From: Pseudomonadota bacterium
GTDB taxonomy: Bacteria; Desulfobacterota; Binatia; Binatales; Binataceae
DNA length: 64,000 nt
Direction of reading: 5' to 3'
NCBI GenBank assembly: GCA_021325355.1
Contig: JAJPHI010000009.1
Coordinates: forward strand, 186,001 to 250,000
In this document: positions 1-64,000 of the stretch, piece after piece
How the letters are laid out: each line of letters opens with the position of its first letter
Numbering within the stretch: position 1 is the stretch's first letter
Notes under the pieces: generated by a model
Databases searched by the model: none
Told to the model about the DNA's origin: nothing
Seen by the model: only the letters and a program-made list of their open reading frames with translations
Translations under genes and position numbers: made by a program

Positions 1-712
1 GAATCACCCGCGCGAAGCTCGCCCAACTGATGAAGGACATGATGGCGACGATCAGGAAGAAGCTCGTCACCGTGCTGACCCCGGAGGGGATCACCGCGGC
101 GAGGGCGAGCAGAAAGTAAAACTGCGGCAAAGACATCTCGATTTCGCACCAGCGCATGATGAGGTTGTCGATCCGTCCGCCGACATAGCCGGAGAAAGCC
201 CCGACAAAGAGGCCGAGCGAGAAGCTGATCAGAACGCCCACCAGGCCGATACACATGCTGACGCGGGCGCCGTAAACGATGCGCGAGAAGAGGTCGCGGC
301 CGAGCCCTTCGCTGCCCATGAGAAAATACGGCGTCGAGGCATCTTCGGTGGTGAAGAGATGTCCGCGGTAAAAGAAGCGCAGGTAGGTCTTGCGGCTCAG
401 ATCGGGCACGAAACGACGGGCGAGCGGATCGACCATCTTCAAGGGATAGGCGAAGAGCCAGCCATGGACGCGGTCGGCACCGCGCGTCAGATGCAGGGCC
501 ATCGGGGGGCAATCGGGAAGGTCGCGATACTGCCGGACCGGATCATAGGGGGCGATTAGCGGCGAGGCGGCGGCGAAGAGATAAAAAATCACGAGCATTA
601 CCAGCGAGGCCCGCGCCGGCCAGCGCATCAGTCGCCATTCGCGCGCGAGCGCGCCGCGGTCGCGCCGCTCCTCGGCGAAGGCGGGTTCAAGCGTTCGCGG
701 CAGTGCGCTCAT
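1..712 (-). CDS. Dipeptide/oligopeptide ABC transporter permease, DppC-like (partial, C-terminus outside window)
   Basis: Inner-membrane permease of a peptide-type ABC importer, partner of the DppB-like protein encoded just upstream. About 237 residues are present, starting MSALPRTLEP. A soluble N-terminus is followed by a membrane segment at roughly residues 32-52. Next come a periplasmic loop and then further hydrophobic segments after the motif SEGLGRDLFSRIVYGARVS, which is typical of DppC/OppC proteins (GTDxLGRDxxSRxxxGxR). The cytoplasmic EAA loop falls beyond the window edge. The start ATG overlaps the stop of the upstream permease as ATGA, so the two are translationally coupled. The substrate could be peptides, nickel or another solute; the sequence alone does not say. 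Confidence 0.9.
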   Translation of the reverse strand, partial: MSALPRTLEPAFAEERRDRGALAREWRLMRWPARASLVMLVIFYLFAAASPLIAPYDPVRQYRDLPDCPPMALHLTRGADRVHGWLFAYPLKMVDPLARRFVPDLSRKTYLRFFYRGHLFTTEDASTPYFLMGSEGLGRDLFSRIVYGARVSMCIGLVGVLISFSLGLFVGAFSGYVGGRIDNLIMRWCEIEMSLPQFYFLLALAAVIPSGVSTVTSFFLIVAIMSFISWASFARVI

Positions 713-1689
713 TGGGCAGCGAGGGTGGCGAAATCGACGCGCGGATCGACGGCGACAAGCGCGAGGTCGGCGAGCAGGTTGCCGACCAGCAGCAGAATCG
801 TCCCCATCAGCACCGAAGCCATCACCAGCGGCACGTCGAGTGAACGGACCGCATTGAGCAGCAGCAGGCCGAGCCCCTGGAGATTCATCACGGCCTCGAC
901 CAGGGCGGCGCCGCTCAGGAGGTCAGCCAGCGCATACCCGGCCATCGTGACGAACGGGTTCAGGGCGTTGCGCAGCACGTGTTTGTAAAGCACGCGCGAT
1001 TCGGGCAGGCCCTTGGCGCGGGCGGTGCGCACGAACTCGGCGTTTTTGATCTCGAGGATTTGCGAGCGCATCAGCCGCATCAGCGACGCCATCCCCGCAA
1101 GCCCCAGCACGGCCGCCGGCAGCACCAGGTGATTGATGCGATCGGCGACCTTGCTCCACGTATCGAGGCTGGCGTAGTCGGGCGAGAACGTGCCGCCCAC
1201 TGGAAACCATCCTGTGCGCAGCGCGAAATCCATCGCGAGAAAGGCCAGGAAAAAGGCCGGCACCGACATGCCGAGAAAGCACGCCACCGAGAGGATACGG
1301 TCGACGATCGAGTTCTGCCGCATCGCGACGATAACTCCGATCGGGATGGCGAGAAGCCACGAGAGCAGCATGCTCGCGAGCGACAGGAGGACCGTATTGA
1401 AGGCGCGGGAGGCGATCAGAAAGGTGACGTTGGTGCGATATTGAAGCGAGATGCCGAAATCGAGATGGAGCACCGCCCACAGCCAGCGGCCATAACGGAC
1501 CAGCAGCGGCTGATCGAGGCCGAACTGCGCTTCCATCTGCTTGATGACCGCTTCGGGGATGCGCGGATCCATCGCGAGGTTGGAAACGAAGTTTCCGGGC
1601 ACCAGGGCCATGGCACAGAAGGTGATGAAGGTGATCCCGATTATCAGCGGGATCATCAGGAGCAGGCGGCGGACGATAAAGCGCGCCAT
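709..1689 (-). CDS. Dipeptide/oligopeptide ABC transporter permease, DppB-like
   Basis: Permease subunit of a peptide/nickel-type (PepT family) ABC importer, 326 residues, close to the usual 306-340. The N-terminus MARFIVRRLLLMIPLIIGITF is the classic DppB start with TM1. Five further hydrophobic segments follow. The EAA loop near residues 215-240 reads RTARAKGLPESRVLYKHVLRNAL, the contact site for the ATPase. It lies 9 bp downstream of the binding-protein gene and overlaps the DppC-like start by 4 nt. The ATPase genes are probably beyond the left edge. Confidence 0.93.
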   Translation of the reverse strand: MARFIVRRLLLMIPLIIGITFITFCAMALVPGNFVSNLAMDPRIPEAVIKQMEAQFGLDQPLLVRYGRWLWAVLHLDFGISLQYRTNVTFLIASRAFNTVLLSLASMLLSWLLAIPIGVIVAMRQNSIVDRILSVACFLGMSVPAFFLAFLAMDFALRTGWFPVGGTFSPDYASLDTWSKVADRINHLVLPAAVLGLAGMASLMRLMRSQILEIKNAEFVRTARAKGLPESRVLYKHVLRNALNPFVTMAGYALADLLSGAALVEAVMNLQGLGLLLLNAVRSLDVPLVMASVLMGTILLLVGNLLADLALVAVDPRVDFATLAAQ

Positions 1690-1698
1690 CCGAAACCC

Positions 1699-3504
1699 TC
1701 AATCAGCGCGGAATTCGATCATTTCGGGACGGTAAAGACCCCAGACCGTTGGCACATAATTCTGCAGGCTGTTTTTATACGCAATAAAGCGCCGCGCGCG
1801 AACCGTCTCGATGATCGGCAACTGGTCGTGGAGGATTTCCTGAATACGCCAGTAGTAGGGCGCTCGCGCCTGCGGATCCATCACGGCCGCGCCCTCGTCG
1901 AGGAGCCGGTCGATCTCCGCCTCCCACGGCGTCGCCGGGGTCGGCTCGGAAGGATTCCACAGATGCAGATTGCCGGAGGAGCGCAGAAAATTGGCGCCGT
2001 CGTTGGGTTCGAGACTGCCAGTGAAGCCCATCAGCATGCAGTCCCAATCGAAGCTTTTTTCGAGCCGCTTGACCAGCGAGATGAACTCCTGCGGACGGTA
2101 GTCAACCTTGATGCCGAGCTTTTCCAGGTCCTGCTTGAAGATGACGCACATCTCGCCGCGCAGGGCTTCGTCGCCGGCGGTTGTCGTGAGTTCAAATTCC
2201 ACGCGATGGCCCGCGGGATCGTAGCGCACGCCATCGCGCAGTTTGTAACCGGCTTCATCGAGAAGATGGGCGGCAAGGGCGAGATTGTAGTCGTAATCCT
2301 TGAGATTGGGGTTGTAATAAAGTTTGTTCTCGGGGGAAACGTCGCTCACGGCGGGAATTGCCAGTCCGCGAAAGCAAAGGTTGATCATGCCCTGCTTGTC
2401 CACCGCGTGGGCGAGCGCGCGCACGAAGTTGATATCGGTAAACCATTTGTAGCGCGGATCGATCACCCCATTGTGAATATAGTGGCGCGGGTTGCGATTG
2501 AAGGCGAAAAACAGCGACCCCGTGTCAATCCCGACCGGCGCGATCGTAATACCCAGTCTGGCGGCCTGCTGTTCGAGCGTGAAGACCTCCTCCGGCCGGG
2601 GCGAGTAGACGTCGGTCAGGCCGGCAACAAACTGTAGATAACGGGAATTGGCGTCGGTATTGATCAACAGCACCTGGCCATGGAGCCGCGGCAGCCGTCC
2701 GCCGTTTGGATCGTGCATCCAGTAATCAGCGTAGCGCCTAAAGGCGATCTGTTGTCCCGGCACGTACCGCACGATGCGATAGGCGCCCAGCGAAACCAGT
2801 TGCGCCGGCGGCGTATCGATTCCCCAGGTACGATTGAACTGGCCCGAGCTGTAGGCGTGACTCAGGGTATGGGCGGGGATGATCGGGAACTGGATCGAGG
2901 ACATCAGGGGCGCAAACGGTCGCTTCAGATGCATCACGACCGTGTAGGGATCGGGAGCCTCGGCAGTTATCGGGCTGCCGTCGATGGTCAGGGCGAAGCT
3001 GATACTGTTCGGGACGTTCGGATCGAAAATCACGCGAAGCGTGAAGAGCACGTCGGCGGCGGTGAACGGCACCCCGTCGGACCAGCGCACGTCATGCCGC
3101 AGATGAAACGTGATCGTTCGACCATCGGGACCGAGCGTCCAAGTCGACGCCAAATCGGGCTCGATCAGGTTGGTTTTGGGATTCTGTTTGACAAGGCCTT
3201 CAAACAGGTCCCCGATCGCATCCGCCGAGGCACTATCGGTCACCAGAATCGGATTGAAGGTCCCCGGATCGCTGCCCATCGACGAGTAGAGCGTCTGGGT
3301 CGCGGCGTGGTCGTTCGGCGGGCGATTGACGCGACATCCGCAGGCGAGCAGCAGCACACACGGCCACAGCCGCATCAAGGGCAGCCCCATCAAGGGCAAC
3401 ACGCGCGACGGTCTGGACCGCAGAACGCCCGTATGGCAATCCCGCGTGTCATCGAGGGCACGCGGCAGCACGCGATTGAGCCGGCGGCGCGAAGCGTCAG
3501 GCAT
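1699..3504 (-). CDS. Extracellular solute-binding protein, family 5 (peptide-type ABC importer), lipoprotein
   Basis: Periplasmic binding protein of the SBP_bac_5 family, which captures the solute and delivers it to the DppBC-like permeases. It is about 601 residues as drawn. Typical family features are the early GSDPGTFNPIL and DLFEGLVKQNP stretches and the block LASTWTLGPDGRTITFHLRH. The drawn start overlaps the upstream lipoprotein stop by 8 nt (ATGCCTGA), which suits coupled translation. However, the hydrophobic core and a lipobox-like LLAC sit only at residues 46-55. Start codons at residues 39 or 44 would give a normal short lipoprotein signal, so the true start may be about 3375-3390. 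Confidence 0.92.
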   Translation of the reverse strand: MPDASRRRLNRVLPRALDDTRDCHTGVLRSRPSRVLPLMGLPLMRLWPCVLLLACGCRVNRPPNDHAATQTLYSSMGSDPGTFNPILVTDSASADAIGDLFEGLVKQNPKTNLIEPDLASTWTLGPDGRTITFHLRHDVRWSDGVPFTAADVLFTLRVIFDPNVPNSISFALTIDGSPITAEAPDPYTVVMHLKRPFAPLMSSIQFPIIPAHTLSHAYSSGQFNRTWGIDTPPAQLVSLGAYRIVRYVPGQQIAFRRYADYWMHDPNGGRLPRLHGQVLLINTDANSRYLQFVAGLTDVYSPRPEEVFTLEQQAARLGITIAPVGIDTGSLFFAFNRNPRHYIHNGVIDPRYKWFTDINFVRALAHAVDKQGMINLCFRGLAIPAVSDVSPENKLYYNPNLKDYDYNLALAAHLLDEAGYKLRDGVRYDPAGHRVEFELTTTAGDEALRGEMCVIFKQDLEKLGIKVDYRPQEFISLVKRLEKSFDWDCMLMGFTGSLEPNDGANFLRSSGNLHLWNPSEPTPATPWEAEIDRLLDEGAAVMDPQARAPYYWRIQEILHDQLPIIETVRARRFIAYKNSLQNYVPTVWGLYRPEMIEFRAD

Positions 3505-4291
3505 GCGGTGGAGCGTCGTTGCGGCCGAGGCTGATCTCGCGGGTGCGGGGTCCCGGTGAGAGCACGAACGTCGATTGCGCGACGGGCAGATCGATCAAGG
3601 GGCTGCCATAGCGGACGCGGATAGTGGTGGCTTCGGCGGGAAAGGTGGCTTCAATCGTGCAGGGAAAGAGCAGGCTGCCGATATCCCGGTAATCCCGGTA
3701 AGCAACCGTCAGCAGGAGCGCGCCGCTGGCCGAGGTTTCACGCACCTCGGCGAGATTGCCTTCGCTGAAGAAGAGCTCGTCCCTCACGCCGTCTGCCCCG
3801 GTCGTGAGGACAGTTTCATGATCGGAGAAAACGGGTGCGTCGGGGGGGTTCGGCGGCAAGGCGAGCAGCAGACGGACCGCCTCTTCCGGTCGCATCGGAA
3901 TATGCGCCACGCGCTCGAGGGTGGCGGCCGACGCGGCGCCGCGCGCGAGTGTATCGCGACCCGGATCGAAGACGGCGATTTCATTGGCGTTGGCGGTCAC
4001 GACCAGGGCGACGCCGAGCGCCGACTCCGCCTCGACCCGCAGGCTCGCAGGGCGCGCGACGGTCAGTTGTTCGCGCACCTTCAGATGACCGTCGGACCCC
4101 GAGTACTCCATCACCGCATCGCTCTGCAGGGTCGTCAGTTGACGCTCCCGATCGTTCAACGCGGCCATCAGGTCATTGAGCGGGGCGGGCGCGACGGGCG
4201 GCGCCGGGGTTCGCGCCGCGCAGCCGGCGAGCTCCAGCATCGCGAGGCCACCTACCACCAGAACGAGGAGAAGACCGGCCGACTGACGCAT
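3497..4291 (-). CDS. Putative outer-membrane lipoprotein, LolA/LolB/DUF4292-like fold
   Basis: 264 residues with a clear lipoprotein signal peptide: MRQSAGLLLVLVVGGLAM, then lipobox LAGC with the acylated Cys near residue 24. The mature part fits the half-barrel LolA/LolB/DUF4292 type: an early helix with LNDRERQLTTLQSD, then strand pairs such as LRVEAESALG and NEIAVFDPGRDTLARG. Such proteins handle lipids or assist envelope assembly; the exact role is unknown. It lies 4 bp after the TPR protein and overlaps the solute-binding gene by 8 nt, so it belongs to the same operon. The family is assigned by pattern, not by a search. Confidence 0.6.
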   Translation of the reverse strand: MRQSAGLLLVLVVGGLAMLELAGCAARTPAPPVAPAPLNDLMAALNDRERQLTTLQSDAVMEYSGSDGHLKVREQLTVARPASLRVEAESALGVALVVTANANEIAVFDPGRDTLARGAASAATLERVAHIPMRPEEAVRLLLALPPNPPDAPVFSDHETVLTTGADGVRDELFFSEGNLAEVRETSASGALLLTVAYRDYRDIGSLLFPCTIEATFPAEATTIRVRYGSPLIDLPVAQSTFVLSPGPRTREISLGRNDAPPHA

Positions 4292-4295
4292 CAGC

Positions 4296-6173
4296 TCAAT
4301 GCATCGCGTGCTGCTCGGCGGTGCTGAGCCCGTTGATCTTGCCCTTCAGTCGGGCGATCTGATCGGTGTCCTGCGCCTTGACCAGGGCGTCTTCGTACTG
4401 ATGGCGGGCATCGCGCAGCTTGCCGATCTTGCGATAGGCATCGCCGAGATGTTCGGTGATCGTCGGATCGTCGCCGGTCAGGTTGACGGCGCGCTCGAGC
4501 TGGTCAACCGCGCGGCCGTAATCGCCCTTCTGGTAGTAGACCCAGCCGAGGCTATCGACATAGAAACCGTCGTCCGGCTCGATCGCGAGGGCACGCTTAA
4601 TCAGACGTTCGGCCTCATCAAGATGGACACCGGATTCGGCGTAGGTGTAACCGAGATAGTTGAGCGCCGGAGCGTTGCTCGGATTGAGTTGGATCGCGCG
4701 GCGCATCTCGGCGATTCCCGCCTCTTTCTGCTTGTCCTCGTCGTAGAGCGCGCCGAGCGCGAAGTGGAATTTATCGTTGCCCGGCTCGAGAGCGACCATC
4801 TTCTTCGCCAGAGCGATCGCCTTCGGATAGTCCTTCTCCTCCTGATAGATGCCGACGAGGAAGCTCATGATCTCAGTATCGTTGGGTTTCTGCTCGAGCG
4901 CTTCGTTAATCTTCTGGATCGCCAGGGCGTGGTTGCCTTCCTTGTCGTAGACGTTGGCCTCCTGCCAGCGCGACTCAGCGAAATGCGGGTCGGAGCGCGG
5001 GACCTGTTCAAACGCCTTGATCGCGCTGTCGTTTTCGTCCAGCTCGACATAGACAATCCCCAGGTAATACCGCACACGATAATTTTGCGGCTGCTCAGCC
5101 AGCACCAGGCTCAGCTCGGTGGCGGCGGAATCAAAGTCGTCGCGTTCGATATCGAGCAGCCCGAGCTTGGTGCGCGTATCGACGGGGGTAACCGCAAGCT
5201 GTTGGCGCCGCTCGGCAACCGCCGCCGCCGGATCGAGCCTGGCCGCCCCGCCGTGGAGCTGCGCGAGGCGCTTGCGCGCGTCATCGTTGCTCGGGTCGGA
5301 TTGCAGGATTTTGTTATAGATCGTCACCGCCTCGGCCGGACGGTTCTGCAGCTCGCGCAGCACCGCGATATCGAGCAGAACCAGCTCCGACTGCGGGCTT
5401 AAATCAAGCGCCTTCTGATAGTAATCGTCGGCGCGATCATAATGACCGGAAAGCGCGGCCACACGGCCGGCATAGTAGTAGCCCAGGAAGGAGTTGGGGT
5501 CGAGTTGTGTCGCCCGGGCCAGCGCGGCTTCGGCGCTCGCATAGTCGCCCTGTTTGGCCTCGATCGCGCCCAGGAACAGATAGGGCGTGATCGATTTCGG
5601 CGCGAGCACCGCGACCTCCTGGTACTCGGCGACCGCCGTCTTATAGTCGCCGCGCGCGGTGGCGATATCCGCGTCGAGCATCAATGCCTCGGCATCTTTG
5701 GGATCGAGCTTGAGCGCTTCCCTGGTCTGATGCTGCGCGTCCTCCACGCGCCCTTCCTCCAGATAGAGCTGGGCCAGCTTGACTCGCAGCGAAGCATTGT
5801 TCGGATCGTACTTCACCGCCTCCTCGTATTCGTGAAAGGCCTCGTTGTGGTCACCGTTATCACTGGCGAGCTCCGCCTTGAGGAATGCGCCCATCGCATA
5901 GGCCGCCGGCGGCATATCGACGGCGGGACTCCCGCCAAAGGGTCGGGACGCGGCGGTGGCCGAGGCGACACCGCCGCCGTGCGCGGCATCGTTAAAGGCG
6001 CAGGCGACGGTGAGCAGGACGAAGGCTGCGACAACACCCATCATGAGATGAGACGAAAGGCTGGATAAGGGCGGCACGACTCGCGATACTTCAGGCAATG
6101 CCTCAGAATTCCTTGAACCAAACTTCCGTGCGGCCATCGTCTTAGTGTTGCGCTTGCCGCCGGCAGGGCGCAA
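4296..6173 (-). CDS. Tetratricopeptide-repeat protein, probable lipoprotein
   Basis: 625 residues made mostly of TPR units from about residue 85 to 610. Repeated cores such as ANDNGDHNEAFHEYEEAV-type helices, YKTAVAEYQEV, YDRADDYYQKAL and YGRAVDQLERAV occur roughly every 34 residues, giving 14 or more repeats. A hydrophobic segment at residues 44-58 (MGVVAAFVLLTVAC) looks like a lipoprotein signal with a non-canonical lipobox TVAC. The true start is therefore probably Met44/45, around 6040. TPR superhelices mediate protein contacts. Lying 4 bp before the lipoprotein gene, it may scaffold an envelope complex tied to the ABC importer. Confidence 0.8.
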   Translation of the reverse strand: MRPAGGKRNTKTMAARKFGSRNSEALPEVSRVVPPLSSLSSHLMMGVVAAFVLLTVACAFNDAAHGGGVASATAASRPFGGSPAVDMPPAAYAMGAFLKAELASDNGDHNEAFHEYEEAVKYDPNNASLRVKLAQLYLEEGRVEDAQHQTREALKLDPKDAEALMLDADIATARGDYKTAVAEYQEVAVLAPKSITPYLFLGAIEAKQGDYASAEAALARATQLDPNSFLGYYYAGRVAALSGHYDRADDYYQKALDLSPQSELVLLDIAVLRELQNRPAEAVTIYNKILQSDPSNDDARKRLAQLHGGAARLDPAAAVAERRQQLAVTPVDTRTKLGLLDIERDDFDSAATELSLVLAEQPQNYRVRYYLGIVYVELDENDSAIKAFEQVPRSDPHFAESRWQEANVYDKEGNHALAIQKINEALEQKPNDTEIMSFLVGIYQEEKDYPKAIALAKKMVALEPGNDKFHFALGALYDEDKQKEAGIAEMRRAIQLNPSNAPALNYLGYTYAESGVHLDEAERLIKRALAIEPDDGFYVDSLGWVYYQKGDYGRAVDQLERAVNLTGDDPTITEHLGDAYRKIGKLRDARHQYEDALVKAQDTDQIARLKGKINGLSTAEQHAMH

Positions 6174-6200
6174 TCCCTGTGTCGTCAGCTCAAGGTCGTA

Positions 6201-7589
6201 TTGACCATCGGGAGAGTAAGCATCTTCGCCTTGGCTCCATCAACTTCCAGCGCACGTCGCGGCCGGCACTATGCGCTGCGGCTCGCGCCGCTGGTCTGCA
6301 TGCTCTACCTGGTGGTCAGCGGCGGCGCCTATGGAATCGAGGACGCCGTGCGCATCGCCGGCCCCCGTCTGACGCTGCTGCTATGCCTCGTCGTACCGCT
6401 GATGCTCAGCGTGCCGACCTCGCTGATGGCGGCCGAGTTGACGGCCTTGATGCCGGTCGAGGGCGGCTTTTACGTCTGGGTCAAACGCGGCGTCGGCGAG
6501 TTCGCCGGCTTTGCCGAGGCCTACCTGACGATGCTCTTTACCCTGGCGGATAGCGCGCTTTACCCGGTGCTGTTCGCGACTTATCTCGCGGACCTGTTGC
6601 CGCTCCGGAGCGGCGGCCAGATTATCCTGGCGATAAGCCTCGTCTGGACGTGCGGACTACTGAACCTCATCGGGTTGCGCACCGTCGGACGGACTTCGGT
6701 CGCTTTTACCGTCGCCCTGCTGCTGCCCCTGATGGTGCTGGTTGGCTGCGGCTTGCCGCGCCTGCTCCATTGGGAATTGCCCTCGCCCCCGCTGATCGGT
6801 GCCCACTTCATGAACGCGCTGGCCGGCGGCCTCGTGGTGATTCTGTGGAATTTCGGCGGATGGGAAAATCTGAGCGTCGCCGCGGAAGAAATCGACGCGC
6901 CGCGCGTAACCTACCGCCGTGCTCTGGCGATCGCAGTGCCGATGGTGGTGCTCGGTTATCTTCTGCCGCTCGCCGTGACGCTCGCCGGTGCCACCAGCAC
7001 CGCCACATGGCACACCGGATCGCTCGCGGCGGAGGGCCTGAAAATCGGTGGTCCGATGCTGGGCGCCGCTATCGCAATCGGCGGAATTATCTCGGCCTTC
7101 GCGATGTTCGAGGCGGCGCTGATGTGGGTCTCGCGACTGCCCTTCGTCCTCGCCCGCGACGGCTACCTGCCACCGCGATTGTCCGTACTGTGGGAGCGGA
7201 CGGCGGTGCCTGCGGGTTCGATCATCGTCTGCTGCGCCGTCTTCACACTGTTGGTTCCGCTCGGCTTCCTGACGCTCCTTACCTTCGATGTGTTCTTCTA
7301 CATGATGGCGCTCGCCCTGGAGATGTGGGCTTTGGTGCGCCTGCGCACCCGATGCTCCCGGCGCGACGGCCTGTTCATGATTGGCGGCGGCCGCGCGGGC
7401 CTGTACGCAGTGGTGGCCGCGCCGATGCTCACGTGGATCGGAACATTCGGCCTCGTCAGTACCGGCACCGGCGCTATCGAGTTGGCGAGCTGCGTGGCCC
7501 TCGCCTTCAGCACCTGGCCGGCGTACCGCTTCCTGCGCCGCCGCTACGGCGGTCCGCGGCCGACGATGGATCACGCGGGCGGATTGTAA
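6201..7589 (+). CDS. APC-family amino acid/polyamine permease
   Basis: 462-residue integral membrane transporter, about 11-12 hydrophobic segments, matching the APC superfamily in length. The first helix region has the unwound-helix signature SGGAYGIEDAV, like the GxG of amino-acid permeases, and MPVEGGFYVWVKRGVG corresponds to the conserved GGxYxW stretch after TM2. The start is uncertain: the best long choice is TTG at 6201, preceded by AAGG 5-8 nt upstream. A second TTG lies at 6231. The 3' end overlaps the convergent Nudix gene by 19 bp. Confidence 0.85.
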   Translation: MTIGRVSIFALAPSTSSARRGRHYALRLAPLVCMLYLVVSGGAYGIEDAVRIAGPRLTLLLCLVVPLMLSVPTSLMAAELTALMPVEGGFYVWVKRGVGEFAGFAEAYLTMLFTLADSALYPVLFATYLADLLPLRSGGQIILAISLVWTCGLLNLIGLRTVGRTSVAFTVALLLPLMVLVGCGLPRLLHWELPSPPLIGAHFMNALAGGLVVILWNFGGWENLSVAAEEIDAPRVTYRRALAIAVPMVVLGYLLPLAVTLAGATSTATWHTGSLAAEGLKIGGPMLGAAIAIGGIISAFAMFEAALMWVSRLPFVLARDGYLPPRLSVLWERTAVPAGSIIVCCAVFTLLVPLGFLTLLTFDVFFYMMALALEMWALVRLRTRCSRRDGLFMIGGGRAGLYAVVAAPMLTWIGTFGLVSTGTGAIELASCVALAFSTWPAYRFLRRRYGGPRPTMDHAGGL

Positions 7590-8128
7590 ACGTGAAAAAA
7601 TGCGAAGGCGGTTATCACTAGAGCGTGGCTGATCCTGCCGGAAGCGATGAGCCCTTTGATCTCGCTCAGCGGCACCAGCGCCACCTCGGTCTCCTCCGCG
7701 CCGTCGGGATTGGCATGCGGCTGCGCCACCAGCGAGACCTCGCGCGCGACGAACAGATGGCAGAGGTTCGGCTGGATCGCGGGATTGGGATTGACGCTGC
7801 CCAGCGGCACGATAGTTTCCGCGTCGTAACCAGTCTCCTCGATCATTTCGCGACGAGCAGCGGCGGCCGGATCCGGATCGGCCGGGTCAACCATGCCGCC
7901 GGGAATCTCCAGAGTAAAATCGCCGATGCCATGGCGATACTGCCGGACCATCACCACTTCGCCGGCCCGGGTGAGCGGTATGATGTTGACCCATGCGGGA
8001 GCGTCGAGCACGTAAAAGTCCCGCTCTCCGCGATGGGGATGGGCGGCGCGCCGCCGATGGAGATCAAAGATGGGCGTGGTATAGACGCGCTCGCTGCGCA
8101 GCGTCTCCCATTTGTGCGCTTTGCTCAA
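7571..8128 (-). CDS. Nudix hydrolase, ADP-ribose pyrophosphatase-like
   Basis: 185 residues, similar in length to bacterial ADP-ribose diphosphatases. The Nudix box is visible near residues 75-100: PGGMVDP, then REMIEETGYD, which provides the metal-binding Glu pair. The box carries one extra residue between the Gly and the REMIEE core, and Asp or Pro replaces the first conserved Glu. It may therefore be slightly atypical. It lies 6 bp downstream of the CoA-binding gene, probably one operon. Its 3' end overlaps the convergent permease gene. Confidence 0.87.
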   Translation of the reverse strand: MSKAHKWETLRSERVYTTPIFDLHRRRAAHPHRGERDFYVLDAPAWVNIIPLTRAGEVVMVRQYRHGIGDFTLEIPGGMVDPADPDPAAAARREMIEETGYDAETIVPLGSVNPNPAIQPNLCHLFVAREVSLVAQPHANPDGAEETEVALVPLSEIKGLIASGRISHALVITAFAFFHVYNPPA

Positions 8129-8134
8129 GAGGAT

Positions 8135-8575
8135 TCAGAACAGGCGTCGATATTCTATCGCCGGGCAGCGATCCATCACCACGGTCAGACCGGCCTCTGC
8201 GGCCCGCGCCGCCGCCTCGCGATTAACCACGCCAAGCTGACCCCAAAGGATCCGCGCGCCCTTTTTTATCGCCTCGTCGGCGATCGCCGGCAGATGCTCC
8301 GGGCGGCGGAACACGTCAACGAATTCCACCGGCCCCGGAATTGCTTCCAGAGTCGGATAGCAACGCTCACCGAGCGAATCCAGTAGGGCGTCGGGCGCGA
8401 GTTGCGGGTTAACGGGAATCACCCGGAAACCCTTGCTCTTTAGCAGCATCGCGATCCTGAGGCTGTCGCGCCCGGGATCGGCGGAGCAGCCGACCACGGC
8501 CACGGTGGTCGGCCGCGCCAGAATGCGGCGAATCTCGCTGTCGGGAGGATTGGTGAACTCAGCAGCTTCGCTCAT
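8135..8575 (-). CDS. CoA-binding domain protein (YccU-like)
   Basis: 146 residues, a stand-alone Rossmann-like CoA-binding domain as in YccU. Early TTVAVVGCSADPGRDS is the nucleotide-binding loop. It is followed by KGFRVIPVNP, FVDVFRRPEHLPAI, ARILWGQLGVVN and the closing VVMDRCPAIEYRRL, all in the family order. The biochemical role of these small proteins is not settled. GAAGG lies 8 nt before the ATG. It is the first gene of a two-gene unit with the Nudix hydrolase. Confidence 0.88.
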   Translation of the reverse strand: MSEAAEFTNPPDSEIRRILARPTTVAVVGCSADPGRDSLRIAMLLKSKGFRVIPVNPQLAPDALLDSLGERCYPTLEAIPGPVEFVDVFRRPEHLPAIADEAIKKGARILWGQLGVVNREAAARAAEAGLTVVMDRCPAIEYRRLF

Positions 8576-8816
8576 CGTGAGAACCTTCGTTCATTCAGTG
8601 CGTCTTGGCAAGAGCGGACTCCGCGATCGCGGACCTTCGCGCGTCGCCGCCGGCTCCCAGCGGATGCGTCAACGGGCATCGCGTGCTACAAATAATAGTC
8701 CAGCGAAGGCTTTTGAAGAAACGTCCGCAAGGGACGTCATGCATAATCGCCGCGAGTCGTCTTCTCGTTCCACCGGTGTTTCATGCACTTGATTCAGAAA
8801 GGTGAGTTCGGCAGGC

Positions 8817-10118
8817 ATGAGGGAATCTTACAGGGTTTTTTCCACCCTTCAGGCCGCAATGCTTCGCAGTCTCGACCGGGCGCTGGATTACGTCGGCGCC
8901 TTCGGTCGCAGTTTGAATGCCGGCGATCTAATCGCCAGCGCCCAAAAGCGCACCGGCCTTGATGATTTTGGCCAGTGGAATTTCCGCGAACCGTTGGAGG
9001 TTCTGCTGCACGCCTATGAAAACGAATCGGCCCTGACCACCTTCGGTCGGCTGGCGGCGCGCTGGGATATGAGCCGGATGCTGACCAACCTCTTGCGGCT
9101 GCGCCGTGAGGAGGCGGAGCATCCGGAGATTCTGCGTGAGTCGATAACGCAACCGATCTTTATCCTGGGGATGCCCCGAAGCGGTACGACGTTCCTCCAC
9201 AATCTTTTGATTCTCGACCCGAACCTGCGGATTCCGCTGTGCTGGCAGACGATCCTGCCGTATCCGCTGAGCGACGATCCGGATACGCCGGACCGCCGCG
9301 AACGCGTTGTCCGGCGTCAGTTAGCCGGGTTTCTGCGCCTGGCTCCCCATCTCCCCGAACTACATCCGCTGGCCGCCAACGGTGCGCAGGAATGTATCGA
9401 GATCACTGGCCAGGTCTTCCAGAGCATGCGCTACGACACCACCCATTACGTGCCCTCGTACGAGCAATGGCTCGATCGTGCCGGACATCTGGAAGCCTAT
9501 CGTTTTCATCGACGCTTCCTGCAGCATCTGCAGCATCAGGATCGACCGCGCCGATGGGTGCTCAAAAGCCCCGACCACATCTTTGCCTTTTCCGCATTGG
9601 AGAAGGTGTATCCCGATGCGCGCTTCATTTTCGTCCATCGCGAGCCGCTCCGCGTGCTGGCCTCGGTGGCCAAACTGACGGAAATACTACGCTGGCCCTT
9701 CACCCGACGCGTTGATCGCGATCAGATTGGGCGCCAGGTGATGCGGCGATGGCGTCAGGGAGCCGACGCGCTGGTCGCCGTCAGCGATCGCTATCGCCAT
9801 TCGGATCGCCTCTTACATCTGCGCCACGACGATTTAATCGGCGATCCGATCGGCACCGTAAAGCACATCTACCGGCATTTCGGGATGGTGTTGGAGGAGG
9901 CCACCGCGCGCCGCTTTCAGCAGGCGATCGCTCGCCGCCCGAACTGGGGCTATGGTCGCAACCACTACCGACTCGACGAGTTCGGCCTTGAAGCGAGCGA
10001 GGTCAAGCGCGCCTTCGAGGCTTATGCCGATTACTTCGGTCTCGCCAGCGAGGCGGTAAACGAGCCGCCGGCGCGCGTGCGAGTAGGCGTCGTGGCGCCG
10101 GCGCCCGAGCTCTCGTGA
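8817..10118 (+). CDS. Sulfotransferase family protein
   Basis: About 433 residues. The 5'-phosphosulfate (PAPS) loop reads FILGMPRSGTTFLHNLL near residues 110-126. A second PAPS-binding stretch appears as ARFIFVHREPLRVLASV near residue 275, and RRWVLKSPDHIF precedes it. This is the Sulfotransfer_3 arrangement, which would transfer sulfate from PAPS to a small-molecule or lipid hydroxyl. I chose ATG 8817 because AAAGGTGA sits 11 nt upstream. A GTG at 8802 in the same frame lies inside that ribosome-binding site. Confidence 0.88.
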   Translation: MRESYRVFSTLQAAMLRSLDRALDYVGAFGRSLNAGDLIASAQKRTGLDDFGQWNFREPLEVLLHAYENESALTTFGRLAARWDMSRMLTNLLRLRREEAEHPEILRESITQPIFILGMPRSGTTFLHNLLILDPNLRIPLCWQTILPYPLSDDPDTPDRRERVVRRQLAGFLRLAPHLPELHPLAANGAQECIEITGQVFQSMRYDTTHYVPSYEQWLDRAGHLEAYRFHRRFLQHLQHQDRPRRWVLKSPDHIFAFSALEKVYPDARFIFVHREPLRVLASVAKLTEILRWPFTRRVDRDQIGRQVMRRWRQGADALVAVSDRYRHSDRLLHLRHDDLIGDPIGTVKHIYRHFGMVLEEATARRFQQAIARRPNWGYGRNHYRLDEFGLEASEVKRAFEAYADYFGLASEAVNEPPARVRVGVVAPAPELS

Positions 10119-10275
10119 ACGGTGGGCATCCGGGCGGCAGTTGCCGCTTCAGCAAAAGGGTGGCGGCGGCCGGCGCTTCGCTATCGTGGACAACCGCGCG
10201 CCTGCCGGCGCGGGTCCGCGGCACTGGCACCGAACGGTGATCAGCGCAATCGCGGCGCCGGGTTAATCAAGCGGC

Positions 10276-10797
10276 TTAATCATGCAGAAGGCGCGCGACC
10301 ACGAGCGGTATCAGGCGCATGATCTCGTCACGACATGCGGCGAAGGCGGCCTCGCCCTTCTCGAAAGGATCATCGATATCGCCGCTTTCGGCGACGAAAC
10401 TGCGCAGCGTATGCACCTCGAGATCCTGCGGCACCGCGAAGCGCGCGCGCAATTCGCGCGCCTGTGCCGCGGTCATCGCGATAACGAGGTCGGCCTGCTC
10501 GAGCAACTCCGGATGGCGCTTCAGATCGGTCGAGGTCGCCTCCTCGCCGAGATGAATGCCGACGTCGCGCAAGGCCATCCGCGTATCGAGCGAGACCAGG
10601 GCGCCGTCGCGCGCGTACGGCGCGATACCGGCCGAGCGGACGCGCACCGCGTCGTCGAGACCGTGTTCGGACAGTTCGCGCAGCAGTAGCTGTTCGGCCA
10701 TCACGCTGCGTGCGGTGTTGGCTGCGCAGACCAGAAGGATCGAACGAAAACGCGGCCCGCTGTGGGCCGCGTCTTCGTCGCGCTCAGCGTCCGCCAT
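10276..10797 (-). CDS. Low-molecular-weight protein tyrosine phosphatase / arsenate reductase-fold protein
   Basis: 173 residues. The P-loop CX5R reads VCAANTARS with Cys24 and Arg30. The general-acid region reads DIDDPFEKG and supplies the Asp-Pro expected in the family. LMW phosphatases dephosphorylate tyrosine residues or low-molecular-weight phospho-compounds; a detoxifying arsenate reductase is possible but no ars genes are nearby. Its ATG shares one base with the stop of the upstream SDR gene (TGATG), so translation is coupled. Confidence 0.85.
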   Translation of the reverse strand: MADAERDEDAAHSGPRFRSILLVCAANTARSVMAEQLLLRELSEHGLDDAVRVRSAGIAPYARDGALVSLDTRMALRDVGIHLGEEATSTDLKRHPELLEQADLVIAMTAAQARELRARFAVPQDLEVHTLRSFVAESGDIDDPFEKGEAAFAACRDEIMRLIPLVVARLLHD

Positions 10798-11738
10798 CAG
10801 ATGCGGTCGGCGAGAACATCACCGAGCGCTTCCTTCTTGGTGATGCCCGTCGCGAGCTGTTCCTTGACCTTGGCGCCCAATTCGGCCGGATCCCAGAACT
10901 TGAGCGGGCCGGCTTGTTTGATCTTCGCCGCCGTGTGCCATCCGCGCATCAGCCACACGCTCCCGAGGCCAACGCGGAAGACCTCGCCGTGTACGTCCTT
11001 AGCGTCGTCGCTGGCGAGCCAGGCGACCAGCGGCGCGACATGGGCCGGGCTGAAGGGATCGACTTCGCCGGCCTTCGGCGTCGGCATGGTGGCCGCAGTC
11101 TGCGGAGTCGCATCGATCGTGAGACGGGTGCGGGCGACCGGGGCGATCGCATTGATGGCGACGCCATAGCGCGACATCTCGCGGTCCATGATGATCGCCA
11201 TCGTCGCGACGGCGGCCTTGGCGGTGCCGTAATTGCTTTGGCCGGCGTTGCCGAGCAGGCCGGAATCCGAGCTCGTATTGATCAGGCGTCCGTTGAGCAG
11301 GTTGCCGGCCTTGTGCTGCTCGCGCCAGTAATTGCAGGCGTGGCGCGCCATGTTAAAGGTCCCTTTCAGATGGACCGCGACGACTGCGTCAAAATCCTCT
11401 TCGCTCATGTTGAAGATCATGCGGTCGCGCAGGATGCCGGCGTTGTTGACGACGATGTTGAGCTTGCCGAAGTTGTCGATGGCGCAATCGATAATCCGCT
11501 TGGCGGACTTGAAATCGGTCACGCTCTCGAAGTTGGCGACGGCTTCACCGCCGGCAGCGCGGATTTCCTTGACCACGTCCTCGGCCGGCGAGCGCGATTG
11601 TCCGGTGCCGTCGAAATGTCCGCCGAGATCGTTGACGACGACCTTGGCGCCCTGCTTCGCCATCAACAACGCCTCTTCGCGTCCGATACCCCGACCTGCG
11701 CCGGTGATCACCGCGACTTTGCCTTCCAGTAATGCCAT
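10797..11738 (-). CDS. Short-chain dehydrogenase/reductase (SDR)
   Basis: 313 residues, longer than a classical 250-residue SDR. The cofactor loop is TGAGRGIGREEALLMA with a following NDLGG. NNAGILRD and the active-site pair YGTAKAA (Tyr-x3-Lys) are present. The NDLGG motif and extra C-terminal helices resemble the 3-hydroxyacyl-CoA dehydrogenase unit of peroxisomal multifunctional enzyme type 2. A beta-oxidation-like role on acyl-CoA or a steroid-like substrate is therefore a reasonable inference. GAGGG sits about 9 nt before the ATG. Confidence 0.9.
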   Translation of the reverse strand: MALLEGKVAVITGAGRGIGREEALLMAKQGAKVVVNDLGGHFDGTGQSRSPAEDVVKEIRAAGGEAVANFESVTDFKSAKRIIDCAIDNFGKLNIVVNNAGILRDRMIFNMSEEDFDAVVAVHLKGTFNMARHACNYWREQHKAGNLLNGRLINTSSDSGLLGNAGQSNYGTAKAAVATMAIIMDREMSRYGVAINAIAPVARTRLTIDATPQTAATMPTPKAGEVDPFSPAHVAPLVAWLASDDAKDVHGEVFRVGLGSVWLMRGWHTAAKIKQAGPLKFWDPAELGAKVKEQLATGITKKEALGDVLADRI

Positions 11739-11968
11739 CGAGCGTGTCCCTCTCTAATTGCGACGACTCGGCGCCGCGAATTCAGAACCGTGAATGTGGA
11801 TAGACTCCGGCGCGAGGCAAAGTCAAGTTTTGGCGTTGGGCGCTTCGCTTGCGGGCGCGCCCTTTACAAATTGGTCCTTGACAGAAAAATGCTTTTTATA
11901 GAACTTGATGCACCTTAAATTGAACGCTGATTTAGCTTGATTTTTCGGGCTTTCGGGGACGGCTGGAG
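11739..11968. other. Intergenic region between divergent SDR gene and motor-vWA operon
   Basis: 230 bp with lower GC than its surroundings, especially 11865-11945. This is where promoters for both divergent transcripts must lie. A perfect TTGACA is present at 11878-11883. No ribosome-binding site stronger than GGGACGGCTGGAG precedes the operon ATG at 11969. No coding potential was recognised. Confidence 0.5.
11878..11902 (+). promoter_or_regulatory. Candidate promoter elements for the motor-vWA operon
   Basis: TTGACA at 11878-11883 is a perfect -35 box. TTTATAGA follows at 11895-11902 but at a spacing of only 13 nt for TATAGA. Alternatively TTGGTC (11871) with TTTATA (11895) gives an 18-nt spacing. 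The pairing is uncertain, but this is the AT-rich segment closest to the operon. Confidence 0.3.
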
Positions 11969-12610
11969 ATGCAGAATCAGTTCAGCATTTTGGCGATGAT
12001 TCAACAGGGATGGTACGCGACCTACCCGCTGCTGATCATCTCGGTCATTTGCACTACGATTATCCTGGAACGCATCTGGGCGCTGTGGGGTGTCGCGCGC
12101 CACGCCAGCCATAGCGCCGAACGGCTGCTCGGTCCATTGAAACAGGGCAATTTTGACGGCGCGCTGGAACAGCTCAACGGCCATCATGGCGCGGGCCCTC
12201 GGATCTTTCACGAAATCATCTCGGAAGCCCGCACCGCCGATCGTTCGCGACTCGAAGATCTCGACGAGGAGCGGCGGTTCGCCGAAGTCACGCAACTCAA
12301 GGGACTTATCTGGGTGCTCGCGACCTCGGGCGCTTCCGCGCCGTTCATCGGGCTCTTCGGGACCGTGGTCGGCATCCTGGTCGCCTTTCAGTCGATGGCG
12401 GTAATGGGCACCGGCGGCTTCTCGGTGGTCGCCGCCGGCATCTCGGAAGCGCTCATCTCGACGGCGCTCGGACTCATCGTCGCGATTATCGCGGTGATTT
12501 TTTACAACTACTTCTCGCAGAAGATCGAAGCCATCAACGCGACCATTCACATCTGCGACGCGCGGCTAATCGACGCGGCGCTGGCCGGCAGGGCGAACGG
12601 TGGCAGTTAA
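11969..12610 (+). CDS. TolQ/ExbB/MotA-family proton-channel subunit
   Basis: 213 residues, the normal length for TolQ/ExbB, with the family's three membrane segments: residues 17-40, about 112-145 and about 160-190. The conserved proton-channel stretch SAPFIGLFGTVVGI (residues 123-136) and the third-helix stretch SEALISTALGL are clear. In this family five such subunits surround two TolR/ExbD helices and convert proton flow into movement. Gene order then gives two ExbD-like genes and a vWA protein, not tolA, tolB or pal. This is therefore a dedicated motor rather than the Tol-Pal cell-division system. The next gene's GTG overlaps it by 11 nt. Confidence 0.93.
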   Translation: MQNQFSILAMIQQGWYATYPLLIISVICTTIILERIWALWGVARHASHSAERLLGPLKQGNFDGALEQLNGHHGAGPRIFHEIISEARTADRSRLEDLDEERRFAEVTQLKGLIWVLATSGASAPFIGLFGTVVGILVAFQSMAVMGTGGFSVVAAGISEALISTALGLIVAIIAVIFYNYFSQKIEAINATIHICDARLIDAALAGRANGGS

Positions 12611-13040
12611 CACGCCTCAAGGCCAGGGCGGCGTCTTCTGGGAGATCAACATCACGCCGCTCACCGACATCTTCCTGGTCCTGCTGATCATCTTCATGGT
12701 TACGGCTTCGGTCGCCGTCGAATCGGCAACCCATGTGGATCTGCCCTCGGCCGCAATCACCACGCCGGAGAACAAGGGCGTCATTGTGACCTACACGGCG
12801 AATCATGAGCTGTTCGTCAACTCCAAGGACGTGCCCGAACGTGAATTCGAGCCGGTGCTGCACGACGCGCTGAGTCGCGTCGATGCCAAGGTGGTAATTT
12901 TTCAGGGCGATCGCATGGTCCTGCTCGGAGACATGGTGCGGATTCTCGATATTGCCAAGATGGCCGGCGCCGATCAGATCGCGATCGCCGCCAAACGCGC
13001 GACACCGACCGGCAACGGCAGTGGCGCGACGAGCAGCTAA
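12600..13040 (+). CDS. ExbD/TolR-family motor protein, copy 1
   Basis: 146 residues with one membrane helix, residues 24-42. Its cytoplasmic edge carries INITPLTDIFLVLLIIFM. Asp23 is the expected proton-binding residue of the ExbD/TolR family. The C-terminal part is the periplasmic domain with a typical ELFVNSKDVP strand. GTG is the start, inside the 3' end of the TolQ-like gene, so translation is coupled. It is followed after 42 bp by a second copy, and its helix region is nearly identical in DNA to that copy. Confidence 0.92.
   Translation: MAVNTPQGQGGVFWEINITPLTDIFLVLLIIFMVTASVAVESATHVDLPSAAITTPENKGVIVTYTANHELFVNSKDVPEREFEPVLHDALSRVDAKVVIFQGDRMVLLGDMVRILDIAKMAGADQIAIAAKRATPTGNGSGATSS
12645..12700 (+). 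repeat. Direct repeat, unit 1, in exbD-like copy 1
   Basis: The 56 bases encoding the end of the N-terminus and the membrane helix recur 480 bp downstream at 13125-13180 with only two differences, both silent C/T changes. Similarity weakens on either side. The segment marks an ancestral tandem duplication of exbD kept similar by selection or gene conversion. Confidence 0.85.
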
Positions 13041-13082
13041 GCGCGAAAAGCGCAAGGGCCGGAACGGCGTCAGGGCATAATA

Positions 13083-13601
13083 ATGGCGATACAGAGCGGC
13101 AATCAGGGCGGTATCTTCGCCACCATCAACATCACGCCGCTCACCGATATCTTCCTGGTCCTGCTGATCATCTTTATGGTGGCGACGGCGGTGACGATCG
13201 AATCCGCCGCCCACGTTGATTTGCCCCGGCTCGCCGCGCCTTCGGAGAATCAGCCGCACGGCGTCACCGTGACCTATACCTCGAACCATCAGATCTACGT
13301 CAATCAGAAGCCGGTCAGCGAGCGAGAGCTGGCCGATGCCGTCAAACAGGCGCTCGCCGCGTCGCCGCTCAAGCTGGTCGTTTTCGACGGCGATCCGAAG
13401 GTAATCCTCGGCGACGCCGTGCGGATCATCGGTATCGCCAAAGAGTCGGGCGCCGCGCAGATTTCGCTGGCGGTTGAGCACGCGGCCGGGCCGCCTTCGC
13501 CGGCGGAAACCACGCCCGAAGTCAGTGTTCCACAACCCGAGGAAGTGGCGCCCGGCGGCGGGCCTGCGCCTGAACCCGTCGCTCCTTCCGGGGGACCCTA
13601 G
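13083..13601 (+). CDS. ExbD/TolR-family motor protein, copy 2 with Pro-rich tail
   Basis: 172 residues. The membrane helix and Asp22 in INITPLTDIFLVLLIIFM match copy 1, and the periplasmic domain is similar (QIYVNQKPVSERELADA). It differs by a C-terminal tail of about 30 residues rich in Pro, Glu and Gly (residues 141-172), which looks disordered and could link to the partner vWA protein. The stop lies 3 bp before the vWA gene. Two ExbD paralogues next to one ExbB occur in other bacteria, for example in Xanthomonas. Confidence 0.92.
   Translation: MAIQSGNQGGIFATINITPLTDIFLVLLIIFMVATAVTIESAAHVDLPRLAAPSENQPHGVTVTYTSNHQIYVNQKPVSERELADAVKQALAASPLKLVVFDGDPKVILGDAVRIIGIAKESGAAQISLAVEHAAGPPSPAETTPEVSVPQPEEVAPGGGPAPEPVAPSGGP
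13125..13180 (+). repeat. Direct repeat, unit 2, in exbD-like copy 2
   Basis: Partner of 12645-12700 at an exact 480-bp offset. Flanking bases such as CAGGGCGG at 12624 and 13104 are also in register. Confidence 0.85.
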
Positions 13602-13604
13602 CGC

Positions 13605-14870
13605 ATGTCGATTGCTGATTGGCTTAACGCTCGAATCGCCGCGATCGGCCTCCTGCGCGTCATCGCCGGCGTCGCCGTCATCATTTCCGTCCTCCTGGTC
13701 GCCGCCCTCATCGGCTATTGGCGCTCCGCCCGTCGAGCCCCGGGCACAGCCGTTCCGGATGAGGCGCCGATGCTTGGCGGTGAACGCCGCTCATGGTGGA
13801 ACATCTTTCGTTTCATCGAAGGTCCGTTCGAAATCTCGATCGCGCTTCACGTCCTGATCATTGTCGCCCTGCTCTGGGGCGTGCATCTGCAGGCCGGCAA
13901 CAATCTGATCATGGTCAGACTGCAGGGCGGGGGCGGCGGCGCCACGCAGGAGCTCAAGCAACTCAACCTGCCCGAGATGGCGATGCCGCAAATGAAGATG
14001 CCGCTGCCGATCGAGCGGCCGGTGGTCGCCTCGCAAAGCTCCGAAGTGATTTCCACCGCTACGCGCTACGTGCGCAGCGCCATGATCGGTGAAGGGATCG
14101 GCGCCGGGCGCGGCGGCGGTATCGGCGTCGGCTACGGACAGGGCGTGGGCGCGGGCTTTGGCGGCTTCATCGCCGGTCTGCGCAAGTCCGGATTCGAAAT
14201 CGCGATCATCGTCGATGGAACCGGCTCGATGCTCCGCGTAATCGACGACGCCAAGGCGCGGATGCGCCAGCTTATCTTCGCGATCCATCGGCTGGTGCCG
14301 ACCGCACGGATCGGAATCGTGGTCTTCGGCGGCCGCGGCGAGCCGATCGAGATGCAACAGCTCACCACCTCGCCCGACAAGCTGCTGGATTTCCTCGAAA
14401 GTATCTCCGCGCACAACGGCGGCGAATGGCAGGAGGACACCCTGGGCGCTATCCGCACCGCGGTCGATCGGATGGCCTGGAAACCCGAATCACACAAGGT
14501 GATCATCCTGATTGGCGATACGCCGCCCTTCAATGAAGACTACGAACCGGTGCTCGACGAAATCCGCCGCTTTCACGCCGAGCACGGCTCTTTCAACACG
14601 GTGGACGTTACGGTCGAGGAACACGAGCGCTTCGTCCGCGATTACTACGCGTCGATGGGGATGAAGCCGCCACCAGGTGCCTTCAAAGAGATGCCCGAGT
14701 TCTATGCTCAGACGCAGAATGCCTATCGGCTGATGGCGCAAACCGGTGGCGGGGTCTGGAAGAGCCTCACCAAAGACCAGCAGGTCAGTCAGCAGATTCT
14801 GCTGCTCGCCTTCGGCGACGAATGGCAGAACGAGGTTTCGGCGTTCGGCCGCCACCTCACTTCGCGCTGA
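13605..14870 (+). CDS. Membrane-anchored vWA protein with TonB-like S-x3-H helix
   Basis: 421 residues. TM1 is at about 11-38 and TM2 at about 76-96. The loop between them holds Arg40, 43, 44, 61 and 62, so it should be cytoplasmic and everything after TM2 periplasmic. TM2 contains Ser78-x3-His82, the spacing of the Ser/His pair by which TonB and TolA engage ExbB/TolQ. Next come a Met/Pro-rich stretch (123-139) and a Gly-rich hinge (162-188). The vWA domain runs from about 196 to the end, with a metal-site motif D204-G-T-G-S208 (D-x-S/T-x-S). As last gene of the motor operon it is the likely moved part. I know of no characterised homologue; the function is inference. Confidence 0.82.
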   Translation: MSIADWLNARIAAIGLLRVIAGVAVIISVLLVAALIGYWRSARRAPGTAVPDEAPMLGGERRSWWNIFRFIEGPFEISIALHVLIIVALLWGVHLQAGNNLIMVRLQGGGGGATQELKQLNLPEMAMPQMKMPLPIERPVVASQSSEVISTATRYVRSAMIGEGIGAGRGGGIGVGYGQGVGAGFGGFIAGLRKSGFEIAIIVDGTGSMLRVIDDAKARMRQLIFAIHRLVPTARIGIVVFGGRGEPIEMQQLTTSPDKLLDFLESISAHNGGEWQEDTLGAIRTAVDRMAWKPESHKVIILIGDTPPFNEDYEPVLDEIRRFHAEHGSFNTVDVTVEEHERFVRDYYASMGMKPPPGAFKEMPEFYAQTQNAYRLMAQTGGGVWKSLTKDQQVSQQILLLAFGDEWQNEVSAFGRHLTSR

Positions 14871-14940
14871 CCGTCTGTCGAGGCCGGCGGTTCGAGGCGC
14901 AATCCGCTTACGCCGACACGGTCGCGATCACGGGACCTCC

Positions 14941-15876
14941 TCAGGCCAGGTAATCGTCAACCTTGATGGCGGGGATCATGACGTCGTGGATGCGATTGTT
15001 GCGCATGATCCGAAGCTGCACCGACTCGCCCGGCCGATGGCGATTAATCGCTTCGTAAAGCGCCTTGCGCTCATGAATCTCATGGCCGTCGGCGCTCAGC
15101 ACCAAGTCGCCCTGCCGCAGTCCGGCTTTTTCGCTCGGGCTGCCGGGCATCACGCCGGCGATAACCACGTGCTCGCGAATCGTATAGGACAACACGCCGA
15201 GCCACAGGCGCGGCGGCGTACTTACGCGATGGCCGTGGCGCACCAGCTCGTCGCGTCCGGAAAGGAAGCATTCGCCGGGGATGCCGAGAATGGGCCTCGT
15301 CCACTCGGGAAAATTCAGATAGGAGACGGCAAGGAGCTGCCCTTTCGAGTTGACGATGGGCCCCCCGCTGAGCCCCACCCGATGAGGAAAGTCGGAGAGC
15401 GTCACGCATACGCAGCGCTCGAGGACGAACTCCCATACCGCGTCAAACGGACCAAGATAGCTGACCAGCCCGGTATCCGCGCAGCGTTTGTCGGCGCCAA
15501 GACTCGAGACCACCAGGATCTCCTGACCGAGCGCCGCCGTCTGGGACGATACGACCTCTAGATACGGCAGGTCGCGGCCATCGATCTTGACCAGACCGAG
15601 ACTCGTGGTGAAATCGCGCGCCACCACCTGACCGGTGACCTGCCGCCCATCATGGAAGGTGACGATCACGTCGCGCGCGCCCATGATCATGTAGTTGACG
15701 GTGACAATCAGGCCGTCGGCGCCGACAAGTGTTCCGGTCCCGCGCCGATCACTACCGAGTCCCATCAGTACAGAGGGATGGGTCGGCGGTACCTGCACCT
15801 GGATACCGACCACCGCACGCTGAACGTGTTCGAGCAATCGCAAGGAAGCGTTCACAGTTGACGCCGGACTAACCAA
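14941..15876 (-). CDS. HtrA/DegP-like protein with degraded catalytic triad plus PDZ domain
   Basis: 311 residues: a trypsin-like S1C domain at about 15-190 and a PDZ domain at about 215-300 (GVMPGSPSEKAGLRQGDLVLSADG). The nucleophile Ser170 is present in GLSGGPIVNSKG. Where active HtrA has a TNxHVV-type His, this protein has VTVNYMIMGA, so Tyr62 replaces His. The D-x-DLA Asp position reads DFTTSLGLVKID, so Ser92 replaces Asp. Proteolysis is therefore unlikely and a binding or regulatory role more likely. No signal peptide is seen. The start is TTG at 15876 with GGAAGG very close; GTG at 15855 is an alternative. It converges with the vWA gene. Confidence 0.82.
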   Translation of the reverse strand: MVSPASTVNASLRLLEHVQRAVVGIQVQVPPTHPSVLMGLGSDRRGTGTLVGADGLIVTVNYMIMGARDVIVTFHDGRQVTGQVVARDFTTSLGLVKIDGRDLPYLEVVSSQTAALGQEILVVSSLGADKRCADTGLVSYLGPFDAVWEFVLERCVCVTLSDFPHRVGLSGGPIVNSKGQLLAVSYLNFPEWTRPILGIPGECFLSGRDELVRHGHRVSTPPRLWLGVLSYTIREHVVIAGVMPGSPSEKAGLRQGDLVLSADGHEIHERKALYEAINRHRPGESVQLRIMRNNRIHDVMIPAIKVDDYLA

Positions 15877-16026
15877 CGCCTTCCGGCACGATTAGATTAA
15901 CCATTCCTCACCATGCGTCAATGATGGACGGGTGGCGGGCGCCGCGAGCGGGCTTGCGACCCCGCTTGCCGACGCGCACAATCCTGACTGGACACCGAAT
16001 CGAGGGACCGGAACCCCGGAGGAGCG

Positions 16027-16371
16027 ATGCCGATCTACGAGTACGAATGTCGCGACTGCCGGCGCCGCAATACCATCCTGACCCTGCGCATCAGCGAAAC
16101 TCCCGAGCTTGTATGTGAACGATGCGGCAGTCATAACCTGCGGCGTTTGATGTCGCGTTTCGCGATGCCGCGCAGCGAAGAGGCCCGCCTCGACTCACTG
16201 GCCGACCCCGCGAACTTCGGCGACGTCGACGAGAATGACCCGCGCAGCCTGGCGCGCGCGATGCGCCGGATGGGCAACGAGCTGGGCGACGAATTCAGCG
16301 GCGATGAATTCGATGAAGCAGTCGAGGAACTCGAGAGCGGCGGCGACCTCGACGACACCGACGACGTCTGA
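16027..16371 (+). CDS. FmdB-type zinc-ribbon regulatory protein
   Basis: 114 residues. The N-terminus MPIYEYECRDC is the FmdB hallmark. Cys8/Cys11 and Cys30/Cys33 (CERCGS) form a zinc ribbon. After about residue 45 the chain becomes highly acidic, ending in a run rich in Asp and Glu. GGAGGAG lies 4 nt before the ATG. The family is often labelled putative regulatory protein; function is unproven. Confidence 0.87.
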   Translation: MPIYEYECRDCRRRNTILTLRISETPELVCERCGSHNLRRLMSRFAMPRSEEARLDSLADPANFGDVDENDPRSLARAMRRMGNELGDEFSGDEFDEAVEELESGGDLDDTDDV

Positions 16372-16402
16372 GCCGGCCCGTTTGGGAGCGCAGCTCCGCG
16401 AA

Positions 16403-17347
16403 TCAGGGATCGGCGGGACGCGGCAACGGAAACCGAATGCGCTCTTCCTTGAGCTTCATCAGCTCGACGGTCGCGCCGCGCTCGGCAAAGGCGCCGATGA
16501 TCTCCTCGACCAGCCACTCGGGCGACGAAGCGCTGGCGGTCAATCCCAGGGCGGCGACGCCGTCGAGCATCGCGGCTTCCACGTCAGCCAGCGAATCCAC
16601 CAGGTAGGCGCGGCCGCCGCGCATCCGCGCCACCTCGACCATCCGATTCGCGTTTGAGCTCGACTTCGAACCCACCACCAGGATGGCGTCAGTGACCTCG
16701 ACCAGCTCCTTGACCGCGTTCTGGCGATTTTGCGTCGCGTAACAGATATCGTCAGTCTTGGGCGTCGCCAGCGCCGGAAAGCGCTGCTTGAGCGCCTCCA
16801 TGATCTCGCGCGTATCGTCGATACTGAGCGTCGTCTGCGTCACTGCAGCAACCCGGTCGGGGTTGGGAGGTTGAACCCTGGCCGCCTCGTCCACGTTTCC
16901 GACCAGCATGATCTTGCCCGGCGCCACGCCGAGCGTGCCGTTGACCTCTTCATGCCCGGCGTGCCCGATAAGGATCACGCTTTGCCCGTCGGCGGCATAG
17001 CGTTCGACTTCCGAATGGACCTTTGTCACCAACGGACAGGTAGCGTCGATTACCCGCAGACCGCGTTCGCGCGCATGGTCCCATTCGCTGGGCGCGACGC
17101 CATGAGCGCTGAAAATCACCCGCTGGCCTTCGGGCACCATATCGAGATTATCGACGAAGATGGCGCCCTCCCGCTCGAGCGCCTCGAGCACGAAGCGATT
17201 GTGCACGATCTGATGGCGCACGTAGAGTGGTCGGCCATATTCGCGCAGCGCACTGCGTACCGCTTCGACCGCGCGATCGACGCCCGCGCAGAAACCGCGC
17301 GGTTCCGCAAGGATGATTTTCTCGACCGAGGTCCGTTCAGGCAGCAT
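16403..17347 (-). CDS. ispH: 4-hydroxy-3-methylbut-2-enyl diphosphate reductase
   Basis: 314 residues, the usual length. IspH performs the last step of the MEP isoprenoid pathway, turning HMBPP into IPP and DMAPP with a 4Fe-4S cluster. The three cluster cysteines are visible: Cys20 in PRGFCAGVDRA, one in IDATCPLVTKVH and one in DDICYATQNRQ. The substrate-binding histidines in VRHQIVHN, SAHGV and GHAGHEEVNGT and the SSNANR motif are also intact. It shows that this organism uses the MEP pathway. Confidence 0.97.
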   Translation of the reverse strand: MLPERTSVEKIILAEPRGFCAGVDRAVEAVRSALREYGRPLYVRHQIVHNRFVLEALEREGAIFVDNLDMVPEGQRVIFSAHGVAPSEWDHARERGLRVIDATCPLVTKVHSEVERYAADGQSVILIGHAGHEEVNGTLGVAPGKIMLVGNVDEAARVQPPNPDRVAAVTQTTLSIDDTREIMEALKQRFPALATPKTDDICYATQNRQNAVKELVEVTDAILVVGSKSSSNANRMVEVARMRGGRAYLVDSLADVEAAMLDGVAALGLTASASSPEWLVEEIIGAFAERGATVELMKLKEERIRFPLPRPADP

Positions 17348-17457
17348 ATGGTTCGATTATCCGTTCATGGGCTGACCGGTCAACGCGCCGCCGGCAAGCC
17401 GCACGCCGGCGCCGCGAGCGCGACGGACCGCAACCGCGTCGATAAAACCGGCATTTT

Positions 17458-18165
17458 CTAATGCCGATGCAGTTCCGGTGGATGCGAAGTCTGACAGCCA
17501 ATCCAGACCTCGCCGCCCTCGAAGTGCTCCTTCTTCCAGATCGGCACGATTTCCTTCAGCCGGTCGATCGCGAAACGGCAGGCTTCGAACGCCTCCCCGC
17601 GATGAGCCGCCGCCACGGCGATCGCGACCGAGATCTCACCGATCGCGACCACCCCGACGCGATGACGGATGGCGATCCTGATGATCGGCCAGCGCCTGCC
17701 CGCCTCATGCGCCAGCTTGCGCATCTCGAGCAGCGCCATCGGCTCGTAAGCCTCGTACTCGAGTCGCGTCACGCGCCGCCCGCTGTTGGTCGCCCGGGTG
17801 GTGCCGGCGAAGCTCACGATGGCACCCGCCGAGGGATCGGCAACTTCGCGCTCGAGGGCCACCGGATCGATCGCTTCACGCCCGATTGCGATTGAACCGA
17901 TCCAGGGCGGGTCGTCGAGGCCGCCGCTGACCGGCGGAATAAAGGCAACCTCGTCGTGGTCCCGCGGACAGTAGTCGGCGGTCACGTATTCGTGATTGAC
18001 GGCGTATGCAATACCGTCGCGATGACCTCCCAGACCCGGGTACTCGGCCAGAAGCCGGCCCCAGATTTCGCTTAAGCTCGTGCCGCTGGGATATTCACGC
18101 TCGATCGCGGCGACGCCGGCACGCTCGCGCAGCGTCGCAAAGAGTTTAATGGTGATCCGATTCAT
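17458..18165 (-). CDS. moaDE: MoaD-MoaE fusion: molybdopterin synthase
   Basis: 235 residues. Residues 1-82 are a MoaD/ThiS ubiquitin-like domain (IKLFATLRERAG) ending VAFIPPVSGG, with Gly81-Gly82 at the position of the free MoaD C-terminus. From about 90 on is MoaE: SFAGTTRATNSGRRV, the HR of AIRHRVG, AHRGEAFEAC and the catalytic lysines of RLKEIVPIWKKEH. Molybdopterin synthase adds the dithiolene sulfurs to cPMP. Thiocarboxylation needs an exposed Gly-Gly end, so the fusion is probably processed after Gly82, as proposed for mycobacterial MoaX. Its 5' end overlaps the upstream moaB-like gene by 20 bp. Confidence 0.92.
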   Translation of the reverse strand: MNRITIKLFATLRERAGVAAIEREYPSGTSLSEIWGRLLAEYPGLGGHRDGIAYAVNHEYVTADYCPRDHDEVAFIPPVSGGLDDPPWIGSIAIGREAIDPVALEREVADPSAGAIVSFAGTTRATNSGRRVTRLEYEAYEPMALLEMRKLAHEAGRRWPIIRIAIRHRVGVVAIGEISVAIAVAAAHRGEAFEACRFAIDRLKEIVPIWKKEHFEGGEVWIGCQTSHPPELHRH

Positions 18166-18670
18166 GTCCGAGTTTGAGCAGATGCGCCATATGGCCGAGT
18201 TCCGGAATCAAGAGCTTCTCCATCGCCAACCGGCAGGCATCGGGGGAGCCAGGCAGGGCCACCACGATACGGCCATGAGCGATTCCTGCCAAAGCCCGAC
18301 TCAGGAACGCCGCCGCCCCAATCTCATTGTAGGATAACATCCGAAACAGCTCACCGAAGCCTTCGAGCTCCTTATGTAACAGGGGACGAAGCGCTTCGAC
18401 CGTGGCGTCGCGCGCCGCGATTCCGGTGCCCCCGCTGACGATAATCAACTCGGCCTGCGAGAGCTGTTCAATCACTACCGGTCGGATGCGTTCGGGCTCG
18501 TCGGGCACAATCGCGTGGTAGGTGATCAGATGCCCGGCCTGTTCGAGCAGTTCGCGAATGAGACGGCCGCTGTCGTCGCTAAGCTCGGTGCGCGTATCGC
18601 TGGCCGTGATCACCGCGGCGCGCAGCCGCAGCTTTTTACCCTGATGATGGTGATGCTCATGACCAGTCAT
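18146..18670 (-). CDS. moaB: MoaB/MogA-family molybdenum cofactor biosynthesis protein
   Basis: 174 residues, the size of MoaB. The molybdopterin-binding fold shows AAVITASDTRTELSDDSGRL, then VSGGTGIAARDATVEALRPL, and ALPGSPDACRLAMEKL near the end. These enzymes adenylylate molybdopterin before metal insertion. A His-rich start (MTGHEHHHHQGKK) may bind metal. It is the first gene of a two-gene unit with the MoaD-MoaE fusion. Confidence 0.9.
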   Translation of the reverse strand: MTGHEHHHHQGKKLRLRAAVITASDTRTELSDDSGRLIRELLEQAGHLITYHAIVPDEPERIRPVVIEQLSQAELIIVSGGTGIAARDATVEALRPLLHKELEGFGELFRMLSYNEIGAAAFLSRALAGIAHGRIVVALPGSPDACRLAMEKLLIPELGHMAHLLKLGHESDHH

Positions 18671-18760
18671 AATCGGCCGAGCGATGGTCGTCGCACGTCC
18701 GCCTCATGATACGCTGCGCCGGAACCCGATCGCCAGTCCGCCAGGAGATGAGCCCCCGGC

Positions 18761-20275
18761 ATGGTCGCTTCGACTGCATCAGAGCAGAACCGTCAAGGAT
18801 ACCCGGACAATGTCGATCCCGCGCGCGGCGCCGCGCCGGTTCCGGCTGAATGCTACAACCTGGTGGTGGTGGGTGCCGGGACCGCCGGTCTCGTCGCCGC
18901 GGCCGGAGCCGCCGCGCTCGGTGCCCGGGTCGCACTGCTTGAGCGTCACCTGATGGGCGGGGACTGTCTGAACTACGGATGCGTACCTTCTAAATCCCTT
19001 TTAAGCGCCGCACGCGCGGTTCATGACGCGCATCGCGCCGCGCGCCTGGGCATCGCGGCTGAAGCTGACGCCCCGGCTGACTTCGCCCGGGCGATGGCCC
19101 GGATGCGCCGAATTCGCGCCGATCTGAGCATCCATGATTCCGTCGCGCGCTTCGCGAGTCTCGGCGTTGACCTCTTCCATGGCCACGCTCGCTTCAGCGG
19201 TCCCGATAGCGTCGACGTCAATGGTCAGCGGCTGCGCTTCCGCCGCGCGCTCATCGCGACCGGCGCCCGCGCCGCGGCGCCCCCGATTCCGGGTCTGGCT
19301 CAAGCCGGTTATCTCACCAATGAGACGATATTCTCGCTCGACCGGCTGCCGCGGCGGCTGGCGGTAATCGGCGGCGGTCCGCTCGGATGCGAACTGGCGC
19401 AGGCGGTCCGTCGTCTGGGCTCGGAGGTCACGCTGCTGGAAGCGATGCCGCGAATCCTGCCGCGCGAAGACGCCGACGCCGCCGCCCGCCTCACAACCGC
19501 CTTGCAGCGCGAGGGCGTCGAGATCGTCACCGCAGCCGCGATCGCGTCGGTCGAAGCGCGTGGCGACGGCAAGCTCCTGCGCTTTAAGCTCAATGGCGCT
19601 GGCGAAGAGCTCATTGTCGATGAAATCCTGGCCGGCGTCGGCCGCGCTCCCAATCTCGCCGACCTCGGACTCGAAGCCGCCGGGGTCGCCTTCACTTCCG
19701 ACGGCATCACGGTCGATGACTACCTGCGCACGAGCAATCGGCGAATCTTCGCGGCGGGCGACGTCTGCTCGTCGTTGAAGTTCACACACGCAGCCGATGC
19801 GATGGCGCGAATCGTCTTGCGCAATGCGCTGTTCTTTGGTCGCGCTCGGCTCAGCGCATTAACCATCCCATGGTGCATCTACACCGATCCGGAAATCGCC
19901 CAGGTCGGACTCACCGCCGATGAAGCAACCCGGCGCGGCATCGGTTTCCGCACTCTCGTGCAGGAGCTGAACGGAGTTGATCGGGCGGTAATCGACGGTG
20001 ATGCGGACGGTTTCGTCAAGGTTCACGTCGGCGCGCGCAACGACCTGATGCTGGGCGCGACGATCGTCGCGCCGCACGCCGGCGAGATGATTGGTGAGCT
20101 GACGCTCGCGATCCAGCATCGCCTCGGCTTGAAGATCCTCGCGGACGCGATTCATCCGTATCCGACCTATGGCGAGGCGCTTCGCAAGCTCGGCGATTCA
20201 TATAATCGTTCGCGGCTGACGCCGGGTGTCAGGCGCCTGCTGGCCGCGCTGATGACCTGGCGGCGACGCCTGTAG
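18761..20275 (+). CDS. FAD-dependent disulfide oxidoreductase, mercuric reductase-like
   Basis: 504 residues. The FAD loop VVVGAGTAGLVAAAGAAALG begins near residue 34. The redox disulfide is in GGDCLNYGCVPSKSLL, and the NAD(P)H loop is VIGGGPLGCELAQAV. The C-terminal dimerisation domain has GLKILADAIHPYPTYGEAL with the HPxPT-like His expected in the family. It lacks the extra N-terminal metal-binding domain and the C-terminal Cys pair of MerA, and no mer genes are nearby. A general dihydrolipoamide- or thiol-type reductase is therefore more likely than Hg detoxification. AGGAGATGAG precedes the ATG. Confidence 0.88.
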   Translation: MVASTASEQNRQGYPDNVDPARGAAPVPAECYNLVVVGAGTAGLVAAAGAAALGARVALLERHLMGGDCLNYGCVPSKSLLSAARAVHDAHRAARLGIAAEADAPADFARAMARMRRIRADLSIHDSVARFASLGVDLFHGHARFSGPDSVDVNGQRLRFRRALIATGARAAAPPIPGLAQAGYLTNETIFSLDRLPRRLAVIGGGPLGCELAQAVRRLGSEVTLLEAMPRILPREDADAAARLTTALQREGVEIVTAAAIASVEARGDGKLLRFKLNGAGEELIVDEILAGVGRAPNLADLGLEAAGVAFTSDGITVDDYLRTSNRRIFAAGDVCSSLKFTHAADAMARIVLRNALFFGRARLSALTIPWCIYTDPEIAQVGLTADEATRRGIGFRTLVQELNGVDRAVIDGDADGFVKVHVGARNDLMLGATIVAPHAGEMIGELTLAIQHRLGLKILADAIHPYPTYGEALRKLGDSYNRSRLTPGVRRLLAALMTWRRRL

Positions 20276-20283
20276 TGCCGCGA

Positions 20284-22776
20284 CTAGCGGCCCGGCGAGA
20301 CGCCCTCGGCCTGGTCCGCGCGCAGGGCGGGTTGTCGCGCGGGCGCCGACACCTTGCCGAGCGGCAGCAGACTCAGTTCGGCGGCGGCCTGCTCCACGAT
20401 CCGATAGGCACGACCCATCGAGCCGCCCAGCTCCGTGAGCGCGCAGACCGCGAGCGCCACCGCACCCATGGCACAGGCAATCGCTATTTCGGGAGCTCCC
20501 AGGACCAGCGCCGCGACCGCCGCAATGAGGCTTCCCAGCAGTCCGATTCTGCTGGTCCACAAGAGTCGGGCGCGCACCGCCACGTGAGTCTTGATGCGAT
20601 TTCCGCTGTGCTCCTCGTCCGCCGTCTTGATCCGCGTCTGGGTAAGCGCGCCGGGTTCGAGTACCAGGTCGGCGTCAGTCCAGCCCGACCCCGGCAACGC
20701 CGGCCGTCCCGACTGGGCAAACCGCTGCGCGATACGCTCCAGCAGTTGGTCGCGCGTCGTCCAGACCTCGTTCCAGTAGGTCAGGCGCAGCGCGCGATCG
20801 GCAAGGTCGAGGGTCGCGCGCTGGCGCGGCGGAGCGTCCGGTCCGGCCGCGGCGGCCGCGCTCTTCCGATATCGATAGCGGGCGAGCGTTCGGACGATGG
20901 GGCCGGTCAAAGCCAGGTAAGCGATGAGTGTCCGCGCGACGATCCCGCGATGGCCACGCTCGAGCGGCGCCCGCGCCGCGTAATAGATCGCCCACAGGGG
21001 ACCGAGCGTGAGCAAAAGCAGACACGGCCAGAGCATGATTCCCGCGGTCCAGCATAGCGCCGCGAGACCGATCACCGCCGCATCCCATTCCGCGGTCAGT
21101 GGCAGAACCTGCAGGATGCTGAGCGGCTTCTCCGCGATCGTTGGCAGAGCGTGCGGCTTCCTCACCCATCCGATACGCCGCCGGTCGCCCCCGGGGATCG
21201 TCCGCGCCAAACCAGGGATTGTTCCGCGCCAGCTTATCTGACCCAGCGCGTTGAAGCGCTCGGGATATTTCAGGAAGAGCATCGCCTCCGCTTTGCCGTA
21301 GCCGCGCTGCTGACCGTAGTAGGCGCGGATCGTGTTGCGCCGAAAATGCCAGACGAAGGCGGCGGGACAAAAGCCGAGCGCAAAGCCCGCATCGAGCAGC
21401 CGCCAACAGATATCGACGTCGTCGCCCGCCGCGGTGAACTGCGGATCGAAACCACCGATCGCTTCCAGCGCCGCCTTGCGATAAACCATATTGCATCCGG
21501 CGAGATGCTCGGCGCGATCGTCGCCGGTCAGGACGTGGCATGGGGCGCCGGGGGAGGCCGCGCAGCACGCTTCGATCCACCCTTCCTCGTGCGGCGCATA
21601 GTTCGGTCCGCCGCAACCGTCAAAGCCCTGCTCGCGCATCGCCCGCACCATCAGGGTCAGCCAGTGCGGATCCACCACGCAGTCGGAATCGGTATAGGCG
21701 ATGAGCTCGCCGCGAGCGGCGCGCATGCCGACGTTGCGGGCGACGCTCAAGCCCTTATTGGTTTGCCGAATCAGGCGAAACTCGGGAAAATCCATGGCGA
21801 TCGCCGCGGTCGTATCGCGCGAACCATCATCGACGATCACCACTTCGAAATTGGGATAGTCGAGTTTCCGCAGCGACTCGAGACAGGGGCGCATCGTGCG
21901 CTCGGCGTTGTAGGCGCAGATCACCACCGAGACCATCGGCGGGGCGGCGGGTTGCGGCGGACAGGCGCCGTTAAGCGTGACGAACGGAAGGAGCTCCCCG
22001 GCGCTCAGTGTCCGCAGTCCCAGCCATCCAGACGATGCCACTGGCCGCATCACCGGCGCCACTACTCCTGCGGCCCCAAGGCCGAAGGCGCAGGCCACCA
22101 ACTCATCTTGCCCGGGGAGCCCCGCGCTGAATTCGAGCACTAAGGGACGAGCTTCAGCGAGGTTATGAAGTTTTACCGCGTACGCGCTTAATTCCGACGG
22201 TGCCAGCTCCGGCAGCCGCACGTAGATGAAATCCTCTTCCAGCAAAGACAGCGCGATAGTGGACGGACGATGGCTAATTGCCACCAGCCGATCCGGATCG
22301 GCCCGCCGGATGATTCCCAACAATCGCGCAAGACGCCGGCGGACGCGCTCGACCCCGTCGGCGCGCAGGCGATCGCCAGTGACTGCGCAATCCAGCAGGT
22401 AGCCCATCACGGCCGGGCTCAGCCGCAATTGATTAACCTGCGCCGCCACGCGCGAGCGCAGCGCGCGAAACTGCGAACGCTCCACCAGTTCCTCGTACGC
22501 GACCGCGAATTCGATCAGCAACTTGAGGGAGGCCGAAGCAGCCAGTCCGAGCACCGGCGAACGGTCGCCACCACTAAAGGCCTGCTCCGAATTCAGCACC
22601 AGGCCGGTGGTGTGCCCCTCGCTGAGGGCGCTGAGGCGCTGGCGCAACTCGATCTTACTGGCAAAGTCAGCCGCGCCCTGCGGTAATTCCAGGCGCATCG
22701 CCTTGAAGAAGAACTTGGTCCCCGCGCGCGAGAAGAACTTGGCGGCGGCCTGAATCGGAGCCTGAGTCTCGAGCAT
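20284..22776 (-). CDS. Large membrane-associated GT2 glycosyltransferase with unknown N-terminal domain
   Basis: 830 residues. A GT-A fold domain starts at about 281 (VSVVICAYNAERT), with VDDGS at 315-319, the DxD-like TDSDC at 362-366 and GDDVDICWRLLDAG further on, so it should be an active inverting sugar transferase. Two hydrophobic segments follow at about 590-640 and a further pair near 755-790, placing it at the inner membrane. Residues 1-280 form a soluble region I do not recognise, with LLEEDFIYVRLPELAPSELSAYA as a distinctive stretch. The substrate cannot be deduced. It converges with the flavoprotein gene at an 8-bp gap. Confidence 0.8.
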   Translation of the reverse strand: MLETQAPIQAAAKFFSRAGTKFFFKAMRLELPQGAADFASKIELRQRLSALSEGHTTGLVLNSEQAFSGGDRSPVLGLAASASLKLLIEFAVAYEELVERSQFRALRSRVAAQVNQLRLSPAVMGYLLDCAVTGDRLRADGVERVRRRLARLLGIIRRADPDRLVAISHRPSTIALSLLEEDFIYVRLPELAPSELSAYAVKLHNLAEARPLVLEFSAGLPGQDELVACAFGLGAAGVVAPVMRPVASSGWLGLRTLSAGELLPFVTLNGACPPQPAAPPMVSVVICAYNAERTMRPCLESLRKLDYPNFEVVIVDDGSRDTTAAIAMDFPEFRLIRQTNKGLSVARNVGMRAARGELIAYTDSDCVVDPHWLTLMVRAMREQGFDGCGGPNYAPHEEGWIEACCAASPGAPCHVLTGDDRAEHLAGCNMVYRKAALEAIGGFDPQFTAAGDDVDICWRLLDAGFALGFCPAAFVWHFRRNTIRAYYGQQRGYGKAEAMLFLKYPERFNALGQISWRGTIPGLARTIPGGDRRRIGWVRKPHALPTIAEKPLSILQVLPLTAEWDAAVIGLAALCWTAGIMLWPCLLLLTLGPLWAIYYAARAPLERGHRGIVARTLIAYLALTGPIVRTLARYRYRKSAAAAAGPDAPPRQRATLDLADRALRLTYWNEVWTTRDQLLERIAQRFAQSGRPALPGSGWTDADLVLEPGALTQTRIKTADEEHSGNRIKTHVAVRARLLWTSRIGLLGSLIAAVAALVLGAPEIAIACAMGAVALAVCALTELGGSMGRAYRIVEQAAAELSLLPLGKVSAPARQPALRADQAEGVSPGR

Positions 22777-22967
22777 AACGGTCGATCGCCAAACGCCAAA
22801 GGTGTGCCATCGCCGGTTCTCAAGGGTTTCCGCGCTTCATGCCCAGACCAAGCGATTTTCGATAACACGGCCGCAACGAATTGGGATGCAGCTTTTGACG
22901 ATTTGAGGAAATGCGACTACGGTTACTCCCCGAAACATGAGTTGCTTGACCCGCAGGTTTTTGCATC

Positions 22968-22996
22968 TTGCGTGAGAGACCCTTGAGATTTATATT
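22968..22996 (+). promoter_or_regulatory. Candidate sigma70 promoter of the histidine kinase/NtrC operon
   Basis: TTGCGT at 22968-22973 and TATATT at 22991-22996, separated by exactly 17 nt, lie about 65 bp before the kinase ATG. The surrounding segment is the most AT-rich in this intergenic region. Confidence 0.5.
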
Positions 22997-23007
22997 GCAT
23001 TATGCAA
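22995..23007. promoter_or_regulatory. Perfect 13-nt palindrome TTGCATTATGCAA, candidate operator
   Basis: Six-base arms TTGCAT and ATGCAA around one T. It overlaps the proposed -10 box and start point of the kinase operon, the classic position for a repressor or autoregulatory site. Confidence 0.45.
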
Positions 23008-23059
23008 AACCTGATGAGACCGGCTGAGCTTTCTGCTAAACCGGCCAAAGGGGTCCTCG

Positions 23060-24793
23060 ATGCCCATGCTCACAACTCCTCGCCTCTGCACTCCCCGCAC
23101 CGGCCGACGCGCCGGCCATCGTATGCTGACTGACTGCCGCGGCGCGATTCCTCAACATTCTGCGACCGACGATGTCATCGAGGCCGAGCCGGTCGAACTA
23201 GAAGTGATTCGCCGGCAGCTTGGCGTGATCGAGCACATGGTCGCCCAGCTTTTCGGCGCCTCCTATGGTCGGGATGAGGCCGGGATGGCGGCGCGCGCGG
23301 CGGCCGCCGACGTTATCGACCTCGACTTCGACCAAATCGTCGAGGAGTGGTGTCAATCGATTGAGCGGGCCTTTGGCGATCTCAGCCCTGATCGCGAGTT
23401 GATGGCCAACGCGCTGGTGCGCTTCGTTGCCCATCTGCGCGATCCCTCGGATCTGCGTACCTATGTTTACCTGCGTCGCCATTGTCAGCAGGGGATGCTG
23501 GCGGAAGCGGAACCCTCCGAATTCAACATTTTCCATATCGCGCTCAAGCAGGTAATCCTCGACCACGTGCATGCGCGGGTCCGCAGCCGTTGGGCCCAGC
23601 GGGTGCGCGATACGGTGGTCGCGGCCATCGATGAACGACGTTTGATGGTCGCGCAGTTCTATATCGAGTCGCGCGAGCAGGCGCTGAAGGCGTCGGAGGA
23701 GAAATATCGCAATTCGATCGACCACGCGCCCGATCCCATGTACGAGCTGGATCCCGATACCCTGGTCGTGATGGCGGCCAACACTGCGGCCTGCGAGCTC
23801 CATGGCATCCGCCCGGAGAACCGCGAAGCGTGCCTTATCGGCAAGCCGCTCACCGAGTTTGAACCGCCGGAGAAGCGGCCGGGCGTCCTCAAGCATATCG
23901 AAGCGGTCAAGGCGCATGGCTCCGACCGCGTGCTCGATATCGAAATTGGCGGACGGTTTTTCGACGTGCATTCGGCGCTGATTCCCGCCGGCAGCCGGCG
24001 CTTTATCCAGATGATTCTGCGCGATGTGACCGAACGTCACGAAATGCTCGATTCGCTGGTCAAGGCGGAGCGGCTGGCGGCGGCCGGAACTTTTGCCAGC
24101 GGCGTCGCCCATGAGGTCAACAATCCGCTCGCCTCGATCTCCTCGCTGGTGCAATCCCTGATGCCGCAGGAGACCGACCCTGACCGGCTGAGCGCACTGC
24201 GGACCATCGTCTCGCAGATCACACGCATCTCGACAACGCTCAAGGACCTCGTCAATTTTGCGCGACCGGCGCCGGCCGAACGGCGTCCACTCGATCTCAA
24301 CGCGGTAATCAACGAAACGCTGCGGCTCGTCGCTTACAACCGCCGCTTCGACGGCATCCGCATCGACGCCGCGCTCGCCCACGATCTCGCGCCGGCGCTC
24401 GCCGACCACAATGGTATCCAGCAGGTCCTGCTCAATCTTTTGATCAATGCGGCGGACGCGACCGTCAACGGCTCCGGCCGGATCGAGGTGGTGACGGCCA
24501 ACCAGCGCTCACCGCTCGGGGAACCGCGCGTGCTGATGCGCGTCAGCGACAATGGCTGCGGTATCGCTCCGGAAAACCTGCAGCGCGTCTTCGATCCTTT
24601 CTTTACCACCAAGGCGGTAGGTTCGGGCATGGGCCTCGGCCTATCGATTTGTCAAAGCATCGTGCTGAGCAATCAGGGCACGATCAAAGTCGAAAGTCAG
24701 CTCGGTAAGGGCACCACCGTGACGATCTGCCTGCCCGTCCCGGGCGAGGAGAGCGTCGGCCGGGCGCCGGGCGCCGCGGCAAGTCTGCAATGA
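23060..24793 (+). CDS. PAS-domain sensor histidine kinase
   Basis: 577 residues without an obvious membrane segment, so probably cytoplasmic. Residues 85-205 form a helical region like the RsbR/RsbU-type N-terminal sensor domain. A PAS domain follows at about 211-325. The HisKA H-box is [16 protein letters not shown] with His351. The ATPase part has N, G1, F and G2 boxes ([40 protein letters not shown]). It would phosphorylate the response regulator whose gene overlaps its stop (ATGA). AAAGGGG precedes the ATG. Confidence 0.93.
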
Positions 24794-26217
24794 GCACCAA
24801 CGGTAACAATCCTGAATGGCCGCGCGAAGTCGAAGCCGGCCCATACCGCATCCTGGTGGTCGAGGACGAGCAGTTGATGCGGTCGATTATCGTCCAACTG
24901 CTGCGCAGCGACACCTATGAGGTGCTCGAGGCGGGCGATCCGGAAGCCGCGATGGCCATCTTTGAACGCGAGAAGATCGACCTCGCCATCCTCGATCTCA
25001 ATCTGACCTCGAGCCAGAACGGCCTGGATCTGCTCGGCAAGATGCGCGACGTCGATCCGGAAATGATGGGCATCATCGTCACCGCCTATGCCAGCGTGGA
25101 ATCGGCGGTCGAGGCGCTGCGCAAGGGTGCCTATGACTACATCACCAAGCCGTTCGCCAACGATCATCTGAAGGCGGTGGTGCGCAACGCCCTCGCCCAG
25201 AAAGCGCTCTTCCGCGAGAATCGTTTCCTCCGCCGCGAGCTCCGCGAAAAGTACCGCTTCGAGAGCATCATCGGCAGTTGCGAGCCGATCAACCGGGTCT
25301 TCCGCGTCATGGAGAAGGTGGCGCGCACCGATTCGAGTGTCCTCATCACCGGCGAAAGCGGCACCGGCAAGGAACTCGTCGCCCGCGCGATCCACTTCAG
25401 TTCGGAACGGGCCAACAAGCGTTTTCTGCCGATCAACTGCGGCGCGCTGCCGGAAAATCTGCTCGAAAGCGAATTGTTCGGCTATCGGCGCGGCGCCTTT
25501 ACCGGCGCGATGCAGGACAAGATCGGCCTGCTGAAGGCCGCCGACAAAGGCACGATCTTCTTCGATGAAATCGGCGATATGCCGCTCGCCCTGCAGGTCA
25601 AACTGTTGCGCGCCTTGCAGGAGCGCGAATGCTATCCGCTCGGCGCCAACGAACCCGTCAGTTTCGACGTCCGCGTGATCTGCGCGACCAACAAGGATTT
25701 GGAGAAGGAGGTGCGCGAGGGCCACTTCCGCGAGGAGCTGCTCTACCGCATCAACGTCATCGGCATCACGCTGCCCGCCCTGCGCGAGCGCCAGGATGAT
25801 ATCCCGCTGCTGGCCAACCATTTCCTGCGCAAGTACGAAAAACAGCTCGGCCGCGCACCCATGCGTTTTTCCAAGGATGCGATGCGTCTCATCCTGGCCT
25901 ATTCGTGGCCGGGAAACGTGCGCGAGCTCGAAAATACGATCGAACGCGCGACCATCCTCGCCGAAACCAACGTGATTCAGAGCCATGACCTGCCGGAACG
26001 GATGCACCACAGCGGCGGCATCGAAGATCGCGGCTTTCACAGCGCCGCCACTCTCGAAGAGCTCGAACGCGAGCACATGCGGCGCGTACTGAACGACGTC
26101 AAGGGCGATAAGGTCCGCGCGGCGCAGGTTCTGGGGATCCATCTCTCGACGCTCTATCGGAAGATGCAGCGTTACCACCTCGAAAACGAGGGCCTCCAGC
26201 AGTCCACCGCCGCATGA
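24790..26217 (+). CDS. NtrC-family sigma-54-dependent response regulator
   Basis: 475 residues in the full three-domain layout. The receiver domain has acidic pocket Glu25-Asp26 and phospho-acceptor Asp69 (LAILDLNL), with Lys in YITKPF. The AAA+ domain has Walker A GESGTGKE, the sigma-54 contact loop GAFTGAMQ and Walker [12 protein letters not shown] Fis-type helix-turn-helix ends the protein ([20 protein letters not shown]). It activates sigma-54 promoters when phosphorylated by the partner kinase. Target genes cannot be told; no sigma-54 promoter was confidently seen in the window. Confidence 0.95.
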
Positions 26218-26226
26218 GGACGACGC

Positions 26227-27102
26227 TTGGCGAGTCTGCCGAAATTACTGCCCACCCGCCTGCGCGACCTATGGCAGACGGCCGCCGCGGCCGGCCTCTC
26301 GCAGGCCGACTGCGCGTCGCGGCAACAACATGAACTCGAGCTCTGCGCGGCAACCTGGCGCGAGGCGCTCCGGTTGCCGAACGAGCCCGATCTCCTTCAC
26401 AGCACGCTGGCCGAAATCGGGCGCTGGCGGAAAATCGACGACCTCGCCGAGGTCCGCCGTCGATGCGAACAGGCCCTGCAGACCCTCAAGCACGACTGGG
26501 AGCGCACCGTCGGACGTGGCAACGCCGCCGCGGTCGAGACCTACTACGATTCAGCGGACGCCTGTATCGAGGAGCTGATGTGGTGGCACACCTTAATCGA
26601 CGACAACTCGCCGCTCGCCTATGTCGTCGCGCTGGAATTTGCCGAAGCGGCGCGCTGCCGTTCCTACCTCGACTTCGGTTCGGGCGTCGGCTCGGGCGCC
26701 CTGCTCTTCGCTCGCCACGGCTTCGATACGACCCTCGCGGATATCAGCAGCGTCCTGCTCGGCTTCTGTCGATGGCGCTTTGAACGCCGTGCCCTCACGG
26801 CGCGGTTTGTCGATCTCAAGGCTTCCACGTTGCCGCCATCCGCCTTTGACTTCATCACGGCGATGGACGTCTTCGAGCATCTGGTCGATCCGGTGGCGGT
26901 GGTCGATCAGCTTTACGCCAGCCTCACGCCCGGCGGCTACATCTTCGGGCGCTTCTCGGGAGAAGACGATGCCGACCGCCCTCAGCATATCGTGCACGAT
27001 TTTCAGCCGGTCTTCGATCGCTTTGCCGAATTAGGTTGCCAAGAGGTGTTTCACGACGACTGGCTCTGGGGCCATCAGGCATTCCAGAAGCCGACTGGAT
27101 GA
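26227..27102 (+). CDS. Class I SAM-dependent methyltransferase
   Basis: 291 residues. SAM-binding motif I is YLDFGSGVGSGALLFARHG, followed by the acidic strand end TTLADIS and motif IV DFITAMDVFEHLVDP, then the LTPGGY turn. About 130 N-terminal residues are helical and unassigned. The start is TTG with GAGGA 6 nt upstream, 9 bp after the response regulator stop, so it is co-transcribed. The substrate is unknown. Its 3' end faces the aminotransferase gene at 6 bp. Confidence 0.82.
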   Translation: MASLPKLLPTRLRDLWQTAAAAGLSQADCASRQQHELELCAATWREALRLPNEPDLLHSTLAEIGRWRKIDDLAEVRRRCEQALQTLKHDWERTVGRGNAAAVETYYDSADACIEELMWWHTLIDDNSPLAYVVALEFAEAARCRSYLDFGSGVGSGALLFARHGFDTTLADISSVLLGFCRWRFERRALTARFVDLKASTLPPSAFDFITAMDVFEHLVDPVAVVDQLYASLTPGGYIFGRFSGEDDADRPQHIVHDFQPVFDRFAELGCQEVFHDDWLWGHQAFQKPTG

Positions 27103-27108
27103 TCGGCC

Positions 27109-28431
27109 CTAAAGGCAGCGCTCGATAATGGCGAAGGCCTCGGCCAGTTCGTCTTCGCTGAGCACGGCGGCGGGCAGGAACAGACGGATACAGGCGGGAT
27201 CGTGACCGCCGTAATAGAGCACCAACCCGGCCGCGAAACAGCGCTGGATAAACTCGCGCGTCGCGGTGAGGCGGCCGTCTCCGAGGCGAAACGCGATCAT
27301 CGCGCCGACGCCGTCGATATGCGAGATCAGACCCGGCCGCTGCCGGCTCAGCCGCTCGAGATGCTCGCGGGTCAGCGACTCGAAGCGTTTGACGCGTCCG
27401 GCGGGTCCCAGGATGCCTTCGGTCGTGAGCTTTTCGATGATCCGGACAGCCACGGCCATCGGCACCGTCGCGCCGGAATAGGTGCCGGAGATAAGCGCCG
27501 GATCCGGTGCAAGGCTTTTCCGAAAAAGCATCGCGCTGCCCTGAAAAACCTTGCCGATAGTGATCACGTCGGCGTAGTCGGCCAGCTCGAGCAGGTCGGT
27601 CGCAAACAGCTCGCCCGTCCGCGCAAAGGTCTGCACCTCATCGACCCAGATGACAATCCCGGCGCGCCGGCATTCCTCGAATAACGGAACGAAGAAGTCA
27701 CGCGGGGCCGTCACGAAGCCCGCTTCGCCCTGCACCAGCTCGACGATGAAGGCAGCAAGCTGGTCGCCCTCGCGCGCGAGCAAGTCGCGGAGCGCGGCCA
27801 GGGTTTGGGCCGTCGAATGCGGATCAGCGCGATTGAAAAACGGCAGATAGCGGACGGGAAAGGTCTGCGGCTGGCCGACTCGATAATCCGGCCGGTCGGT
27901 AATTTCCGCCATCGCGCTGGTGCGGCCGTGAAAGCATCCGCGAAACGCGATAACGCCCGGACGGCCGTCGCGCTTCTGCCGCGCCAGCTTGAGCGCGTTC
28001 TCGTTCGCGTCGGCGCCGGAAAGCGAGAGCCAGCAGTGATCCATCCCGCGCGGCGCATGGGCGAGCAGGGTGCGCATCAGGCGGACATACTCGCGATTGA
28101 AGAGCAGATTGCCCTGCATCACGAGGTCGGAAGCGGCCGCGCGGACCGCGGTTTCGATTAAATCCAGATTGCCGTGACCAAAAAGATGGACGCCGATGCC
28201 CAGGGCGAAATCGAGCACCCAACGACCGTCAGCCAGCATCGCCCGCGCGCCGCGGCCGATGCCGGAACCGAGATATGGATAAAAGGCGGGGCGGCCGCGG
28301 AGCCCGGCGAGCTCGTCCAGCTCGGCGAGCATCTGCGACGCGGTCAGTGGTGGCTCGGGAGTGGCCTGCGCGGCCGCAATAGCCTCGCGAAGCAGCGCGA
28401 GGGCCCGCTCGAACTGCGGCCCGAAGGACAT
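27109..28431 (-). CDS. Class III PLP-dependent aminotransferase
   Basis: 440 residues. The PLP lysine is Lys294 in TIGKVFQG, and the cofactor-contacting Asp264 and Gln267 lie in IWVDEVQTFARTG. LSGADANENALKLAR and RGCFHGRTSAMAEITD match the glycine loop and the family's FHGRT block. This group includes acetylornithine, ornithine and 4-aminobutyrate aminotransferases. The neighbours (a stress-kinase operon) do not narrow the substrate. It is 7 bp downstream of spoVR on the same strand. Confidence 0.88.
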   Translation of the reverse strand: MSFGPQFERALALLREAIAAAQATPEPPLTASQMLAELDELAGLRGRPAFYPYLGSGIGRGARAMLADGRWVLDFALGIGVHLFGHGNLDLIETAVRAAASDLVMQGNLLFNREYVRLMRTLLAHAPRGMDHCWLSLSGADANENALKLARQKRDGRPGVIAFRGCFHGRTSAMAEITDRPDYRVGQPQTFPVRYLPFFNRADPHSTAQTLAALRDLLAREGDQLAAFIVELVQGEAGFVTAPRDFFVPLFEECRRAGIVIWVDEVQTFARTGELFATDLLELADYADVITIGKVFQGSAMLFRKSLAPDPALISGTYSGATVPMAVAVRIIEKLTTEGILGPAGRVKRFESLTREHLERLSRQRPGLISHIDGVGAMIAFRLGDGRLTATREFIQRCFAAGLVLYYGGHDPACIRLFLPAAVLSEDELAEAFAIIERCL

Positions 28432-28438
28432 CCGCGCC

Positions 28439-29872
28439 CTACTTCAGCGCGCGCATCGAGAAGCCGCGTTCGTTGTAGCAGAGCAGCGAGCGCTTGCCCT
28501 GCAACACGGTCTCGAGCACGCATTCATGTCCCCAGAGCCGCTGCACGAACGCCAGAGTCTTCTCGGCATGTTCGAGCTGCAGGTCGCGCCCGTCGTGATA
28601 ATGCTTCAGGTAAAGCGTGCGGGTGTGGCCGTAATCGGCGTCTTCAACCTTGATCACCGGAATCCATCCGGTGCCGACGTTTTTCAGCAGGGTCTCCTTG
28701 ACCTTGCGCCAGCCCTCCTCGTCCGAGACCTTGTCGACCACCAATTCGTCGCCGCGCGCCTCGTACTCGAACATATCGAGTTCGCGCATCAGCTCCTCGG
28801 TCAGATAGCGGCGGAGAAATGAGGTATCGCGTTCTACCTCGCGCACCTCGAACAGCTTCTCGGTGCCGCTTTTGGTCGGCGCGCCGTACTTCCTGATTTC
28901 CTCAGGCGTCGGATTCTCGTGACGCCGGTAGATGTCCTCCCAGACCTTGAAGCCGAGGTGATACGGGTTTATCTGACCCGGGATCGGCCGCAGCACCTGG
29001 TTGTGCCGCACGAGAAATTCGAGATGCAGGCCCTGGTCGAGCTTGAGCGACTCGACGATTTTCTTGTGCCAGTAGCTGGCCCAGCCCTCGTTCATGATCT
29101 TGGTTTCCATCATGGGCAGGAAATACTTGGTTTCCTCGTCCACGATGGTCAGCAGGTCGCGTTCCCATTCGGCCAGAAAGGGATTGTGATCGCGGATGAA
29201 GAGCAGCAGATCTTCGTCGGGTTCGAGCGGCACGCGACGCGTTTCGGGCTCCTTGAACTCGGCGCGCGGATGGATGCGCTGAAAGGGATCGGGCCGCGGT
29301 TGCGCCTGCTCGATCGCGCGTTCGACCTGCTCTTCGCGGCTGAGCTTGCGGATCGACAGATTGCGCCGACAGGTAAAGGCGAGCGCATGCGCCGCATCGA
29401 GGATACGCTCCACCTTTTCGATGCCAATCGAAGGATCCTCGGTATAGCGCCGCACCCGCAAAGCGTGAGCCTTGAAGGTCTCGATCGTCAGTTCGGCCCG
29501 AGTCGCCGAAGTAAAGGTAAAATTGTTCTTGAAAAAATCATTGTGACCATAAACATGCGCGATCGTGAGAATCTGCAGGAGCAGCGAATTGTCGCGCATG
29601 AGGTAGGCGATCGCCGGATTCGAGTTGATCACCATCTCGTACGGCAGACCGCTGACCCCGTAATCGTACAGCGTCTTCAGTTTTTCATAGGACTTGCCGT
29701 ACGACCAATGCGGATAATGCGACGGCATCCCGGAATACGCCATGTACCCGAGCATCCCGTTGTGGTCGCAAATCTCGAATTCCTGCGGATACCAACTGAG
29801 GCCGAACTCGGCGGCCTTCTCGCGAATCCGCGCATCCCAGTCGATCAATTCAGCGATTTCGTAATTGGCCAT
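28439..29872 (-). CDS. spoVR: SpoVR-family protein
   Basis: 477 residues, close to E. coli YcgB (510). Recognisable blocks are EICDHNGMLGYMAYSGMPSHYPHW near the N-terminus, YEMVINSNPAIAYLMRDN, and NEGWASYWHKKI and NPYHLGFKVWEDI in the middle. SpoVR proteins are conserved with PrkA and YhbH/YeaH and affect spore cortex formation in Bacillus and stress survival in other bacteria; the biochemical activity is unknown. It follows yhbH after 76 bp. Confidence 0.95.
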   Translation of the reverse strand: MANYEIAELIDWDARIREKAAEFGLSWYPQEFEICDHNGMLGYMAYSGMPSHYPHWSYGKSYEKLKTLYDYGVSGLPYEMVINSNPAIAYLMRDNSLLLQILTIAHVYGHNDFFKNNFTFTSATRAELTIETFKAHALRVRRYTEDPSIGIEKVERILDAAHALAFTCRRNLSIRKLSREEQVERAIEQAQPRPDPFQRIHPRAEFKEPETRRVPLEPDEDLLLFIRDHNPFLAEWERDLLTIVDEETKYFLPMMETKIMNEGWASYWHKKIVESLKLDQGLHLEFLVRHNQVLRPIPGQINPYHLGFKVWEDIYRRHENPTPEEIRKYGAPTKSGTEKLFEVREVERDTSFLRRYLTEELMRELDMFEYEARGDELVVDKVSDEEGWRKVKETLLKNVGTGWIPVIKVEDADYGHTRTLYLKHYHDGRDLQLEHAEKTLAFVQRLWGHECVLETVLQGKRSLLCYNERGFSMRALK

Positions 29873-29948
29873 GGCTCAGTGCTTCACGGCTATGGGCGCG
29901 CCGGGCGCCACGCGAAAACGACCTGACTGCGCGCACGGCGACGCGCCG

Positions 29949-31223
29949 TCACGAGGCCTCCTTGATACGATCCTTGGAGAGGAACGCCTTGAACGACGGC
30001 CAGATGTCCTCCTTGCGTTCGATCAGCACCGCCTGGAAATTGGGCGCGTCGAGCCGGCGGAACACATTCAGCATCGAGGATTCATAATAGCGCGAGCCGA
30101 GCGGCTTGATTTCGCCGTAACCGAACAGATTGCAGACCTCGCACAATTCCTTGGCCGTCCGCAGCGCCGCGGGATTGTCGGAATCAAAATTATCGCCGTC
30201 GGAGCAGTGGAAGGCATAGATATTCCACAGCGACGGATGATACCGCTCGGCAATTATGTCCAGCGCCTTCTGATAACCCGAGGAAATGAACGTGCCGCCC
30301 GCTTCACCCTTGTGAAAGAACTCCTCCTCGGTGACCTCGGTCGCTTCCGTATGATGGCCGATGAAGACAATCTCGACGTTGCGATAACGGGTGGCGATAA
30401 ACTGATAGAGCATGAAGAAGAAGCTGCGCGCGAGATACTTCTTCATCGTGTCCATCGAGCCCGACGTATCCATGATGCAGATGACTACGGCGTTGGAGTC
30501 TTCGCGCGTGTCGGTCTCGAGATGTTTGAAGCGGAGATCGTCCTGGTGAAACGGAAACCGCTTTTTGACCGCGACCGGAGGGGGTGTCGGCACAGTTTCC
30601 GGATTGTACGCGGTCTCGGCCGGCGGTTCGGCGGACGCGTCGGCGGCGGGCAGCGCCGCCTGATGGTGCCGGCTGCGTAGCGTCGCCATCATGCGCGTGA
30701 CGCGCTGGCGCGCGGTGCGCCGCTTGTCGAGCCGGACGCGGATACCGACGTGGCGATAGCCCTTGCGCTTGCTCGACAGATCGGACGGAATCTCGCGCAG
30801 CGTGCGGCGCTCGAGGTTCGGCAGCTCGAGATCCTCGAACATGATTTCGATTAGTTCTTCGAGCGAAACGTCGGTCTCGTAATAATCGACGCCGGGCTGA
30901 TCGCCCGCCTTGCCGTCACCCTTGCCCTGCCCCTCCTTGCCGGCCTTGCCCACCACCTGTCCGGGCTGCGTATTGCCGTCGCCGGTGCCGACGCCGGGCG
31001 CATTCTCGCCATAGATGAAGCGGTATTCCTTGACCCCACGCAGGGGCACTTTGATGAGCTTGTCGCGGTTTTTCCCGATAATCGATTCTTCGGCGATGAT
31101 GTCGGCGATATTCTCGCGGATCGACTCGCGGACCTTCTCGCGATGGCGCAGGCGGTCGCCGGCGGAGCGATCCGAACGCTCGGCATCAGAGGGACGATAT
31201 TCGCGAAAGATGGTATCGCTCAT
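29949..31223 (-). CDS. yhbH: YhbH/YeaH-family (DUF444) vWA protein
   Basis: 424 residues, matching E. coli YeaH (427). The vWA metal-site motif reads IMDTSGSM, and the rest of the domain follows with the HHTEATEVTEEEFF stretch typical of DUF444. The N-terminal half is charged and Arg-rich with RHREKVRESIRENI. It belongs to the PrkA-YeaH-SpoVR module that acts under nutrient limitation and stress. It probably has its own promoter, since TATAAT lies 27 bp upstream. Confidence 0.95.
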   Translation of the reverse strand: MSDTIFREYRPSDAERSDRSAGDRLRHREKVRESIRENIADIIAEESIIGKNRDKLIKVPLRGVKEYRFIYGENAPGVGTGDGNTQPGQVVGKAGKEGQGKGDGKAGDQPGVDYYETDVSLEELIEIMFEDLELPNLERRTLREIPSDLSSKRKGYRHVGIRVRLDKRRTARQRVTRMMATLRSRHHQAALPAADASAEPPAETAYNPETVPTPPPVAVKKRFPFHQDDLRFKHLETDTREDSNAVVICIMDTSGSMDTMKKYLARSFFFMLYQFIATRYRNVEIVFIGHHTEATEVTEEEFFHKGEAGGTFISSGYQKALDIIAERYHPSLWNIYAFHCSDGDNFDSDNPAALRTAKELCEVCNLFGYGEIKPLGSRYYESSMLNVFRRLDAPNFQAVLIERKEDIWPSFKAFLSKDRIKEAS

Positions 31224-31249
31224 GGCTCATGCTCGTGATGTCAGCTCAG

Positions 31250-31255
31250 ATTATA
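31250..31255 (-). promoter_or_regulatory. Candidate -10 box (TATAAT) of yhbH
   Basis: On the minus strand a consensus TATAAT lies 27 bp before the yhbH ATG. A matching -35 at 16-18 nt is not evident; TTGACG is 23 nt away. The leader would be only about 20 nt. Confidence 0.4.
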
Positions 31256-31312
31256 GCGCTTCGCGCGGTCCGATGCGCCGTCAATCCGCGATTCCCCGTT
31301 GCGGCGGCGCGG

Positions 31313-31379
31313 CCTGCGCTCGCGGTGATGACAGATGCCGGAGCTCATCAGCTTTGGTCATCCCGAGGGTTGCGGCGAG
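31313..31379. repeat. Degenerate inverted repeat, dyad A
   Basis: The left arm (31313-31338), read on the minus strand, begins GCATCTGTCATCACCGCGAG. The right arm (31356-31379) begins GGTCATCCCGAGGGTTGCGG. They share a GTCATC-CCGCGAG core, a weaker version of dyad B, with a loop of about 17 nt. Confidence 0.5.
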
Positions 31380-31497
31380 TTTCTCACAACTGTCCCGGTT
31401 CACCGCTAACGCCGACCTCGAAGGTTGGTGACGGACTGGCCATGATTTACACGTCGCGGCGCGCGCGGCGCCGCCTCCTCATGGGCCGCACAGACAT

Positions 31498-31578
31498 GGG
31501 ATTCTCCGCCTGGCGCGGAATGACAGATGCGGTTCGAAGCTAATCCGTGTCATTTCGCGCGCAGCGAGGAGCAATCCC
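31498..31578. repeat. Inverted repeat, dyad B (REP/BIME-like)
   Basis: The right arm (31548-31578) begins TGTCATTTCGCGCGCAGCGA and ends CAATCCC. The left arm (31498-31526), read on the minus strand, begins TGTCATTCCGCGCCAGGCGG and ends GAATCCC. They share most positions, are about 30 nt long and enclose a 21-nt loop. This is the architecture of palindromic REP/BIME or MITE-type dispersed repeats. Confidence 0.65.
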
Positions 31579-31625
31579 GATGGCTATTTCTATCGCGATT
31601 TACGGTACCGCACGATCGCGACGGC

Positions 31626-33560
31626 TCAATCCTTCCACAGGTTGTTGGCGGCGTACTTCAGGACGACGTCAACGCAGGATTCGCAGTAGCCGTTCTCGAG
31701 CAGGTTCCTGACCATAGCATTGTACTTCTCGCTCTGTTCCTCGTCGCGGGTCCGCGCCTTGGTGATGATCCGCGAGATATCGCGCACCGAGGTCATCAGC
31801 TTTTTCTCGATCGCTTCCTTGAGCGGTTCGTAGCTGCGATAGCTCACCTTCTCGCCGCGCCGTGACGACGCCCACAGGTAGGCGATCACCTCCTGGCGGA
31901 AGCCTTCGGCGGCCGAGCCGATAATCGCGATCTGCTCTTCGATCGACTTGAGGAAGCCTTCGTCGGGCGAGAGCTCCTCCTTGGTATTGCGATCGCGAAC
32001 CTTGGTCTTGTTGACGTAGGCCTCGGCGTGGTCGAGGTAGTTCTGGAAGAGCGCCTCGGCCTGTTCCTGGTAGGAGAAGACGAACGCGCGCGTGATCTCT
32101 TTCTCCAGCAGATCGAGGTATTCCTTGTGCAGCGTGTCCTGGAGGAATTCGAGATACTGCTTGCGCGTGTCGTCCGGCAGATCGGCCTCCTTGGTCATCG
32201 AGATCAACGCCTCGCGAACATTGATCGGATTGATGCAGTTGCCGGTGACATTGTCGGACAGCGCGTTGTCGAGCGCCTTCATGATGAAGCGCGTGGAAAT
32301 GCCGCTCATCCCTTCGCGCTTGGTGTCGTCCTTGAGTTCCTGCACGTCGATCTTCTTGGTGCGCCCTTTCTCGACCACTTCCTCGCCGTTGTAAAGGCGC
32401 AGCTTGGTCATGAGGTCGCATTTCGACGTCGGCTCGAGGCGCGAGAGAATCGCGAACATCGAGGCAAGCTCGAGCGTATGCGGCGCCACGTGCGCGCGGA
32501 AATCCGAATTCTTGATGATCTTCTGATAGATCTTGACCTCTTCCGAGAGCCGCAGATTGTACGGCACCTTGACCACCACGATACGATCGAGAATCGCTTC
32601 GTTGGTGTGATCCGCCTTGAACTTCTGCCACTCCGCCTCGTTCGAGTGCGCGATGATGCAGGTGTCGACGTAAACCATGCCGTGGCGGCCGGGAGCCGGA
32701 ATGACCTTCTCCTGGGTCGCGGTGATCATCGCATGGAGATATTCGGTCTCGTTCTTGAAGACTTCGATAAACTCGACAATCCCGCGGTTCCCGACGTTGA
32801 GCGCGCCGTTGAGTTCGAGCACGCGCGGATCGCCTTCGGAATACTGGTCGAGCTTCGAGATATCCTCGGAGCCGATCAGCACCGAAGTGTCCTGGTTGTT
32901 GGGATCGACCGGCGGCACCACTCCGATACCCACGCGATTGCGCTTGGAGAAGTTGCGGGTCTCGACCGGAAACTCTTCGTACTTGAGCTGAAACTCCTCC
33001 TTGAGGCGATAGCGGCAGACCGGGCACAAGTCGCCCTCGATATTGACGCCGAGCATCTTTTCGAACTCGCGCCGTAGATGGCGCGGGATCAGATGGAGCG
33101 GCTCTTCGTGCATCGGGCAACCCTCGATCGCATAGACCGGGGGCGCCTGTTCGAGGCCGCGTTGAATCCGCTCGACCAGCGAACTCTTACCGGATCCGAC
33201 CGGGCCCATCAGGTAGAGCACCTGCCGGCTCTCCTCGCCCTTGAGCGAAGCGGAATGGAAATAGCGCACGATTTGGGCAATCGTGCGTTCGATGCCGAAA
33301 AATTCGTCAGCGAAAAAATTATAGACCTTGATCGGCTCGTCTTTATAAAGACGCTTGGTCCGCGGATCATCGCTATCGATGATGTTCCGCATCCCCGTGC
33401 TCATGATCATGTCATAGATCCGTGCATGCGCCATTTTGGCCAGCGTCGGATCGGACTTAACTACCTCGAGATAGTCCAACAAGGTCCCGCGCCATTGCTT
33501 GGATTCCCGTTCCGCGCGATCTCGTTTGATTACCTGTTCGAACGTCAGCGCCTCCGCCAT
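31626..33560 (-). CDS. prkA: PrkA-family serine protein kinase / AAA+ protein
   Basis: 644 residues, identical in length to E. coli YeaG. The AAA-type N-terminal region has Walker A GPVGSGKS (129-136). A zinc-like Cys pair is in GDLCPVCRYRL, and the C-terminal part carries the PrkA kinase-like domain. PrkA phosphorylates proteins in vitro in Bacillus and E. coli, and some members have ATP-dependent protease activity. It heads the prkA-yhbH-spoVR module, though a 402-bp spacer separates it from yhbH here. GGGAG lies 7-8 nt before the ATG. Confidence 0.97.
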   Translation of the reverse strand: MAEALTFEQVIKRDRAERESKQWRGTLLDYLEVVKSDPTLAKMAHARIYDMIMSTGMRNIIDSDDPRTKRLYKDEPIKVYNFFADEFFGIERTIAQIVRYFHSASLKGEESRQVLYLMGPVGSGKSSLVERIQRGLEQAPPVYAIEGCPMHEEPLHLIPRHLRREFEKMLGVNIEGDLCPVCRYRLKEEFQLKYEEFPVETRNFSKRNRVGIGVVPPVDPNNQDTSVLIGSEDISKLDQYSEGDPRVLELNGALNVGNRGIVEFIEVFKNETEYLHAMITATQEKVIPAPGRHGMVYVDTCIIAHSNEAEWQKFKADHTNEAILDRIVVVKVPYNLRLSEEVKIYQKIIKNSDFRAHVAPHTLELASMFAILSRLEPTSKCDLMTKLRLYNGEEVVEKGRTKKIDVQELKDDTKREGMSGISTRFIMKALDNALSDNVTGNCINPINVREALISMTKEADLPDDTRKQYLEFLQDTLHKEYLDLLEKEITRAFVFSYQEQAEALFQNYLDHAEAYVNKTKVRDRNTKEELSPDEGFLKSIEEQIAIIGSAAEGFRQEVIAYLWASSRRGEKVSYRSYEPLKEAIEKKLMTSVRDISRIITKARTRDEEQSEKYNAMVRNLLENGYCESCVDVVLKYAANNLWKD

Positions 33561-33668
33561 TACCCGACTCCCTTGGTTATGCGACGGCCGCGTCCCCCAT
33601 GGAACGCTGTCCGAAGAAGCCCAATCAACTTAGTAAAAGATGTTTTGATGACACTTAACCCGATTACG

Positions 33669-33698
33669 AGTATAAGGACGGCTGTCAAAGTGACGCAA
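33669..33698 (-). promoter_or_regulatory. Candidate sigma70 promoter of prkA
   Basis: On the minus strand TTGCGT (33693-33698) and TATACT (33669-33674) are 18 nt apart, about 110 bp before the prkA ATG. The -35 matches that proposed for the kinase/NtrC operon. A TTGACA at 33683-33688 is too close to be the partner. Confidence 0.4.
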
Positions 33699-33810
33699 TA
33701 ACGAATATCGGCGAAACCTCAGGCTGTCCACAGTTCTTTTGGTCCTTCACAGGATCCTTTCTTAAGCCGCGACACCCCCTTTTGAGAGACGTTTTTCTTA
33801 TACAAGCAAT

Positions 33811-34689
33811 TCAAGTGCCGCTCGGATGAGCGACCGTCAACGATTCACCGAGGCTCAGGCGTCCGTGTTCGTTGATCGGGCGCGCAGCATAGGCGGTGTC
33901 ATCATGGGCGAAGGAAATCCACCATCGCCCGTCGACCGCCCGGCCGAGATACTGCGCCTTCTGCTCCATCGTCGTCAGCGCGTCGAGATCGAAGGCCTGA
34001 TTCCACGGCCCGCGCATATGCGATCGCGTCGGCACGATATCGGCCAGATGCGCAAACGCCTGCCCGCTCGATTCAACGATAACAATCTGATGGTCGTACG
34101 TGTGCCCGCCGGTCACCCGGGCCGTCACACCCGGCACGAGTTCCGTATCGCCCCGAATCGGTTCGAGCAGTCCTCCGAGCGGCGTGAGGCACTCCTCGAT
34201 ATGGCGATAAGCCGCGCGCAGCCGTTCGTTAGACGAGTGGCGCGCGACCTCGACCTCGCCCTGCTGCACCATCACCCGAGCGCGCGGAAAGGCCGGCTCG
34301 GCGACACCGCTTTGCCGCATCCGGATGATACCGCCGCAATGGTCAAAATGCAGATGCGACAGCAGCACGTGCGTGATATCGCCCGGCTCCATGCCGATCT
34401 TCGCGAGCCCGTCGAGCAGCCAACCGTCGCCATGATCGAAGATCCGCCGCTCGACCGGCCGCAGGCGATTGCCGATACCGGTATCAACGAGGATGGCTTG
34501 GGAGCCCTTCAGGATAAGCGGACAGGTGAGATTCAGCCTGATACGGTTCTGCTCGTCGGGTGGATGGGCGCGCTGCCATAGTTCGCGCGGGACGACGCCA
34601 AACATGCAGCCGCCGTCGTTGCGCCAGAGCCCATCGGTAAGAAAGGCTATCGTAAATTCGCCGATCTGAAGCCTGGGCGGTGTCTCCAT
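33811..34689 (-). CDS. Metallo-beta-lactamase-fold hydrolase
   Basis: 292 residues. The dinuclear zinc signature HLHFDHCGG (HxHxDH) follows HVLLS; the later ligands are HTYDH and the C-terminal SFAHDD. The overall layout resembles quorum-quenching lactonase-like or arylsulfatase-like MBL proteins; the substrate is unknown. No signal peptide is seen. It is the last gene of a minus-strand group that includes a small membrane protein. Confidence 0.87.
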   Translation of the reverse strand: METPPRLQIGEFTIAFLTDGLWRNDGGCMFGVVPRELWQRAHPPDEQNRIRLNLTCPLILKGSQAILVDTGIGNRLRPVERRIFDHGDGWLLDGLAKIGMEPGDITHVLLSHLHFDHCGGIIRMRQSGVAEPAFPRARVMVQQGEVEVARHSSNERLRAAYRHIEECLTPLGGLLEPIRGDTELVPGVTARVTGGHTYDHQIVIVESSGQAFAHLADIVPTRSHMRGPWNQAFDLDALTTMEQKAQYLGRAVDGRWWISFAHDDTAYAARPINEHGRLSLGESLTVAHPSGT

Positions 34690-34736
34690 AAGTTTCGGTC
34701 AGCCGAACGCGCGCGCTCACCCGCTCAAGGTTCGCA

Positions 34737-35198
34737 TTAGATGCCGGCGAGCCACAAGCCCAGGATAACGCCCAGGGCGCCAGCGCCGACGATCACCAGA
34801 TAGCGGCGCGTCAACCGGCGCAGCAGCGCCGCCGCGCGCTGCGGCCCGTCGCCGGGCGACGGCTGAAACGCCGCGGTGAGCGTCGCCGCACTGACCTGAG
34901 CGGCGGCCATCAGGGCAAGCAGCGCGACCTTACACGCCAGGATCCACAAAAACTGCGCCGGCGGCGTCCCACGCCGGGCCTGAATGACGAAGAACAGGTT
35001 GCCGATTCCCGTGATCGGCACCAGGGCCGCGCAGGCGAGGCCCACACGATTGAGGCGCGGCGCGACGCGATCGACGAAGCTCGCCGCTTCCGTCTCCGAG
35101 TTCAGCGCGGCCGACGCCAGCAGGACGCCCGCACAGAGCGCGACCCATCCGACCCCGCACAGGACGTGAACGCCCAGCACCAGGCTTCGGATCGGCAT
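34737..35198 (-). CDS. Small four-helix membrane protein (CopD/DUF2269-like)
   Basis: 153 residues with four predicted membrane helices: about 5-28, 48-70, 85-107 and 130-151. The first helix, LVLGVHVLCGVGWVALCAGVL, has the His and Trp arrangement seen in CopD-type and DUF2269 integral membrane proteins. That likeness is by eye only. It lies 47 bp upstream of the MBL gene on the same strand. Confidence 0.55.
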   Translation of the reverse strand: MPIRSLVLGVHVLCGVGWVALCAGVLLASAALNSETEAASFVDRVAPRLNRVGLACAALVPITGIGNLFFVIQARRGTPPAQFLWILACKVALLALMAAAQVSAATLTAAFQPSPGDGPQRAAALLRRLTRRYLVIVGAGALGVILGLWLAGI

Positions 35199-35269
35199 GA
35201 CGGTTGGGCGAAACTCAGCCCGGTCGCATCCCTGGAGTCACGGCGATGCGGCCGAGCTGACGCAATTGA

Positions 35270-35620
35270 TTATTCGACTTCCTGCTGCGACTGGAGCTGC
35301 TGAATCTGGCGGCGCTGATTCTCGATCTCCTGCTGCTGCTGCGACAACTGCGATTGGGTTTGCGCCTGCTGGGTCTCCTGGTTCTGGAGATAATTGCCGA
35401 CCGCGAAGCCGCCGGCGGTGCCGATCGCGCCACCGATCGCAGCGCCGGCACCCGGGGCACCGACGGCCGCACCGATAATCGCGCCGGTTCCGGCGCCGAC
35501 CAGGGCGCCGATACCGGTGCCTTTCTCGCGGGTGGTCAGCGGCTGCCCGGAGCATCCCACCGCACCTGCCAGAAGCACCAGCGCGATTACGCAGACGACG
35601 CCCTTTTTAGCCCAGTTCAT
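35270..35620 (-). CDS. Glycine-zipper lipoprotein with C-terminal coiled coil
   Basis: 116 residues. The signal peptide ends in lipobox AVGC with Cys near residue 23. Residues 33-76 are Gly/Ala-rich with the G-x3-G spacing of glycine-zipper (SlyB/YMGG-like) domains, which insert in membranes. From residue 80 a Gln-rich region (QSQLSQQQQEIENQRRQIQQ) predicts a coiled coil. The function is unknown; such proteins affect outer-membrane integrity. Its CAG-rich DNA is codon repetition, not a separate repeat. Confidence 0.75.
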   Translation of the reverse strand: MNWAKKGVVCVIALVLLAGAVGCSGQPLTTREKGTGIGALVGAGTGAIIGAAVGAPGAGAAIGGAIGTAGGFAVGNYLQNQETQQAQTQSQLSQQQQEIENQRRQIQQLQSQQEVE

Positions 35621-35672
35621 CCCGAAATCCTCCCACTTGTTTGACCGCGATGGACAGACTGCGCCGCGCCAC

Positions 35673-36305
35673 TCATTGCTGAGTCTGTGCCGCCGGCGCC
35701 TCCCGTTCAGGCAAACCGGCGATGGACTTGCCGCTCTCGTTGGCCAGCGCCAGACCCGGATGCCCGTCGGCGAGGACGTGGAGCTCGGCGCGGTCCCGGC
35801 CTTCCTGGTCGAACAGCGCGAGCGCCGGCGAACCGTTGGTCGCCACGCCCAACCCGGCGCGCGCGCGGCCGCTGTTCGGGTCGTAGAGGGTCAGGCTGGC
35901 TTCGTTCGTCGGACTGACGGTCAACCCGGCCATCAGCTTGTCGCTCGGCCCATAAACGGTGACGCCGTTGCGGCCGCCCGGCACTTCCCCCATCAGCACG
36001 CGCTTGTCGCCGGCCTTGTCGTAGAAGCTGATAGTCGCGATACCGTCGCGCGTGACGCGATACTCGGCGTCATCGCGGCCCGCACCATCAAATAGAATCA
36101 GGTCAGCGACACCGTTGTCGGTCACTTCGAGCGACGCGCGGCGATTGCCGTCGGTATCGACGAGTTCGAATTTCTCGGCGCGCACCACATGCATCGCCCG
36201 CGCCGCGCCGGCTACTCCCGGCGTCAATTGCGTCGCGATAATGCCTCCGAGGAAACCACCGCCCAGAGCCAGCACGGCGTAGATCGAGTTCCGGTTCAAG
36301 TGCAT
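35673..36305 (-). CDS. Secreted or anchored beta-repeat protein of unknown function
   Basis: 210 residues. The N-terminal hydrophobic stretch IYAVLALGGGFLGGIIA (about 8-25) is a signal peptide or anchor. From about residue 43 a roughly 28-residue unit recurs five or six times, of the form FELVDTDGNRRASLEV, LILFDGAGRDDAEYRV, ISFYDKAGDKRVLMG, LTLYDPNSGRARAGLGV, LALFDQEGRDRAELHV. Each has a hydrophobic strand, D-x-x-G turn and Arg-Ala strand, suggesting a beta-solenoid or propeller-like stack. I do not recognise a named family. Confidence 0.65.
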   Translation of the reverse strand: MHLNRNSIYAVLALGGGFLGGIIATQLTPGVAGAARAMHVVRAEKFELVDTDGNRRASLEVTDNGVADLILFDGAGRDDAEYRVTRDGIATISFYDKAGDKRVLMGEVPGGRNGVTVYGPSDKLMAGLTVSPTNEASLTLYDPNSGRARAGLGVATNGSPALALFDQEGRDRAELHVLADGHPGLALANESGKSIAGLPEREAPAAQTQQ

Positions 36306-36339
36306 GAAGATAACCTCGCCTGTTTCCGCAATTTAGGGT

Positions 36340-37311
36340 TCATAGCTTCTTATCTTCCCCTCTAAGAATCAACCGAATCTTTATGAAAGAGGGCAGAGTT
36401 AGCCAAAAACGGCCTTCGGCCTGGTGTTCTATAACTATGGCCCTGCTGACGAGGCGCGGGGCGGCGGCGCTCAGCGCGAGAATCGCCGCGTCGGCCTGAT
36501 CGAGCGTGCGGGCGCACGCGGCGCCGTCGAGACCAAGCCGCGCGGCAAGGGTCGTGACGACCGCGAGACGCGCATTGAGCGCGGCACGCCGATCGGCGGC
36601 TTTAACTTTCGAGGGCAGATGCCGGTTGCCGTGCCAGAGGCGGAACTGCAGGTCGGGAAAGCCTTCGTAGCAGCGGACCCCGATGCGTTCGAGCGCACGA
36701 TAGACTGCAAAGCCGACGATCATGAACCGAGTGAAAGTTCCACCGCCGGGATCGCCCTGCGGTCGGGCCCGCCGCGTCGCGAACATCGCGGAGCCCAGCG
36801 CGCGCAGATGGGGTTTGCAGCGCACCGCCGAAATCTGCCCGAGAAAGTAGGCGAGCGGCGGTGTCGGAAACATCGCGAGGCTGAGCCGCGTGAGACCCGC
36901 CGTCCGCACGTCGGCCGCGAGCCGCCGCAGCCGCTCATCGATCAAGCGGCCAGGAACGACGGGGACGCGGAAGCGCAGCGCGGATTGAGAACTATCGAGG
37001 TCGCGCGGCCATCGCGGCGAATCGACCAGCGCGAGCGCCGCATCCGCGCATCCGTCGAAGATCGGCTCTAGCCGCCGCGTGAGATCGTCAAGCGGGTCGA
37101 CCTCGCCGTCCGTCGCGATCGCGCGCACATCGAGACGCGCGAACTCGATCCGGCGCCGCCTGCGGTCGACGATCGCAAAATCGAGAAAATCCTCGCCGAC
37201 GTCAATTCCGGCAATGAACCTGGGCAGCCGCGCGCGATAGCCGCGCGCCTCAGCGTTGGACGGAACGGTCGACGTCAAACGGTCGCGCGGCGCAGTCTGT
37301 TGCTTGCCCAT
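36340..37311 (-). CDS. RNase H-fold-like protein (DUF429-type), function unknown
   Basis: About 323 residues from the ATG at 37311. An earlier ATG at 37386 would run over the start of the divergent rhodanese gene, so I prefer 37311. Near the N-terminus FIAGIDVGEDFLDFAIVDRRRR has the first-strand Asp of an RNase H/actin-like fold. DSPRWPRD and ALGSAMFATRR follow and fit DUF429-like proteins, and DQADAAILALSAA near the end supplies further acidic residues. It is not a transposase by length or C-terminus. Assignment is tentative. Confidence 0.5.
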   Translation of the reverse strand: MGKQQTAPRDRLTSTVPSNAEARGYRARLPRFIAGIDVGEDFLDFAIVDRRRRRIEFARLDVRAIATDGEVDPLDDLTRRLEPIFDGCADAALALVDSPRWPRDLDSSQSALRFRVPVVPGRLIDERLRRLAADVRTAGLTRLSLAMFPTPPLAYFLGQISAVRCKPHLRALGSAMFATRRARPQGDPGGGTFTRFMIVGFAVYRALERIGVRCYEGFPDLQFRLWHGNRHLPSKVKAADRRAALNARLAVVTTLAARLGLDGAACARTLDQADAAILALSAAAPRLVSRAIVIEHQAEGRFWLTLPSFIKIRLILRGEDKKL

Positions 37312-37375
37312 GCTTGCCGACCCAGGACGCGAATGACAAAGATAGACTTCGCAGTAAACCCCGGCGGAGTTAATC

Positions 37376-37813
37376 ATGGCAATCAAACAGGCAACGCCTC
37401 CGGAGGCCCATCAGGCGCTCGCGCAAAATCCTCAGGCGGTTTATCTCGACGTCAGAACCGAAGAGGAGTTCGCACAGGGTCATCCGGCGGGGGCAATCAA
37501 TATCCCGGTGGTTTTTTTACGCGCCGGCGCCCCGCCGCAGCCGAATCCGGATTTTCTGCGGGTCGCCGAGAGGCTTCTGCCGAAAGATAAAGCGGTCGTC
37601 GTCGGATGCATGTCCGGGATGCGATCGCAGCGCGCCTGCGAAATCCTCGAAGAGGCGGGCTGGGGCGATCTGACCAACGTCCGCGGCGGGTTCGGCGGTC
37701 AGCGCGATCCGTCAGGCGCGGTGATTGTCGAAGGCTGGCGCGACGCCGGACTGCCGATCGCGCGCGATCCGGACGCCGCCTACTCCGCGTTGAAGAGCAA
37801 GGCGGGACTCTGA
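37376..37813 (+). CDS. Rhodanese-domain sulfurtransferase
   Basis: 145 residues, a single rhodanese domain: YLDVRTEEEFAQGHPAGAINIP, then the active loop VVGCMSGMRSQRA with catalytic Cys78 (CxxxxR). It would carry sulfane sulfur. Its stop shares one base with the next gene's ATG (TGATG), linking it to the cobalamin adenosyltransferase. A common role for the two is not established. Confidence 0.9.
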   Translation: MAIKQATPPEAHQALAQNPQAVYLDVRTEEEFAQGHPAGAINIPVVFLRAGAPPQPNPDFLRVAERLLPKDKAVVVGCMSGMRSQRACEILEEAGWGDLTNVRGGFGGQRDPSGAVIVEGWRDAGLPIARDPDAAYSALKSKAGL

Positions 37814-38442
37814 TGCCGATTCGACTGACCCGGATCTATACCCGCACCGGCGACAAGGGACTGACGGCGCTGGTCGGCGGCAAGCGCGTACCGAAGGACT
37901 CGGGCCGTCTCGAGGCCTACGGAACCATTGACGAACTCAACGCCGTCATCGGCATCGTGCGGACCTATCTGCCCGATTATCGCGAGCGGATGGGCGCCGA
38001 ATTCGACTGGTACAGCCATTCCCTGCGGCGCATCCAGAACGAACTGTTCGACGTCGGCAGCGAGCTCGCGACACCGCCGGAGAACGAGTACGAGGGGATG
38101 CATCACGTGGGCGCGGCCGAAACCCAACTGCTCGAGCAGGAAATGGATCGGATGCAGCGGGATCTCGAGCCCCTGAAATCATTCACCCTGCCGGGTGGCG
38201 GTGTGCTTAACGCCTTTCTCCATCAGGCGCGCACGGTCTGTCGCCGCGCGGAACGGGTCTGCTGGGCCCTAAGGCGCGACGAACCAATCAGTGACGGACT
38301 TATCGTCTATATCAATCGGCTGAGCGATCATCTGTTCGTGCAGTCGCGCTGGGTGGCGAAACGTCTGGACGAGCCGGAATTTCTCTGGGATCGCGGCCTG
38401 CGCCTGGCGCCCTCGGCTCGGCGAGCACGCCCCAAGTCCTGA
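37813..38442 (+). CDS. pduO: Cob(I)yrinic acid a,c-diamide adenosyltransferase, PduO type
   Basis: 209 residues. The ATP-binding N-terminus TRIYTRTGDKGLTALVGGKRV and the YGTIDELNAVIG block are hallmarks of PduO-type ATP:Co(I)rrinoid adenosyltransferases. They make adenosylcobalamin. RTVCRRAERVCWAL and YINRLSDHLFVQSRW complete the trimer-type active site. The start overlaps the rhodanese stop (TGATG). Some AdoCbl-dependent enzyme must exist elsewhere in the genome. Confidence 0.95.
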   Translation: MPIRLTRIYTRTGDKGLTALVGGKRVPKDSGRLEAYGTIDELNAVIGIVRTYLPDYRERMGAEFDWYSHSLRRIQNELFDVGSELATPPENEYEGMHHVGAAETQLLEQEMDRMQRDLEPLKSFTLPGGGVLNAFLHQARTVCRRAERVCWALRRDEPISDGLIVYINRLSDHLFVQSRWVAKRLDEPEFLWDRGLRLAPSARRARPKS

Positions 38443-38547
38443 ACGGCGGCAACTTCCGACCCTGAGCTGCGGCGCCGCGTCGACTGCGCATTTCCGGGCG
38501 ATTGCCGCTGGCGCCGGCGGGCTCGCCGTCGCTCAGAATTGCAAATT

Positions 38548-38596
38548 GCGGCCGCGATAGCGTCGGCTGTGGATACTGATCCGATATCGCGGCCGC
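38548..38596. repeat. Perfect 12-bp inverted repeat between convergent genes
   Basis: GCGGCCGCGATA (38548-38559) and TATCGCGGCCGC (38585-38596) are exact complements around a 25-nt loop. It sits between the convergent adenosyltransferase and pqiC genes. A bidirectional transcription stop is possible, but no T-run follows on either strand. Confidence 0.6.
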
Positions 38597-38634
38597 GAAG
38601 CGACGGTCGCTGCGTCGATTGCGACCGGATCGCG

Positions 38635-39216
38635 CTAGGTGCTGGCGGCTTCAGCGCGCAGGGCCGTCGCGATCTCCTGGCTCAACTGCGCCAGCGCGCG
38701 ACTGTGGGCCGCAGCCAGCGCCGCCAAACTGTCATCCTGTACCGGCTCGCTGACCCTCGTGCGTCCGCTGCGGGTGATCCGCGCGGCGACATCGCTGACG
38801 GTCCAGAAGGCTTCGAGCGCGGCAGCCTGTCCGGGCATCGATTCGAACTGCTGCACCTGAATCGACACGAGATAGCCGGGCGTCAGGTTCGGCAGGGGCG
38901 CCGTGGCCACGCTCGGAGTGCCCAGCAGGACGCTCAGATTCTCCGCCACGACCTGGGCGATATTATCGTTCAGCGGTTCGGCCCAGCGGTTGAATTCCTC
39001 GATTTGAACGCGGTTGCCGCCCGCCTCGGTGACCATCTGCGGCTGATCGACGGCCGCGGGAACCGTCACCGGAGCGACGAGCACAATCGCCGCAGGAAGC
39101 GGCGGAGAGCCGGGCGCCGCGGTCGCGTTGAGGGTGTAATAGTTGGGGGTAGCCGAACTGCCGCACGCCGAGAGCGTCAGTACGGCGAGCAAGGCCAGAC
39201 TCGCGAGTCGCTTCAT
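38635..39216 (-). CDS. pqiC: PqiC-type ABC auxiliary lipoprotein
   Basis: 193 residues, lipoprotein signal MKRLASLALLAVLTLSACGS with Cys near residue 18. The body has YYTLNATA, LPAAIVLVAPVTVP and RVQIEEFNRWAEPLNDNIAQVVAENL, which match the ABC_trans_aux (DUF330) fold of PqiC/YmbA. PqiC is the outer-membrane part of the lipid-handling PqiABC tunnel. The ATG overlaps the pqiB stop by 4 nt. Confidence 0.9.
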   Translation of the reverse strand: MKRLASLALLAVLTLSACGSSATPNYYTLNATAAPGSPPLPAAIVLVAPVTVPAAVDQPQMVTEAGGNRVQIEEFNRWAEPLNDNIAQVVAENLSVLLGTPSVATAPLPNLTPGYLVSIQVQQFESMPGQAAALEAFWTVSDVAARITRSGRTRVSEPVQDDSLAALAAAHSRALAQLSQEIATALRAEAAST

Positions 39217-40802
39217 TTGGGACTCCCCGATTTGCCGCGCAGCAACGCCTCGGGATGCTGCTCAAGATAGTCGCTCAGGACGCGCAGCGAGCGGGCGGCG
39301 CGGGCAAACTCGCGCAGGGTGATATCGATCTGCTGCATCTGCGCGGAATTCGGCTGCACCAGGCCGTTGGCGCTCGCGATCGTCGCCCCCGCGCGCGCGA
39401 GGGTGGCATCGGCGTCGTTCAGCGTCCCGCGCGCGGTGACCAGCGTGAGATCGAGGTCCGACAGCGATCGCGCGAGATTATTGCCGATCGCCTGCAGCGG
39501 CATCTGATTGAGCTTTCGCAGGAGCTCCTGCGCGCTCGCCTCGGCCACTTCGAGCTGACCCGGGATGGTGGGCAGCCGGACCGGCTTCTGCGACCAATCG
39601 ATTCGTGCCGGCGGCGCCGTGGGGAAGAAATCGAACGAGACGTAAAGCGAGCCGGTCAGCAGGCTGCCGCTGCGCAATTGCGCGCGCACGCCGTGGCTCA
39701 CCAGCGAATCGATCAGTCGCCGGCGCGCCGTCTCGAGGTCGCCCGTCGTCGCCCCGAACACTTTGACCCCCAGCCTGCGCGGATCGAGATGAATCGTGAC
39801 GGGGGTCGAGAAGGTGAAATTCTTGAGGTCGACCTGCGCGCGGACATCGGCCACTTCGCCGATTTCAATGCCGCGGAATTCGACCGGCGCACCGGCGCTC
39901 AGTCCCCGCACCGATTCGTTGAAAATCAGCTCGTAGGTCTGCGGATTCTGCGGCGGCGGTTGGAAGGCTTCGGCACGGTTGCCATAGAGCACGAAGGAGC
40001 TGTTGCCGGCGGCCAGCGGATGCGGTTGGTCGTCGGTCGGCGACTCGAAAGCGATCCCGCCGATCAGGATCGACAGAACCGATTGGGTTTGCAGTTTGAG
40101 CCCTGAAGCCGAGAGCGACATATCGATACCACTGGCGTGCCAGAAGCGACTGTCCGCCTCGACGAATTGATCATACGGCGCCTGGATGAAGATCTTGATA
40201 TTAAGAAACTGGCCACCCCGGTCGAGTTGGTAGGCGGCGACCTGACCAACCTGCAGCCGGCGAAAAAATACCGGGGTGCCGAGGTCTAGCGAGCCGAGGT
40301 CGGCGGCCTTCAGATTATAGTAGGTTCCGGCGGTTTCGCCGGTCACGACCGGTTGCACGGCCAGCGCGGTGAACTCGCGGGATTGCTCAGACGCGACGCC
40401 CATTTTGACGCCGACGTAAGCGCCGGAGATAAGTGTCCCGAGCCCCGTGATGTTGGCGCCGGAAACCCGCGGTCGTACCACCCAGAACTCCGTATCCCGG
40501 GCCAGGAAGCTTTCGGTCTTCGGCGCCATCTGCGCCGTCGCCACGACGCGCTGATGATCCGCGGAAAGGCGGATTGAAACAATCGTTCCGATATCCACGC
40601 CGTTGTAGCGGATCCTGGTCTTGCCGGCTTCCATCCCTTCGGCCGTGTCGAAGATAATCGTGATCTGCGGTCCTTCGCTCAGCACGCGCGTGACGGCCAC
40701 CCAGACGCCGATGAGCGCGGCGACGATCGGAATCACCCAGACCAGTGAAAAGCGACTTTTCTTCGGCACCGTGCGAGCGACGGGCGGATCTCCCTCAGGC
40801 AT
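39213..40802 (-). CDS. pqiB: PqiB: membrane-anchored MCE-domain protein
   Basis: About 529 residues. One N-terminal membrane helix (SLVWVIPIVAALIGVWVAV) is followed by three MCE domains in the periplasm, about 40-130, 155-270 and 280-390 (TRIRYNGVDIGTIVSI, TPVFFRRLQVGQVAAYQ, APVEFRGIEIGEVADV). A helical C-terminal region follows. E. coli PqiB stacks such domains into a tube across the periplasm for lipids. I chose ATG 40802, which overlaps the pqiA stop by 8 nt (ATGCCTGA). A longer start at 40823 is possible. Confidence 0.95.
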   Translation of the reverse strand: MPEGDPPVARTVPKKSRFSLVWVIPIVAALIGVWVAVTRVLSEGPQITIIFDTAEGMEAGKTRIRYNGVDIGTIVSIRLSADHQRVVATAQMAPKTESFLARDTEFWVVRPRVSGANITGLGTLISGAYVGVKMGVASEQSREFTALAVQPVVTGETAGTYYNLKAADLGSLDLGTPVFFRRLQVGQVAAYQLDRGGQFLNIKIFIQAPYDQFVEADSRFWHASGIDMSLSASGLKLQTQSVLSILIGGIAFESPTDDQPHPLAAGNSSFVLYGNRAEAFQPPPQNPQTYELIFNESVRGLSAGAPVEFRGIEIGEVADVRAQVDLKNFTFSTPVTIHLDPRRLGVKVFGATTGDLETARRRLIDSLVSHGVRAQLRSGSLLTGSLYVSFDFFPTAPPARIDWSQKPVRLPTIPGQLEVAEASAQELLRKLNQMPLQAIGNNLARSLSDLDLTLVTARGTLNDADATLARAGATIASANGLVQPNSAQMQQIDITLREFARAARSLRVLSDYLEQHPEALLRGKSGSPK

Positions 40803-42129
40803 AGCCGGCCTCCTTGGTGGCAAACCCGCGCCCGATGGCCGGATCCCAAATCAACCGCGGATCAAATGATTCGACCGCCAGCATCGTCAGCACCACCACC
40901 GCGGCGAAAAAGACCAGGCCGGGACCGGGTTCGACCGACATCAGCGGCTGCAATTGAATTAGGGCGGCGGTGAAGGTGTCGACGAAGACGTCCACCATCG
41001 ACCAGCGCCCGATAAACTCCACCGTGCGATAAAGTCTGACACGCTGATTAAAGCTTACGGCCGATCCGCGCTGGGCGGTGATCAGCAGGTAGGCCAGGGC
41101 CGCGATCTTGGCGCTGGGAATCACGATGCTCGCGACGAGGACGATCAGCGAAAGCGGCCAGCCGCGCGGCGACCACAGCAGGACAACACCCTGTAGAATC
41201 GTGTCCGAATCGGTCCCAGCATCGGTCGTCGTGCGCAGAACCGGCAGGAGGTTGGCCGGGACATAGCAGATCGCCGCGGCGATAAGGAACGCCCAGGCCC
41301 GCTGAAACGCTTCCGCCTTGCGGAATTCGATCGCCGCGCCGCAGCGCGGACAGCGGCCCGACTCTGCGCCGACCGGTTGTGAAACCAGGCCACATGTATC
41401 GCAGCGCTCGAGCCCGAGTTCCAACGCCGACCGGCCCACCGCGCGGCCGTCGGCGTCAGTCGCCTCAAGCTCGAGCGGGAGCAGCGACGAATCACGCGCG
41501 CCGACCCACGTCACGCGACGCCATACCTCGGCGGGATCGAAGCTCGCCTGCATCGCCGCGAGCAGCAGGACCAGCCCGCCGATCACGAACAGAGCCAGTC
41601 CCGGGATTACCGTTGCATAGTCGGCGATCTTGACCAGCGCGACCAGCACCCCGAGCATCATGACCTCGATCATGCTCCAGGTCTGGGCGGTCGGATGGAG
41701 CCGCATCAGGCGCGCGACCCATCGCGGCGGATGATCTCGTGAAACCCCGGCGATAACCGCCAGCGTCAGCGCGATCTGAACCGCTGGCGCGATTACCGCG
41801 GTGAACAACACCAGCAGACCGACCAGTCGTTGATCGTTCTGCAGCAGATGCCACGCACCGCCGAAAACCGTCGTTTCCGCCTCGCGCCCGACCACCGTCA
41901 AGCCGAGCATCGGCACCGCGTTCGCTACCACGTAGAGGGTCGCCGCAGCCGCGGCGAGCGCGAGCGTGCGGTTCAGCGAGTCCGGGCGATAACGTCGCAG
42001 TTCGCGCCCGCAACGCCGACAAACCGCCGCCGCCTGCGGTTCGAGCACGGGCAGACGCTGGAGCAGATCGCAATCCGGACACGCCGCAAAATCATCCGTC
42101 AGGAAACGGTTATAGGCCGAGGCCGCCAC
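40795..42129 (-). CDS. pqiA: PqiA: paraquat-inducible-type integral membrane protein
   Basis: 444 residues, two tandem PqiA domains with about eight membrane helices. Each domain begins with a zinc-ribbon-like Cys cluster: CPDCDLL and CRRCGREL at residues 17-43, and CDTCGLV and CPRCGAA in the middle. PqiA is the inner-membrane partner of PqiB. The start is GTG at 42129 with no strong ribosome-binding site. Order pqiA-pqiB-pqiC and overlapping ends mean one operon. Confidence 0.93.
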   Translation of the reverse strand: MAASAYNRFLTDDFAACPDCDLLQRLPVLEPQAAAVCRRCGRELRRYRPDSLNRTLALAAAAATLYVVANAVPMLGLTVVGREAETTVFGGAWHLLQNDQRLVGLLVLFTAVIAPAVQIALTLAVIAGVSRDHPPRWVARLMRLHPTAQTWSMIEVMMLGVLVALVKIADYATVIPGLALFVIGGLVLLLAAMQASFDPAEVWRRVTWVGARDSSLLPLELEATDADGRAVGRSALELGLERCDTCGLVSQPVGAESGRCPRCGAAIEFRKAEAFQRAWAFLIAAAICYVPANLLPVLRTTTDAGTDSDTILQGVVLLWSPRGWPLSLIVLVASIVIPSAKIAALAYLLITAQRGSAVSFNQRVRLYRTVEFIGRWSMVDVFVDTFTAALIQLQPLMSVEPGPGLVFFAAVVVLTMLAVESFDPRLIWDPAIGRGFATKEAGYA

Positions 42130-42256
42130 CGACTAGGCTTTGTAGCGCTTGACGACGATAACTGCATGTCCGACCAAGGGCCTACCTGATGCCGCACCGT
42201 CCGTGAGTTTCGCCGCTAACCCTTGCCGGGTCTGTTGGCACTTCGCTTTATCCCCC

Positions 42257-43102
42257 TCAGCTCCAGGGCGGGGCCGCGAGGATCCGCGCGGTCTCACTGT
42301 CGGCGGGATAAAAGGACTCGATACTGAGATCTTCGAGCGTCACGTCGTTGGGCGTCGCGACCTTGGTAATCGTGCTGAACATGCGCACCACCTTTTCGTT
42401 CAGCCTGAGCTCGGTGGGCAGAATTAGATCGCGCGGCGCCTCGAGGTCCGGTTCGCGCCAGCGCTCGGGCACACCGGGATAGCCCAGCATCTCGTCGATC
42501 AGCGCCTGCAGAGCTTCGTCACGGGCCCAGGCGAGTTTGCGAAAGGCCTCGTTCAGCAACGACTTCGCGATCGTCTCCCAGTTGACTATCACTTTGCGCA
42601 CGCCGTTGGGGTCGAAGATCAGGCGCAGCACGTTCAGCCGCGGCAGCGGCGCCACCCGCAGCGGCTCCAGAGCGGGCGGCCGCCCGAGCAGGATCGTGAG
42701 GAATCTGATAAAGGCGGCATTCGCCATCACGATATCCCAGTGGCGGTCGTGCGCGTAGGCGCTGCGCGGCTCGTTCGACTTGAGGATCACCTCGATCGCC
42801 GCGCGCACGCTGGCCATCCGCGGATCGTCGAGGCCGGTTTCGCCGTAGACCGGCGCATAGCCGGCGGCGAGCAGCAGGTAGTTGCGCTCGCGCAAGGGAA
42901 CATCGAGAACGTTGGCGAGTGTCAGGATCATCTCGCGGCTCGGTTCGGCGCGTCCGGTTTCGAGAAAACTCAGATGGCGCGCCGAAACCTCGGCCTCGAG
43001 CGCAAGGTCGAGCTGGCTCAGATGGCGCGCCTCACGCCATCGGCGGAGCAAGGGGCCGATACCGCTGGGCTCGACGGCGAAGCCGTTGCGATGGGAATCC
43101 AT
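42257..43102 (-). CDS. XRE-family regulator with MmyB-like ligand domain
   Basis: 281 residues. An N-terminal helix-turn-helix (LRRWREARHLSQLDLALEAEVSARHLSFLETGRAEPS, residues 19-55) is followed by the MmyB-type PAS-like sensing domain (RNYLLLAAGYAPVYGE, then HWDIVMANAAF). These proteins repress or activate nearby genes in response to a small ligand, often a fatty acid or similar. A 35-nt perfect palindrome lies 27-61 bp upstream of its ATG, a strong candidate for autoregulation. Confidence 0.88.
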   Translation of the reverse strand: MDSHRNGFAVEPSGIGPLLRRWREARHLSQLDLALEAEVSARHLSFLETGRAEPSREMILTLANVLDVPLRERNYLLLAAGYAPVYGETGLDDPRMASVRAAIEVILKSNEPRSAYAHDRHWDIVMANAAFIRFLTILLGRPPALEPLRVAPLPRLNVLRLIFDPNGVRKVIVNWETIAKSLLNEAFRKLAWARDEALQALIDEMLGYPGVPERWREPDLEAPRDLILPTELRLNEKVVRMFSTITKVATPNDVTLEDLSIESFYPADSETARILAAPPWS

Positions 43103-43128
43103 CGGACGACGCTAGCAGGAGGGCTTTG

Positions 43129-43163
43129 GCCGAGTCGATTACCTCGGAGGTAATCGACTCGGC
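43129..43163. promoter_or_regulatory. 35-nt perfect palindrome, candidate operator of the XRE regulator
   Basis: Seventeen-base arms GCCGAGTCGATTACCTC and its exact complement flank a single central base. It lies 27-61 bp before the regulator ATG and 65 bp beyond the end of the SnoaL gene. No T-run follows on either strand, so a simple terminator is less likely than a binding site. Confidence 0.7.
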
Positions 43164-43227
43164 GCGCTGAGCATCGCCGCTCCTCCCGGACCCGCCGATT
43201 CTCGCCCGATATGCTCAGCGCCCGGCC

Positions 43228-43596
43228 TTAGTTGCCTTTCGTGTAACCCATCGCTTCGACAATCTGGCCGTCCCGCACGCGCATCAGATTGACGCCGCGA
43301 ACCGAGGTCTTGTCATCGCTCCAGAAGCGCCAACGGATAACCGCGCGATCACCCATCGCATAGGTCTCCTCGAGATCGAAGTGCGTGCCGGGCGTGGTCG
43401 CAATAGCGGTCCAGAGGGCGACGCAGGCATCGCGCCCGATACACCGATCGCCGTCAGCGTCGAGGCTGATTTTCTCGATCACGCAGTCGTCGGCAATCAG
43501 ATCGCGCAGCGGCCGCGGATCGTGCCTGAGAAAAACCTCGTTGAAGCGCCGCATCAGCTCGGCGGTCGCCGCCGTTTCCGGGTGGGTTTGTGCCAT
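43228..43596 (-). CDS. SnoaL/NTF2-like protein, copy A
   Basis: 122 residues, the compact alpha-beta-barrel cone fold of NTF2-like proteins: an N-terminal helix MRRFNEVFLRHDPRPLRDLI, then IGRDACVALW, VIRWRFWS and RGVNLMRVRDGQIVEAMGY. Members are isomerases, hydrolases or binding proteins; no catalytic set can be named. It is next to a second SnoaL-like gene. Confidence 0.75.
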   Translation of the reverse strand: MAQTHPETAATAELMRRFNEVFLRHDPRPLRDLIADDCVIEKISLDADGDRCIGRDACVALWTAIATTPGTHFDLEETYAMGDRAVIRWRFWSDDKTSVRGVNLMRVRDGQIVEAMGYTKGN

Positions 43597-43655
43597 GGCC
43601 TTGAACCTCCTCGTGCGTCGAAGCGGCCGGCGGCCGCCTCGACGGTTAATCGCGT

Positions 43656-44048
43656 CTATTCCTTCGGCAGCGGGGAAAAATGGGCGCTGACGATCTTCCA
43701 GTCGCCGCCCCTCTTCACCAGCACCAGGGTGGTCCGTCCGCAGGCGACGACCGGGGCGCCGCCGCCCTTGGGATAGGTCGCCGCGCGGTCGTAGGCGTTA
43801 ACGATAGCGGTGCCCTCGTTGAACACGCGGCACGACGGCTGATGGAACGCGAAGGTCATCAGCTCCACGCCCCTGGTGACGCTGCCCAGGTAGTCGAGAA
43901 ACTCCGCCTTGCGCTCGAAGCGATACGCCACGTGATCGAAGACTTCGAGGTCGTCATCGAGCGCTGTGGCGAAAGGCGTGAAGTCGCCCTTGGCGGAAGC
44001 GATCGCAATCCGTTCGACCATTTCTTGCACGTCCTGCAATGCTGACAT
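43656..44048 (-). CDS. SnoaL/NTF2-like protein, copy B
   Basis: 130 residues from ATG 44048, which is preceded by a strong GGGAGG at 7 nt. A longer open frame upstream has no such site. NTF2-like features are VQEMVERIAIASAKGDFTPFATAL, LDYLGSVTRGVELM and a closing VLVKRGGDWKIVSAHFS. It is 59 bp upstream of copy A on the same strand, so probably one transcript. The function is unknown. Confidence 0.75.
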   Translation of the reverse strand: MSALQDVQEMVERIAIASAKGDFTPFATALDDDLEVFDHVAYRFERKAEFLDYLGSVTRGVELMTFAFHQPSCRVFNEGTAIVNAYDRAATYPKGGGAPVVACGRTTLVLVKRGGDWKIVSAHFSPLPKE

Positions 44049-44256
44049 GGTGTTACCTCCCGGCGAGTATTGCTGCGTATCCGGACGGTCGCCGAAACCG
44101 TCGAGCGGCACTGTGGCGCCATCCGGAAAGGCCCGCAATTACGCGGGAGGTAAAGCTTCTCGCGCTGTGCGCCGACCGCGAGCGGATCGCGCCGGAGCGC
44201 GGGTCGGGCCGCTTCACGTTGAAAGAGCGTGCGCCGCCGTGCATAAAGTGTTCGGT

Positions 44257-45288
44257 ATGTCGCTCGAATACGAGCTTCGCGACGGCGCCTTGGCGTGGAT
44301 CAAAAACCCGGTGACCGGGGTGATTTCCTACGTCGTGGACGTGCGCGGCAAGAGTTTCGCCTTCACCCTGGGCGGACGCGAGGAGTTAAATCCCGATCCG
44401 CCGCCGCCCGAACCGAAGGCGCTGCATCACGCGATCGCCACCTGTCCCTTCTGCCCGGGCAACGAGAACATGGCGACGGCCGAGTTGATGCGCGTGACGC
44501 TCGACGAGTTCCCCGAATGGTCGGGGGCGGCGACGCTGCCCAATCCGCCGTGGCTGATTCGCGTCTTCAACAACCTGTTTCCGCGCATCCCGGAAAATCT
44601 CACCGGCGGCCGCAACGAATCGTATATTGTGGTCGAAGACCCGCGCCATTTCGTCGCCCATCCGCGCTCGGTGAACGATCTGATGTACACCGGGGCGCTG
44701 AGCGCCGAGCACTTCCAGCATCTCATCGCCACCGATTTGAAACTGATGCGCCGCGTGATGGAGAATCCGGCGATCCATTCGGTCATCATTCGCAAAAACC
44801 AGGGACGCGAGTCCGGTGCCTCGCAGCCGCATCCCCATCAGCAGGTCATCGGCTCACCGCAGCCGCTGCCGGCGATCGAAGCGGAGATGCGCGCCGAACG
44901 CGATCATCCGGACATGTGGCGCGAGCTTATCGAGTTATGCGAACGGCTCGGCCTGTTCATCGAGCGCAACGGGCGCGTCGTCACCTATGCCAGTCCGATC
45001 GGAGCTTTTCCGCGCAGCTACGATATCGTGATGCCCGAGTTTCGCGGGATGCTGACCGAGCTGCCGCCTGACGATTTGCGCGACTTTGCGCGCGCCATCT
45101 ACCGCATCCTGCACGTCGTCGGACCTTTGCCGCTCGACTATGAGATCCATCAGGCGCCTGGTCTGCCACTGCATGCGCATATCAACGGCCGTCTCTACCC
45201 CTACTCGAATGTGGCGGGAACGCTGAATCTGCCGAGTCAGCTCGTCCATAACGTCGCCGCGCTCAGGAAGGCGCTCGCGCGGTTCTGA
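44257..45288 (+). CDS. Galactose-1-phosphate uridylyltransferase-like protein
   Basis: 343 residues from ATG 44257. In-frame GTG codons at 44239 and 44248 are alternatives. The HIT-superfamily active site reads SGASQPHPHQQVIGS with His192 and His194 in HxHxQ. CPFCPGNE near residue 63 is the Cys-pair zinc motif of GalT. GalT-type enzymes swap UMP between UDP-sugar and hexose-1-phosphate, with His194 as the nucleophile. No other Leloir gene is nearby, so the hexose is not known. A GC-rich hairpin follows the stop. Confidence 0.83.
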   Translation: MSLEYELRDGALAWIKNPVTGVISYVVDVRGKSFAFTLGGREELNPDPPPPEPKALHHAIATCPFCPGNENMATAELMRVTLDEFPEWSGAATLPNPPWLIRVFNNLFPRIPENLTGGRNESYIVVEDPRHFVAHPRSVNDLMYTGALSAEHFQHLIATDLKLMRRVMENPAIHSVIIRKNQGRESGASQPHPHQQVIGSPQPLPAIEAEMRAERDHPDMWRELIELCERLGLFIERNGRVVTYASPIGAFPRSYDIVMPEFRGMLTELPPDDLRDFARAIYRILHVVGPLPLDYEIHQAPGLPLHAHINGRLYPYSNVAGTLNLPSQLVHNVAALRKALARF

Positions 45289-45293
45289 ATTGC

Positions 45294-45314
45294 CCCGGCC
45301 CGCAGCGGGCCGGG
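45294..45314 (+). terminator. GC-rich hairpin after the GalT-like gene
   Basis: CCCGGCCCG and CGGGCCGGG form a perfect 9-bp stem with loop CAG, six bases after the stop codon. Only TTGT follows, so termination may be incomplete. The next gene's ribosome-binding site starts 8 bases later. Confidence 0.45.
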
Positions 45315-45334
45315 TTGTGCCAAAGGAGGTTGCC

Positions 45335-45802
45335 ATGGCGACACGAGAGGAAGCGCAGGCGATGGCCGATCGGGCAGTCGCCGATCCGCAGTGGATGGAC
45401 GAGATCAATCAGAACGTCATCCGCGAGTTTCGCGCCAATGGCGGCAAGGTCGGCGGTCCGATGGAAGGGATGCCGATCATGCTGCTCACCATGACCGGCG
45501 CGAAGACCGGACGCACCCTGACGCGCCCATTGTGCTACTCGCGCGACGGTGATCGGATCGTGATCATCGCCTCCTACGGCGGCGGTCCCAAAAATCCTCC
45601 CTGGTACTACAATCTGCTGAAGCATCCTGAAGTGACCGTCGAGGTCGGCACCGAGAAGTTCAAGGCGCGGGCGGCGGTAGTCACCGGCAGCGAGCGGCGG
45701 CGGCTGTTCGAGAATCAGGCGAAGATCATGCCGTTCTTCAACGACTACCAGGCCAAGACCAGGCGCGAAATTCCGGTCCTGACCCTCACCCGCGTCAGCT
45801 AA
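45335..45802 (+). CDS. Deazaflavin (F420)-dependent nitroreductase-family protein
   Basis: 155 residues from ATG 45335, preceded by AAAGGAGGT. GAKTGRTLTRPLCYSRDGDRIVIIAS and GGPKNPPWYYNLLKHPEVTVEVG are the conserved blocks of the Ddn/FDOR-B family. Its members use the deazaflavin F420H2 to reduce nitro compounds, quinones or enones. Its presence suggests the organism makes F420, which also fits the LLM proteins further on. The substrate is unknown. Confidence 0.9.
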   Translation: MATREEAQAMADRAVADPQWMDEINQNVIREFRANGGKVGGPMEGMPIMLLTMTGAKTGRTLTRPLCYSRDGDRIVIIASYGGGPKNPPWYYNLLKHPEVTVEVGTEKFKARAAVVTGSERRRLFENQAKIMPFFNDYQAKTRREIPVLTLTRVS

Positions 45803-45830
45803 CGACGCCGCATCGGGCGGCGCCGGCGGA

Positions 45831-48266
45831 CTACGCGACGATACTGACGAGCTTGCCCGGCACGTAGATCACCTTCCTGGGTGATTTGCCGTCGAGATGA
45901 CGGGCGACGGCGGCGCTCCGCAGCGCCATCTCGCGGACCGCCGCTTCGCCGGCGTCGGCCGGTACTTCGAGCCGATCACGAACCTTGCCGTTGACCTGCA
46001 CGACGACGGTCAGCGTCTCGTCGCGCGTCAGCTCGGTATCGAAGCGGGGCCAGCTCTCGAGATGGATCGAGCCGGTGTGGCCGAGCTCGCGCCAGAACTC
46101 CTCGCAGACAAAGGGGGCCATCGCCGCCAGCATCAGCACGTAGGATTCGATCGCGAACCGCCCCTGCTCGGCGGGCGTGAGCCGCTGCAGGTAATTGAGC
46201 TGATCCATCAGTGCGGCGAGCGCCGTGTTAAAGCGCATCCGCTCCACATGATCGGTCACCGTCGCGACCGTCTTGTGCGCCCGCCGGAGCGTTTCGACCG
46301 CGGGCCGGCCTTCGGGACAACCGGCCTCGACGAAGCGGCGCACCAGGTTCCAGACGCGCGCGAGGTAGCGCGCGGTGCCGACCACGCCTTCCTCGTTCCA
46401 GTTCGTCGCCTCCTCGAACGGCCCCATGAAGAGCTCCCAGAGCCGGAGCGCGTCGGCGCCGTACTTCTCGACCATGGCGTCGGGCGTGACGACGTTGCCC
46501 TTGCTCTTCGACATCTTCTGGCCGTCGGCGGCCCAGATCATGCCCTGATTGCGCAGCACGGGAAACGGCTCGACAAAGTTAATCAAGCCGGCGTCGTACA
46601 TGACCTTCGTCCACATCCGCGCGTACAACAGATGCATCACGGCGTGCTCGGCGCCGCCGACGTACAGATCGACCGGCAGCCAGTAGTTGCCCGCCTGCGG
46701 CTCGAACGGCCCCCGGTCGTAGTGCGGCGAAGCGAAGCGGAGGAAATACCATGACGAGCAGGCGAAGCCATCGAGCGTGTCGGTCTCGCGCTCGGCCGGC
46801 CCGCCGCACGTCGGGCAGGTCGTGTTGACGAACTCGGGCACGTTGGCCAGCGGTGAACGACCGGTGCCGGAGGGCTGATAGTCGGTCATGTCGGGAAGCG
46901 TCACCGGTAGCTGATCGTCGGGCACCGCGACAATCCCGTCTTTTGGGCAGTAGACGATCGGGATGGGACAGCCCCAGTAGCGCTGGCGTGAAATCAGCCA
47001 GTCGCGGATCCGGTAACTGACCGTGGCCTTGCCGATCCCGTGCTGCTCGACGTATTGGCAGACCGCCGCAATCGCCGCCGCCGTGCGCATCCCGTTGAGG
47101 AACCCCGAGTTGACCGCGATCCCGTGCTCGGTGAAGGCGCGATCCGTCGGCGCCGTCGAGCCGTCCGCCGGCGCCGTCACGATGGGGATCTCGAGGCCGT
47201 ATTTGCGCGCGAACTCGAAGTCGCGTTGATCCTCGCCCGGGGCGGCCATGATCGCGCCGGTGCCGTAACCCATCAGCACGTAGTCGGCAATCCAGATCGG
47301 CACGTCCTTGCCGGAAAACGGATTGTGCGCGTAAGCGCCAGTGAAGACCCCGGTTTTTTCCTTGACCGTGGACAGGCGCTCGATATCGCTCTGCCGGCGC
47401 GCCTGCGCCACATAGGCCTCGACTTCCGCGCGGCGTTCGGGACTGGTGATCTGCGCGACCAGCGGATGCTCGGGGGCGAGCACCATGAAAGACACGCCGA
47501 AGACCGTATCCGGCCTGGTGGTGAAGAAGCGCACCTCTTTGCCCGGATGGCCGGCGACGGCGAACGCGATCTCCGCGCCTTCCGACCGCCCAATCCAGTT
47601 GCGCTGCATCAATTTGATCGGCTCCGGCCAGTCGACCAGCTCGAGGTCACTCAGCAGGCGATCGGCATAGGCGGTGATTTTGAAGAACCACTGCTCGAGA
47701 TCCTTCTTGCTGACCGGCGTATCTTCGTGCCGCCAGCAGCATCCGTTAACCACCTGCTCATTGGCGAGGATCGTGCGGCATTTCTCGCACCACCACTGCG
47801 AACCGAGCGCGCGATAGGCGAGCCCGCGCTTGTACAGCAGCAGGAAGAACCACTGCGTCCATTTGTAGTATTCCGGCGAGGAGGAATTGATCTCGCGACT
47901 CCAATCATAGGCGCAGCCGACGAGCTTCAACTGGCGTTTGAAGTTGGCCGCATAGCGCGGCACGGTCTGCTTGGGATGGAGTTTCTTGAGGATCGCGTCG
48001 TTTTCCGCCGGCAGCCCGAACGCGTCCCAGCCCATCGCATGCAGGACGTTGAAGCCGGCCATGCGTTTGTAGCGGCCGATAACGTCGCACGGCACGTAGT
48101 TATGCAGATGGCCGACGCTCAGACCATCGCCCGACGGATAGGGAAACATCTCGAGTCCGTAGAACTTCGGCCGCCCCGGGTCCTCGCGGGTGCGATAAAG
48201 ATCGCACTGCTCCCATTCCTCGCGCCATTTCGGTTCAATCTTCTTCGGGTCGTAGCGCTCGTCCAT
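45831..48266 (-). CDS. leuS: Leucyl-tRNA synthetase
   Basis: 811 residues. The class I HIGH-equivalent sits in FPYPSGDGLSVGHLHNY and the KMSKS loop in ADGQKMSKSKGNVV. A CP1 editing domain with GTGAIMAAPGEDQRDFEFA lies between them, and zinc-type Cys clusters are present (EKCRTI, CPTCGG). It charges tRNA-Leu. The tail after residue 640 is the anticodon-binding and C-terminal domain. It appears to be transcribed alone. Confidence 0.97.
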   Translation of the reverse strand: MDERYDPKKIEPKWREEWEQCDLYRTREDPGRPKFYGLEMFPYPSGDGLSVGHLHNYVPCDVIGRYKRMAGFNVLHAMGWDAFGLPAENDAILKKLHPKQTVPRYAANFKRQLKLVGCAYDWSREINSSSPEYYKWTQWFFLLLYKRGLAYRALGSQWWCEKCRTILANEQVVNGCCWRHEDTPVSKKDLEQWFFKITAYADRLLSDLELVDWPEPIKLMQRNWIGRSEGAEIAFAVAGHPGKEVRFFTTRPDTVFGVSFMVLAPEHPLVAQITSPERRAEVEAYVAQARRQSDIERLSTVKEKTGVFTGAYAHNPFSGKDVPIWIADYVLMGYGTGAIMAAPGEDQRDFEFARKYGLEIPIVTAPADGSTAPTDRAFTEHGIAVNSGFLNGMRTAAAIAAVCQYVEQHGIGKATVSYRIRDWLISRQRYWGCPIPIVYCPKDGIVAVPDDQLPVTLPDMTDYQPSGTGRSPLANVPEFVNTTCPTCGGPAERETDTLDGFACSSWYFLRFASPHYDRGPFEPQAGNYWLPVDLYVGGAEHAVMHLLYARMWTKVMYDAGLINFVEPFPVLRNQGMIWAADGQKMSKSKGNVVTPDAMVEKYGADALRLWELFMGPFEEATNWNEEGVVGTARYLARVWNLVRRFVEAGCPEGRPAVETLRRAHKTVATVTDHVERMRFNTALAALMDQLNYLQRLTPAEQGRFAIESYVLMLAAMAPFVCEEFWRELGHTGSIHLESWPRFDTELTRDETLTVVVQVNGKVRDRLEVPADAGEAAVREMALRSAAVARHLDGKSPRKVIYVPGKLVSIVA

Positions 48267-48379
48267 CGATGCTTCCTCTCTGCGTAGGAGAGTTTACCGT
48301 GAACGGTCGCCGCAGGTCACGGTGGCGGGCCGCCGCGGCCGTGCCGCGAAACGCCGCGCCGCGCCGATACCGGGCGGCG

Positions 48380-49042
48380 CTACTTCTTGCGGCAGATCGT
48401 CAGACCATCGGCCACGGCGATCATCACCGCCTCGACCCGGTTGTCCTGAGCGACGAAATCGTTTAGCTCGCGGATCGCTACGGTGTCGGCGCTGCGGTCG
48501 GCCGCGTTCAGCACCTCGCCGCCCCACAGTACGTTGTCAATCAGGACGAGCGCGCCGGGACGGCTGCGCTGAAGGATTTCCTCGTAATATGCGCGATAGT
48601 TCGCCTTGTCCGCATCGATAAACGCGAAATCGAAGCTGGTCCCCGCCGGCAGCGCGCGGATCGTCTCGAGTGCCGGCGCGAGCTTGAGCGTGATCCGCTC
48701 GGCCACCCCGGCTCGCGCCCAATAGCTTTGCGCGAGCGCGGTCCACTCGCGATTGATATCGCAGCAGAGCAGCCGACCGTCGGGCGGCAGCGCGCGCGCC
48801 ACGCACAGCGCGCTGTAGCCGGTAAACGTACCGACCTCGATAGCGGTGCGCGCGCCGCTCGCGCGCGCGAGGAGATTCAGCAGCGTGCCCTGCTCGGGCG
48901 CGATCTGCATCCCGGCGGCCCGACCGAAGCGGCGCGCGGTCTCATCCGCAAGCTCGGCGAGGAGCGGATCCTGATTGTGACCGTGAGCGACGAGGTAAGC
49001 GTAAAGCCGCTCATCCAGCGCGACAAATTTGTTCGCCGCCAT
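48380..49042 (-). CDS. Class I O-methyltransferase (caffeoyl-CoA OMT-like)
   Basis: 220 residues. SAM motif TAIEVGTFTGYSALCVARAL, DFAFIDADKANYRAYYEEIL with the metal-binding Asp-x-Asp-Lys of the CCoAOMT family, and VLIDNVLWGG match closely. It transfers a methyl group from SAM to a catechol-like hydroxyl. It is 2 bp after the crotonase stop and therefore the last gene of the operon with crotonase and acyl-CoA dehydrogenase. Confidence 0.9.
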   Translation of the reverse strand: MAANKFVALDERLYAYLVAHGHNQDPLLAELADETARRFGRAAGMQIAPEQGTLLNLLARASGARTAIEVGTFTGYSALCVARALPPDGRLLCCDINREWTALAQSYWARAGVAERITLKLAPALETIRALPAGTSFDFAFIDADKANYRAYYEEILQRSRPGALVLIDNVLWGGEVLNAADRSADTVAIRELNDFVAQDNRVEAVMIAVADGLTICRKK

Positions 49043-49044
49043 GT

Positions 49045-49830
49045 TTACTTCTTCAGATTACCGGCGGGCCAATACTCGGCGGTGCCCAACCCTTCGAGCG
49101 CGAGGCCGATCTCGAGATTATCGTGCATCAGACGCTTGAGCTCCCGCGTCAGCACGGTCCGCGCATAACGGATCGTCAGCGGCGGCTTGTCGGCGATAAG
49201 ACGCGCCAGTTCCCAGGCGCGGTCGAGCAGCCGGTCGCGCGGCAGCACCTCGGCCACGAGGCCCATCTCGCGCGCCTCGCGGGCCGAGATTTTCTGCCCC
49301 GTCAGGAGAAAATAGCGCGCGCGATTCATCCCCAGCAGCAGCGGATAAACGGCGTGCACCCCGTCGCCCGGCACGAGGCCATTGGGAAAGTGCGGCAGAT
49401 CCTGAAACTCGGCATTCTCCGACGCGAGAACGATATCGCAGAGCAGGGCGAGCTCGGAATGAATCAAAGCGGGACCGTTCACTGCCGCGATCATCGGCAC
49501 CGCGATATTGAGATGATTCATGATCAGATAGTAGGCATCGGACAGCGTGTGATCCGCGGCCAGCGGGCGCGCCCGAGTGGGGCCGGTGCTCTCGCTCGCG
49601 CGACCCCAGATAATGTCCGCGCAGAAACTGTTGCCGGTACCGGTCAGAATCACGACCTTGTTCTCGCGATCCCGCGCCACGTCGTAAAAGGCGTAGGAGC
49701 ACTCCTCGTGCGGACGTCCACCCCACAAAAGCTCGCCGCCCTTGCTGTGCAGCGTCATCTGCAGGATCCCGTCGCGACGCTCCATCCGGATGTATTGATA
49801 CTTGTTGGCGTATTCCTCGAATTTGCTCAC
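49045..49830 (-). CDS. Crotonase-superfamily enzyme with 6-oxocamphor-hydrolase-type active site
   Basis: 261 residues from GTG 49830, with GAGGG 9 nt upstream. Crotonase signatures are [16 protein letters not shown] and [19 protein letters not shown]. In hydratases the second catalytic Glu lies before the IPG turn. Here that stretch reads [14 protein letters not shown] with His147 and Asp156. The same PHFP...PGDG arrangement with nine residues between His and Asp is what I recall of CamK (6-oxocamphor hydrolase, His145/Asp154). His124 matches His122 there. It therefore probably cleaves a cyclic beta-diketone by retro-Claisen reaction. It follows the acyl-CoA dehydrogenase after 25 bp. Confidence 0.8.
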
Positions 49831-49855
49831 CGCGAAAGACCCTCGTCGGTTGCGT

Positions 49856-51043
49856 CTAGCCCTTCGGCAGGCCCAGAACGCGTTCGCCGATAATGTTGTG
49901 CTGGATTTCGTTCGAGCCGGCGGCGATCGTGGCGCGCCGCGCCGCCAGCATCCGATGGGACCATTTGCCGCGATCGATCGCGCCCGGCGCCATGTATTCA
50001 TACTGGCTGTAGGGTCCCAGCAGCTCCATCGCGAACTTTTGAATTTCCAGATTCAGATTGCTGGTGCCGAGCTTCATCACCGAGCCTTCCGGTCCCGGCT
50101 GCAGGCCGCGCAGTTGGCGCGTCAACTGACGGTAGCTGGTGTACTTCAGCCCCTCGGCGATACAGGCAAACTCGCCGATCCGACTGCGCACGTAGCCATC
50201 CTCCCAGGCCGGCCGCCCGTTGCGCATCACCTGCTTCGCCAGCTCCGCCAACTGCCGCACTTCGACCAGCATGTCGGTGCGCCCGCCATGGATCGTCCGC
50301 TCGAACATCATGTTGGTCATCGCCACCATCCAACCCTGATTCTTCTGGCCGACCAGGTTGGCTTTCGGGACAATCACGTCTTCATAAAAGACCTGGTTGA
50401 AGCCGTGTTCGCCGGTCATCTGAATGAGCGGGCGAATCGTGATTCCCGGAGTCCTCAGATCCACCAGCAGGTAGCTGAGGCCCTTGTGTTTCGGCAGCGA
50501 GGGATCGGTCCGACAGAGCAGCGTTGAGAAGTCGGCGTGATGGGCGTTCGAGGTCCAGATCTTGCTCCCGTTGACAACGAAGTGATCTCCCATGTCCTCG
50601 GCGCGCGTCTCGACCGCAGCCAGGTCCGAGCCGTGATTCGGCTCCGACAGCCCCTGACACCAGATCTCTTCGGCCGAGGGAATTTTCGGAATGTAGCGTT
50701 TCTTCTGCTCCGGCGTTCCCCATTGCATCAGGGTCGGACCGACTCGCGCGATACCCTGGAAGTTGACCACCGGCGGGGCCTTCGCGCGGTCGAGCTCCTG
50801 CTGATAGATGAGCTGCTGCAGCAGCGTGGCGCCGCGTCCGCCATATTCCTTCGGCCAGTGGATACACATCCAGCCGCCATCGTAGAGCTTGCGATGCCAC
50901 GCGCGCCGACGCTCGAACTCGGTCTTGGTTTCCGGATCCGCCATCTCACCGTCGTCGCGCCAGTCGCGCGGCATGTTCCGCTCGAGCCATGCGCGGAACT
51001 CCATGCGAAACGCTTCATCTTCCGCGCTGAATTTGAAGTCCAT
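49856..51043 (-). CDS. Acyl-CoA dehydrogenase
   Basis: 395 residues, standard for the family. [17 protein letters not shown] and [15 protein letters not shown] are the FAD and substrate-binding regions, and the C-terminal [22 protein letters not shown] is typical. It introduces a double bond into an acyl-CoA, passing electrons to ETF. It lies directly before the retro-Claisen-like crotonase and the O-methyltransferase. The exact acyl chain is unknown. Confidence 0.93.
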
Positions 51044-51178
51044 GGCATTCCTCCGAGAGCTATCGTGGTGATCGCGTTTTCAGTCGCTTCGCTGAGCGAG
51101 CGCCCGCGCCATGCGCCTCGCGGCACGCCGCGAACGGCCCGACGGCGGCATCCTGCGGCATCGACTTCACGCCCGAGG

Positions 51179-52243
51179 TCACCTGCTGTCCCCCGCCGAG
51201 CGGCGGAAATGGGGGATTACTTTGGTCGCAAAGCGTTCCATCGACGCGCGCAGCTCGGTTTGCGGCAAACCCCCCAAATCCATGTAGACCCAGAAGTGGG
51301 TGACGCCGAACTGCTCGCCCATCAAAGCGACCCGCTCGATACACTGATTGACGTCACCGCACATCACCTGGTCCGGGTACATGCGATCGAAAGTCGTCTT
51401 GGCAAAGGCTTCAGCCGAACGACGCCACGCCCGATAGTCGGAGCTGGTGTACTCCTCGGCATGGATCAGGCTCGCAACGAAACGCAGATAGCGCATATAG
51501 TGATGCTCCCACTTGGCGCGCGCCGTCTGCGGATTCTCGTCGATAAAACTGTGGTAGCCGGCGATTATTTCGAACTGCCGGTCGGCGAACCCCGCCTGTC
51601 TAAGCGTCTCCCGGTAGAGCTGGACGTTGTCCTTGAGCCGCTCCCGCGATTGAAAAAACGGCGCGAGCATCAGCGAATGCCCACGTTGGCCGGCCGCGAC
51701 GAAAGACTCTTCGCTGGCCGCCGCCGCCATGAAAATCGGCGGCATCGGACGCTGCCGCGGCCGTGGCAGCACCGCAATATTGTTGGCCGTATAGAACCTG
51801 CCCTTGTACGAAAAGCGCGGCTCGCGCCATGCCCCCTCGATGATATCGAGGCATTCGTTGAAGCGCTCCCGGCTTTCGTCCATCGACTGGTTGAAGCCGT
51901 CGTAAGTGGCCTTGATAAAGCCGCGCCCGACCCCCAGGTCGAGACGCCCGCCGCTGATCAGATCGACCAGCGCATAGTCTTCGGCCAGCCGGATCGGGTC
52001 ATGATGGGGCAGCAGGACGATCGCCGTCCCGATCCGCATCCGCGTGGTCATCCGCGCAATCGCCCCGGCGATAATCTGCGGTGCGGGACAGATATAGTTG
52101 CAGAAGTGATGCTCGCCGATCCAAATCGAGTCGAAGCCCAACTCCTCGGCATAGCTGACTTCGTTGAAAAAGTTCTGATAGTACTGCTCTGCCGAGCAAT
52201 CTTCCGGATAGTGGTCGAAGAGCGTCAGGAGTCCGAACTTCAT
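51179..52243 (-). CDS. LLM-class flavin-dependent oxidoreductase, copy A
   Basis: 354 residues, a bacterial luciferase-like TIM barrel: SIWIGEHHFCNYICPAPQII near residue 40, RMTTRMRIGTAIVLLPHHDP, GGRLDLGVGRGF and a closing GDVNQCIERVALMGEQFG. LLM enzymes use FMN or F420 to oxidise or reduce small organics. The spacer of 135 bp to the acyl-CoA dehydrogenase suggests co-transcription with the crotonase operon. Substrate and cofactor cannot be fixed. Confidence 0.9.
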   Translation of the reverse strand: MKFGLLTLFDHYPEDCSAEQYYQNFFNEVSYAEELGFDSIWIGEHHFCNYICPAPQIIAGAIARMTTRMRIGTAIVLLPHHDPIRLAEDYALVDLISGGRLDLGVGRGFIKATYDGFNQSMDESRERFNECLDIIEGAWREPRFSYKGRFYTANNIAVLPRPRQRPMPPIFMAAAASEESFVAAGQRGHSLMLAPFFQSRERLKDNVQLYRETLRQAGFADRQFEIIAGYHSFIDENPQTARAKWEHHYMRYLRFVASLIHAEEYTSSDYRAWRRSAEAFAKTTFDRMYPDQVMCGDVNQCIERVALMGEQFGVTHFWVYMDLGGLPQTELRASMERFATKVIPHFRRSAGDSR

Positions 52244-52311
52244 CGTCGCCTCGCTGCCTGAACGTGTCGGCTCGACAACGAATAGCGCCGATCACGCCCA
52301 AATGAAAAGGC

Positions 52312-53340
52312 TCAGGCGCGCGGCTCGAGACCGCACGCCGCAGCCATCAGTTCATAGGAGCGCAGACGCGCGCGATGGTCATGGACGATCGTCACCACCA
52401 TCACCTCCTGCACGCGCAACTCCTCGGCAATGAGACTGAGCTGATCGCGCACCCGCTCGGGACTGCCGACGACGTAGCGCGGGATGCCATCTTCGCGCTC
52501 GACCTGCTCCGACGGCAGCGGCGACGTTTCGCCCAACTCGCGCAGCGCCTCCTCGACCGTCGGGATCGGCCGCACGTCGTTCTGCCGGATACGGCGGCGG
52601 AAGAGCCGCACGCTCGCCAGCAGGCGCTCGGCCTCGGCGTCGGTCTCGGCGCAGACCGCGCCGAGCGCCAGGATGGTGCGCGGGACGCGCATGGTCGAGC
52701 GGCTCGCCTGGAAGTTCGCCTGATAGTGCGCGATCGCCGCTCGCGTCGGTCCCGGCTCGATAAAATGGGCGAACGCATAGGGCAGGCCCAACTGCGCCGC
52801 CGCCGACGCGCTCCACATACTCGACCCCAACAGCCACACTTCCGGCGTGCCGGGCATGTCCGGAGTCACCGTGATCTGACTGAATGGATGGTTGGCCGGG
52901 AATCCATGATTGAGAAACGCCAGCAACTCCGGCAGTTGGCGCCCGAAATCATCCGGCGGCGGATAATGGTCGCGATCCCGCCACAGGGCGAATGAATCGA
53001 GCGGCGTCCCGCCCGGCGCCCGGCCGATTCCCAGATCAATCCGATCCGGATAGAGCGCGTGCAGCACGCGAAAACATTCCGCCACCTTGTAGGGGCTGTA
53101 ATGCGGCAGCATCACCCCGCCCGAGCCAACGCGAATTCCCCGCGTCTCGGCGGCAACGCGCGCAATCAGCACCTCGGGCGCCGGACTCGCCAGCGCCGGA
53201 ATCGCATGATGCTCAGCGATCCAGTAGCGCGTGTAGCCCAACCGATCGGCCAACCGCGCCAGCTCAAGCGTATTGCGTAAGGCATCGGCGGGAGTAAAAC
53301 CCGCCGGCACCGGTGACTGATCGATGACCGATAGCTTCAC
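52312..53340 (-). CDS. LLM-class flavin-dependent oxidoreductase, copy B
   Basis: About 342 residues from GTG 53340, which begins KLSVIDQSPVPAGFT, the usual start of this subgroup. A TTG at 53373 would add 11 residues; neither has a good ribosome-binding site. Features are YWIAEHHAIPALASPAPEV, VGSGGVMLPHYSPYKVAE and DRIDLGIGRAPGGTP of the MsnO8-like group. It shares strand and family with copy A (68-bp gap) but not close sequence, so they are not recent duplicates. Confidence 0.9.
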   Translation of the reverse strand: MKLSVIDQSPVPAGFTPADALRNTLELARLADRLGYTRYWIAEHHAIPALASPAPEVLIARVAAETRGIRVGSGGVMLPHYSPYKVAECFRVLHALYPDRIDLGIGRAPGGTPLDSFALWRDRDHYPPPDDFGRQLPELLAFLNHGFPANHPFSQITVTPDMPGTPEVWLLGSSMWSASAAAQLGLPYAFAHFIEPGPTRAAIAHYQANFQASRSTMRVPRTILALGAVCAETDAEAERLLASVRLFRRRIRQNDVRPIPTVEEALRELGETSPLPSEQVEREDGIPRYVVGSPERVRDQLSLIAEELRVQEVMVVTIVHDHRARLRSYELMAAACGLEPRA

Positions 53341-53369
53341 GATAGGTTTTTTCGAGGCGCTCGCCCTTG

Positions 53370-53390
53370 CCAACCATGTTTGATTGTTGG
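53370..53390. promoter_or_regulatory. Small inverted repeat between divergent LLM and amidohydrolase genes
   Basis: CCAAC (53370) and GTTGG (53386) are complementary around 11 bases, and AACCA/TGGTT gives an overlapping second register. It lies in the short divergent promoter region. Five-base arms are weak evidence. Confidence 0.25.
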
Positions 53391-53428
53391 TTAAGTCTAA
53401 GCAAGCGAATCCAAAGGAAGGATTTCAC

Positions 53429-55132
53429 ATGCACGACCTGGTTATTCGCGGCGGCACGATCGTGGACGGCACCGGCGCGGCGGCATTCACCGGCGACCTC
53501 GCCATCGACGGCGGTGTCATCGCCGCGGTCGGTGGTACGGCCGGACGCGGACGCCGCGAAATCGACGCTGCCGGGCTCATCGTCAGCCCCGGATGGGTCG
53601 ATATCCATACGCATTACGACGGCCAGGTGGCGTGGGATCCTTACCTGTCGCCCTCGAGCTGGCATGGCGTTACCACGGTCATTATTGGCAACTGCGGCGT
53701 CGGCTTCGCCCCCGTCGAGCCCGGCAAGGAAGACTTCCTGATAAGCCTGATGGATGCGGTCGAAGATATTCCGACCGCGACGCTCAAGGCGGGTATCGAT
53801 TTTCGCTGGGAGTCGTTCGGCCAGTATCTCGACGCGCTCGCGGGAATCAGGCGCACCCTCGACGTCGGCACTCACGTGCCGCATTGCGCAGTGCGCGCCT
53901 ATGTGATGGGTGAGCGCGGCGCCGCCAATGAAGATGCCACGCCCGAGGATATCGCGCGGATGGCGGCCGTGGTCCGCGAAGGCCTCGAAGCCGGCGCCCT
54001 CGGCGTCAGCACCTCGCGTACCCTGGTCCATCGCACGCGCGACAAAGGCTACGTCCCCGGTACCTTCGCCAAGGTCGATGAGATGCTTGGCATCGGGCGC
54101 GCCTTGCAGCAGGCCGGCCACGGCGTCTTCGAGATAATCTCGGATATCACCGGCGACGACGCCGACCTCGAATGGATGGCGCGGCTGACGGCTGAAACCG
54201 GCCGGCCGATTTCGCTCGCCGCGCGCATTATTCGTAATTCCGGGATGCGCATGGGGCAGATCCTCGACTTTATCCGCACGCGCAACACCACCGGCGCCCA
54301 TATGGTCGCGCAGGTCGCCGCGCGCCCGGCCGCCTCGCTGCTGAGCCTGCAAAGCTCCCTCCATCCGTTCAGTACCCATCGCAGCTATCGCCGCCTGATG
54401 GCCGGTCTCGGCTTCGAAGAGCGGGTTGCCCGGATGCGCGATCCCGAGGTCCGCGCCGCGATCCTGGCTGACAGCCCGGCGGTCAAAGAGGAGCAGACGC
54501 TTCGGATGGTCTCCGATTTCCGCAACATGTTCCCCCTCGGCGATCCCCCCAACTACGAACCCACCGCCGCGATGAGTATCGCCGCGATCGCCGCCCGCAC
54601 CGGCAAATCCCCGCAGGAGGTCACCTATGACATCCTGCTGGAACGCGAGGGCCGCGGGATCATCTACAATCCCCTCGCCTACAAGGGCTTCTCCTTCGAT
54701 GGCGTCAGGCCGATGCTTACCGACCCGGCGACGGTCCTGTCTCTGAGCGACGGCGGCGCCCATTGCGGGGTGATCTGCGACGCCGGGATGCCCACCTATC
54801 TGCTGACCCACTGGGTGCGCGACCGCGACCATGATCGCCTGCCCCTCGAAGTCGCGGTCAAGCGCCAAACCCAGGATACGGCGCGTCTCTACGGACTGCG
54901 CGATCGCGGGACGCTGGCCGCCGGCATGAAGGCCGATGTCAACCTGATCGAGCTCGAGCGCCTGCGTCTGCACGAACCCGAGATGGTCTTCGATTTGCCC
55001 GCCAACGGCCGGCGCTTCGTCCAGCGCGTCGACGGTTATCGGGCCACGATTGTCAGCGGTGAAGTAACCTTCGAGAACGGCGTGGCAACGGGCGCGATGC
55101 CCGGCAAGGTCATCCGGGGTCCGCAGGGATAA
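53429..55132 (+). CDS. N-acyl-D-amino-acid deacylase-like amidohydrolase
   Basis: 567 residues from ATG 53429, with AAAGGAAGG 7-8 nt upstream. It is a D-aminoacylase-type amidohydrolase: [16 protein letters not shown], metal ligands in [21 protein letters not shown], and the Asp of [11 protein letters not shown], then a C-terminal beta strand domain [15 protein letters not shown]-type. Such enzymes split an acyl group from D-amino acids or related amides; many in this group have untested substrates. It is transcribed divergently from LLM copy B. Confidence 0.9.
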
Positions 55133-55144
55133 GCATGATAAGCG

Positions 55145-55696
55145 CTAGGTCCTGATCAGGTCCGCGAACTTCTTGTGAAACTTGGCCAGTTTCGGCGCGA
55201 TAACGACCTGGCAGTACGGCGCGTAGGGATTGTTGTCGAAATAGTTGCGATGGTAGTCCTCGGCCGGGTAAAAGGCCTCGAGGCGCTTCACTTCGGTCAC
55301 GATTGGCACCGGGAAGACCTTCGCCTCGGTCAATTCGGCGATCATCCCCTCGGCGGCGCGGCGCTGGGCGTCTGAGGTGTAGAGAATAATCGACCGGTAC
55401 TCCGTCCCGATATCGGCGCCCTGGCGATTGAGCGTCGTTGGATCGTGGGTCGAGAAGAAGACCTCCAGCAATTCGCGATATGAGATTTGCGAAGGGTCGA
55501 ATTCCACCCGAGCGACCTCGGCGTGACCCGTTCGCCCGGTGCACACCTGCGGATACGACGGGTTCGGCACATGACCGCCGGCAAACCCTGGAACCACCGA
55601 TACGACACCCTTAAGGCGGGAAAAGACCGCTTCCGTGCACCAGAAGCAGCCACCGCCAAAGACCGCGATCTCGCCCTTGCCATTCATCTCACTCAT
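55145..55696 (-). CDS. msrA: Peptide-methionine (S)-S-oxide reductase
   Basis: 183 residues. The catalytic motif GGGCFWCTEAVF has Cys17. DPTTLNRQGADIGTEYRS and AEDYHRNYFDNNPYAPYCQ are further MsrA blocks. It repairs oxidised methionine S-sulfoxide. It converges with the amidohydrolase at a 12-bp gap. An upstream SprT-like gene lies 59 bp away. Confidence 0.96.
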   Translation of the reverse strand: MSEMNGKGEIAVFGGGCFWCTEAVFSRLKGVVSVVPGFAGGHVPNPSYPQVCTGRTGHAEVARVEFDPSQISYRELLEVFFSTHDPTTLNRQGADIGTEYRSIILYTSDAQRRAAEGMIAELTEAKVFPVPIVTEVKRLEAFYPAEDYHRNYFDNNPYAPYCQVVIAPKLAKFHKKFADLIRT

Positions 55697-55755
55697 GCTA
55701 GCGCGCGCCTCCTAGCTCAAGCTCAAGAGCACGTCAAGCTCCTTGATTGATCATT

Positions 55756-56085
55756 TCAAATATCCCGTTCAAGTTCCGCGCCAAGCTGCTGCGCCACCGC
55801 CTCGAACTCGCGCGTCCAGCGCGGACCGTGATCCTGCTCCTCGTCGAGCGTTCGCAGATGCGCCAGCTCGTGGACCAAAGTCTTGAAACTGTAACGCTCC
55901 GTATGGCGCCCAATCAGGATCGTTTTACCGGCCGTCAGCGTCACGCCGCACACCCCGCGACCGTACGCCTGCTGGATCACGGTCTTGCGCACCAGCAGTA
56001 CCCGCCATCCGACCGGCATCGGCTCCGTCGGCCAGATCCGTGACCACGTCCGTTGCGCCAGCTCCGTAATATCCTTCCGACGCAC
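55756..56085 (-). CDS. SprT-like zinc metalloprotease-domain protein
   Basis: About 109 residues from GTG 56085. The zinc-binding site is VHELAHLRTLDEEQDHGPRW: HELAH with a third His nine residues later, the SprT arrangement. The frame stays open upstream past the dienelactone hydrolase gene, but that extension overlaps it antiphase and has no family likeness. SprT-like proteins may cleave DNA-protein crosslinks; bacterial ones are mostly uncharacterised. The start is weakly supported. Confidence 0.7.
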   Translation of the reverse strand: MRRKDITELAQRTWSRIWPTEPMPVGWRVLLVRKTVIQQAYGRGVCGVTLTAGKTILIGRHTERYSFKTLVHELAHLRTLDEEQDHGPRWTREFEAVAQQLGAELERDI

Positions 56086-56152
56086 CGCGCGGGCCCAAGC
56101 CGCCTTGCCGGAGCACGCCGGCGCGATTAGTCGTCTCCCAGCCGCGTTTGTC

Positions 56153-56869
56153 TCAGGCGAAGATTTCGCCGAAAAACGCGACCATCGCCTGCCACGAGCG
56201 CTCATCAGCCGACTTGTTGTATTTGAGTCCCGCCATCCCGACGCTGTCCGCATCGGGATTGGTGAAGCTGTGAACCGTGCCGCCGTAGCTGATCACCTGC
56301 CAATCAACTCCGGCCTTGGTCAACTCCTCCTGGAGGGCATTGACCTGCGCGACCGGCACGAACGGATCGTCGGCCCCGGTGCAGACCAGCACTTTGGCCT
56401 TGACCTTTCCGGGCTGGGCCGGCGCCTTGGTCTCGAGACCGCCGTGGAAGGTCACGATCCCCCGCAGCGGCGCCCCGTCGCGCGCCAGTTCGAGCGCGAA
56501 CGTGCCGCCCATGCAATAGCCGATCGCCGCCAGCTTGCCGCTATCGACCTGCGGCAACGATGCCAGCTTGTCGAGCGCGGCGCGCCCGCGGGCGCGAAAC
56601 TTTGCCGTATCTTCGCGCAACGGCCCGGCGTACTTCATCGCCTCCTGCAGGTCTTTCGCGATGATGCCGTCACCGTACGGATCGCCCGCCAGCGCCACAT
56701 AGCCGAGTCGTGCCAGCCGCTCCGCGCGCTCCTTGGCGTGGGGACCCAGGCCGAAGGCTTCGGGCATCACCAGGATACCCGGACGCTTCGTGCTGACCTT
56801 GTCGTCATAAGCCACGAAGCCCTTCAGATTCACACTGCCGTCTTTATATTCGATTGTTTCCGCTTTCAT
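56153..56869 (-). CDS. Dienelactone hydrolase family protein
   Basis: 238 residues from ATG 56869, which has GGAGG 5 nt upstream. The alpha/beta-hydrolase core shows GILVMPEAFGL and the nucleophile elbow IGYCMGGTFAL with Cys119, the cysteine nucleophile of dienelactone hydrolases. The His in GGTVHSFTNPDA completes the triad. It opens lactone rings. It follows the alpha/beta hydrolase after 25 bp and fits a ring-cleavage pathway with the LLM protein upstream. Confidence 0.93.
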   Translation of the reverse strand: MKAETIEYKDGSVNLKGFVAYDDKVSTKRPGILVMPEAFGLGPHAKERAERLARLGYVALAGDPYGDGIIAKDLQEAMKYAGPLREDTAKFRARGRAALDKLASLPQVDSGKLAAIGYCMGGTFALELARDGAPLRGIVTFHGGLETKAPAQPGKVKAKVLVCTGADDPFVPVAQVNALQEELTKAGVDWQVISYGGTVHSFTNPDADSVGMAGLKYNKSADERSWQAMVAFFGEIFA

Positions 56870-56894
56870 CGGGTCCTCCGCTCGTTGAGCCCTT

Positions 56895-57689
56895 TCAGGC
56901 TGCACAGAAATTCAGAATTGCGTTCACCGCTGCCTCCGGCTGTTCGGGGAACAGCACATGGCCGGCCTGGCTGATCGTCTGGAGCTTTACCGGCGCATTC
57001 ACCATCAGCCGCTTGAACACGTCGGCATGTTGCCGCGGGATCAGGCGGTCGGATTCGCCCCACAGCAACAGGGTCGGCGCCTTGATCCGATAAAGCCGCT
57101 CGCTCAGTCCGCGATCGCCGTTGGGAAACAGGAAGCGCCCGGCGGTGGCGAGCGCTCGGATCTGCGCCACCGTCGCCTCGATCTGCGCCTGCGGATCGCT
57201 CGGCGGCGTCACGAAAGCCTTGGCCGCGGGCGATTCCGGATCGTGAAACGCCACCTTGGCAATCTCGGCCGGTGTCGCGGCAAAAACGTCGAACATCGGG
57301 CATCCTTCGACGTAGAGGCCGGCCGGCGCGATCAGCACCAGTTTTTTAACGCGGCGCGGTTCCGTCGCCGCCATCTCCGCCGCCATCATCCCGCCAAAGG
57401 AATGACCCACGAGGATCGGCCGTTCGATCGCCAGCGCGTCGCAGAAGTCCCAGCCGAAGAACACCAGCTTCTGGACGTCTTCGTGCAAATGCTGTTCGCC
57501 GCTCGAACCCCATCCCGGCAACAGCGGCGCCGTTACCCGATACTTTTTGCTCAGCGCCGCGAGCTCTGGCGTGAACGCCGGCAGCCCTCCCGCACTATGC
57601 AGGAAAACCAGGTCATCGCCCTGCCCCGCCTGGTAGTATTTGACCGCGAAGTCGCCGCCGCGCAGTGCAAGTGTCTTGAGTTCGCTCAT
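56895..57689 (-). CDS. Alpha/beta hydrolase
   Basis: 264 residues. The oxyanion region is FLHSAGGLP, and the nucleophile elbow is LVGHSFGGMMAAE with Ser97. The Asp is in LLWGESDRLIP and the His in ISQAGHVLFPEQP. The layout is that of carboxylesterase or C-C hydrolase members (MhpC-like). It lies 15 bp after the LLM gene and before the dienelactone hydrolase, consistent with hydrolysis of a ring-expanded or cleaved product. Confidence 0.92.
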   Translation of the reverse strand: MSELKTLALRGGDFAVKYYQAGQGDDLVFLHSAGGLPAFTPELAALSKKYRVTAPLLPGWGSSGEQHLHEDVQKLVFFGWDFCDALAIERPILVGHSFGGMMAAEMAATEPRRVKKLVLIAPAGLYVEGCPMFDVFAATPAEIAKVAFHDPESPAAKAFVTPPSDPQAQIEATVAQIRALATAGRFLFPNGDRGLSERLYRIKAPTLLLWGESDRLIPRQHADVFKRLMVNAPVKLQTISQAGHVLFPEQPEAAVNAILNFCAA

Positions 57690-57704
57690 GTCTCGATCGG
57701 CGCC

Positions 57705-58943
57705 TCAACGAGCCTCGGCCTGCCCCGCGACGGCGCGCTGATTCTGCGGCAGCGGACGCGGGGACCAGCGATCTTCCCATTCCTCAGTCCAGATCGTCTT
57801 GAGCGACGGCATCACTTCTTTGGCGAAAAGCTCGGTGTTCTTGAGCACCAGATGCTTCGGCATGCTGCCGATCTGCTGCAAGGCCATCAGTTGGCCGACA
57901 TTCAGATCTTTCAGGATCCAGGTGAGCTTGTCGCGCACCGTGGCCGGCGATCCCGCCACCACGTAGTTGCGATCAACGAAGTCCTTCCACTTGAGCCCCT
58001 TGCGGAAGGCGGTCGCCGCATTGCCGACGCCGCCGCGCAAACCCGCGCGCACCGTCGCCTCCGTGCGATAGCCGGGAGCGTCGGCGAACTCGGGCGCGAT
58101 ATGCACGCACTTGTTGTAAAAATACTCGAGATGCTCGGCGTAGTCCTTCTCGGCCTGATTGTCGGTCTCCGCCACGCAAATCAATTGCAGATAGCCGAAG
58201 CGATATGGATTCAGGTCCTTGCCCAGCGCCGCGGCGCGTTCCCAGTAACCTGTCCCGACCCGCTTGCCATACTCGTAACCGAGGTATGACAGCGCGCAGT
58301 AAACGTAATCATGCTCGAGCGTCCAGTCCCACGTCTCGATTGACCCGCCGCCCGGTATCCAGATCGGCGGATGGGGTTTCTGCACCGGCCGGATGAACAG
58401 GTTGCCGTAGCGCACCTTGTTGTAGCGGCCGTTGAAGATGAACGGTTCCTCGCTGCTCCACGCCTGCTTGATAAAGTCGTGCGCCTCGTAGTAGCGCTCG
58501 CGCAGCGTCGCCGGAACAAAGCCATAGGCAAAGTTGTCGTCGGGGCTGCTGCCGATCGGAAAACCCGCGACCAGCCGCCCGCCCGAGATCAGATCGAGCA
58601 TCGCAAACTCTTCCGCCACCCTGAGCGGCGGGTTGTACATCGCGATACTGTTGCCCAGCACGATCAGATTCGCGTGCGGGGCCCGGCGCGCCACCGCCGC
58701 CGCCATCAGGTTCGGCGACGGCATCAGCCCGTATGCGTTGGCGTGATGCTCGTTGACGCAGATCCCGTCGAGACCCATCGAGTCGGCAAACTCGAGCTCG
58801 TCGAGATACTCGTTATATAGATGATGCCCGCGCGCCGGGTCGTAGAGTTTCGTCGGAATATCGACCCAGACGCTGTGATGCTCGTTCTCGAAATTCGGCG
58901 GCAGGAACCGCCATGGCATCAGATGAAACCAGTTAACCTTCAC
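57705..58943 (-). CDS. LLM-class flavin-dependent oxidoreductase, copy C
   Basis: 412 residues from GTG 58943, with AAGGAG 6 nt upstream. The luciferase-like barrel has DGICVNEHHANAYGLMPSPN, NLIVLGNSIAMYNPP, LDLISGGRLVAGFPIGSS and IWIPGGGSIETWDW. Longer than copies A and B, it belongs to the subgroup often annotated as alkane or limonene monooxygenase-like. As first gene of a unit with alpha/beta hydrolase and dienelactone hydrolase it may perform a Baeyer-Villiger-type or epoxidation step. That is inference. Confidence 0.9.
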   Translation of the reverse strand: MKVNWFHLMPWRFLPPNFENEHHSVWVDIPTKLYDPARGHHLYNEYLDELEFADSMGLDGICVNEHHANAYGLMPSPNLMAAAVARRAPHANLIVLGNSIAMYNPPLRVAEEFAMLDLISGGRLVAGFPIGSSPDDNFAYGFVPATLRERYYEAHDFIKQAWSSEEPFIFNGRYNKVRYGNLFIRPVQKPHPPIWIPGGGSIETWDWTLEHDYVYCALSYLGYEYGKRVGTGYWERAAALGKDLNPYRFGYLQLICVAETDNQAEKDYAEHLEYFYNKCVHIAPEFADAPGYRTEATVRAGLRGGVGNAATAFRKGLKWKDFVDRNYVVAGSPATVRDKLTWILKDLNVGQLMALQQIGSMPKHLVLKNTELFAKEVMPSLKTIWTEEWEDRWSPRPLPQNQRAVAGQAEAR

Positions 58944-59111
58944 GATACGCTCCTTCACCGCGGCGCAAGCGTCGGGCTCGGCATTTATCGACGCGACACT
59001 AGCAAACCGCTCGCGGGATGAGAAACCGAATTAACCTTTTCGTCTGCACCCGATCGCCCGCGCGATCCGCCCCTCGCGCCCGCGCGTTACTGCGCGCCAC
59101 AAACCTCGCAG

Positions 59112-59909
59112 TCAGTCGCGATCAACATAAGTGGTCTGCGATTTCGGGTTCGAGCTGCCGCCGTCGATGGTCAGGATGGCGCCCGTGGTGAAGCTTGCCG
59201 CCGGACTGGCGAAGTACATCGCCGCACCAGCGACCTCCTCGGGCTCGCCCGCGCGCTGCAGCGGAAAAGTCTCCTTCGCGCGCTGCGTGTATTCCGGCGT
59301 GCGCGACCATCCCTTGCTGATGTCGGTGTGGAAGGGACCGCACATGATGCAGTTGACGCGCACCTTGGGCCCGTACTCCTGCGCGAAGGTCTGAGTCAGC
59401 AGATTCAGACCGTTTTTCGCCGCCCCGTAAATCGCCATCTCCGCGCTCGGCCGCACCGAGGCGGTTGACGATATATTGATGATCGATCCGCCGTCCTCGG
59501 CCGCCATCCGCGAGCCAAACAGAACCGACAGGCGATACGGCCCCTTGAGGTTGACCGCGATAATCTTGTCGAACAGGTCTTCGGTGGTTTCCAGCGGTGG
59601 TGCCAGCGGCGACAAGCCCGCGTTGTTGATCAGCACGTCGGCGCGGCCCCAGCGGCGATACACCTCCTCGAACAGCCGGTTGCAGTCCTCCCACTTGCCG
59701 ACGTGAATACCGTGCGCCGACCCTTCACTGCCCAGCGCTTCGATTTCCCTGACCGTCGCCTCGCAGGCCGCCAGCTTGCGACTCGCGACCGCGACCCTCG
59801 CGCCCGCGCGCGCAAACGCCAGCGCCATCCCATGACCAATCCCGCGGCTGCCGCCGGTTATCACCACCACCTTGCCACTGAAGTCGTACGGATTCGCCGC
59901 CGTCGTCAT
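59112..59909 (-). CDS. Short-chain dehydrogenase/reductase (SDR)
   Basis: 265 residues, classical SDR. The cofactor loop is [27 protein letters not shown] follows, the active-site pair is YGAAKNGL (Tyr-x3-Lys), and the Ser is in [11 protein letters not shown]. It probably oxidises an alcohol to a ketone with NAD(P). It is divergent from the copper ATPase gene and 168 bp upstream of LLM copy C on the same strand. Confidence 0.92.
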
Positions 59910-60033
59910 CGCTCGTTCCTCCGCCTGTCTGCGCTTCGCTTTCGCTCCGAGACTGCCATCAGCCGCCGCCCACCCTCAAGCCTGCGGCTATGACACGCGT
60001 TATATTGATACCCGGGAGACCTCGAAAGCGTTA

Positions 60034-62358
60034 ATGCCCGAAGCCACGATAAGCCCAGCGAACGACGCCGAATCGGCGACCGATCCGGTCTGCGGGATGC
60101 GCGTGCGGATAACGCCGACGGCCCGCTCAACGGTCCACGGCGGACAAACCTACTACTTCTGCAGCGCGCGATGCCTCGAACGATTCTCGCAGGAACCCGC
60201 GAAATTCCTTGGTTCCCACGCGCATCGTGAGCACCGTGAAAACCCTTCCGCCGTGAGCGGCGGCGCCGCGGTCGAGTACACTTGCCCGATGCATCCCGAG
60301 ATCGTGCGCGCGGGGCCGGGCTCCTGCCCGATCTGCGGGATGGCGCTCGAGCCGCGCACGCCGCTCGCCGAAACGGAAAACCTCGAACTGCGGGAGATGA
60401 CGCGGCGCTTCGTCGTCGGCGCGATCCTCACGCTGCCCCTCGTCACCCTGACCATGACCGGCGCGCATCAGATGATACCGCCATCAGTCGCCGCGCCGCT
60501 CGACGCGCTGCTCGCCACACCGGTTGTGATCTGGGCCGGATGGCCCTTCTTCGAGCGTGGTTACCGCTCACTGCTGAGCCGTCATCTCAACATGTTCACG
60601 CTCATCGCGATGGGCGTGGGCGTCTCCTATGTCTATAGCCTCGTTGCCCTGCTCGCACCGCAGATTTTTCCCGCCTCCGCGCGCGATAGCTCCGGTCATC
60701 CGGAGACCTATTTCGAGCCCGCCGCGGTAATCGTGGTCCTGGTCCTGCTCGGCCAGGTGCTCGAGCTGCGTGCCCGCCATCGGACGGGCAACGCGATCCG
60801 TGCGCTGCTCAATCTCGCACCGCAAACCGCTCATCTGATTCAGCCCGACGGGTCGGAACGCGACGTTCCGCTCGATCAGGTGAAGGCCGGCGACCGCTTG
60901 CGCGTGCGACCGGGAGAAAAGGTGCCGGTTGACGGCGTCATCCTCGAGGGAACCGGCGCCATCGACGAATCGATGATCACCGGCGAGTCGATGCCCGTCG
61001 CCAAAGCGCCCGGCGACCGGGTGATCGGCGCGACCATCAACGGCGCCGGCAGCTTTACCATGGCCGCGCAACACGTCGGCGCCGATTCGCTGCTCGCCCG
61101 GATTGTCCGGATGGTCGCCGAGGCCCAGCGCAGCCGGGCGCCGATCCAGCGCCTCGCCGACATCGTTTCCGGATGGTTTGTGCCCGCCGTCATCGGCGTC
61201 GCCGCCATCACCTTCGGCGCCTGGCTGGTGCTCGGCGGATCGCTCGGGCACGCGATCGTCGCCGCGGTTTCGGTTCTGATTATCGCCTGCCCCTGCGCGC
61301 TCGGTCTGGCCACGCCGATGGCGATCATGGTCGGCACCGGGCGCGGCGCCCTCGAAGGAGTTCTGATTCGCAATGCCGAAGCCCTCGAAATGATGGAGAG
61401 AGTCGATACCATCGTCTTCGACAAAACCGGCACGCTGACCGCAGGCAAACCCGCCGTTACCGCCGTCGTCGCCCTCGCGCCGTTCACCGAAGACACGGTG
61501 CTGCGCACCGCCGCCGCCCTTGAGCGCAGCAGCGAGCATCCGCTGGCGACGGCCATCCTCGCCGCCGCGCGCGAGCGTAACTTGGCGCTGCCCGCCACCC
61601 GTGACTTCCAGGTGCTGCCCGGGCGCGGCGTGCGCGCAAGCGTGGATAACCATGCCGCATCGCTCGGCAACGCCACGCTGCTGCGCGATCTCGGCATCTC
61701 GTCCGCTCCGCTCATCAGCCGATCCGCGCCGCTCCAGTCCAAAGGCGAAACCACGATGCTCCTTGCGATCGACCAGGAGCCCGCCGGTGTCATCGCGGTG
61801 GCCGATGCCGTCAAAGCCTCGAGTGCCGAGGCGGTGCGCCTCCTCAAAGCCGAGCGGGTGCGGCTCGTGATGCTCACCGGCGACAATCGCGCGACCGCCG
61901 CCGCCGTCGCACGCCAGCTCGGTCTCGACGAAGTGCGAGCCGAAGTGCTCCCCGAGGACAAAGCCGCCGAGATCAAGCGCCTGCAGGACGACGGCGCAAT
62001 CGTCGCGATGGCCGGCGACGGCATCAACGACGCCCCCGCGCTGGCGCAGGCTCAAGTCGGTATCGCGATGGGTACCGGCACCGATGTCGCGATGCAGAGC
62101 GCGGGCATCACCCTGGTCAAGGGCGATCTGCGCGGCATCGCCAAAGCCCGGCGCCTGAGTCGCGCCACCATGCGCAATATCCGCCAGAACCTCTTCTTTG
62201 CCTTTGTCTATAATGCGCTCGGCGTCCCGCTCGCGGCCGGCATTCTCTATCCGTGGCTCGGCATCCTGCTGAGCCCGATGATCGCCAGCGTGGCGATGGC
62301 GCTCAGCTCGGTCTCGGTGGTCGCCAACGCTTTGCGGCTCCGTCGCCTCAGGCTGTGA
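60034..62358 (+). CDS. copA: Copper-type P1B ATPase with YHS and heavy-metal-binding domains
   Basis: 774 residues from ATG 60034. A YHS domain (residues 15-60; Cys20, Cys43, Cys47) and a heavy-metal-binding domain (YTCPMHPEI..., Cys84, Cys98, Cys101) replace the usual HMA domains. The pump has eight membrane helices, phosphatase loop TGES (316-319), metal site CPC (419-421) and the phosphorylated Asp463 in DKTGTL. The YN of [10 protein letters not shown] and the MALSS of the last helix are the Cu(I) determinants. It exports Cu(I) or Ag(I) from the cytoplasm. No copper regulator is nearby. Confidence 0.94.
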
Positions 62359-62414
62359 GCCTGCCCGAGTGATGGACCCGGCCGGTCCAATGCCCTAAGC
62401 TGGACCTAGCCGAC

Positions 62415-64000
62415 ATGCGTCGCCTGTTCTCCTACGTCTGGCGCTATCGCTACTGGTATGCGCTCGGCATGCTCTGCACCCTAGCCTTCGCCGCCCTGCA
62501 GATGCTGCAGCCGCTCCTGATGCGCGATGCGACCAATGCCGTCACCAGCCACCGTCCCGCCGCACTCGAGCGCTACGCCCTCCTGATGGTCGCGGTGGCG
62601 GTGCTCATGGGATGTGCGCGGGCGCTTTCGCGCATCATCACCTTTAATACCGGACGCAATATCGAGTACGACCTGCGCAACGAGCTTTTCGCCCATCTGT
62701 GCCGCCTCAATCCGGACTTCTATCAGCGACTGAAAACCGGCGATCTGATGTCGCGCATGATCAACGACCTGACCGCGGTGCGCATGATGCTCGGGATGGG
62801 CCTGCTGAGCTTCTTCGGCACGCCTGTAACCTATCTTTTTGCCCTGCTCTTCATGGTCTCGCTGAGCGTCCGCCTCACGCTCGCGACCATCTTTCCGTAT
62901 CTGCTCCTGTTCTTCGTGATTCGCTTCCTCACCCGCGCCATGATGGAACGCAGTCTCAAGGTACAGCAGGGCCTCGGTGACCTCGGCGCCAAGGTCCAGG
63001 AAAGCATCGCCGGGATTCACTTGATCAAGGCCTACACCCTCGAGGACCACGAGGCCGCCGCCTTTCGCGCGCTCAACGACCGCTACAACGACGACAACCT
63101 GGCGCTCGCGCGTGTGCGCGGCACCCTGATGCCGCTGATACGCGGCGCCGTCGCCGGTTCGATGATGATTCTGCTGACCTACGGCGGCGTCCTCATCGAA
63201 AGCGGCCGTATCTCCATCGGCGACCTCGTCGCGTTCGTCGCTTATCTCGGTCAATTGGCGTGGCCCACCGTCTCGATCGGCTGGATGCTGTCCATCTATC
63301 AGCGCGCGAAGGCCTCGATGAAGCGTCTCGAAGAGATCTTCGACGCCCAACCCGTAGCCGCCCTCGACGGTCCGGCGCTCCGCCTCGATACCGTGGGCGC
63401 GATCGAATGGGAAAACGTTTCGTTCAGTTACTTTGCCGAACATGCCGACGCTGCCAGCGGGACCCGCAACGGCGTCGTGCCCAAGAGCTGGGCGCTTCGC
63501 AATATCAACGTCAAGGTCCCTCCGGGCGGCAAACTGGCGATCGTTGGCCGCACCGGCTCCGGCAAATCCACCATGGTCAAGCTGCTCGCCCGCCTGATCG
63601 AACCAACCTCCGGCGCGGTCCGCCTCGACGGCCGCGACGTGCGCGAACTGCCGCTCGCCGCGCTGCGCAAAACTATCGGCCTCGTGCCGCAGGAACCGGT
63701 GCTGTTCTCCGACACGATCGCCCGCAATGTCGCCTTCGGTCGCCCTTCCGCTTCGGCCGAAGAGGTGTTCAGCGCGATCCGTATCGCCGGTCTCGAAGGC
63801 GATCTCGAAGTGATGCCCCGCGGTCTCCAGACCGTCGTCGGCGAGCGCGGTATGTCGCTCTCCGGCGGCCAGAAACAGCGCGTCACCATCGCCCGCCTGC
63901 TCGTCTACAATCCCGCCATCGTGGTGCTCGACGATGCTCTGTCGAGCGTCGATACCGAAACCGAAAAGGCCGTTCTGCACAGTCTCGAAGAGAGCGTCAA
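62415..64000 (+). CDS. MsbA-like ABC exporter (partial, C-terminus outside window)
   Basis: At least 528 residues. Six membrane helices occupy about 1-310, with coupling-helix stretches such as YDLRNELFAHLC. The ATPase domain starts near 335 with Walker A GRTGSGKS, signature LSGGQKQRV and Walker B AIVVLDDALSS. The family exports lipids, lipopolysaccharide precursors or drugs. It is 56 bp after the copper ATPase. The end (H-loop) is beyond the edge. A half-transporter partner may follow. Confidence 0.93.
   Translation, partial: MRRLFSYVWRYRYWYALGMLCTLAFAALQMLQPLLMRDATNAVTSHRPAALERYALLMVAVAVLMGCARALSRIITFNTGRNIEYDLRNELFAHLCRLNPDFYQRLKTGDLMSRMINDLTAVRMMLGMGLLSFFGTPVTYLFALLFMVSLSVRLTLATIFPYLLLFFVIRFLTRAMMERSLKVQQGLGDLGAKVQESIAGIHLIKAYTLEDHEAAAFRALNDRYNDDNLALARVRGTLMPLIRGAVAGSMMILLTYGGVLIESGRISIGDLVAFVAYLGQLAWPTVSIGWMLSIYQRAKASMKRLEEIFDAQPVAALDGPALRLDTVGAIEWENVSFSYFAEHADAASGTRNGVVPKSWALRNINVKVPPGGKLAIVGRTGSGKSTMVKLLARLIEPTSGAVRLDGRDVRELPLAALRKTIGLVPQEPVLFSDTIARNVAFGRPSASAEEVFSAIRIAGLEGDLEVMPRGLQTVVGERGMSLSGGQKQRVTIARLLVYNPAIVVLDDALSSVDTETEKAVLHSLEESV

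Follow-up and report, generated by a model that had tools for sequence, protein, structure and literature searches.

A TolQ–TolR–TolR motor operon with a candidate vWA force transducer in a Binataceae genome

Results

A four-gene operon encodes a fourth motor

In the window, by which we mean the whole 64,000-nucleotide stretch of DNA that was analyzed, four same-strand ORFs at 11969–14870 encode one TolQ/ExbB-like protein, two TolR/ExbD-like proteins, and one vWA protein. All lie on the plus strand and are tightly packed, with an 11-base overlap followed by gaps of 42 and then 3 bases. The first gene (11969–12610; 213 aa) is assigned to the pentamer subunit of the motor by its PF01618 match (1.8e-28) and by alignment with the genome's own TolQ and ExbB and with relatives. 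The two TolR/ExbD-like subunits match PF02472 at 1.7e-21 (12600–13040; 146 aa) and 6.3e-22 (13083–13601; 172 aa), the second having a Pro/Gly-rich C-terminal tail. The fourth gene (13605–14870; 421 aa) encodes the candidate force transducer, which matches PF13519 (VWA_2) at 4e-10 and is recognized as a vWA protein by Foldseek as well. Thus, the gene content given in a preliminary description of this DNA was borne out, as were its positions for the helix aspartates, Asp23 in the first TolR-like protein and Asp22 in the second. ORF starts were assigned mechanically here and in all other loci.

Alignment places Ser25 in TM1 of the TolQ-like protein opposite ExbB Ser34 and TolQ Ser28, and Thr29 at the position of ExbB Trp38 and TolQ Trp32; the pore threonines are retained (GLFGTV, EALxxT). 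The TM1 serine, the glutamate, and both pore threonines are kept in 45/45 TolQ rows, and the helix Asp is present in all 67 rows of the TolR alignment. A dedicated proton motor is supported. The E. coli-type tryptophan that partners the Ser-His pair of TonB and TolA occurs in none of the 45 TolQ rows. The window genome's own ExbB is also without that tryptophan, and without the serine, so the tryptophan contact is not universal. In a structure-database search, the best matches of the motor proteins to solved structures were 1.2e-17 for ExbB/TolQ and 5.6e-13 for ExbD/TolR. Zorya anti-phage defence was also considered and rejected, since the TolQ-like protein reached only E 0.02–0.05 against ZorA and the other three proteins gave no match at E ≤ 1.

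The genes could in principle encode a relocated or surplus motor of the Tol or Ton type beside an unrelated vWA gene. The TolQ/TolR-like proteins do match TolQ, TolR, ExbB, and ExbD models, although below the curated cut-offs. However, the genome has Tol-Pal and ExbBD-TonB clusters elsewhere, and the linkage to the vWA gene, conserved across the class and the phylum (below), contradicts a chance neighbor; we find this explanation scarcely credible. The reported absence of tolA, tolB, and pal is accurate for the locus but not for the genome, whose contig C7 carries a tolQ-tolR-tolA-tolB-pal-ybgF-like cluster. As Tol-Pal, ExbBD-TonB, and MotAB clusters are all present, the vWA-linked motor is the fourth of this genome.

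The motor and the vWA gene are linked across relatives

Among the loci of the window's family, 18/24 have both tolQ and tolR next to the vWA gene; so do 17/17 class relatives and, of 11 further loci, 10, with the last one lying at a contig end.

Exceptions occur within the family. One genome (G005) has its vWA gene apart from the tolQRR motor, and four genomes carry an extra vWA copy without an adjacent motor; a fifth such copy (G015) is too near the contig start to judge. Another assembly (G019) has the system's tolQ-tolR-tolR and its TPR gene and contains no vWA gene. This check covered seven of the ten family genomes without a vWA protein (all except G012, G017, and G027) and two with one.

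The vWA protein carries a TonB/TolA-type motor helix

Hydropathy gives two hydrophobic segments in the vWA protein: TM1, an extra N-terminal helix (residues 19–37; 13659–13715, plus strand, as are all features below), and TM2 (residues 77–95; 13833–13889), the predicted motor-docking helix, which in alignments matches the lone TM helix of relatives. Near the start of TM2 lies Ser78-x3-His82 (13836–13850), the Ser and His of the SHLS motif as defined in the available part of PMC12215075; docking of TonB and TolA through these same residues has been solved in E. coli (PMC12215075). Of the full S-x3-H-x6-L-x3-S motif, the window protein keeps Leu89 and has Val93 in place of the last Ser, so it agrees only in part. 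Neither TM1 nor TM2 contains an Asp.

The pair is conserved: of 52 family proteins, drawn from a 41-row alignment and the 11 further loci, 51 have the Ser and 52 the His. (The alignment omits L003 and L004, apparent duplicates of L039 and L038 with contigs of the same lengths, and has no vWA row for L074, a fragment interrupted by a stop.) Although it was chiefly the vWA part that brought the class relatives into the set, nearly every one keeps the S-x3-H pair, which is therefore more than chance. The reading of TM2 as a TonB/TolA-type motor helix is thus strengthened, and loss of the two residues in homologues was sought and not found. Both residues persist even in the six family copies for which no adjacent motor was found, whereas seven readable distant vWA proteins without nearby motor genes have no S-x3-H. 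Against Pfam, the vWA protein had no TonB_C or TolA match at E ≤ 1, and the tolA_full model reached E 0.19 over residues 74–93, far below its cut-off.

The extra N-terminal helix is a feature of the window's family, in which it occurs in 23/24 rows; it occurs in 0/17 class relatives outside it, one of which has no helix call. A single TM was called in L055, whose start is doubtful, and no TM in L067, a long and probably mis-started ORF; L139 (167 aa) and L136 (cut at the contig start) were not judged. In 16/17 of the class relatives outside the family, the one hydrophobic helix near the N-terminus is the S-x3-H helix, and for this reason the vWA domain is probably periplasmic, as had been proposed from charge distribution. 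A cytoplasmic placement was looked for in hydropathy and in the class relatives and was not found. In the window's family, the motor helix would have the same orientation as in the single-TM relatives.

Directly after TM2, residues 101–106 (LIMVRL; 13905–13922) form a strand-like stretch. Its hydrophobics at 102, 104, and 106 are kept in 23–24 of the 24 window-family rows and less so outside, and by analogy with the proteins partly described in PMC12204202 it is a candidate motor-box strand. It lies within a linker (residues 96–196) whose length would fit a ∼100-residue linker; the whole-protein model, at pLDDT 44, gives no reliable structure for this part. A glycine-rich hinge identified by alignment (residues 164–187; 14094–14165) precedes the vWA domain; it is similar in most window-family rows and variable outside the family.

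The vWA domain and its possible metal site

The core of the vWA domain spans about residues 198–332 (14196–14600) according to PF13519, alignment, and Foldseek, and holds a MIDAS-like D204-x-T206-x-S208 together with D305. A Foldseek search with a single-sequence model of the vWA part, itself of modest confidence (pLDDT 58.6), matched solved vWA/I domains with a best E of 1.8e-6 and with TM-scores of 0.1–0.5 among the hits listed. The AlphaFold2 model of the whole protein, made with three homologues, was set aside at pLDDT 44. Queried alone against solved structures, the vWA protein gave no match at E ≤ 0.1, and the vWA profile gave only two weak eukaryotic vWA matches. The suggestion that the domain binds metal holds in part: D204, T206, and S208 are conserved, but the loop-3 Asp305, present in 24/24 window-family rows, is absent from all 17 class relatives outside the family.

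A secreted TPR protein is a candidate partner

A gene for an ∼800-aa secreted TPR protein lies in the system's neighborhood in 17/17 class relatives and in 9/11 further loci, the other two being cut by contig ends. In the window's family, it adjoins the operon in only 3/24 loci. It is not found within the window, and a homologue lies on contig C12 of the same genome, scoring 604 bits (against another profile of the same family). The window's own TPR protein (4296–6173, minus strand) was rejected as the partner: it scores 36 bits against the partner profile, compared with at least 416 bits for adjacent TPR partners other than the truncated one in L126 (129 bits). Among 12 loci with an unlinked TPR gene, the neighbors gave no functional clue. 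Judged by their ORFs, those that recur resemble glyoxalase-, HAD-, and antiporter-type frames.

Presence of the vWA and TPR genes is concordant in 17/17 genera, with 11 having both and six having neither. Among 35 family genomes, two (one of them G019) have the TPR gene without the vWA gene, and one has the reverse. Restricted to phylogenetically independent pairs, the association drops to p = 0.25; the tree holds 37 of the 41 family genomes, the other four having no TolB or only a partial one. Corrected for ancestry, the co-occurrence is only suggestive.

Discussion

The operon had been proposed as a candidate undescribed system, but vWA force transducers beside a tolQ and a tolR pair were described in 2025. 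Williams-Jones et al. reported them beside TPR-tolQ-tolR-tolR, with function unassigned there, in taxa that include Proteobacteria and with the TPR gene "often" nearby within the PVC group (PMC12204202, in the portion available). These proteins have a TonB/TolA-like topology with one TMH, a disordered ∼100-residue linker, and a motor-box strand (PMC12204202). The window's system resembles them in its tolR pair, the S and H of SHLS in a TM helix, the C-terminal vWA domain, and the co-occurring TPR gene, and it has a strand-like stretch and a putative linker of fitting length. The comparison with the Tichowtungia vWA proteins of that work is one of described features. It differs in that the one-TMH topology gives way in the window's family to two hydrophobic segments with the motor helix second, in that the TPR gene is unlinked in the window's genome, and in that the last SHLS Ser is absent. 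New relative to the 2025 description are the extra N-terminal helix in the window's family and the ∼800-aa candidate TPR partner, whose presence seems to follow that of the vWA gene.

It is useful to contrast the system with other motors. Like TonB-ExbBD and TolA-TolQR, it combines this type of motor with a Ser/His motor helix and a C-terminal domain, probably periplasmic here, at the end of a long linker. Unlike them, it has a C-terminal vWA domain instead of TonB_C or TolA_C, an added TM1, and no tolB or pal at the locus. TPH-vWA/TolQ pairs of the Idiomarina type, a second vWA family described in PMC12204202, also join a TolQ-like motor to a tethered vWA domain, and one might ask whether the window's protein is likewise a dimeric pore partner that rotates within the TolQ pentamer. 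As far as the available text goes, those pairs are without TolR and SHLS and have a pore Asp; the window's system is the reverse, with two real TolR proteins bearing the Asp, a vWA protein with none in TM1 or TM2, and the S-x3-H pair. A rotating pore partner is therefore very unlikely.

We favor, with a probability of about two in three, a dedicated motor with a TonB/TolA-type vWA transducer that pulls or releases a periplasmic partner, for which the TPR protein is the best candidate. A TolQ-like pentamer around a TolR-like pair would form a 5:2-type proton motor, and TM2 of the vWA protein would dock on the outside of a TolQ-like subunit through Ser78 and His82. The strand after TM2 may pair with the TolR periplasmic domain, and the Pro/Gly-rich linker, roughly 90 residues long, could span the periplasm. 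The vWA domain would then grip a partner in the periplasm or on the outer-membrane side, which proton flow would pull or release; the ∼800-aa secreted TPR protein is the best candidate for this putative ligand. In the cell, the system probably serves to maintain or remodel the outer envelope, separately from Tol-Pal and Ton, which the same genome encodes as well. Points against this model are the missing TolQ tryptophan and last SHLS Ser, the vWA genes and copies away from a motor, the G019 assembly with motor and TPR genes but no vWA gene, the low or modest confidence of both monomer models, the weakening of the TPR association on the tree, and the rarity of an adjoining TPR gene in the window's family.

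Two other functions deserve comparison with force transmission by the vWA domain. First, the vWA protein could be a motor-associated assembly or regulatory factor, for example a sensor that opens the motor once a ligand binds or a Bat-like vWA/TPR scaffold, that bears no load. Extra vWA copies without an adjacent motor and the displaced vWA gene of G005 speak for this, and the pairing with a secreted TPR protein recalls Bat operons, which pair vWA and TPR proteins. However, the S-x3-H helix is almost invariant, also in unlinked copies, which fits direct docking on the motor, and we regard a non-load-bearing role as unlikely. Second, the operon could drive an Agl-Glt-like gliding or surface-traction machine. 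The myxobacterial adhesin CglB reportedly has a vWA domain. In Myxococcus xanthus, AglRQS is likewise built from a TolQ-like protein and a pair of TolR-like ones, and signal-peptide TPR proteins occur in the Glt clusters of the wider machine (PMC3169522, available part); gliding was also put forward as one possible role of the vWA force transducers (PMC12204202). In contrast, AglR contacts GltG in that machine, and the available text of PMC3169522 mentions no vWA transducer on a motor helix. The vWA domain here is tethered to the inner membrane by its motor helix, unlike a surface adhesin. Moreover, MotAB lies beside ORFs that read as FliM/FliG-like, which makes a different means of movement likely. 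A gliding machine is thus improbable.

More broadly, the transducer and its motor might represent a third general trans-envelope force system beside Tol-Pal and Ton, with a two-helix transducer whose motor helix lies behind an N-out helix and a dedicated TPR cargo or ligand whose gains and losses still follow those of the motor after the genes have separated; we offer this wider reading tentatively and lean against it at present. Few outputs of TolQR/ExbBD-type motors are understood. A conserved transducer with a vWA domain at its end, for which a secreted candidate partner can be named, provides a test of whether TonB/TolA pulling is a general platform. Finally, to judge from the extra helix in front of it, a motor helix may not have to be N-terminal, and searches restricted to single-TM, TonB-like proteins could therefore miss transducers.

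Results

Four tightly packed genes occupy positions 11969-14870 (+) of the window and encode a TolQ/ExbB-like protein (PF01618, 1.8e-28), two TolR/ExbD-like proteins (PF02472, 1.7e-21 and 6.3e-22), and a vWA protein of 421 aa (PF13519, 4e-10). The helix Asp of each TolR-like protein (Asp23, Asp22) and Ser78 and His82 of the vWA protein stand where the preliminary description had placed them. Both flanking genes lie on the opposite strand, a short-chain dehydrogenase (SDR) upstream and a trypsin-like/PDZ protein downstream. The motor proteins match the NCBIfam tolQ, tolR, exbB, and exbD models, all under the curated cut-offs; thus, the motor is akin to Tol and Ton and assignable to neither. The operon could be a displaced Tol or Ton system, but the window's own genome (3.36 Mb, 95% complete) rules this out, since it carries its Tol, Ton, and Mot motors elsewhere. 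PF01618 and PF02472 match four places each, two of the latter in the window operon, which is one of the PF01618 places. The other three are a tolQ-tolR-tolA-tolB-pal-ybgF-like cluster (TolB_N and TonB_C matches, gene order from ORFs) and, judged from ORFs, exbB-exbD-tonB adjoining a frame that resembles a TonB-dependent receptor, and motA-motB amid flagellar-looking genes. Two more TonB_C proteins exist beyond tolA and tonB, at C19:102017-102247 and C20:337405-337593 (open frames of 285 and 536 aa).

Relatives of the vWA protein were first gathered by a whole-protein search of 57 genomes, which gave matches in 42 at E <= 1e-30 and in 48 at E <= 1e-3, the extra ones hitting fragments or other vWA proteins only weakly. 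A profile search matched 87 of 148 class genomes at E <= 1e-30 and 50 of 395 phylum genomes at E <= 1e-10, many of the latter in the vWA domain only. In an alignment of 41 rows (24 from the window's family, 17 class relatives outside it), His82 is invariant and Ser78 is kept in 40, with Ala in one (L068); loss of these residues would have spoken against the motor contact. The matches that recruited the class relatives started at residue 127 or later, so the motor helix was not selected for. The pair is also present, within the first or sole N-terminal hydrophobic helix, in all 11 further homologues, recruited by a profile that includes this helix; motor genes adjoin ten of them. That search also supplied a natural control, eight vWA proteins with motor genes absent nearby: the seven readable ones begin with signal-type sequences, and S-x3-H is absent from all of them. 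The remainder of the SHLS motif (S-x3-H-x6-L-x3-S) is kept less strictly, with Leu89 in 23/24 family rows and 8/17 outside, and with Val93 replacing the last Ser in the window protein.

Topology was read from hydropathy of the first 170 residues and from Lys/Arg charge. Two hydrophobic segments occur in 23 of 24 family rows and one in 16 of 17 class relatives (none in L067, which is probably mis-started). In all 23 two-helix rows, Lys+Arg is richer in the inter-helix loop than in the N-tail or the 25 residues past TM2. Among the 16 relatives with a single helix, the stretch preceding that helix is richer in Lys+Arg than the following 25 residues in 13 cases, with two ties (L061, L068) and one reversal (L073); the compared segments are of unequal length. 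These distributions favor an N-in/C-out motor helix, an N-out orientation of the extra TM1, and the periplasmic vWA domain originally proposed, with no indication of a cytoplasmic one.

The proposed metal binding fared less evenly. A modest model of the domain matched solved vWA/I domains in Foldseek (best E 1.8e-6, low TM-scores). Of the 41 rows, all have D204 and 40 have T206, as 40 have S208; most carry an acidic residue at position 274 (D in all 17 rows outside the family); but D305, present in 24/24 family rows, and T279, in 20/24, occur in none of the 17 outside. From these residues, the window protein may plausibly bind metal, but metal binding is not a defining trait of the protein family.

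The motor residues are strongly conserved. The helix Asp is present in 67/67 TolR rows, and the two pore threonines, the EALxxT Glu, and the TM1 Ser in 45/45 TolQ rows, which exclude the genome's own TolQ and ExbB and include one (L060:1629) from the second motor of its locus; that locus, a class relative, has a divergent TolQ/TolR pair at L060:1220-2288, near its vWA system. According to PMC12215075, the Ser-His pair of TonB/TolA is contacted by the TM1 Ser (Ser34 of ExbB, Ser28 of TolQ). The partner Trp is found in none of the 45 TolQ rows, Thr29 taking its place in the window protein, which argues against docking through exactly the E. coli contact, although both the TM1 Ser and the Trp are likewise missing from the genome's own ExbB.

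The linkage of motor and vWA genes is widespread. Of the 24 family loci, 18 have tolQ and two tolR genes next to the vWA gene. The other six comprise four extra copies (L049, L050, L055, L056), one copy (L054) that lies too close to the start of its contig for a verdict, and G005, whose tolQ-tolR-tolR lies on a different contig; all six vWA copies keep S and H. The motor genes accompany all 17 class relatives, mostly with a single recognised tolR. Of the 11 further loci, 10 have them as well and the remaining one is truncated where its contig ends; five of the further loci share another tolR-like gene of divergent sequence (one checked in Pfam). In the genus of G005 (loci on C22 and C11; L036, L205) and G019 (C243; L206), the tolQ-tolR-tolR operon keeps the usual family neighbours (SDR, Nudix-like) but does not contain the vWA gene, and no vWA gene was found anywhere in the G019 assembly. 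Five genomes (G015, G020, G022, G437, G438) hold multiple vWA copies or fragments, some at contig ends, suggesting recent duplication or assembly breaks. A secreted-looking protein directly adjoins six vWA genes (L043, L045, L047, L048, L050, L056), two of them motor-less copies; the one scanned, 214 aa in L056, has no Pfam match.

A secreted TPR protein, mostly ~690-950 aa where complete (Pfam TPR matches in 4/4 members scanned), is encoded near the vWA system in all 17 class relatives and in nine of the 11 further loci, contig ends truncating the two that remain, but in only 3 of 24 family loci (L051-L053). The window's genome has a single copy, on contig C12 at 95896-98313 (L151:6882-9311; ~810 aa, secreted, E 1.6e-181 in the TPR profile search), the apparent, unlinked partner. 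A different protein with about ten TPRs (625 aa), at 4296-6173 (-) of the window, matches that family only remotely (36 bits).

The TPR profile matches 32 of 41 family genomes. Among the 35 common to both searches, 24 have vWA and TPR, one vWA only (G024), two TPR only (G019, G033), and eight neither; by genus, scored positive if any genome has the gene, 11 of 17 have both, six neither, and none is discordant. Of nine genomes tested for the system-specific TolQ, G005, G019, and G024 carry it (62-76% identity); G002, G003, G008, G014, G016, and G033 lack it, their matches being Tol/Ton-like (32-48%). In a quick TolB tree covering 37 of the 41 genomes, the vWA and TPR traits change six and five times; about three independent pairs agree, none opposes, and about two show no difference (p 0.25). 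The association is thus suggestive, although unproven.

Discussion

At the level of sequence, the motor, the S-x3-H motif of the vWA protein, the gene linkage, and the co-occurrence with TPR are established; the original observation is confirmed, and the inference drawn from it was largely sound. In the mechanism that we propose, TM2 would dock on TolQ in the manner of TonB or TolA, the strand at 101-106 would serve as motor box, and the linker (about residues 107-196), arithmetically ~30 nm when fully stretched, could span the periplasm. The vWA domain may then grip the TPR protein or something held by it. We put the probability of this transducer reading as a whole at roughly two in three; that the TPR protein is itself the direct ligand has about an even chance.

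The system had been put forward as a candidate undescribed one, but PMC12204202 reported the kind in 2025: vWA proteins in several phyla, many of them combining an SHLS helix with a motor box and a ~100-residue linker. In the PVC group their genes often have a TPR gene, tolQ, and two tolR genes as neighbours, and no phenotype is known for them. Section 8 of that paper assigns the vWA fold to 'AglZ/AlgZ' yet cites a paper titled on CglB, apparently the protein meant. No other paper on such operons was found, judged by title or abstract opening, and the words vWA and von Willebrand are absent from the main text of a 2026 review (PMC12905483). Judged by its features, the window system belongs to this kind; relative to the systems described in PMC12204202, it has an extra TM1, an unlinked TPR gene, and no last SHLS Ser. 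As far as literature searches show, it is a variant of a kind of system first reported in 2025.
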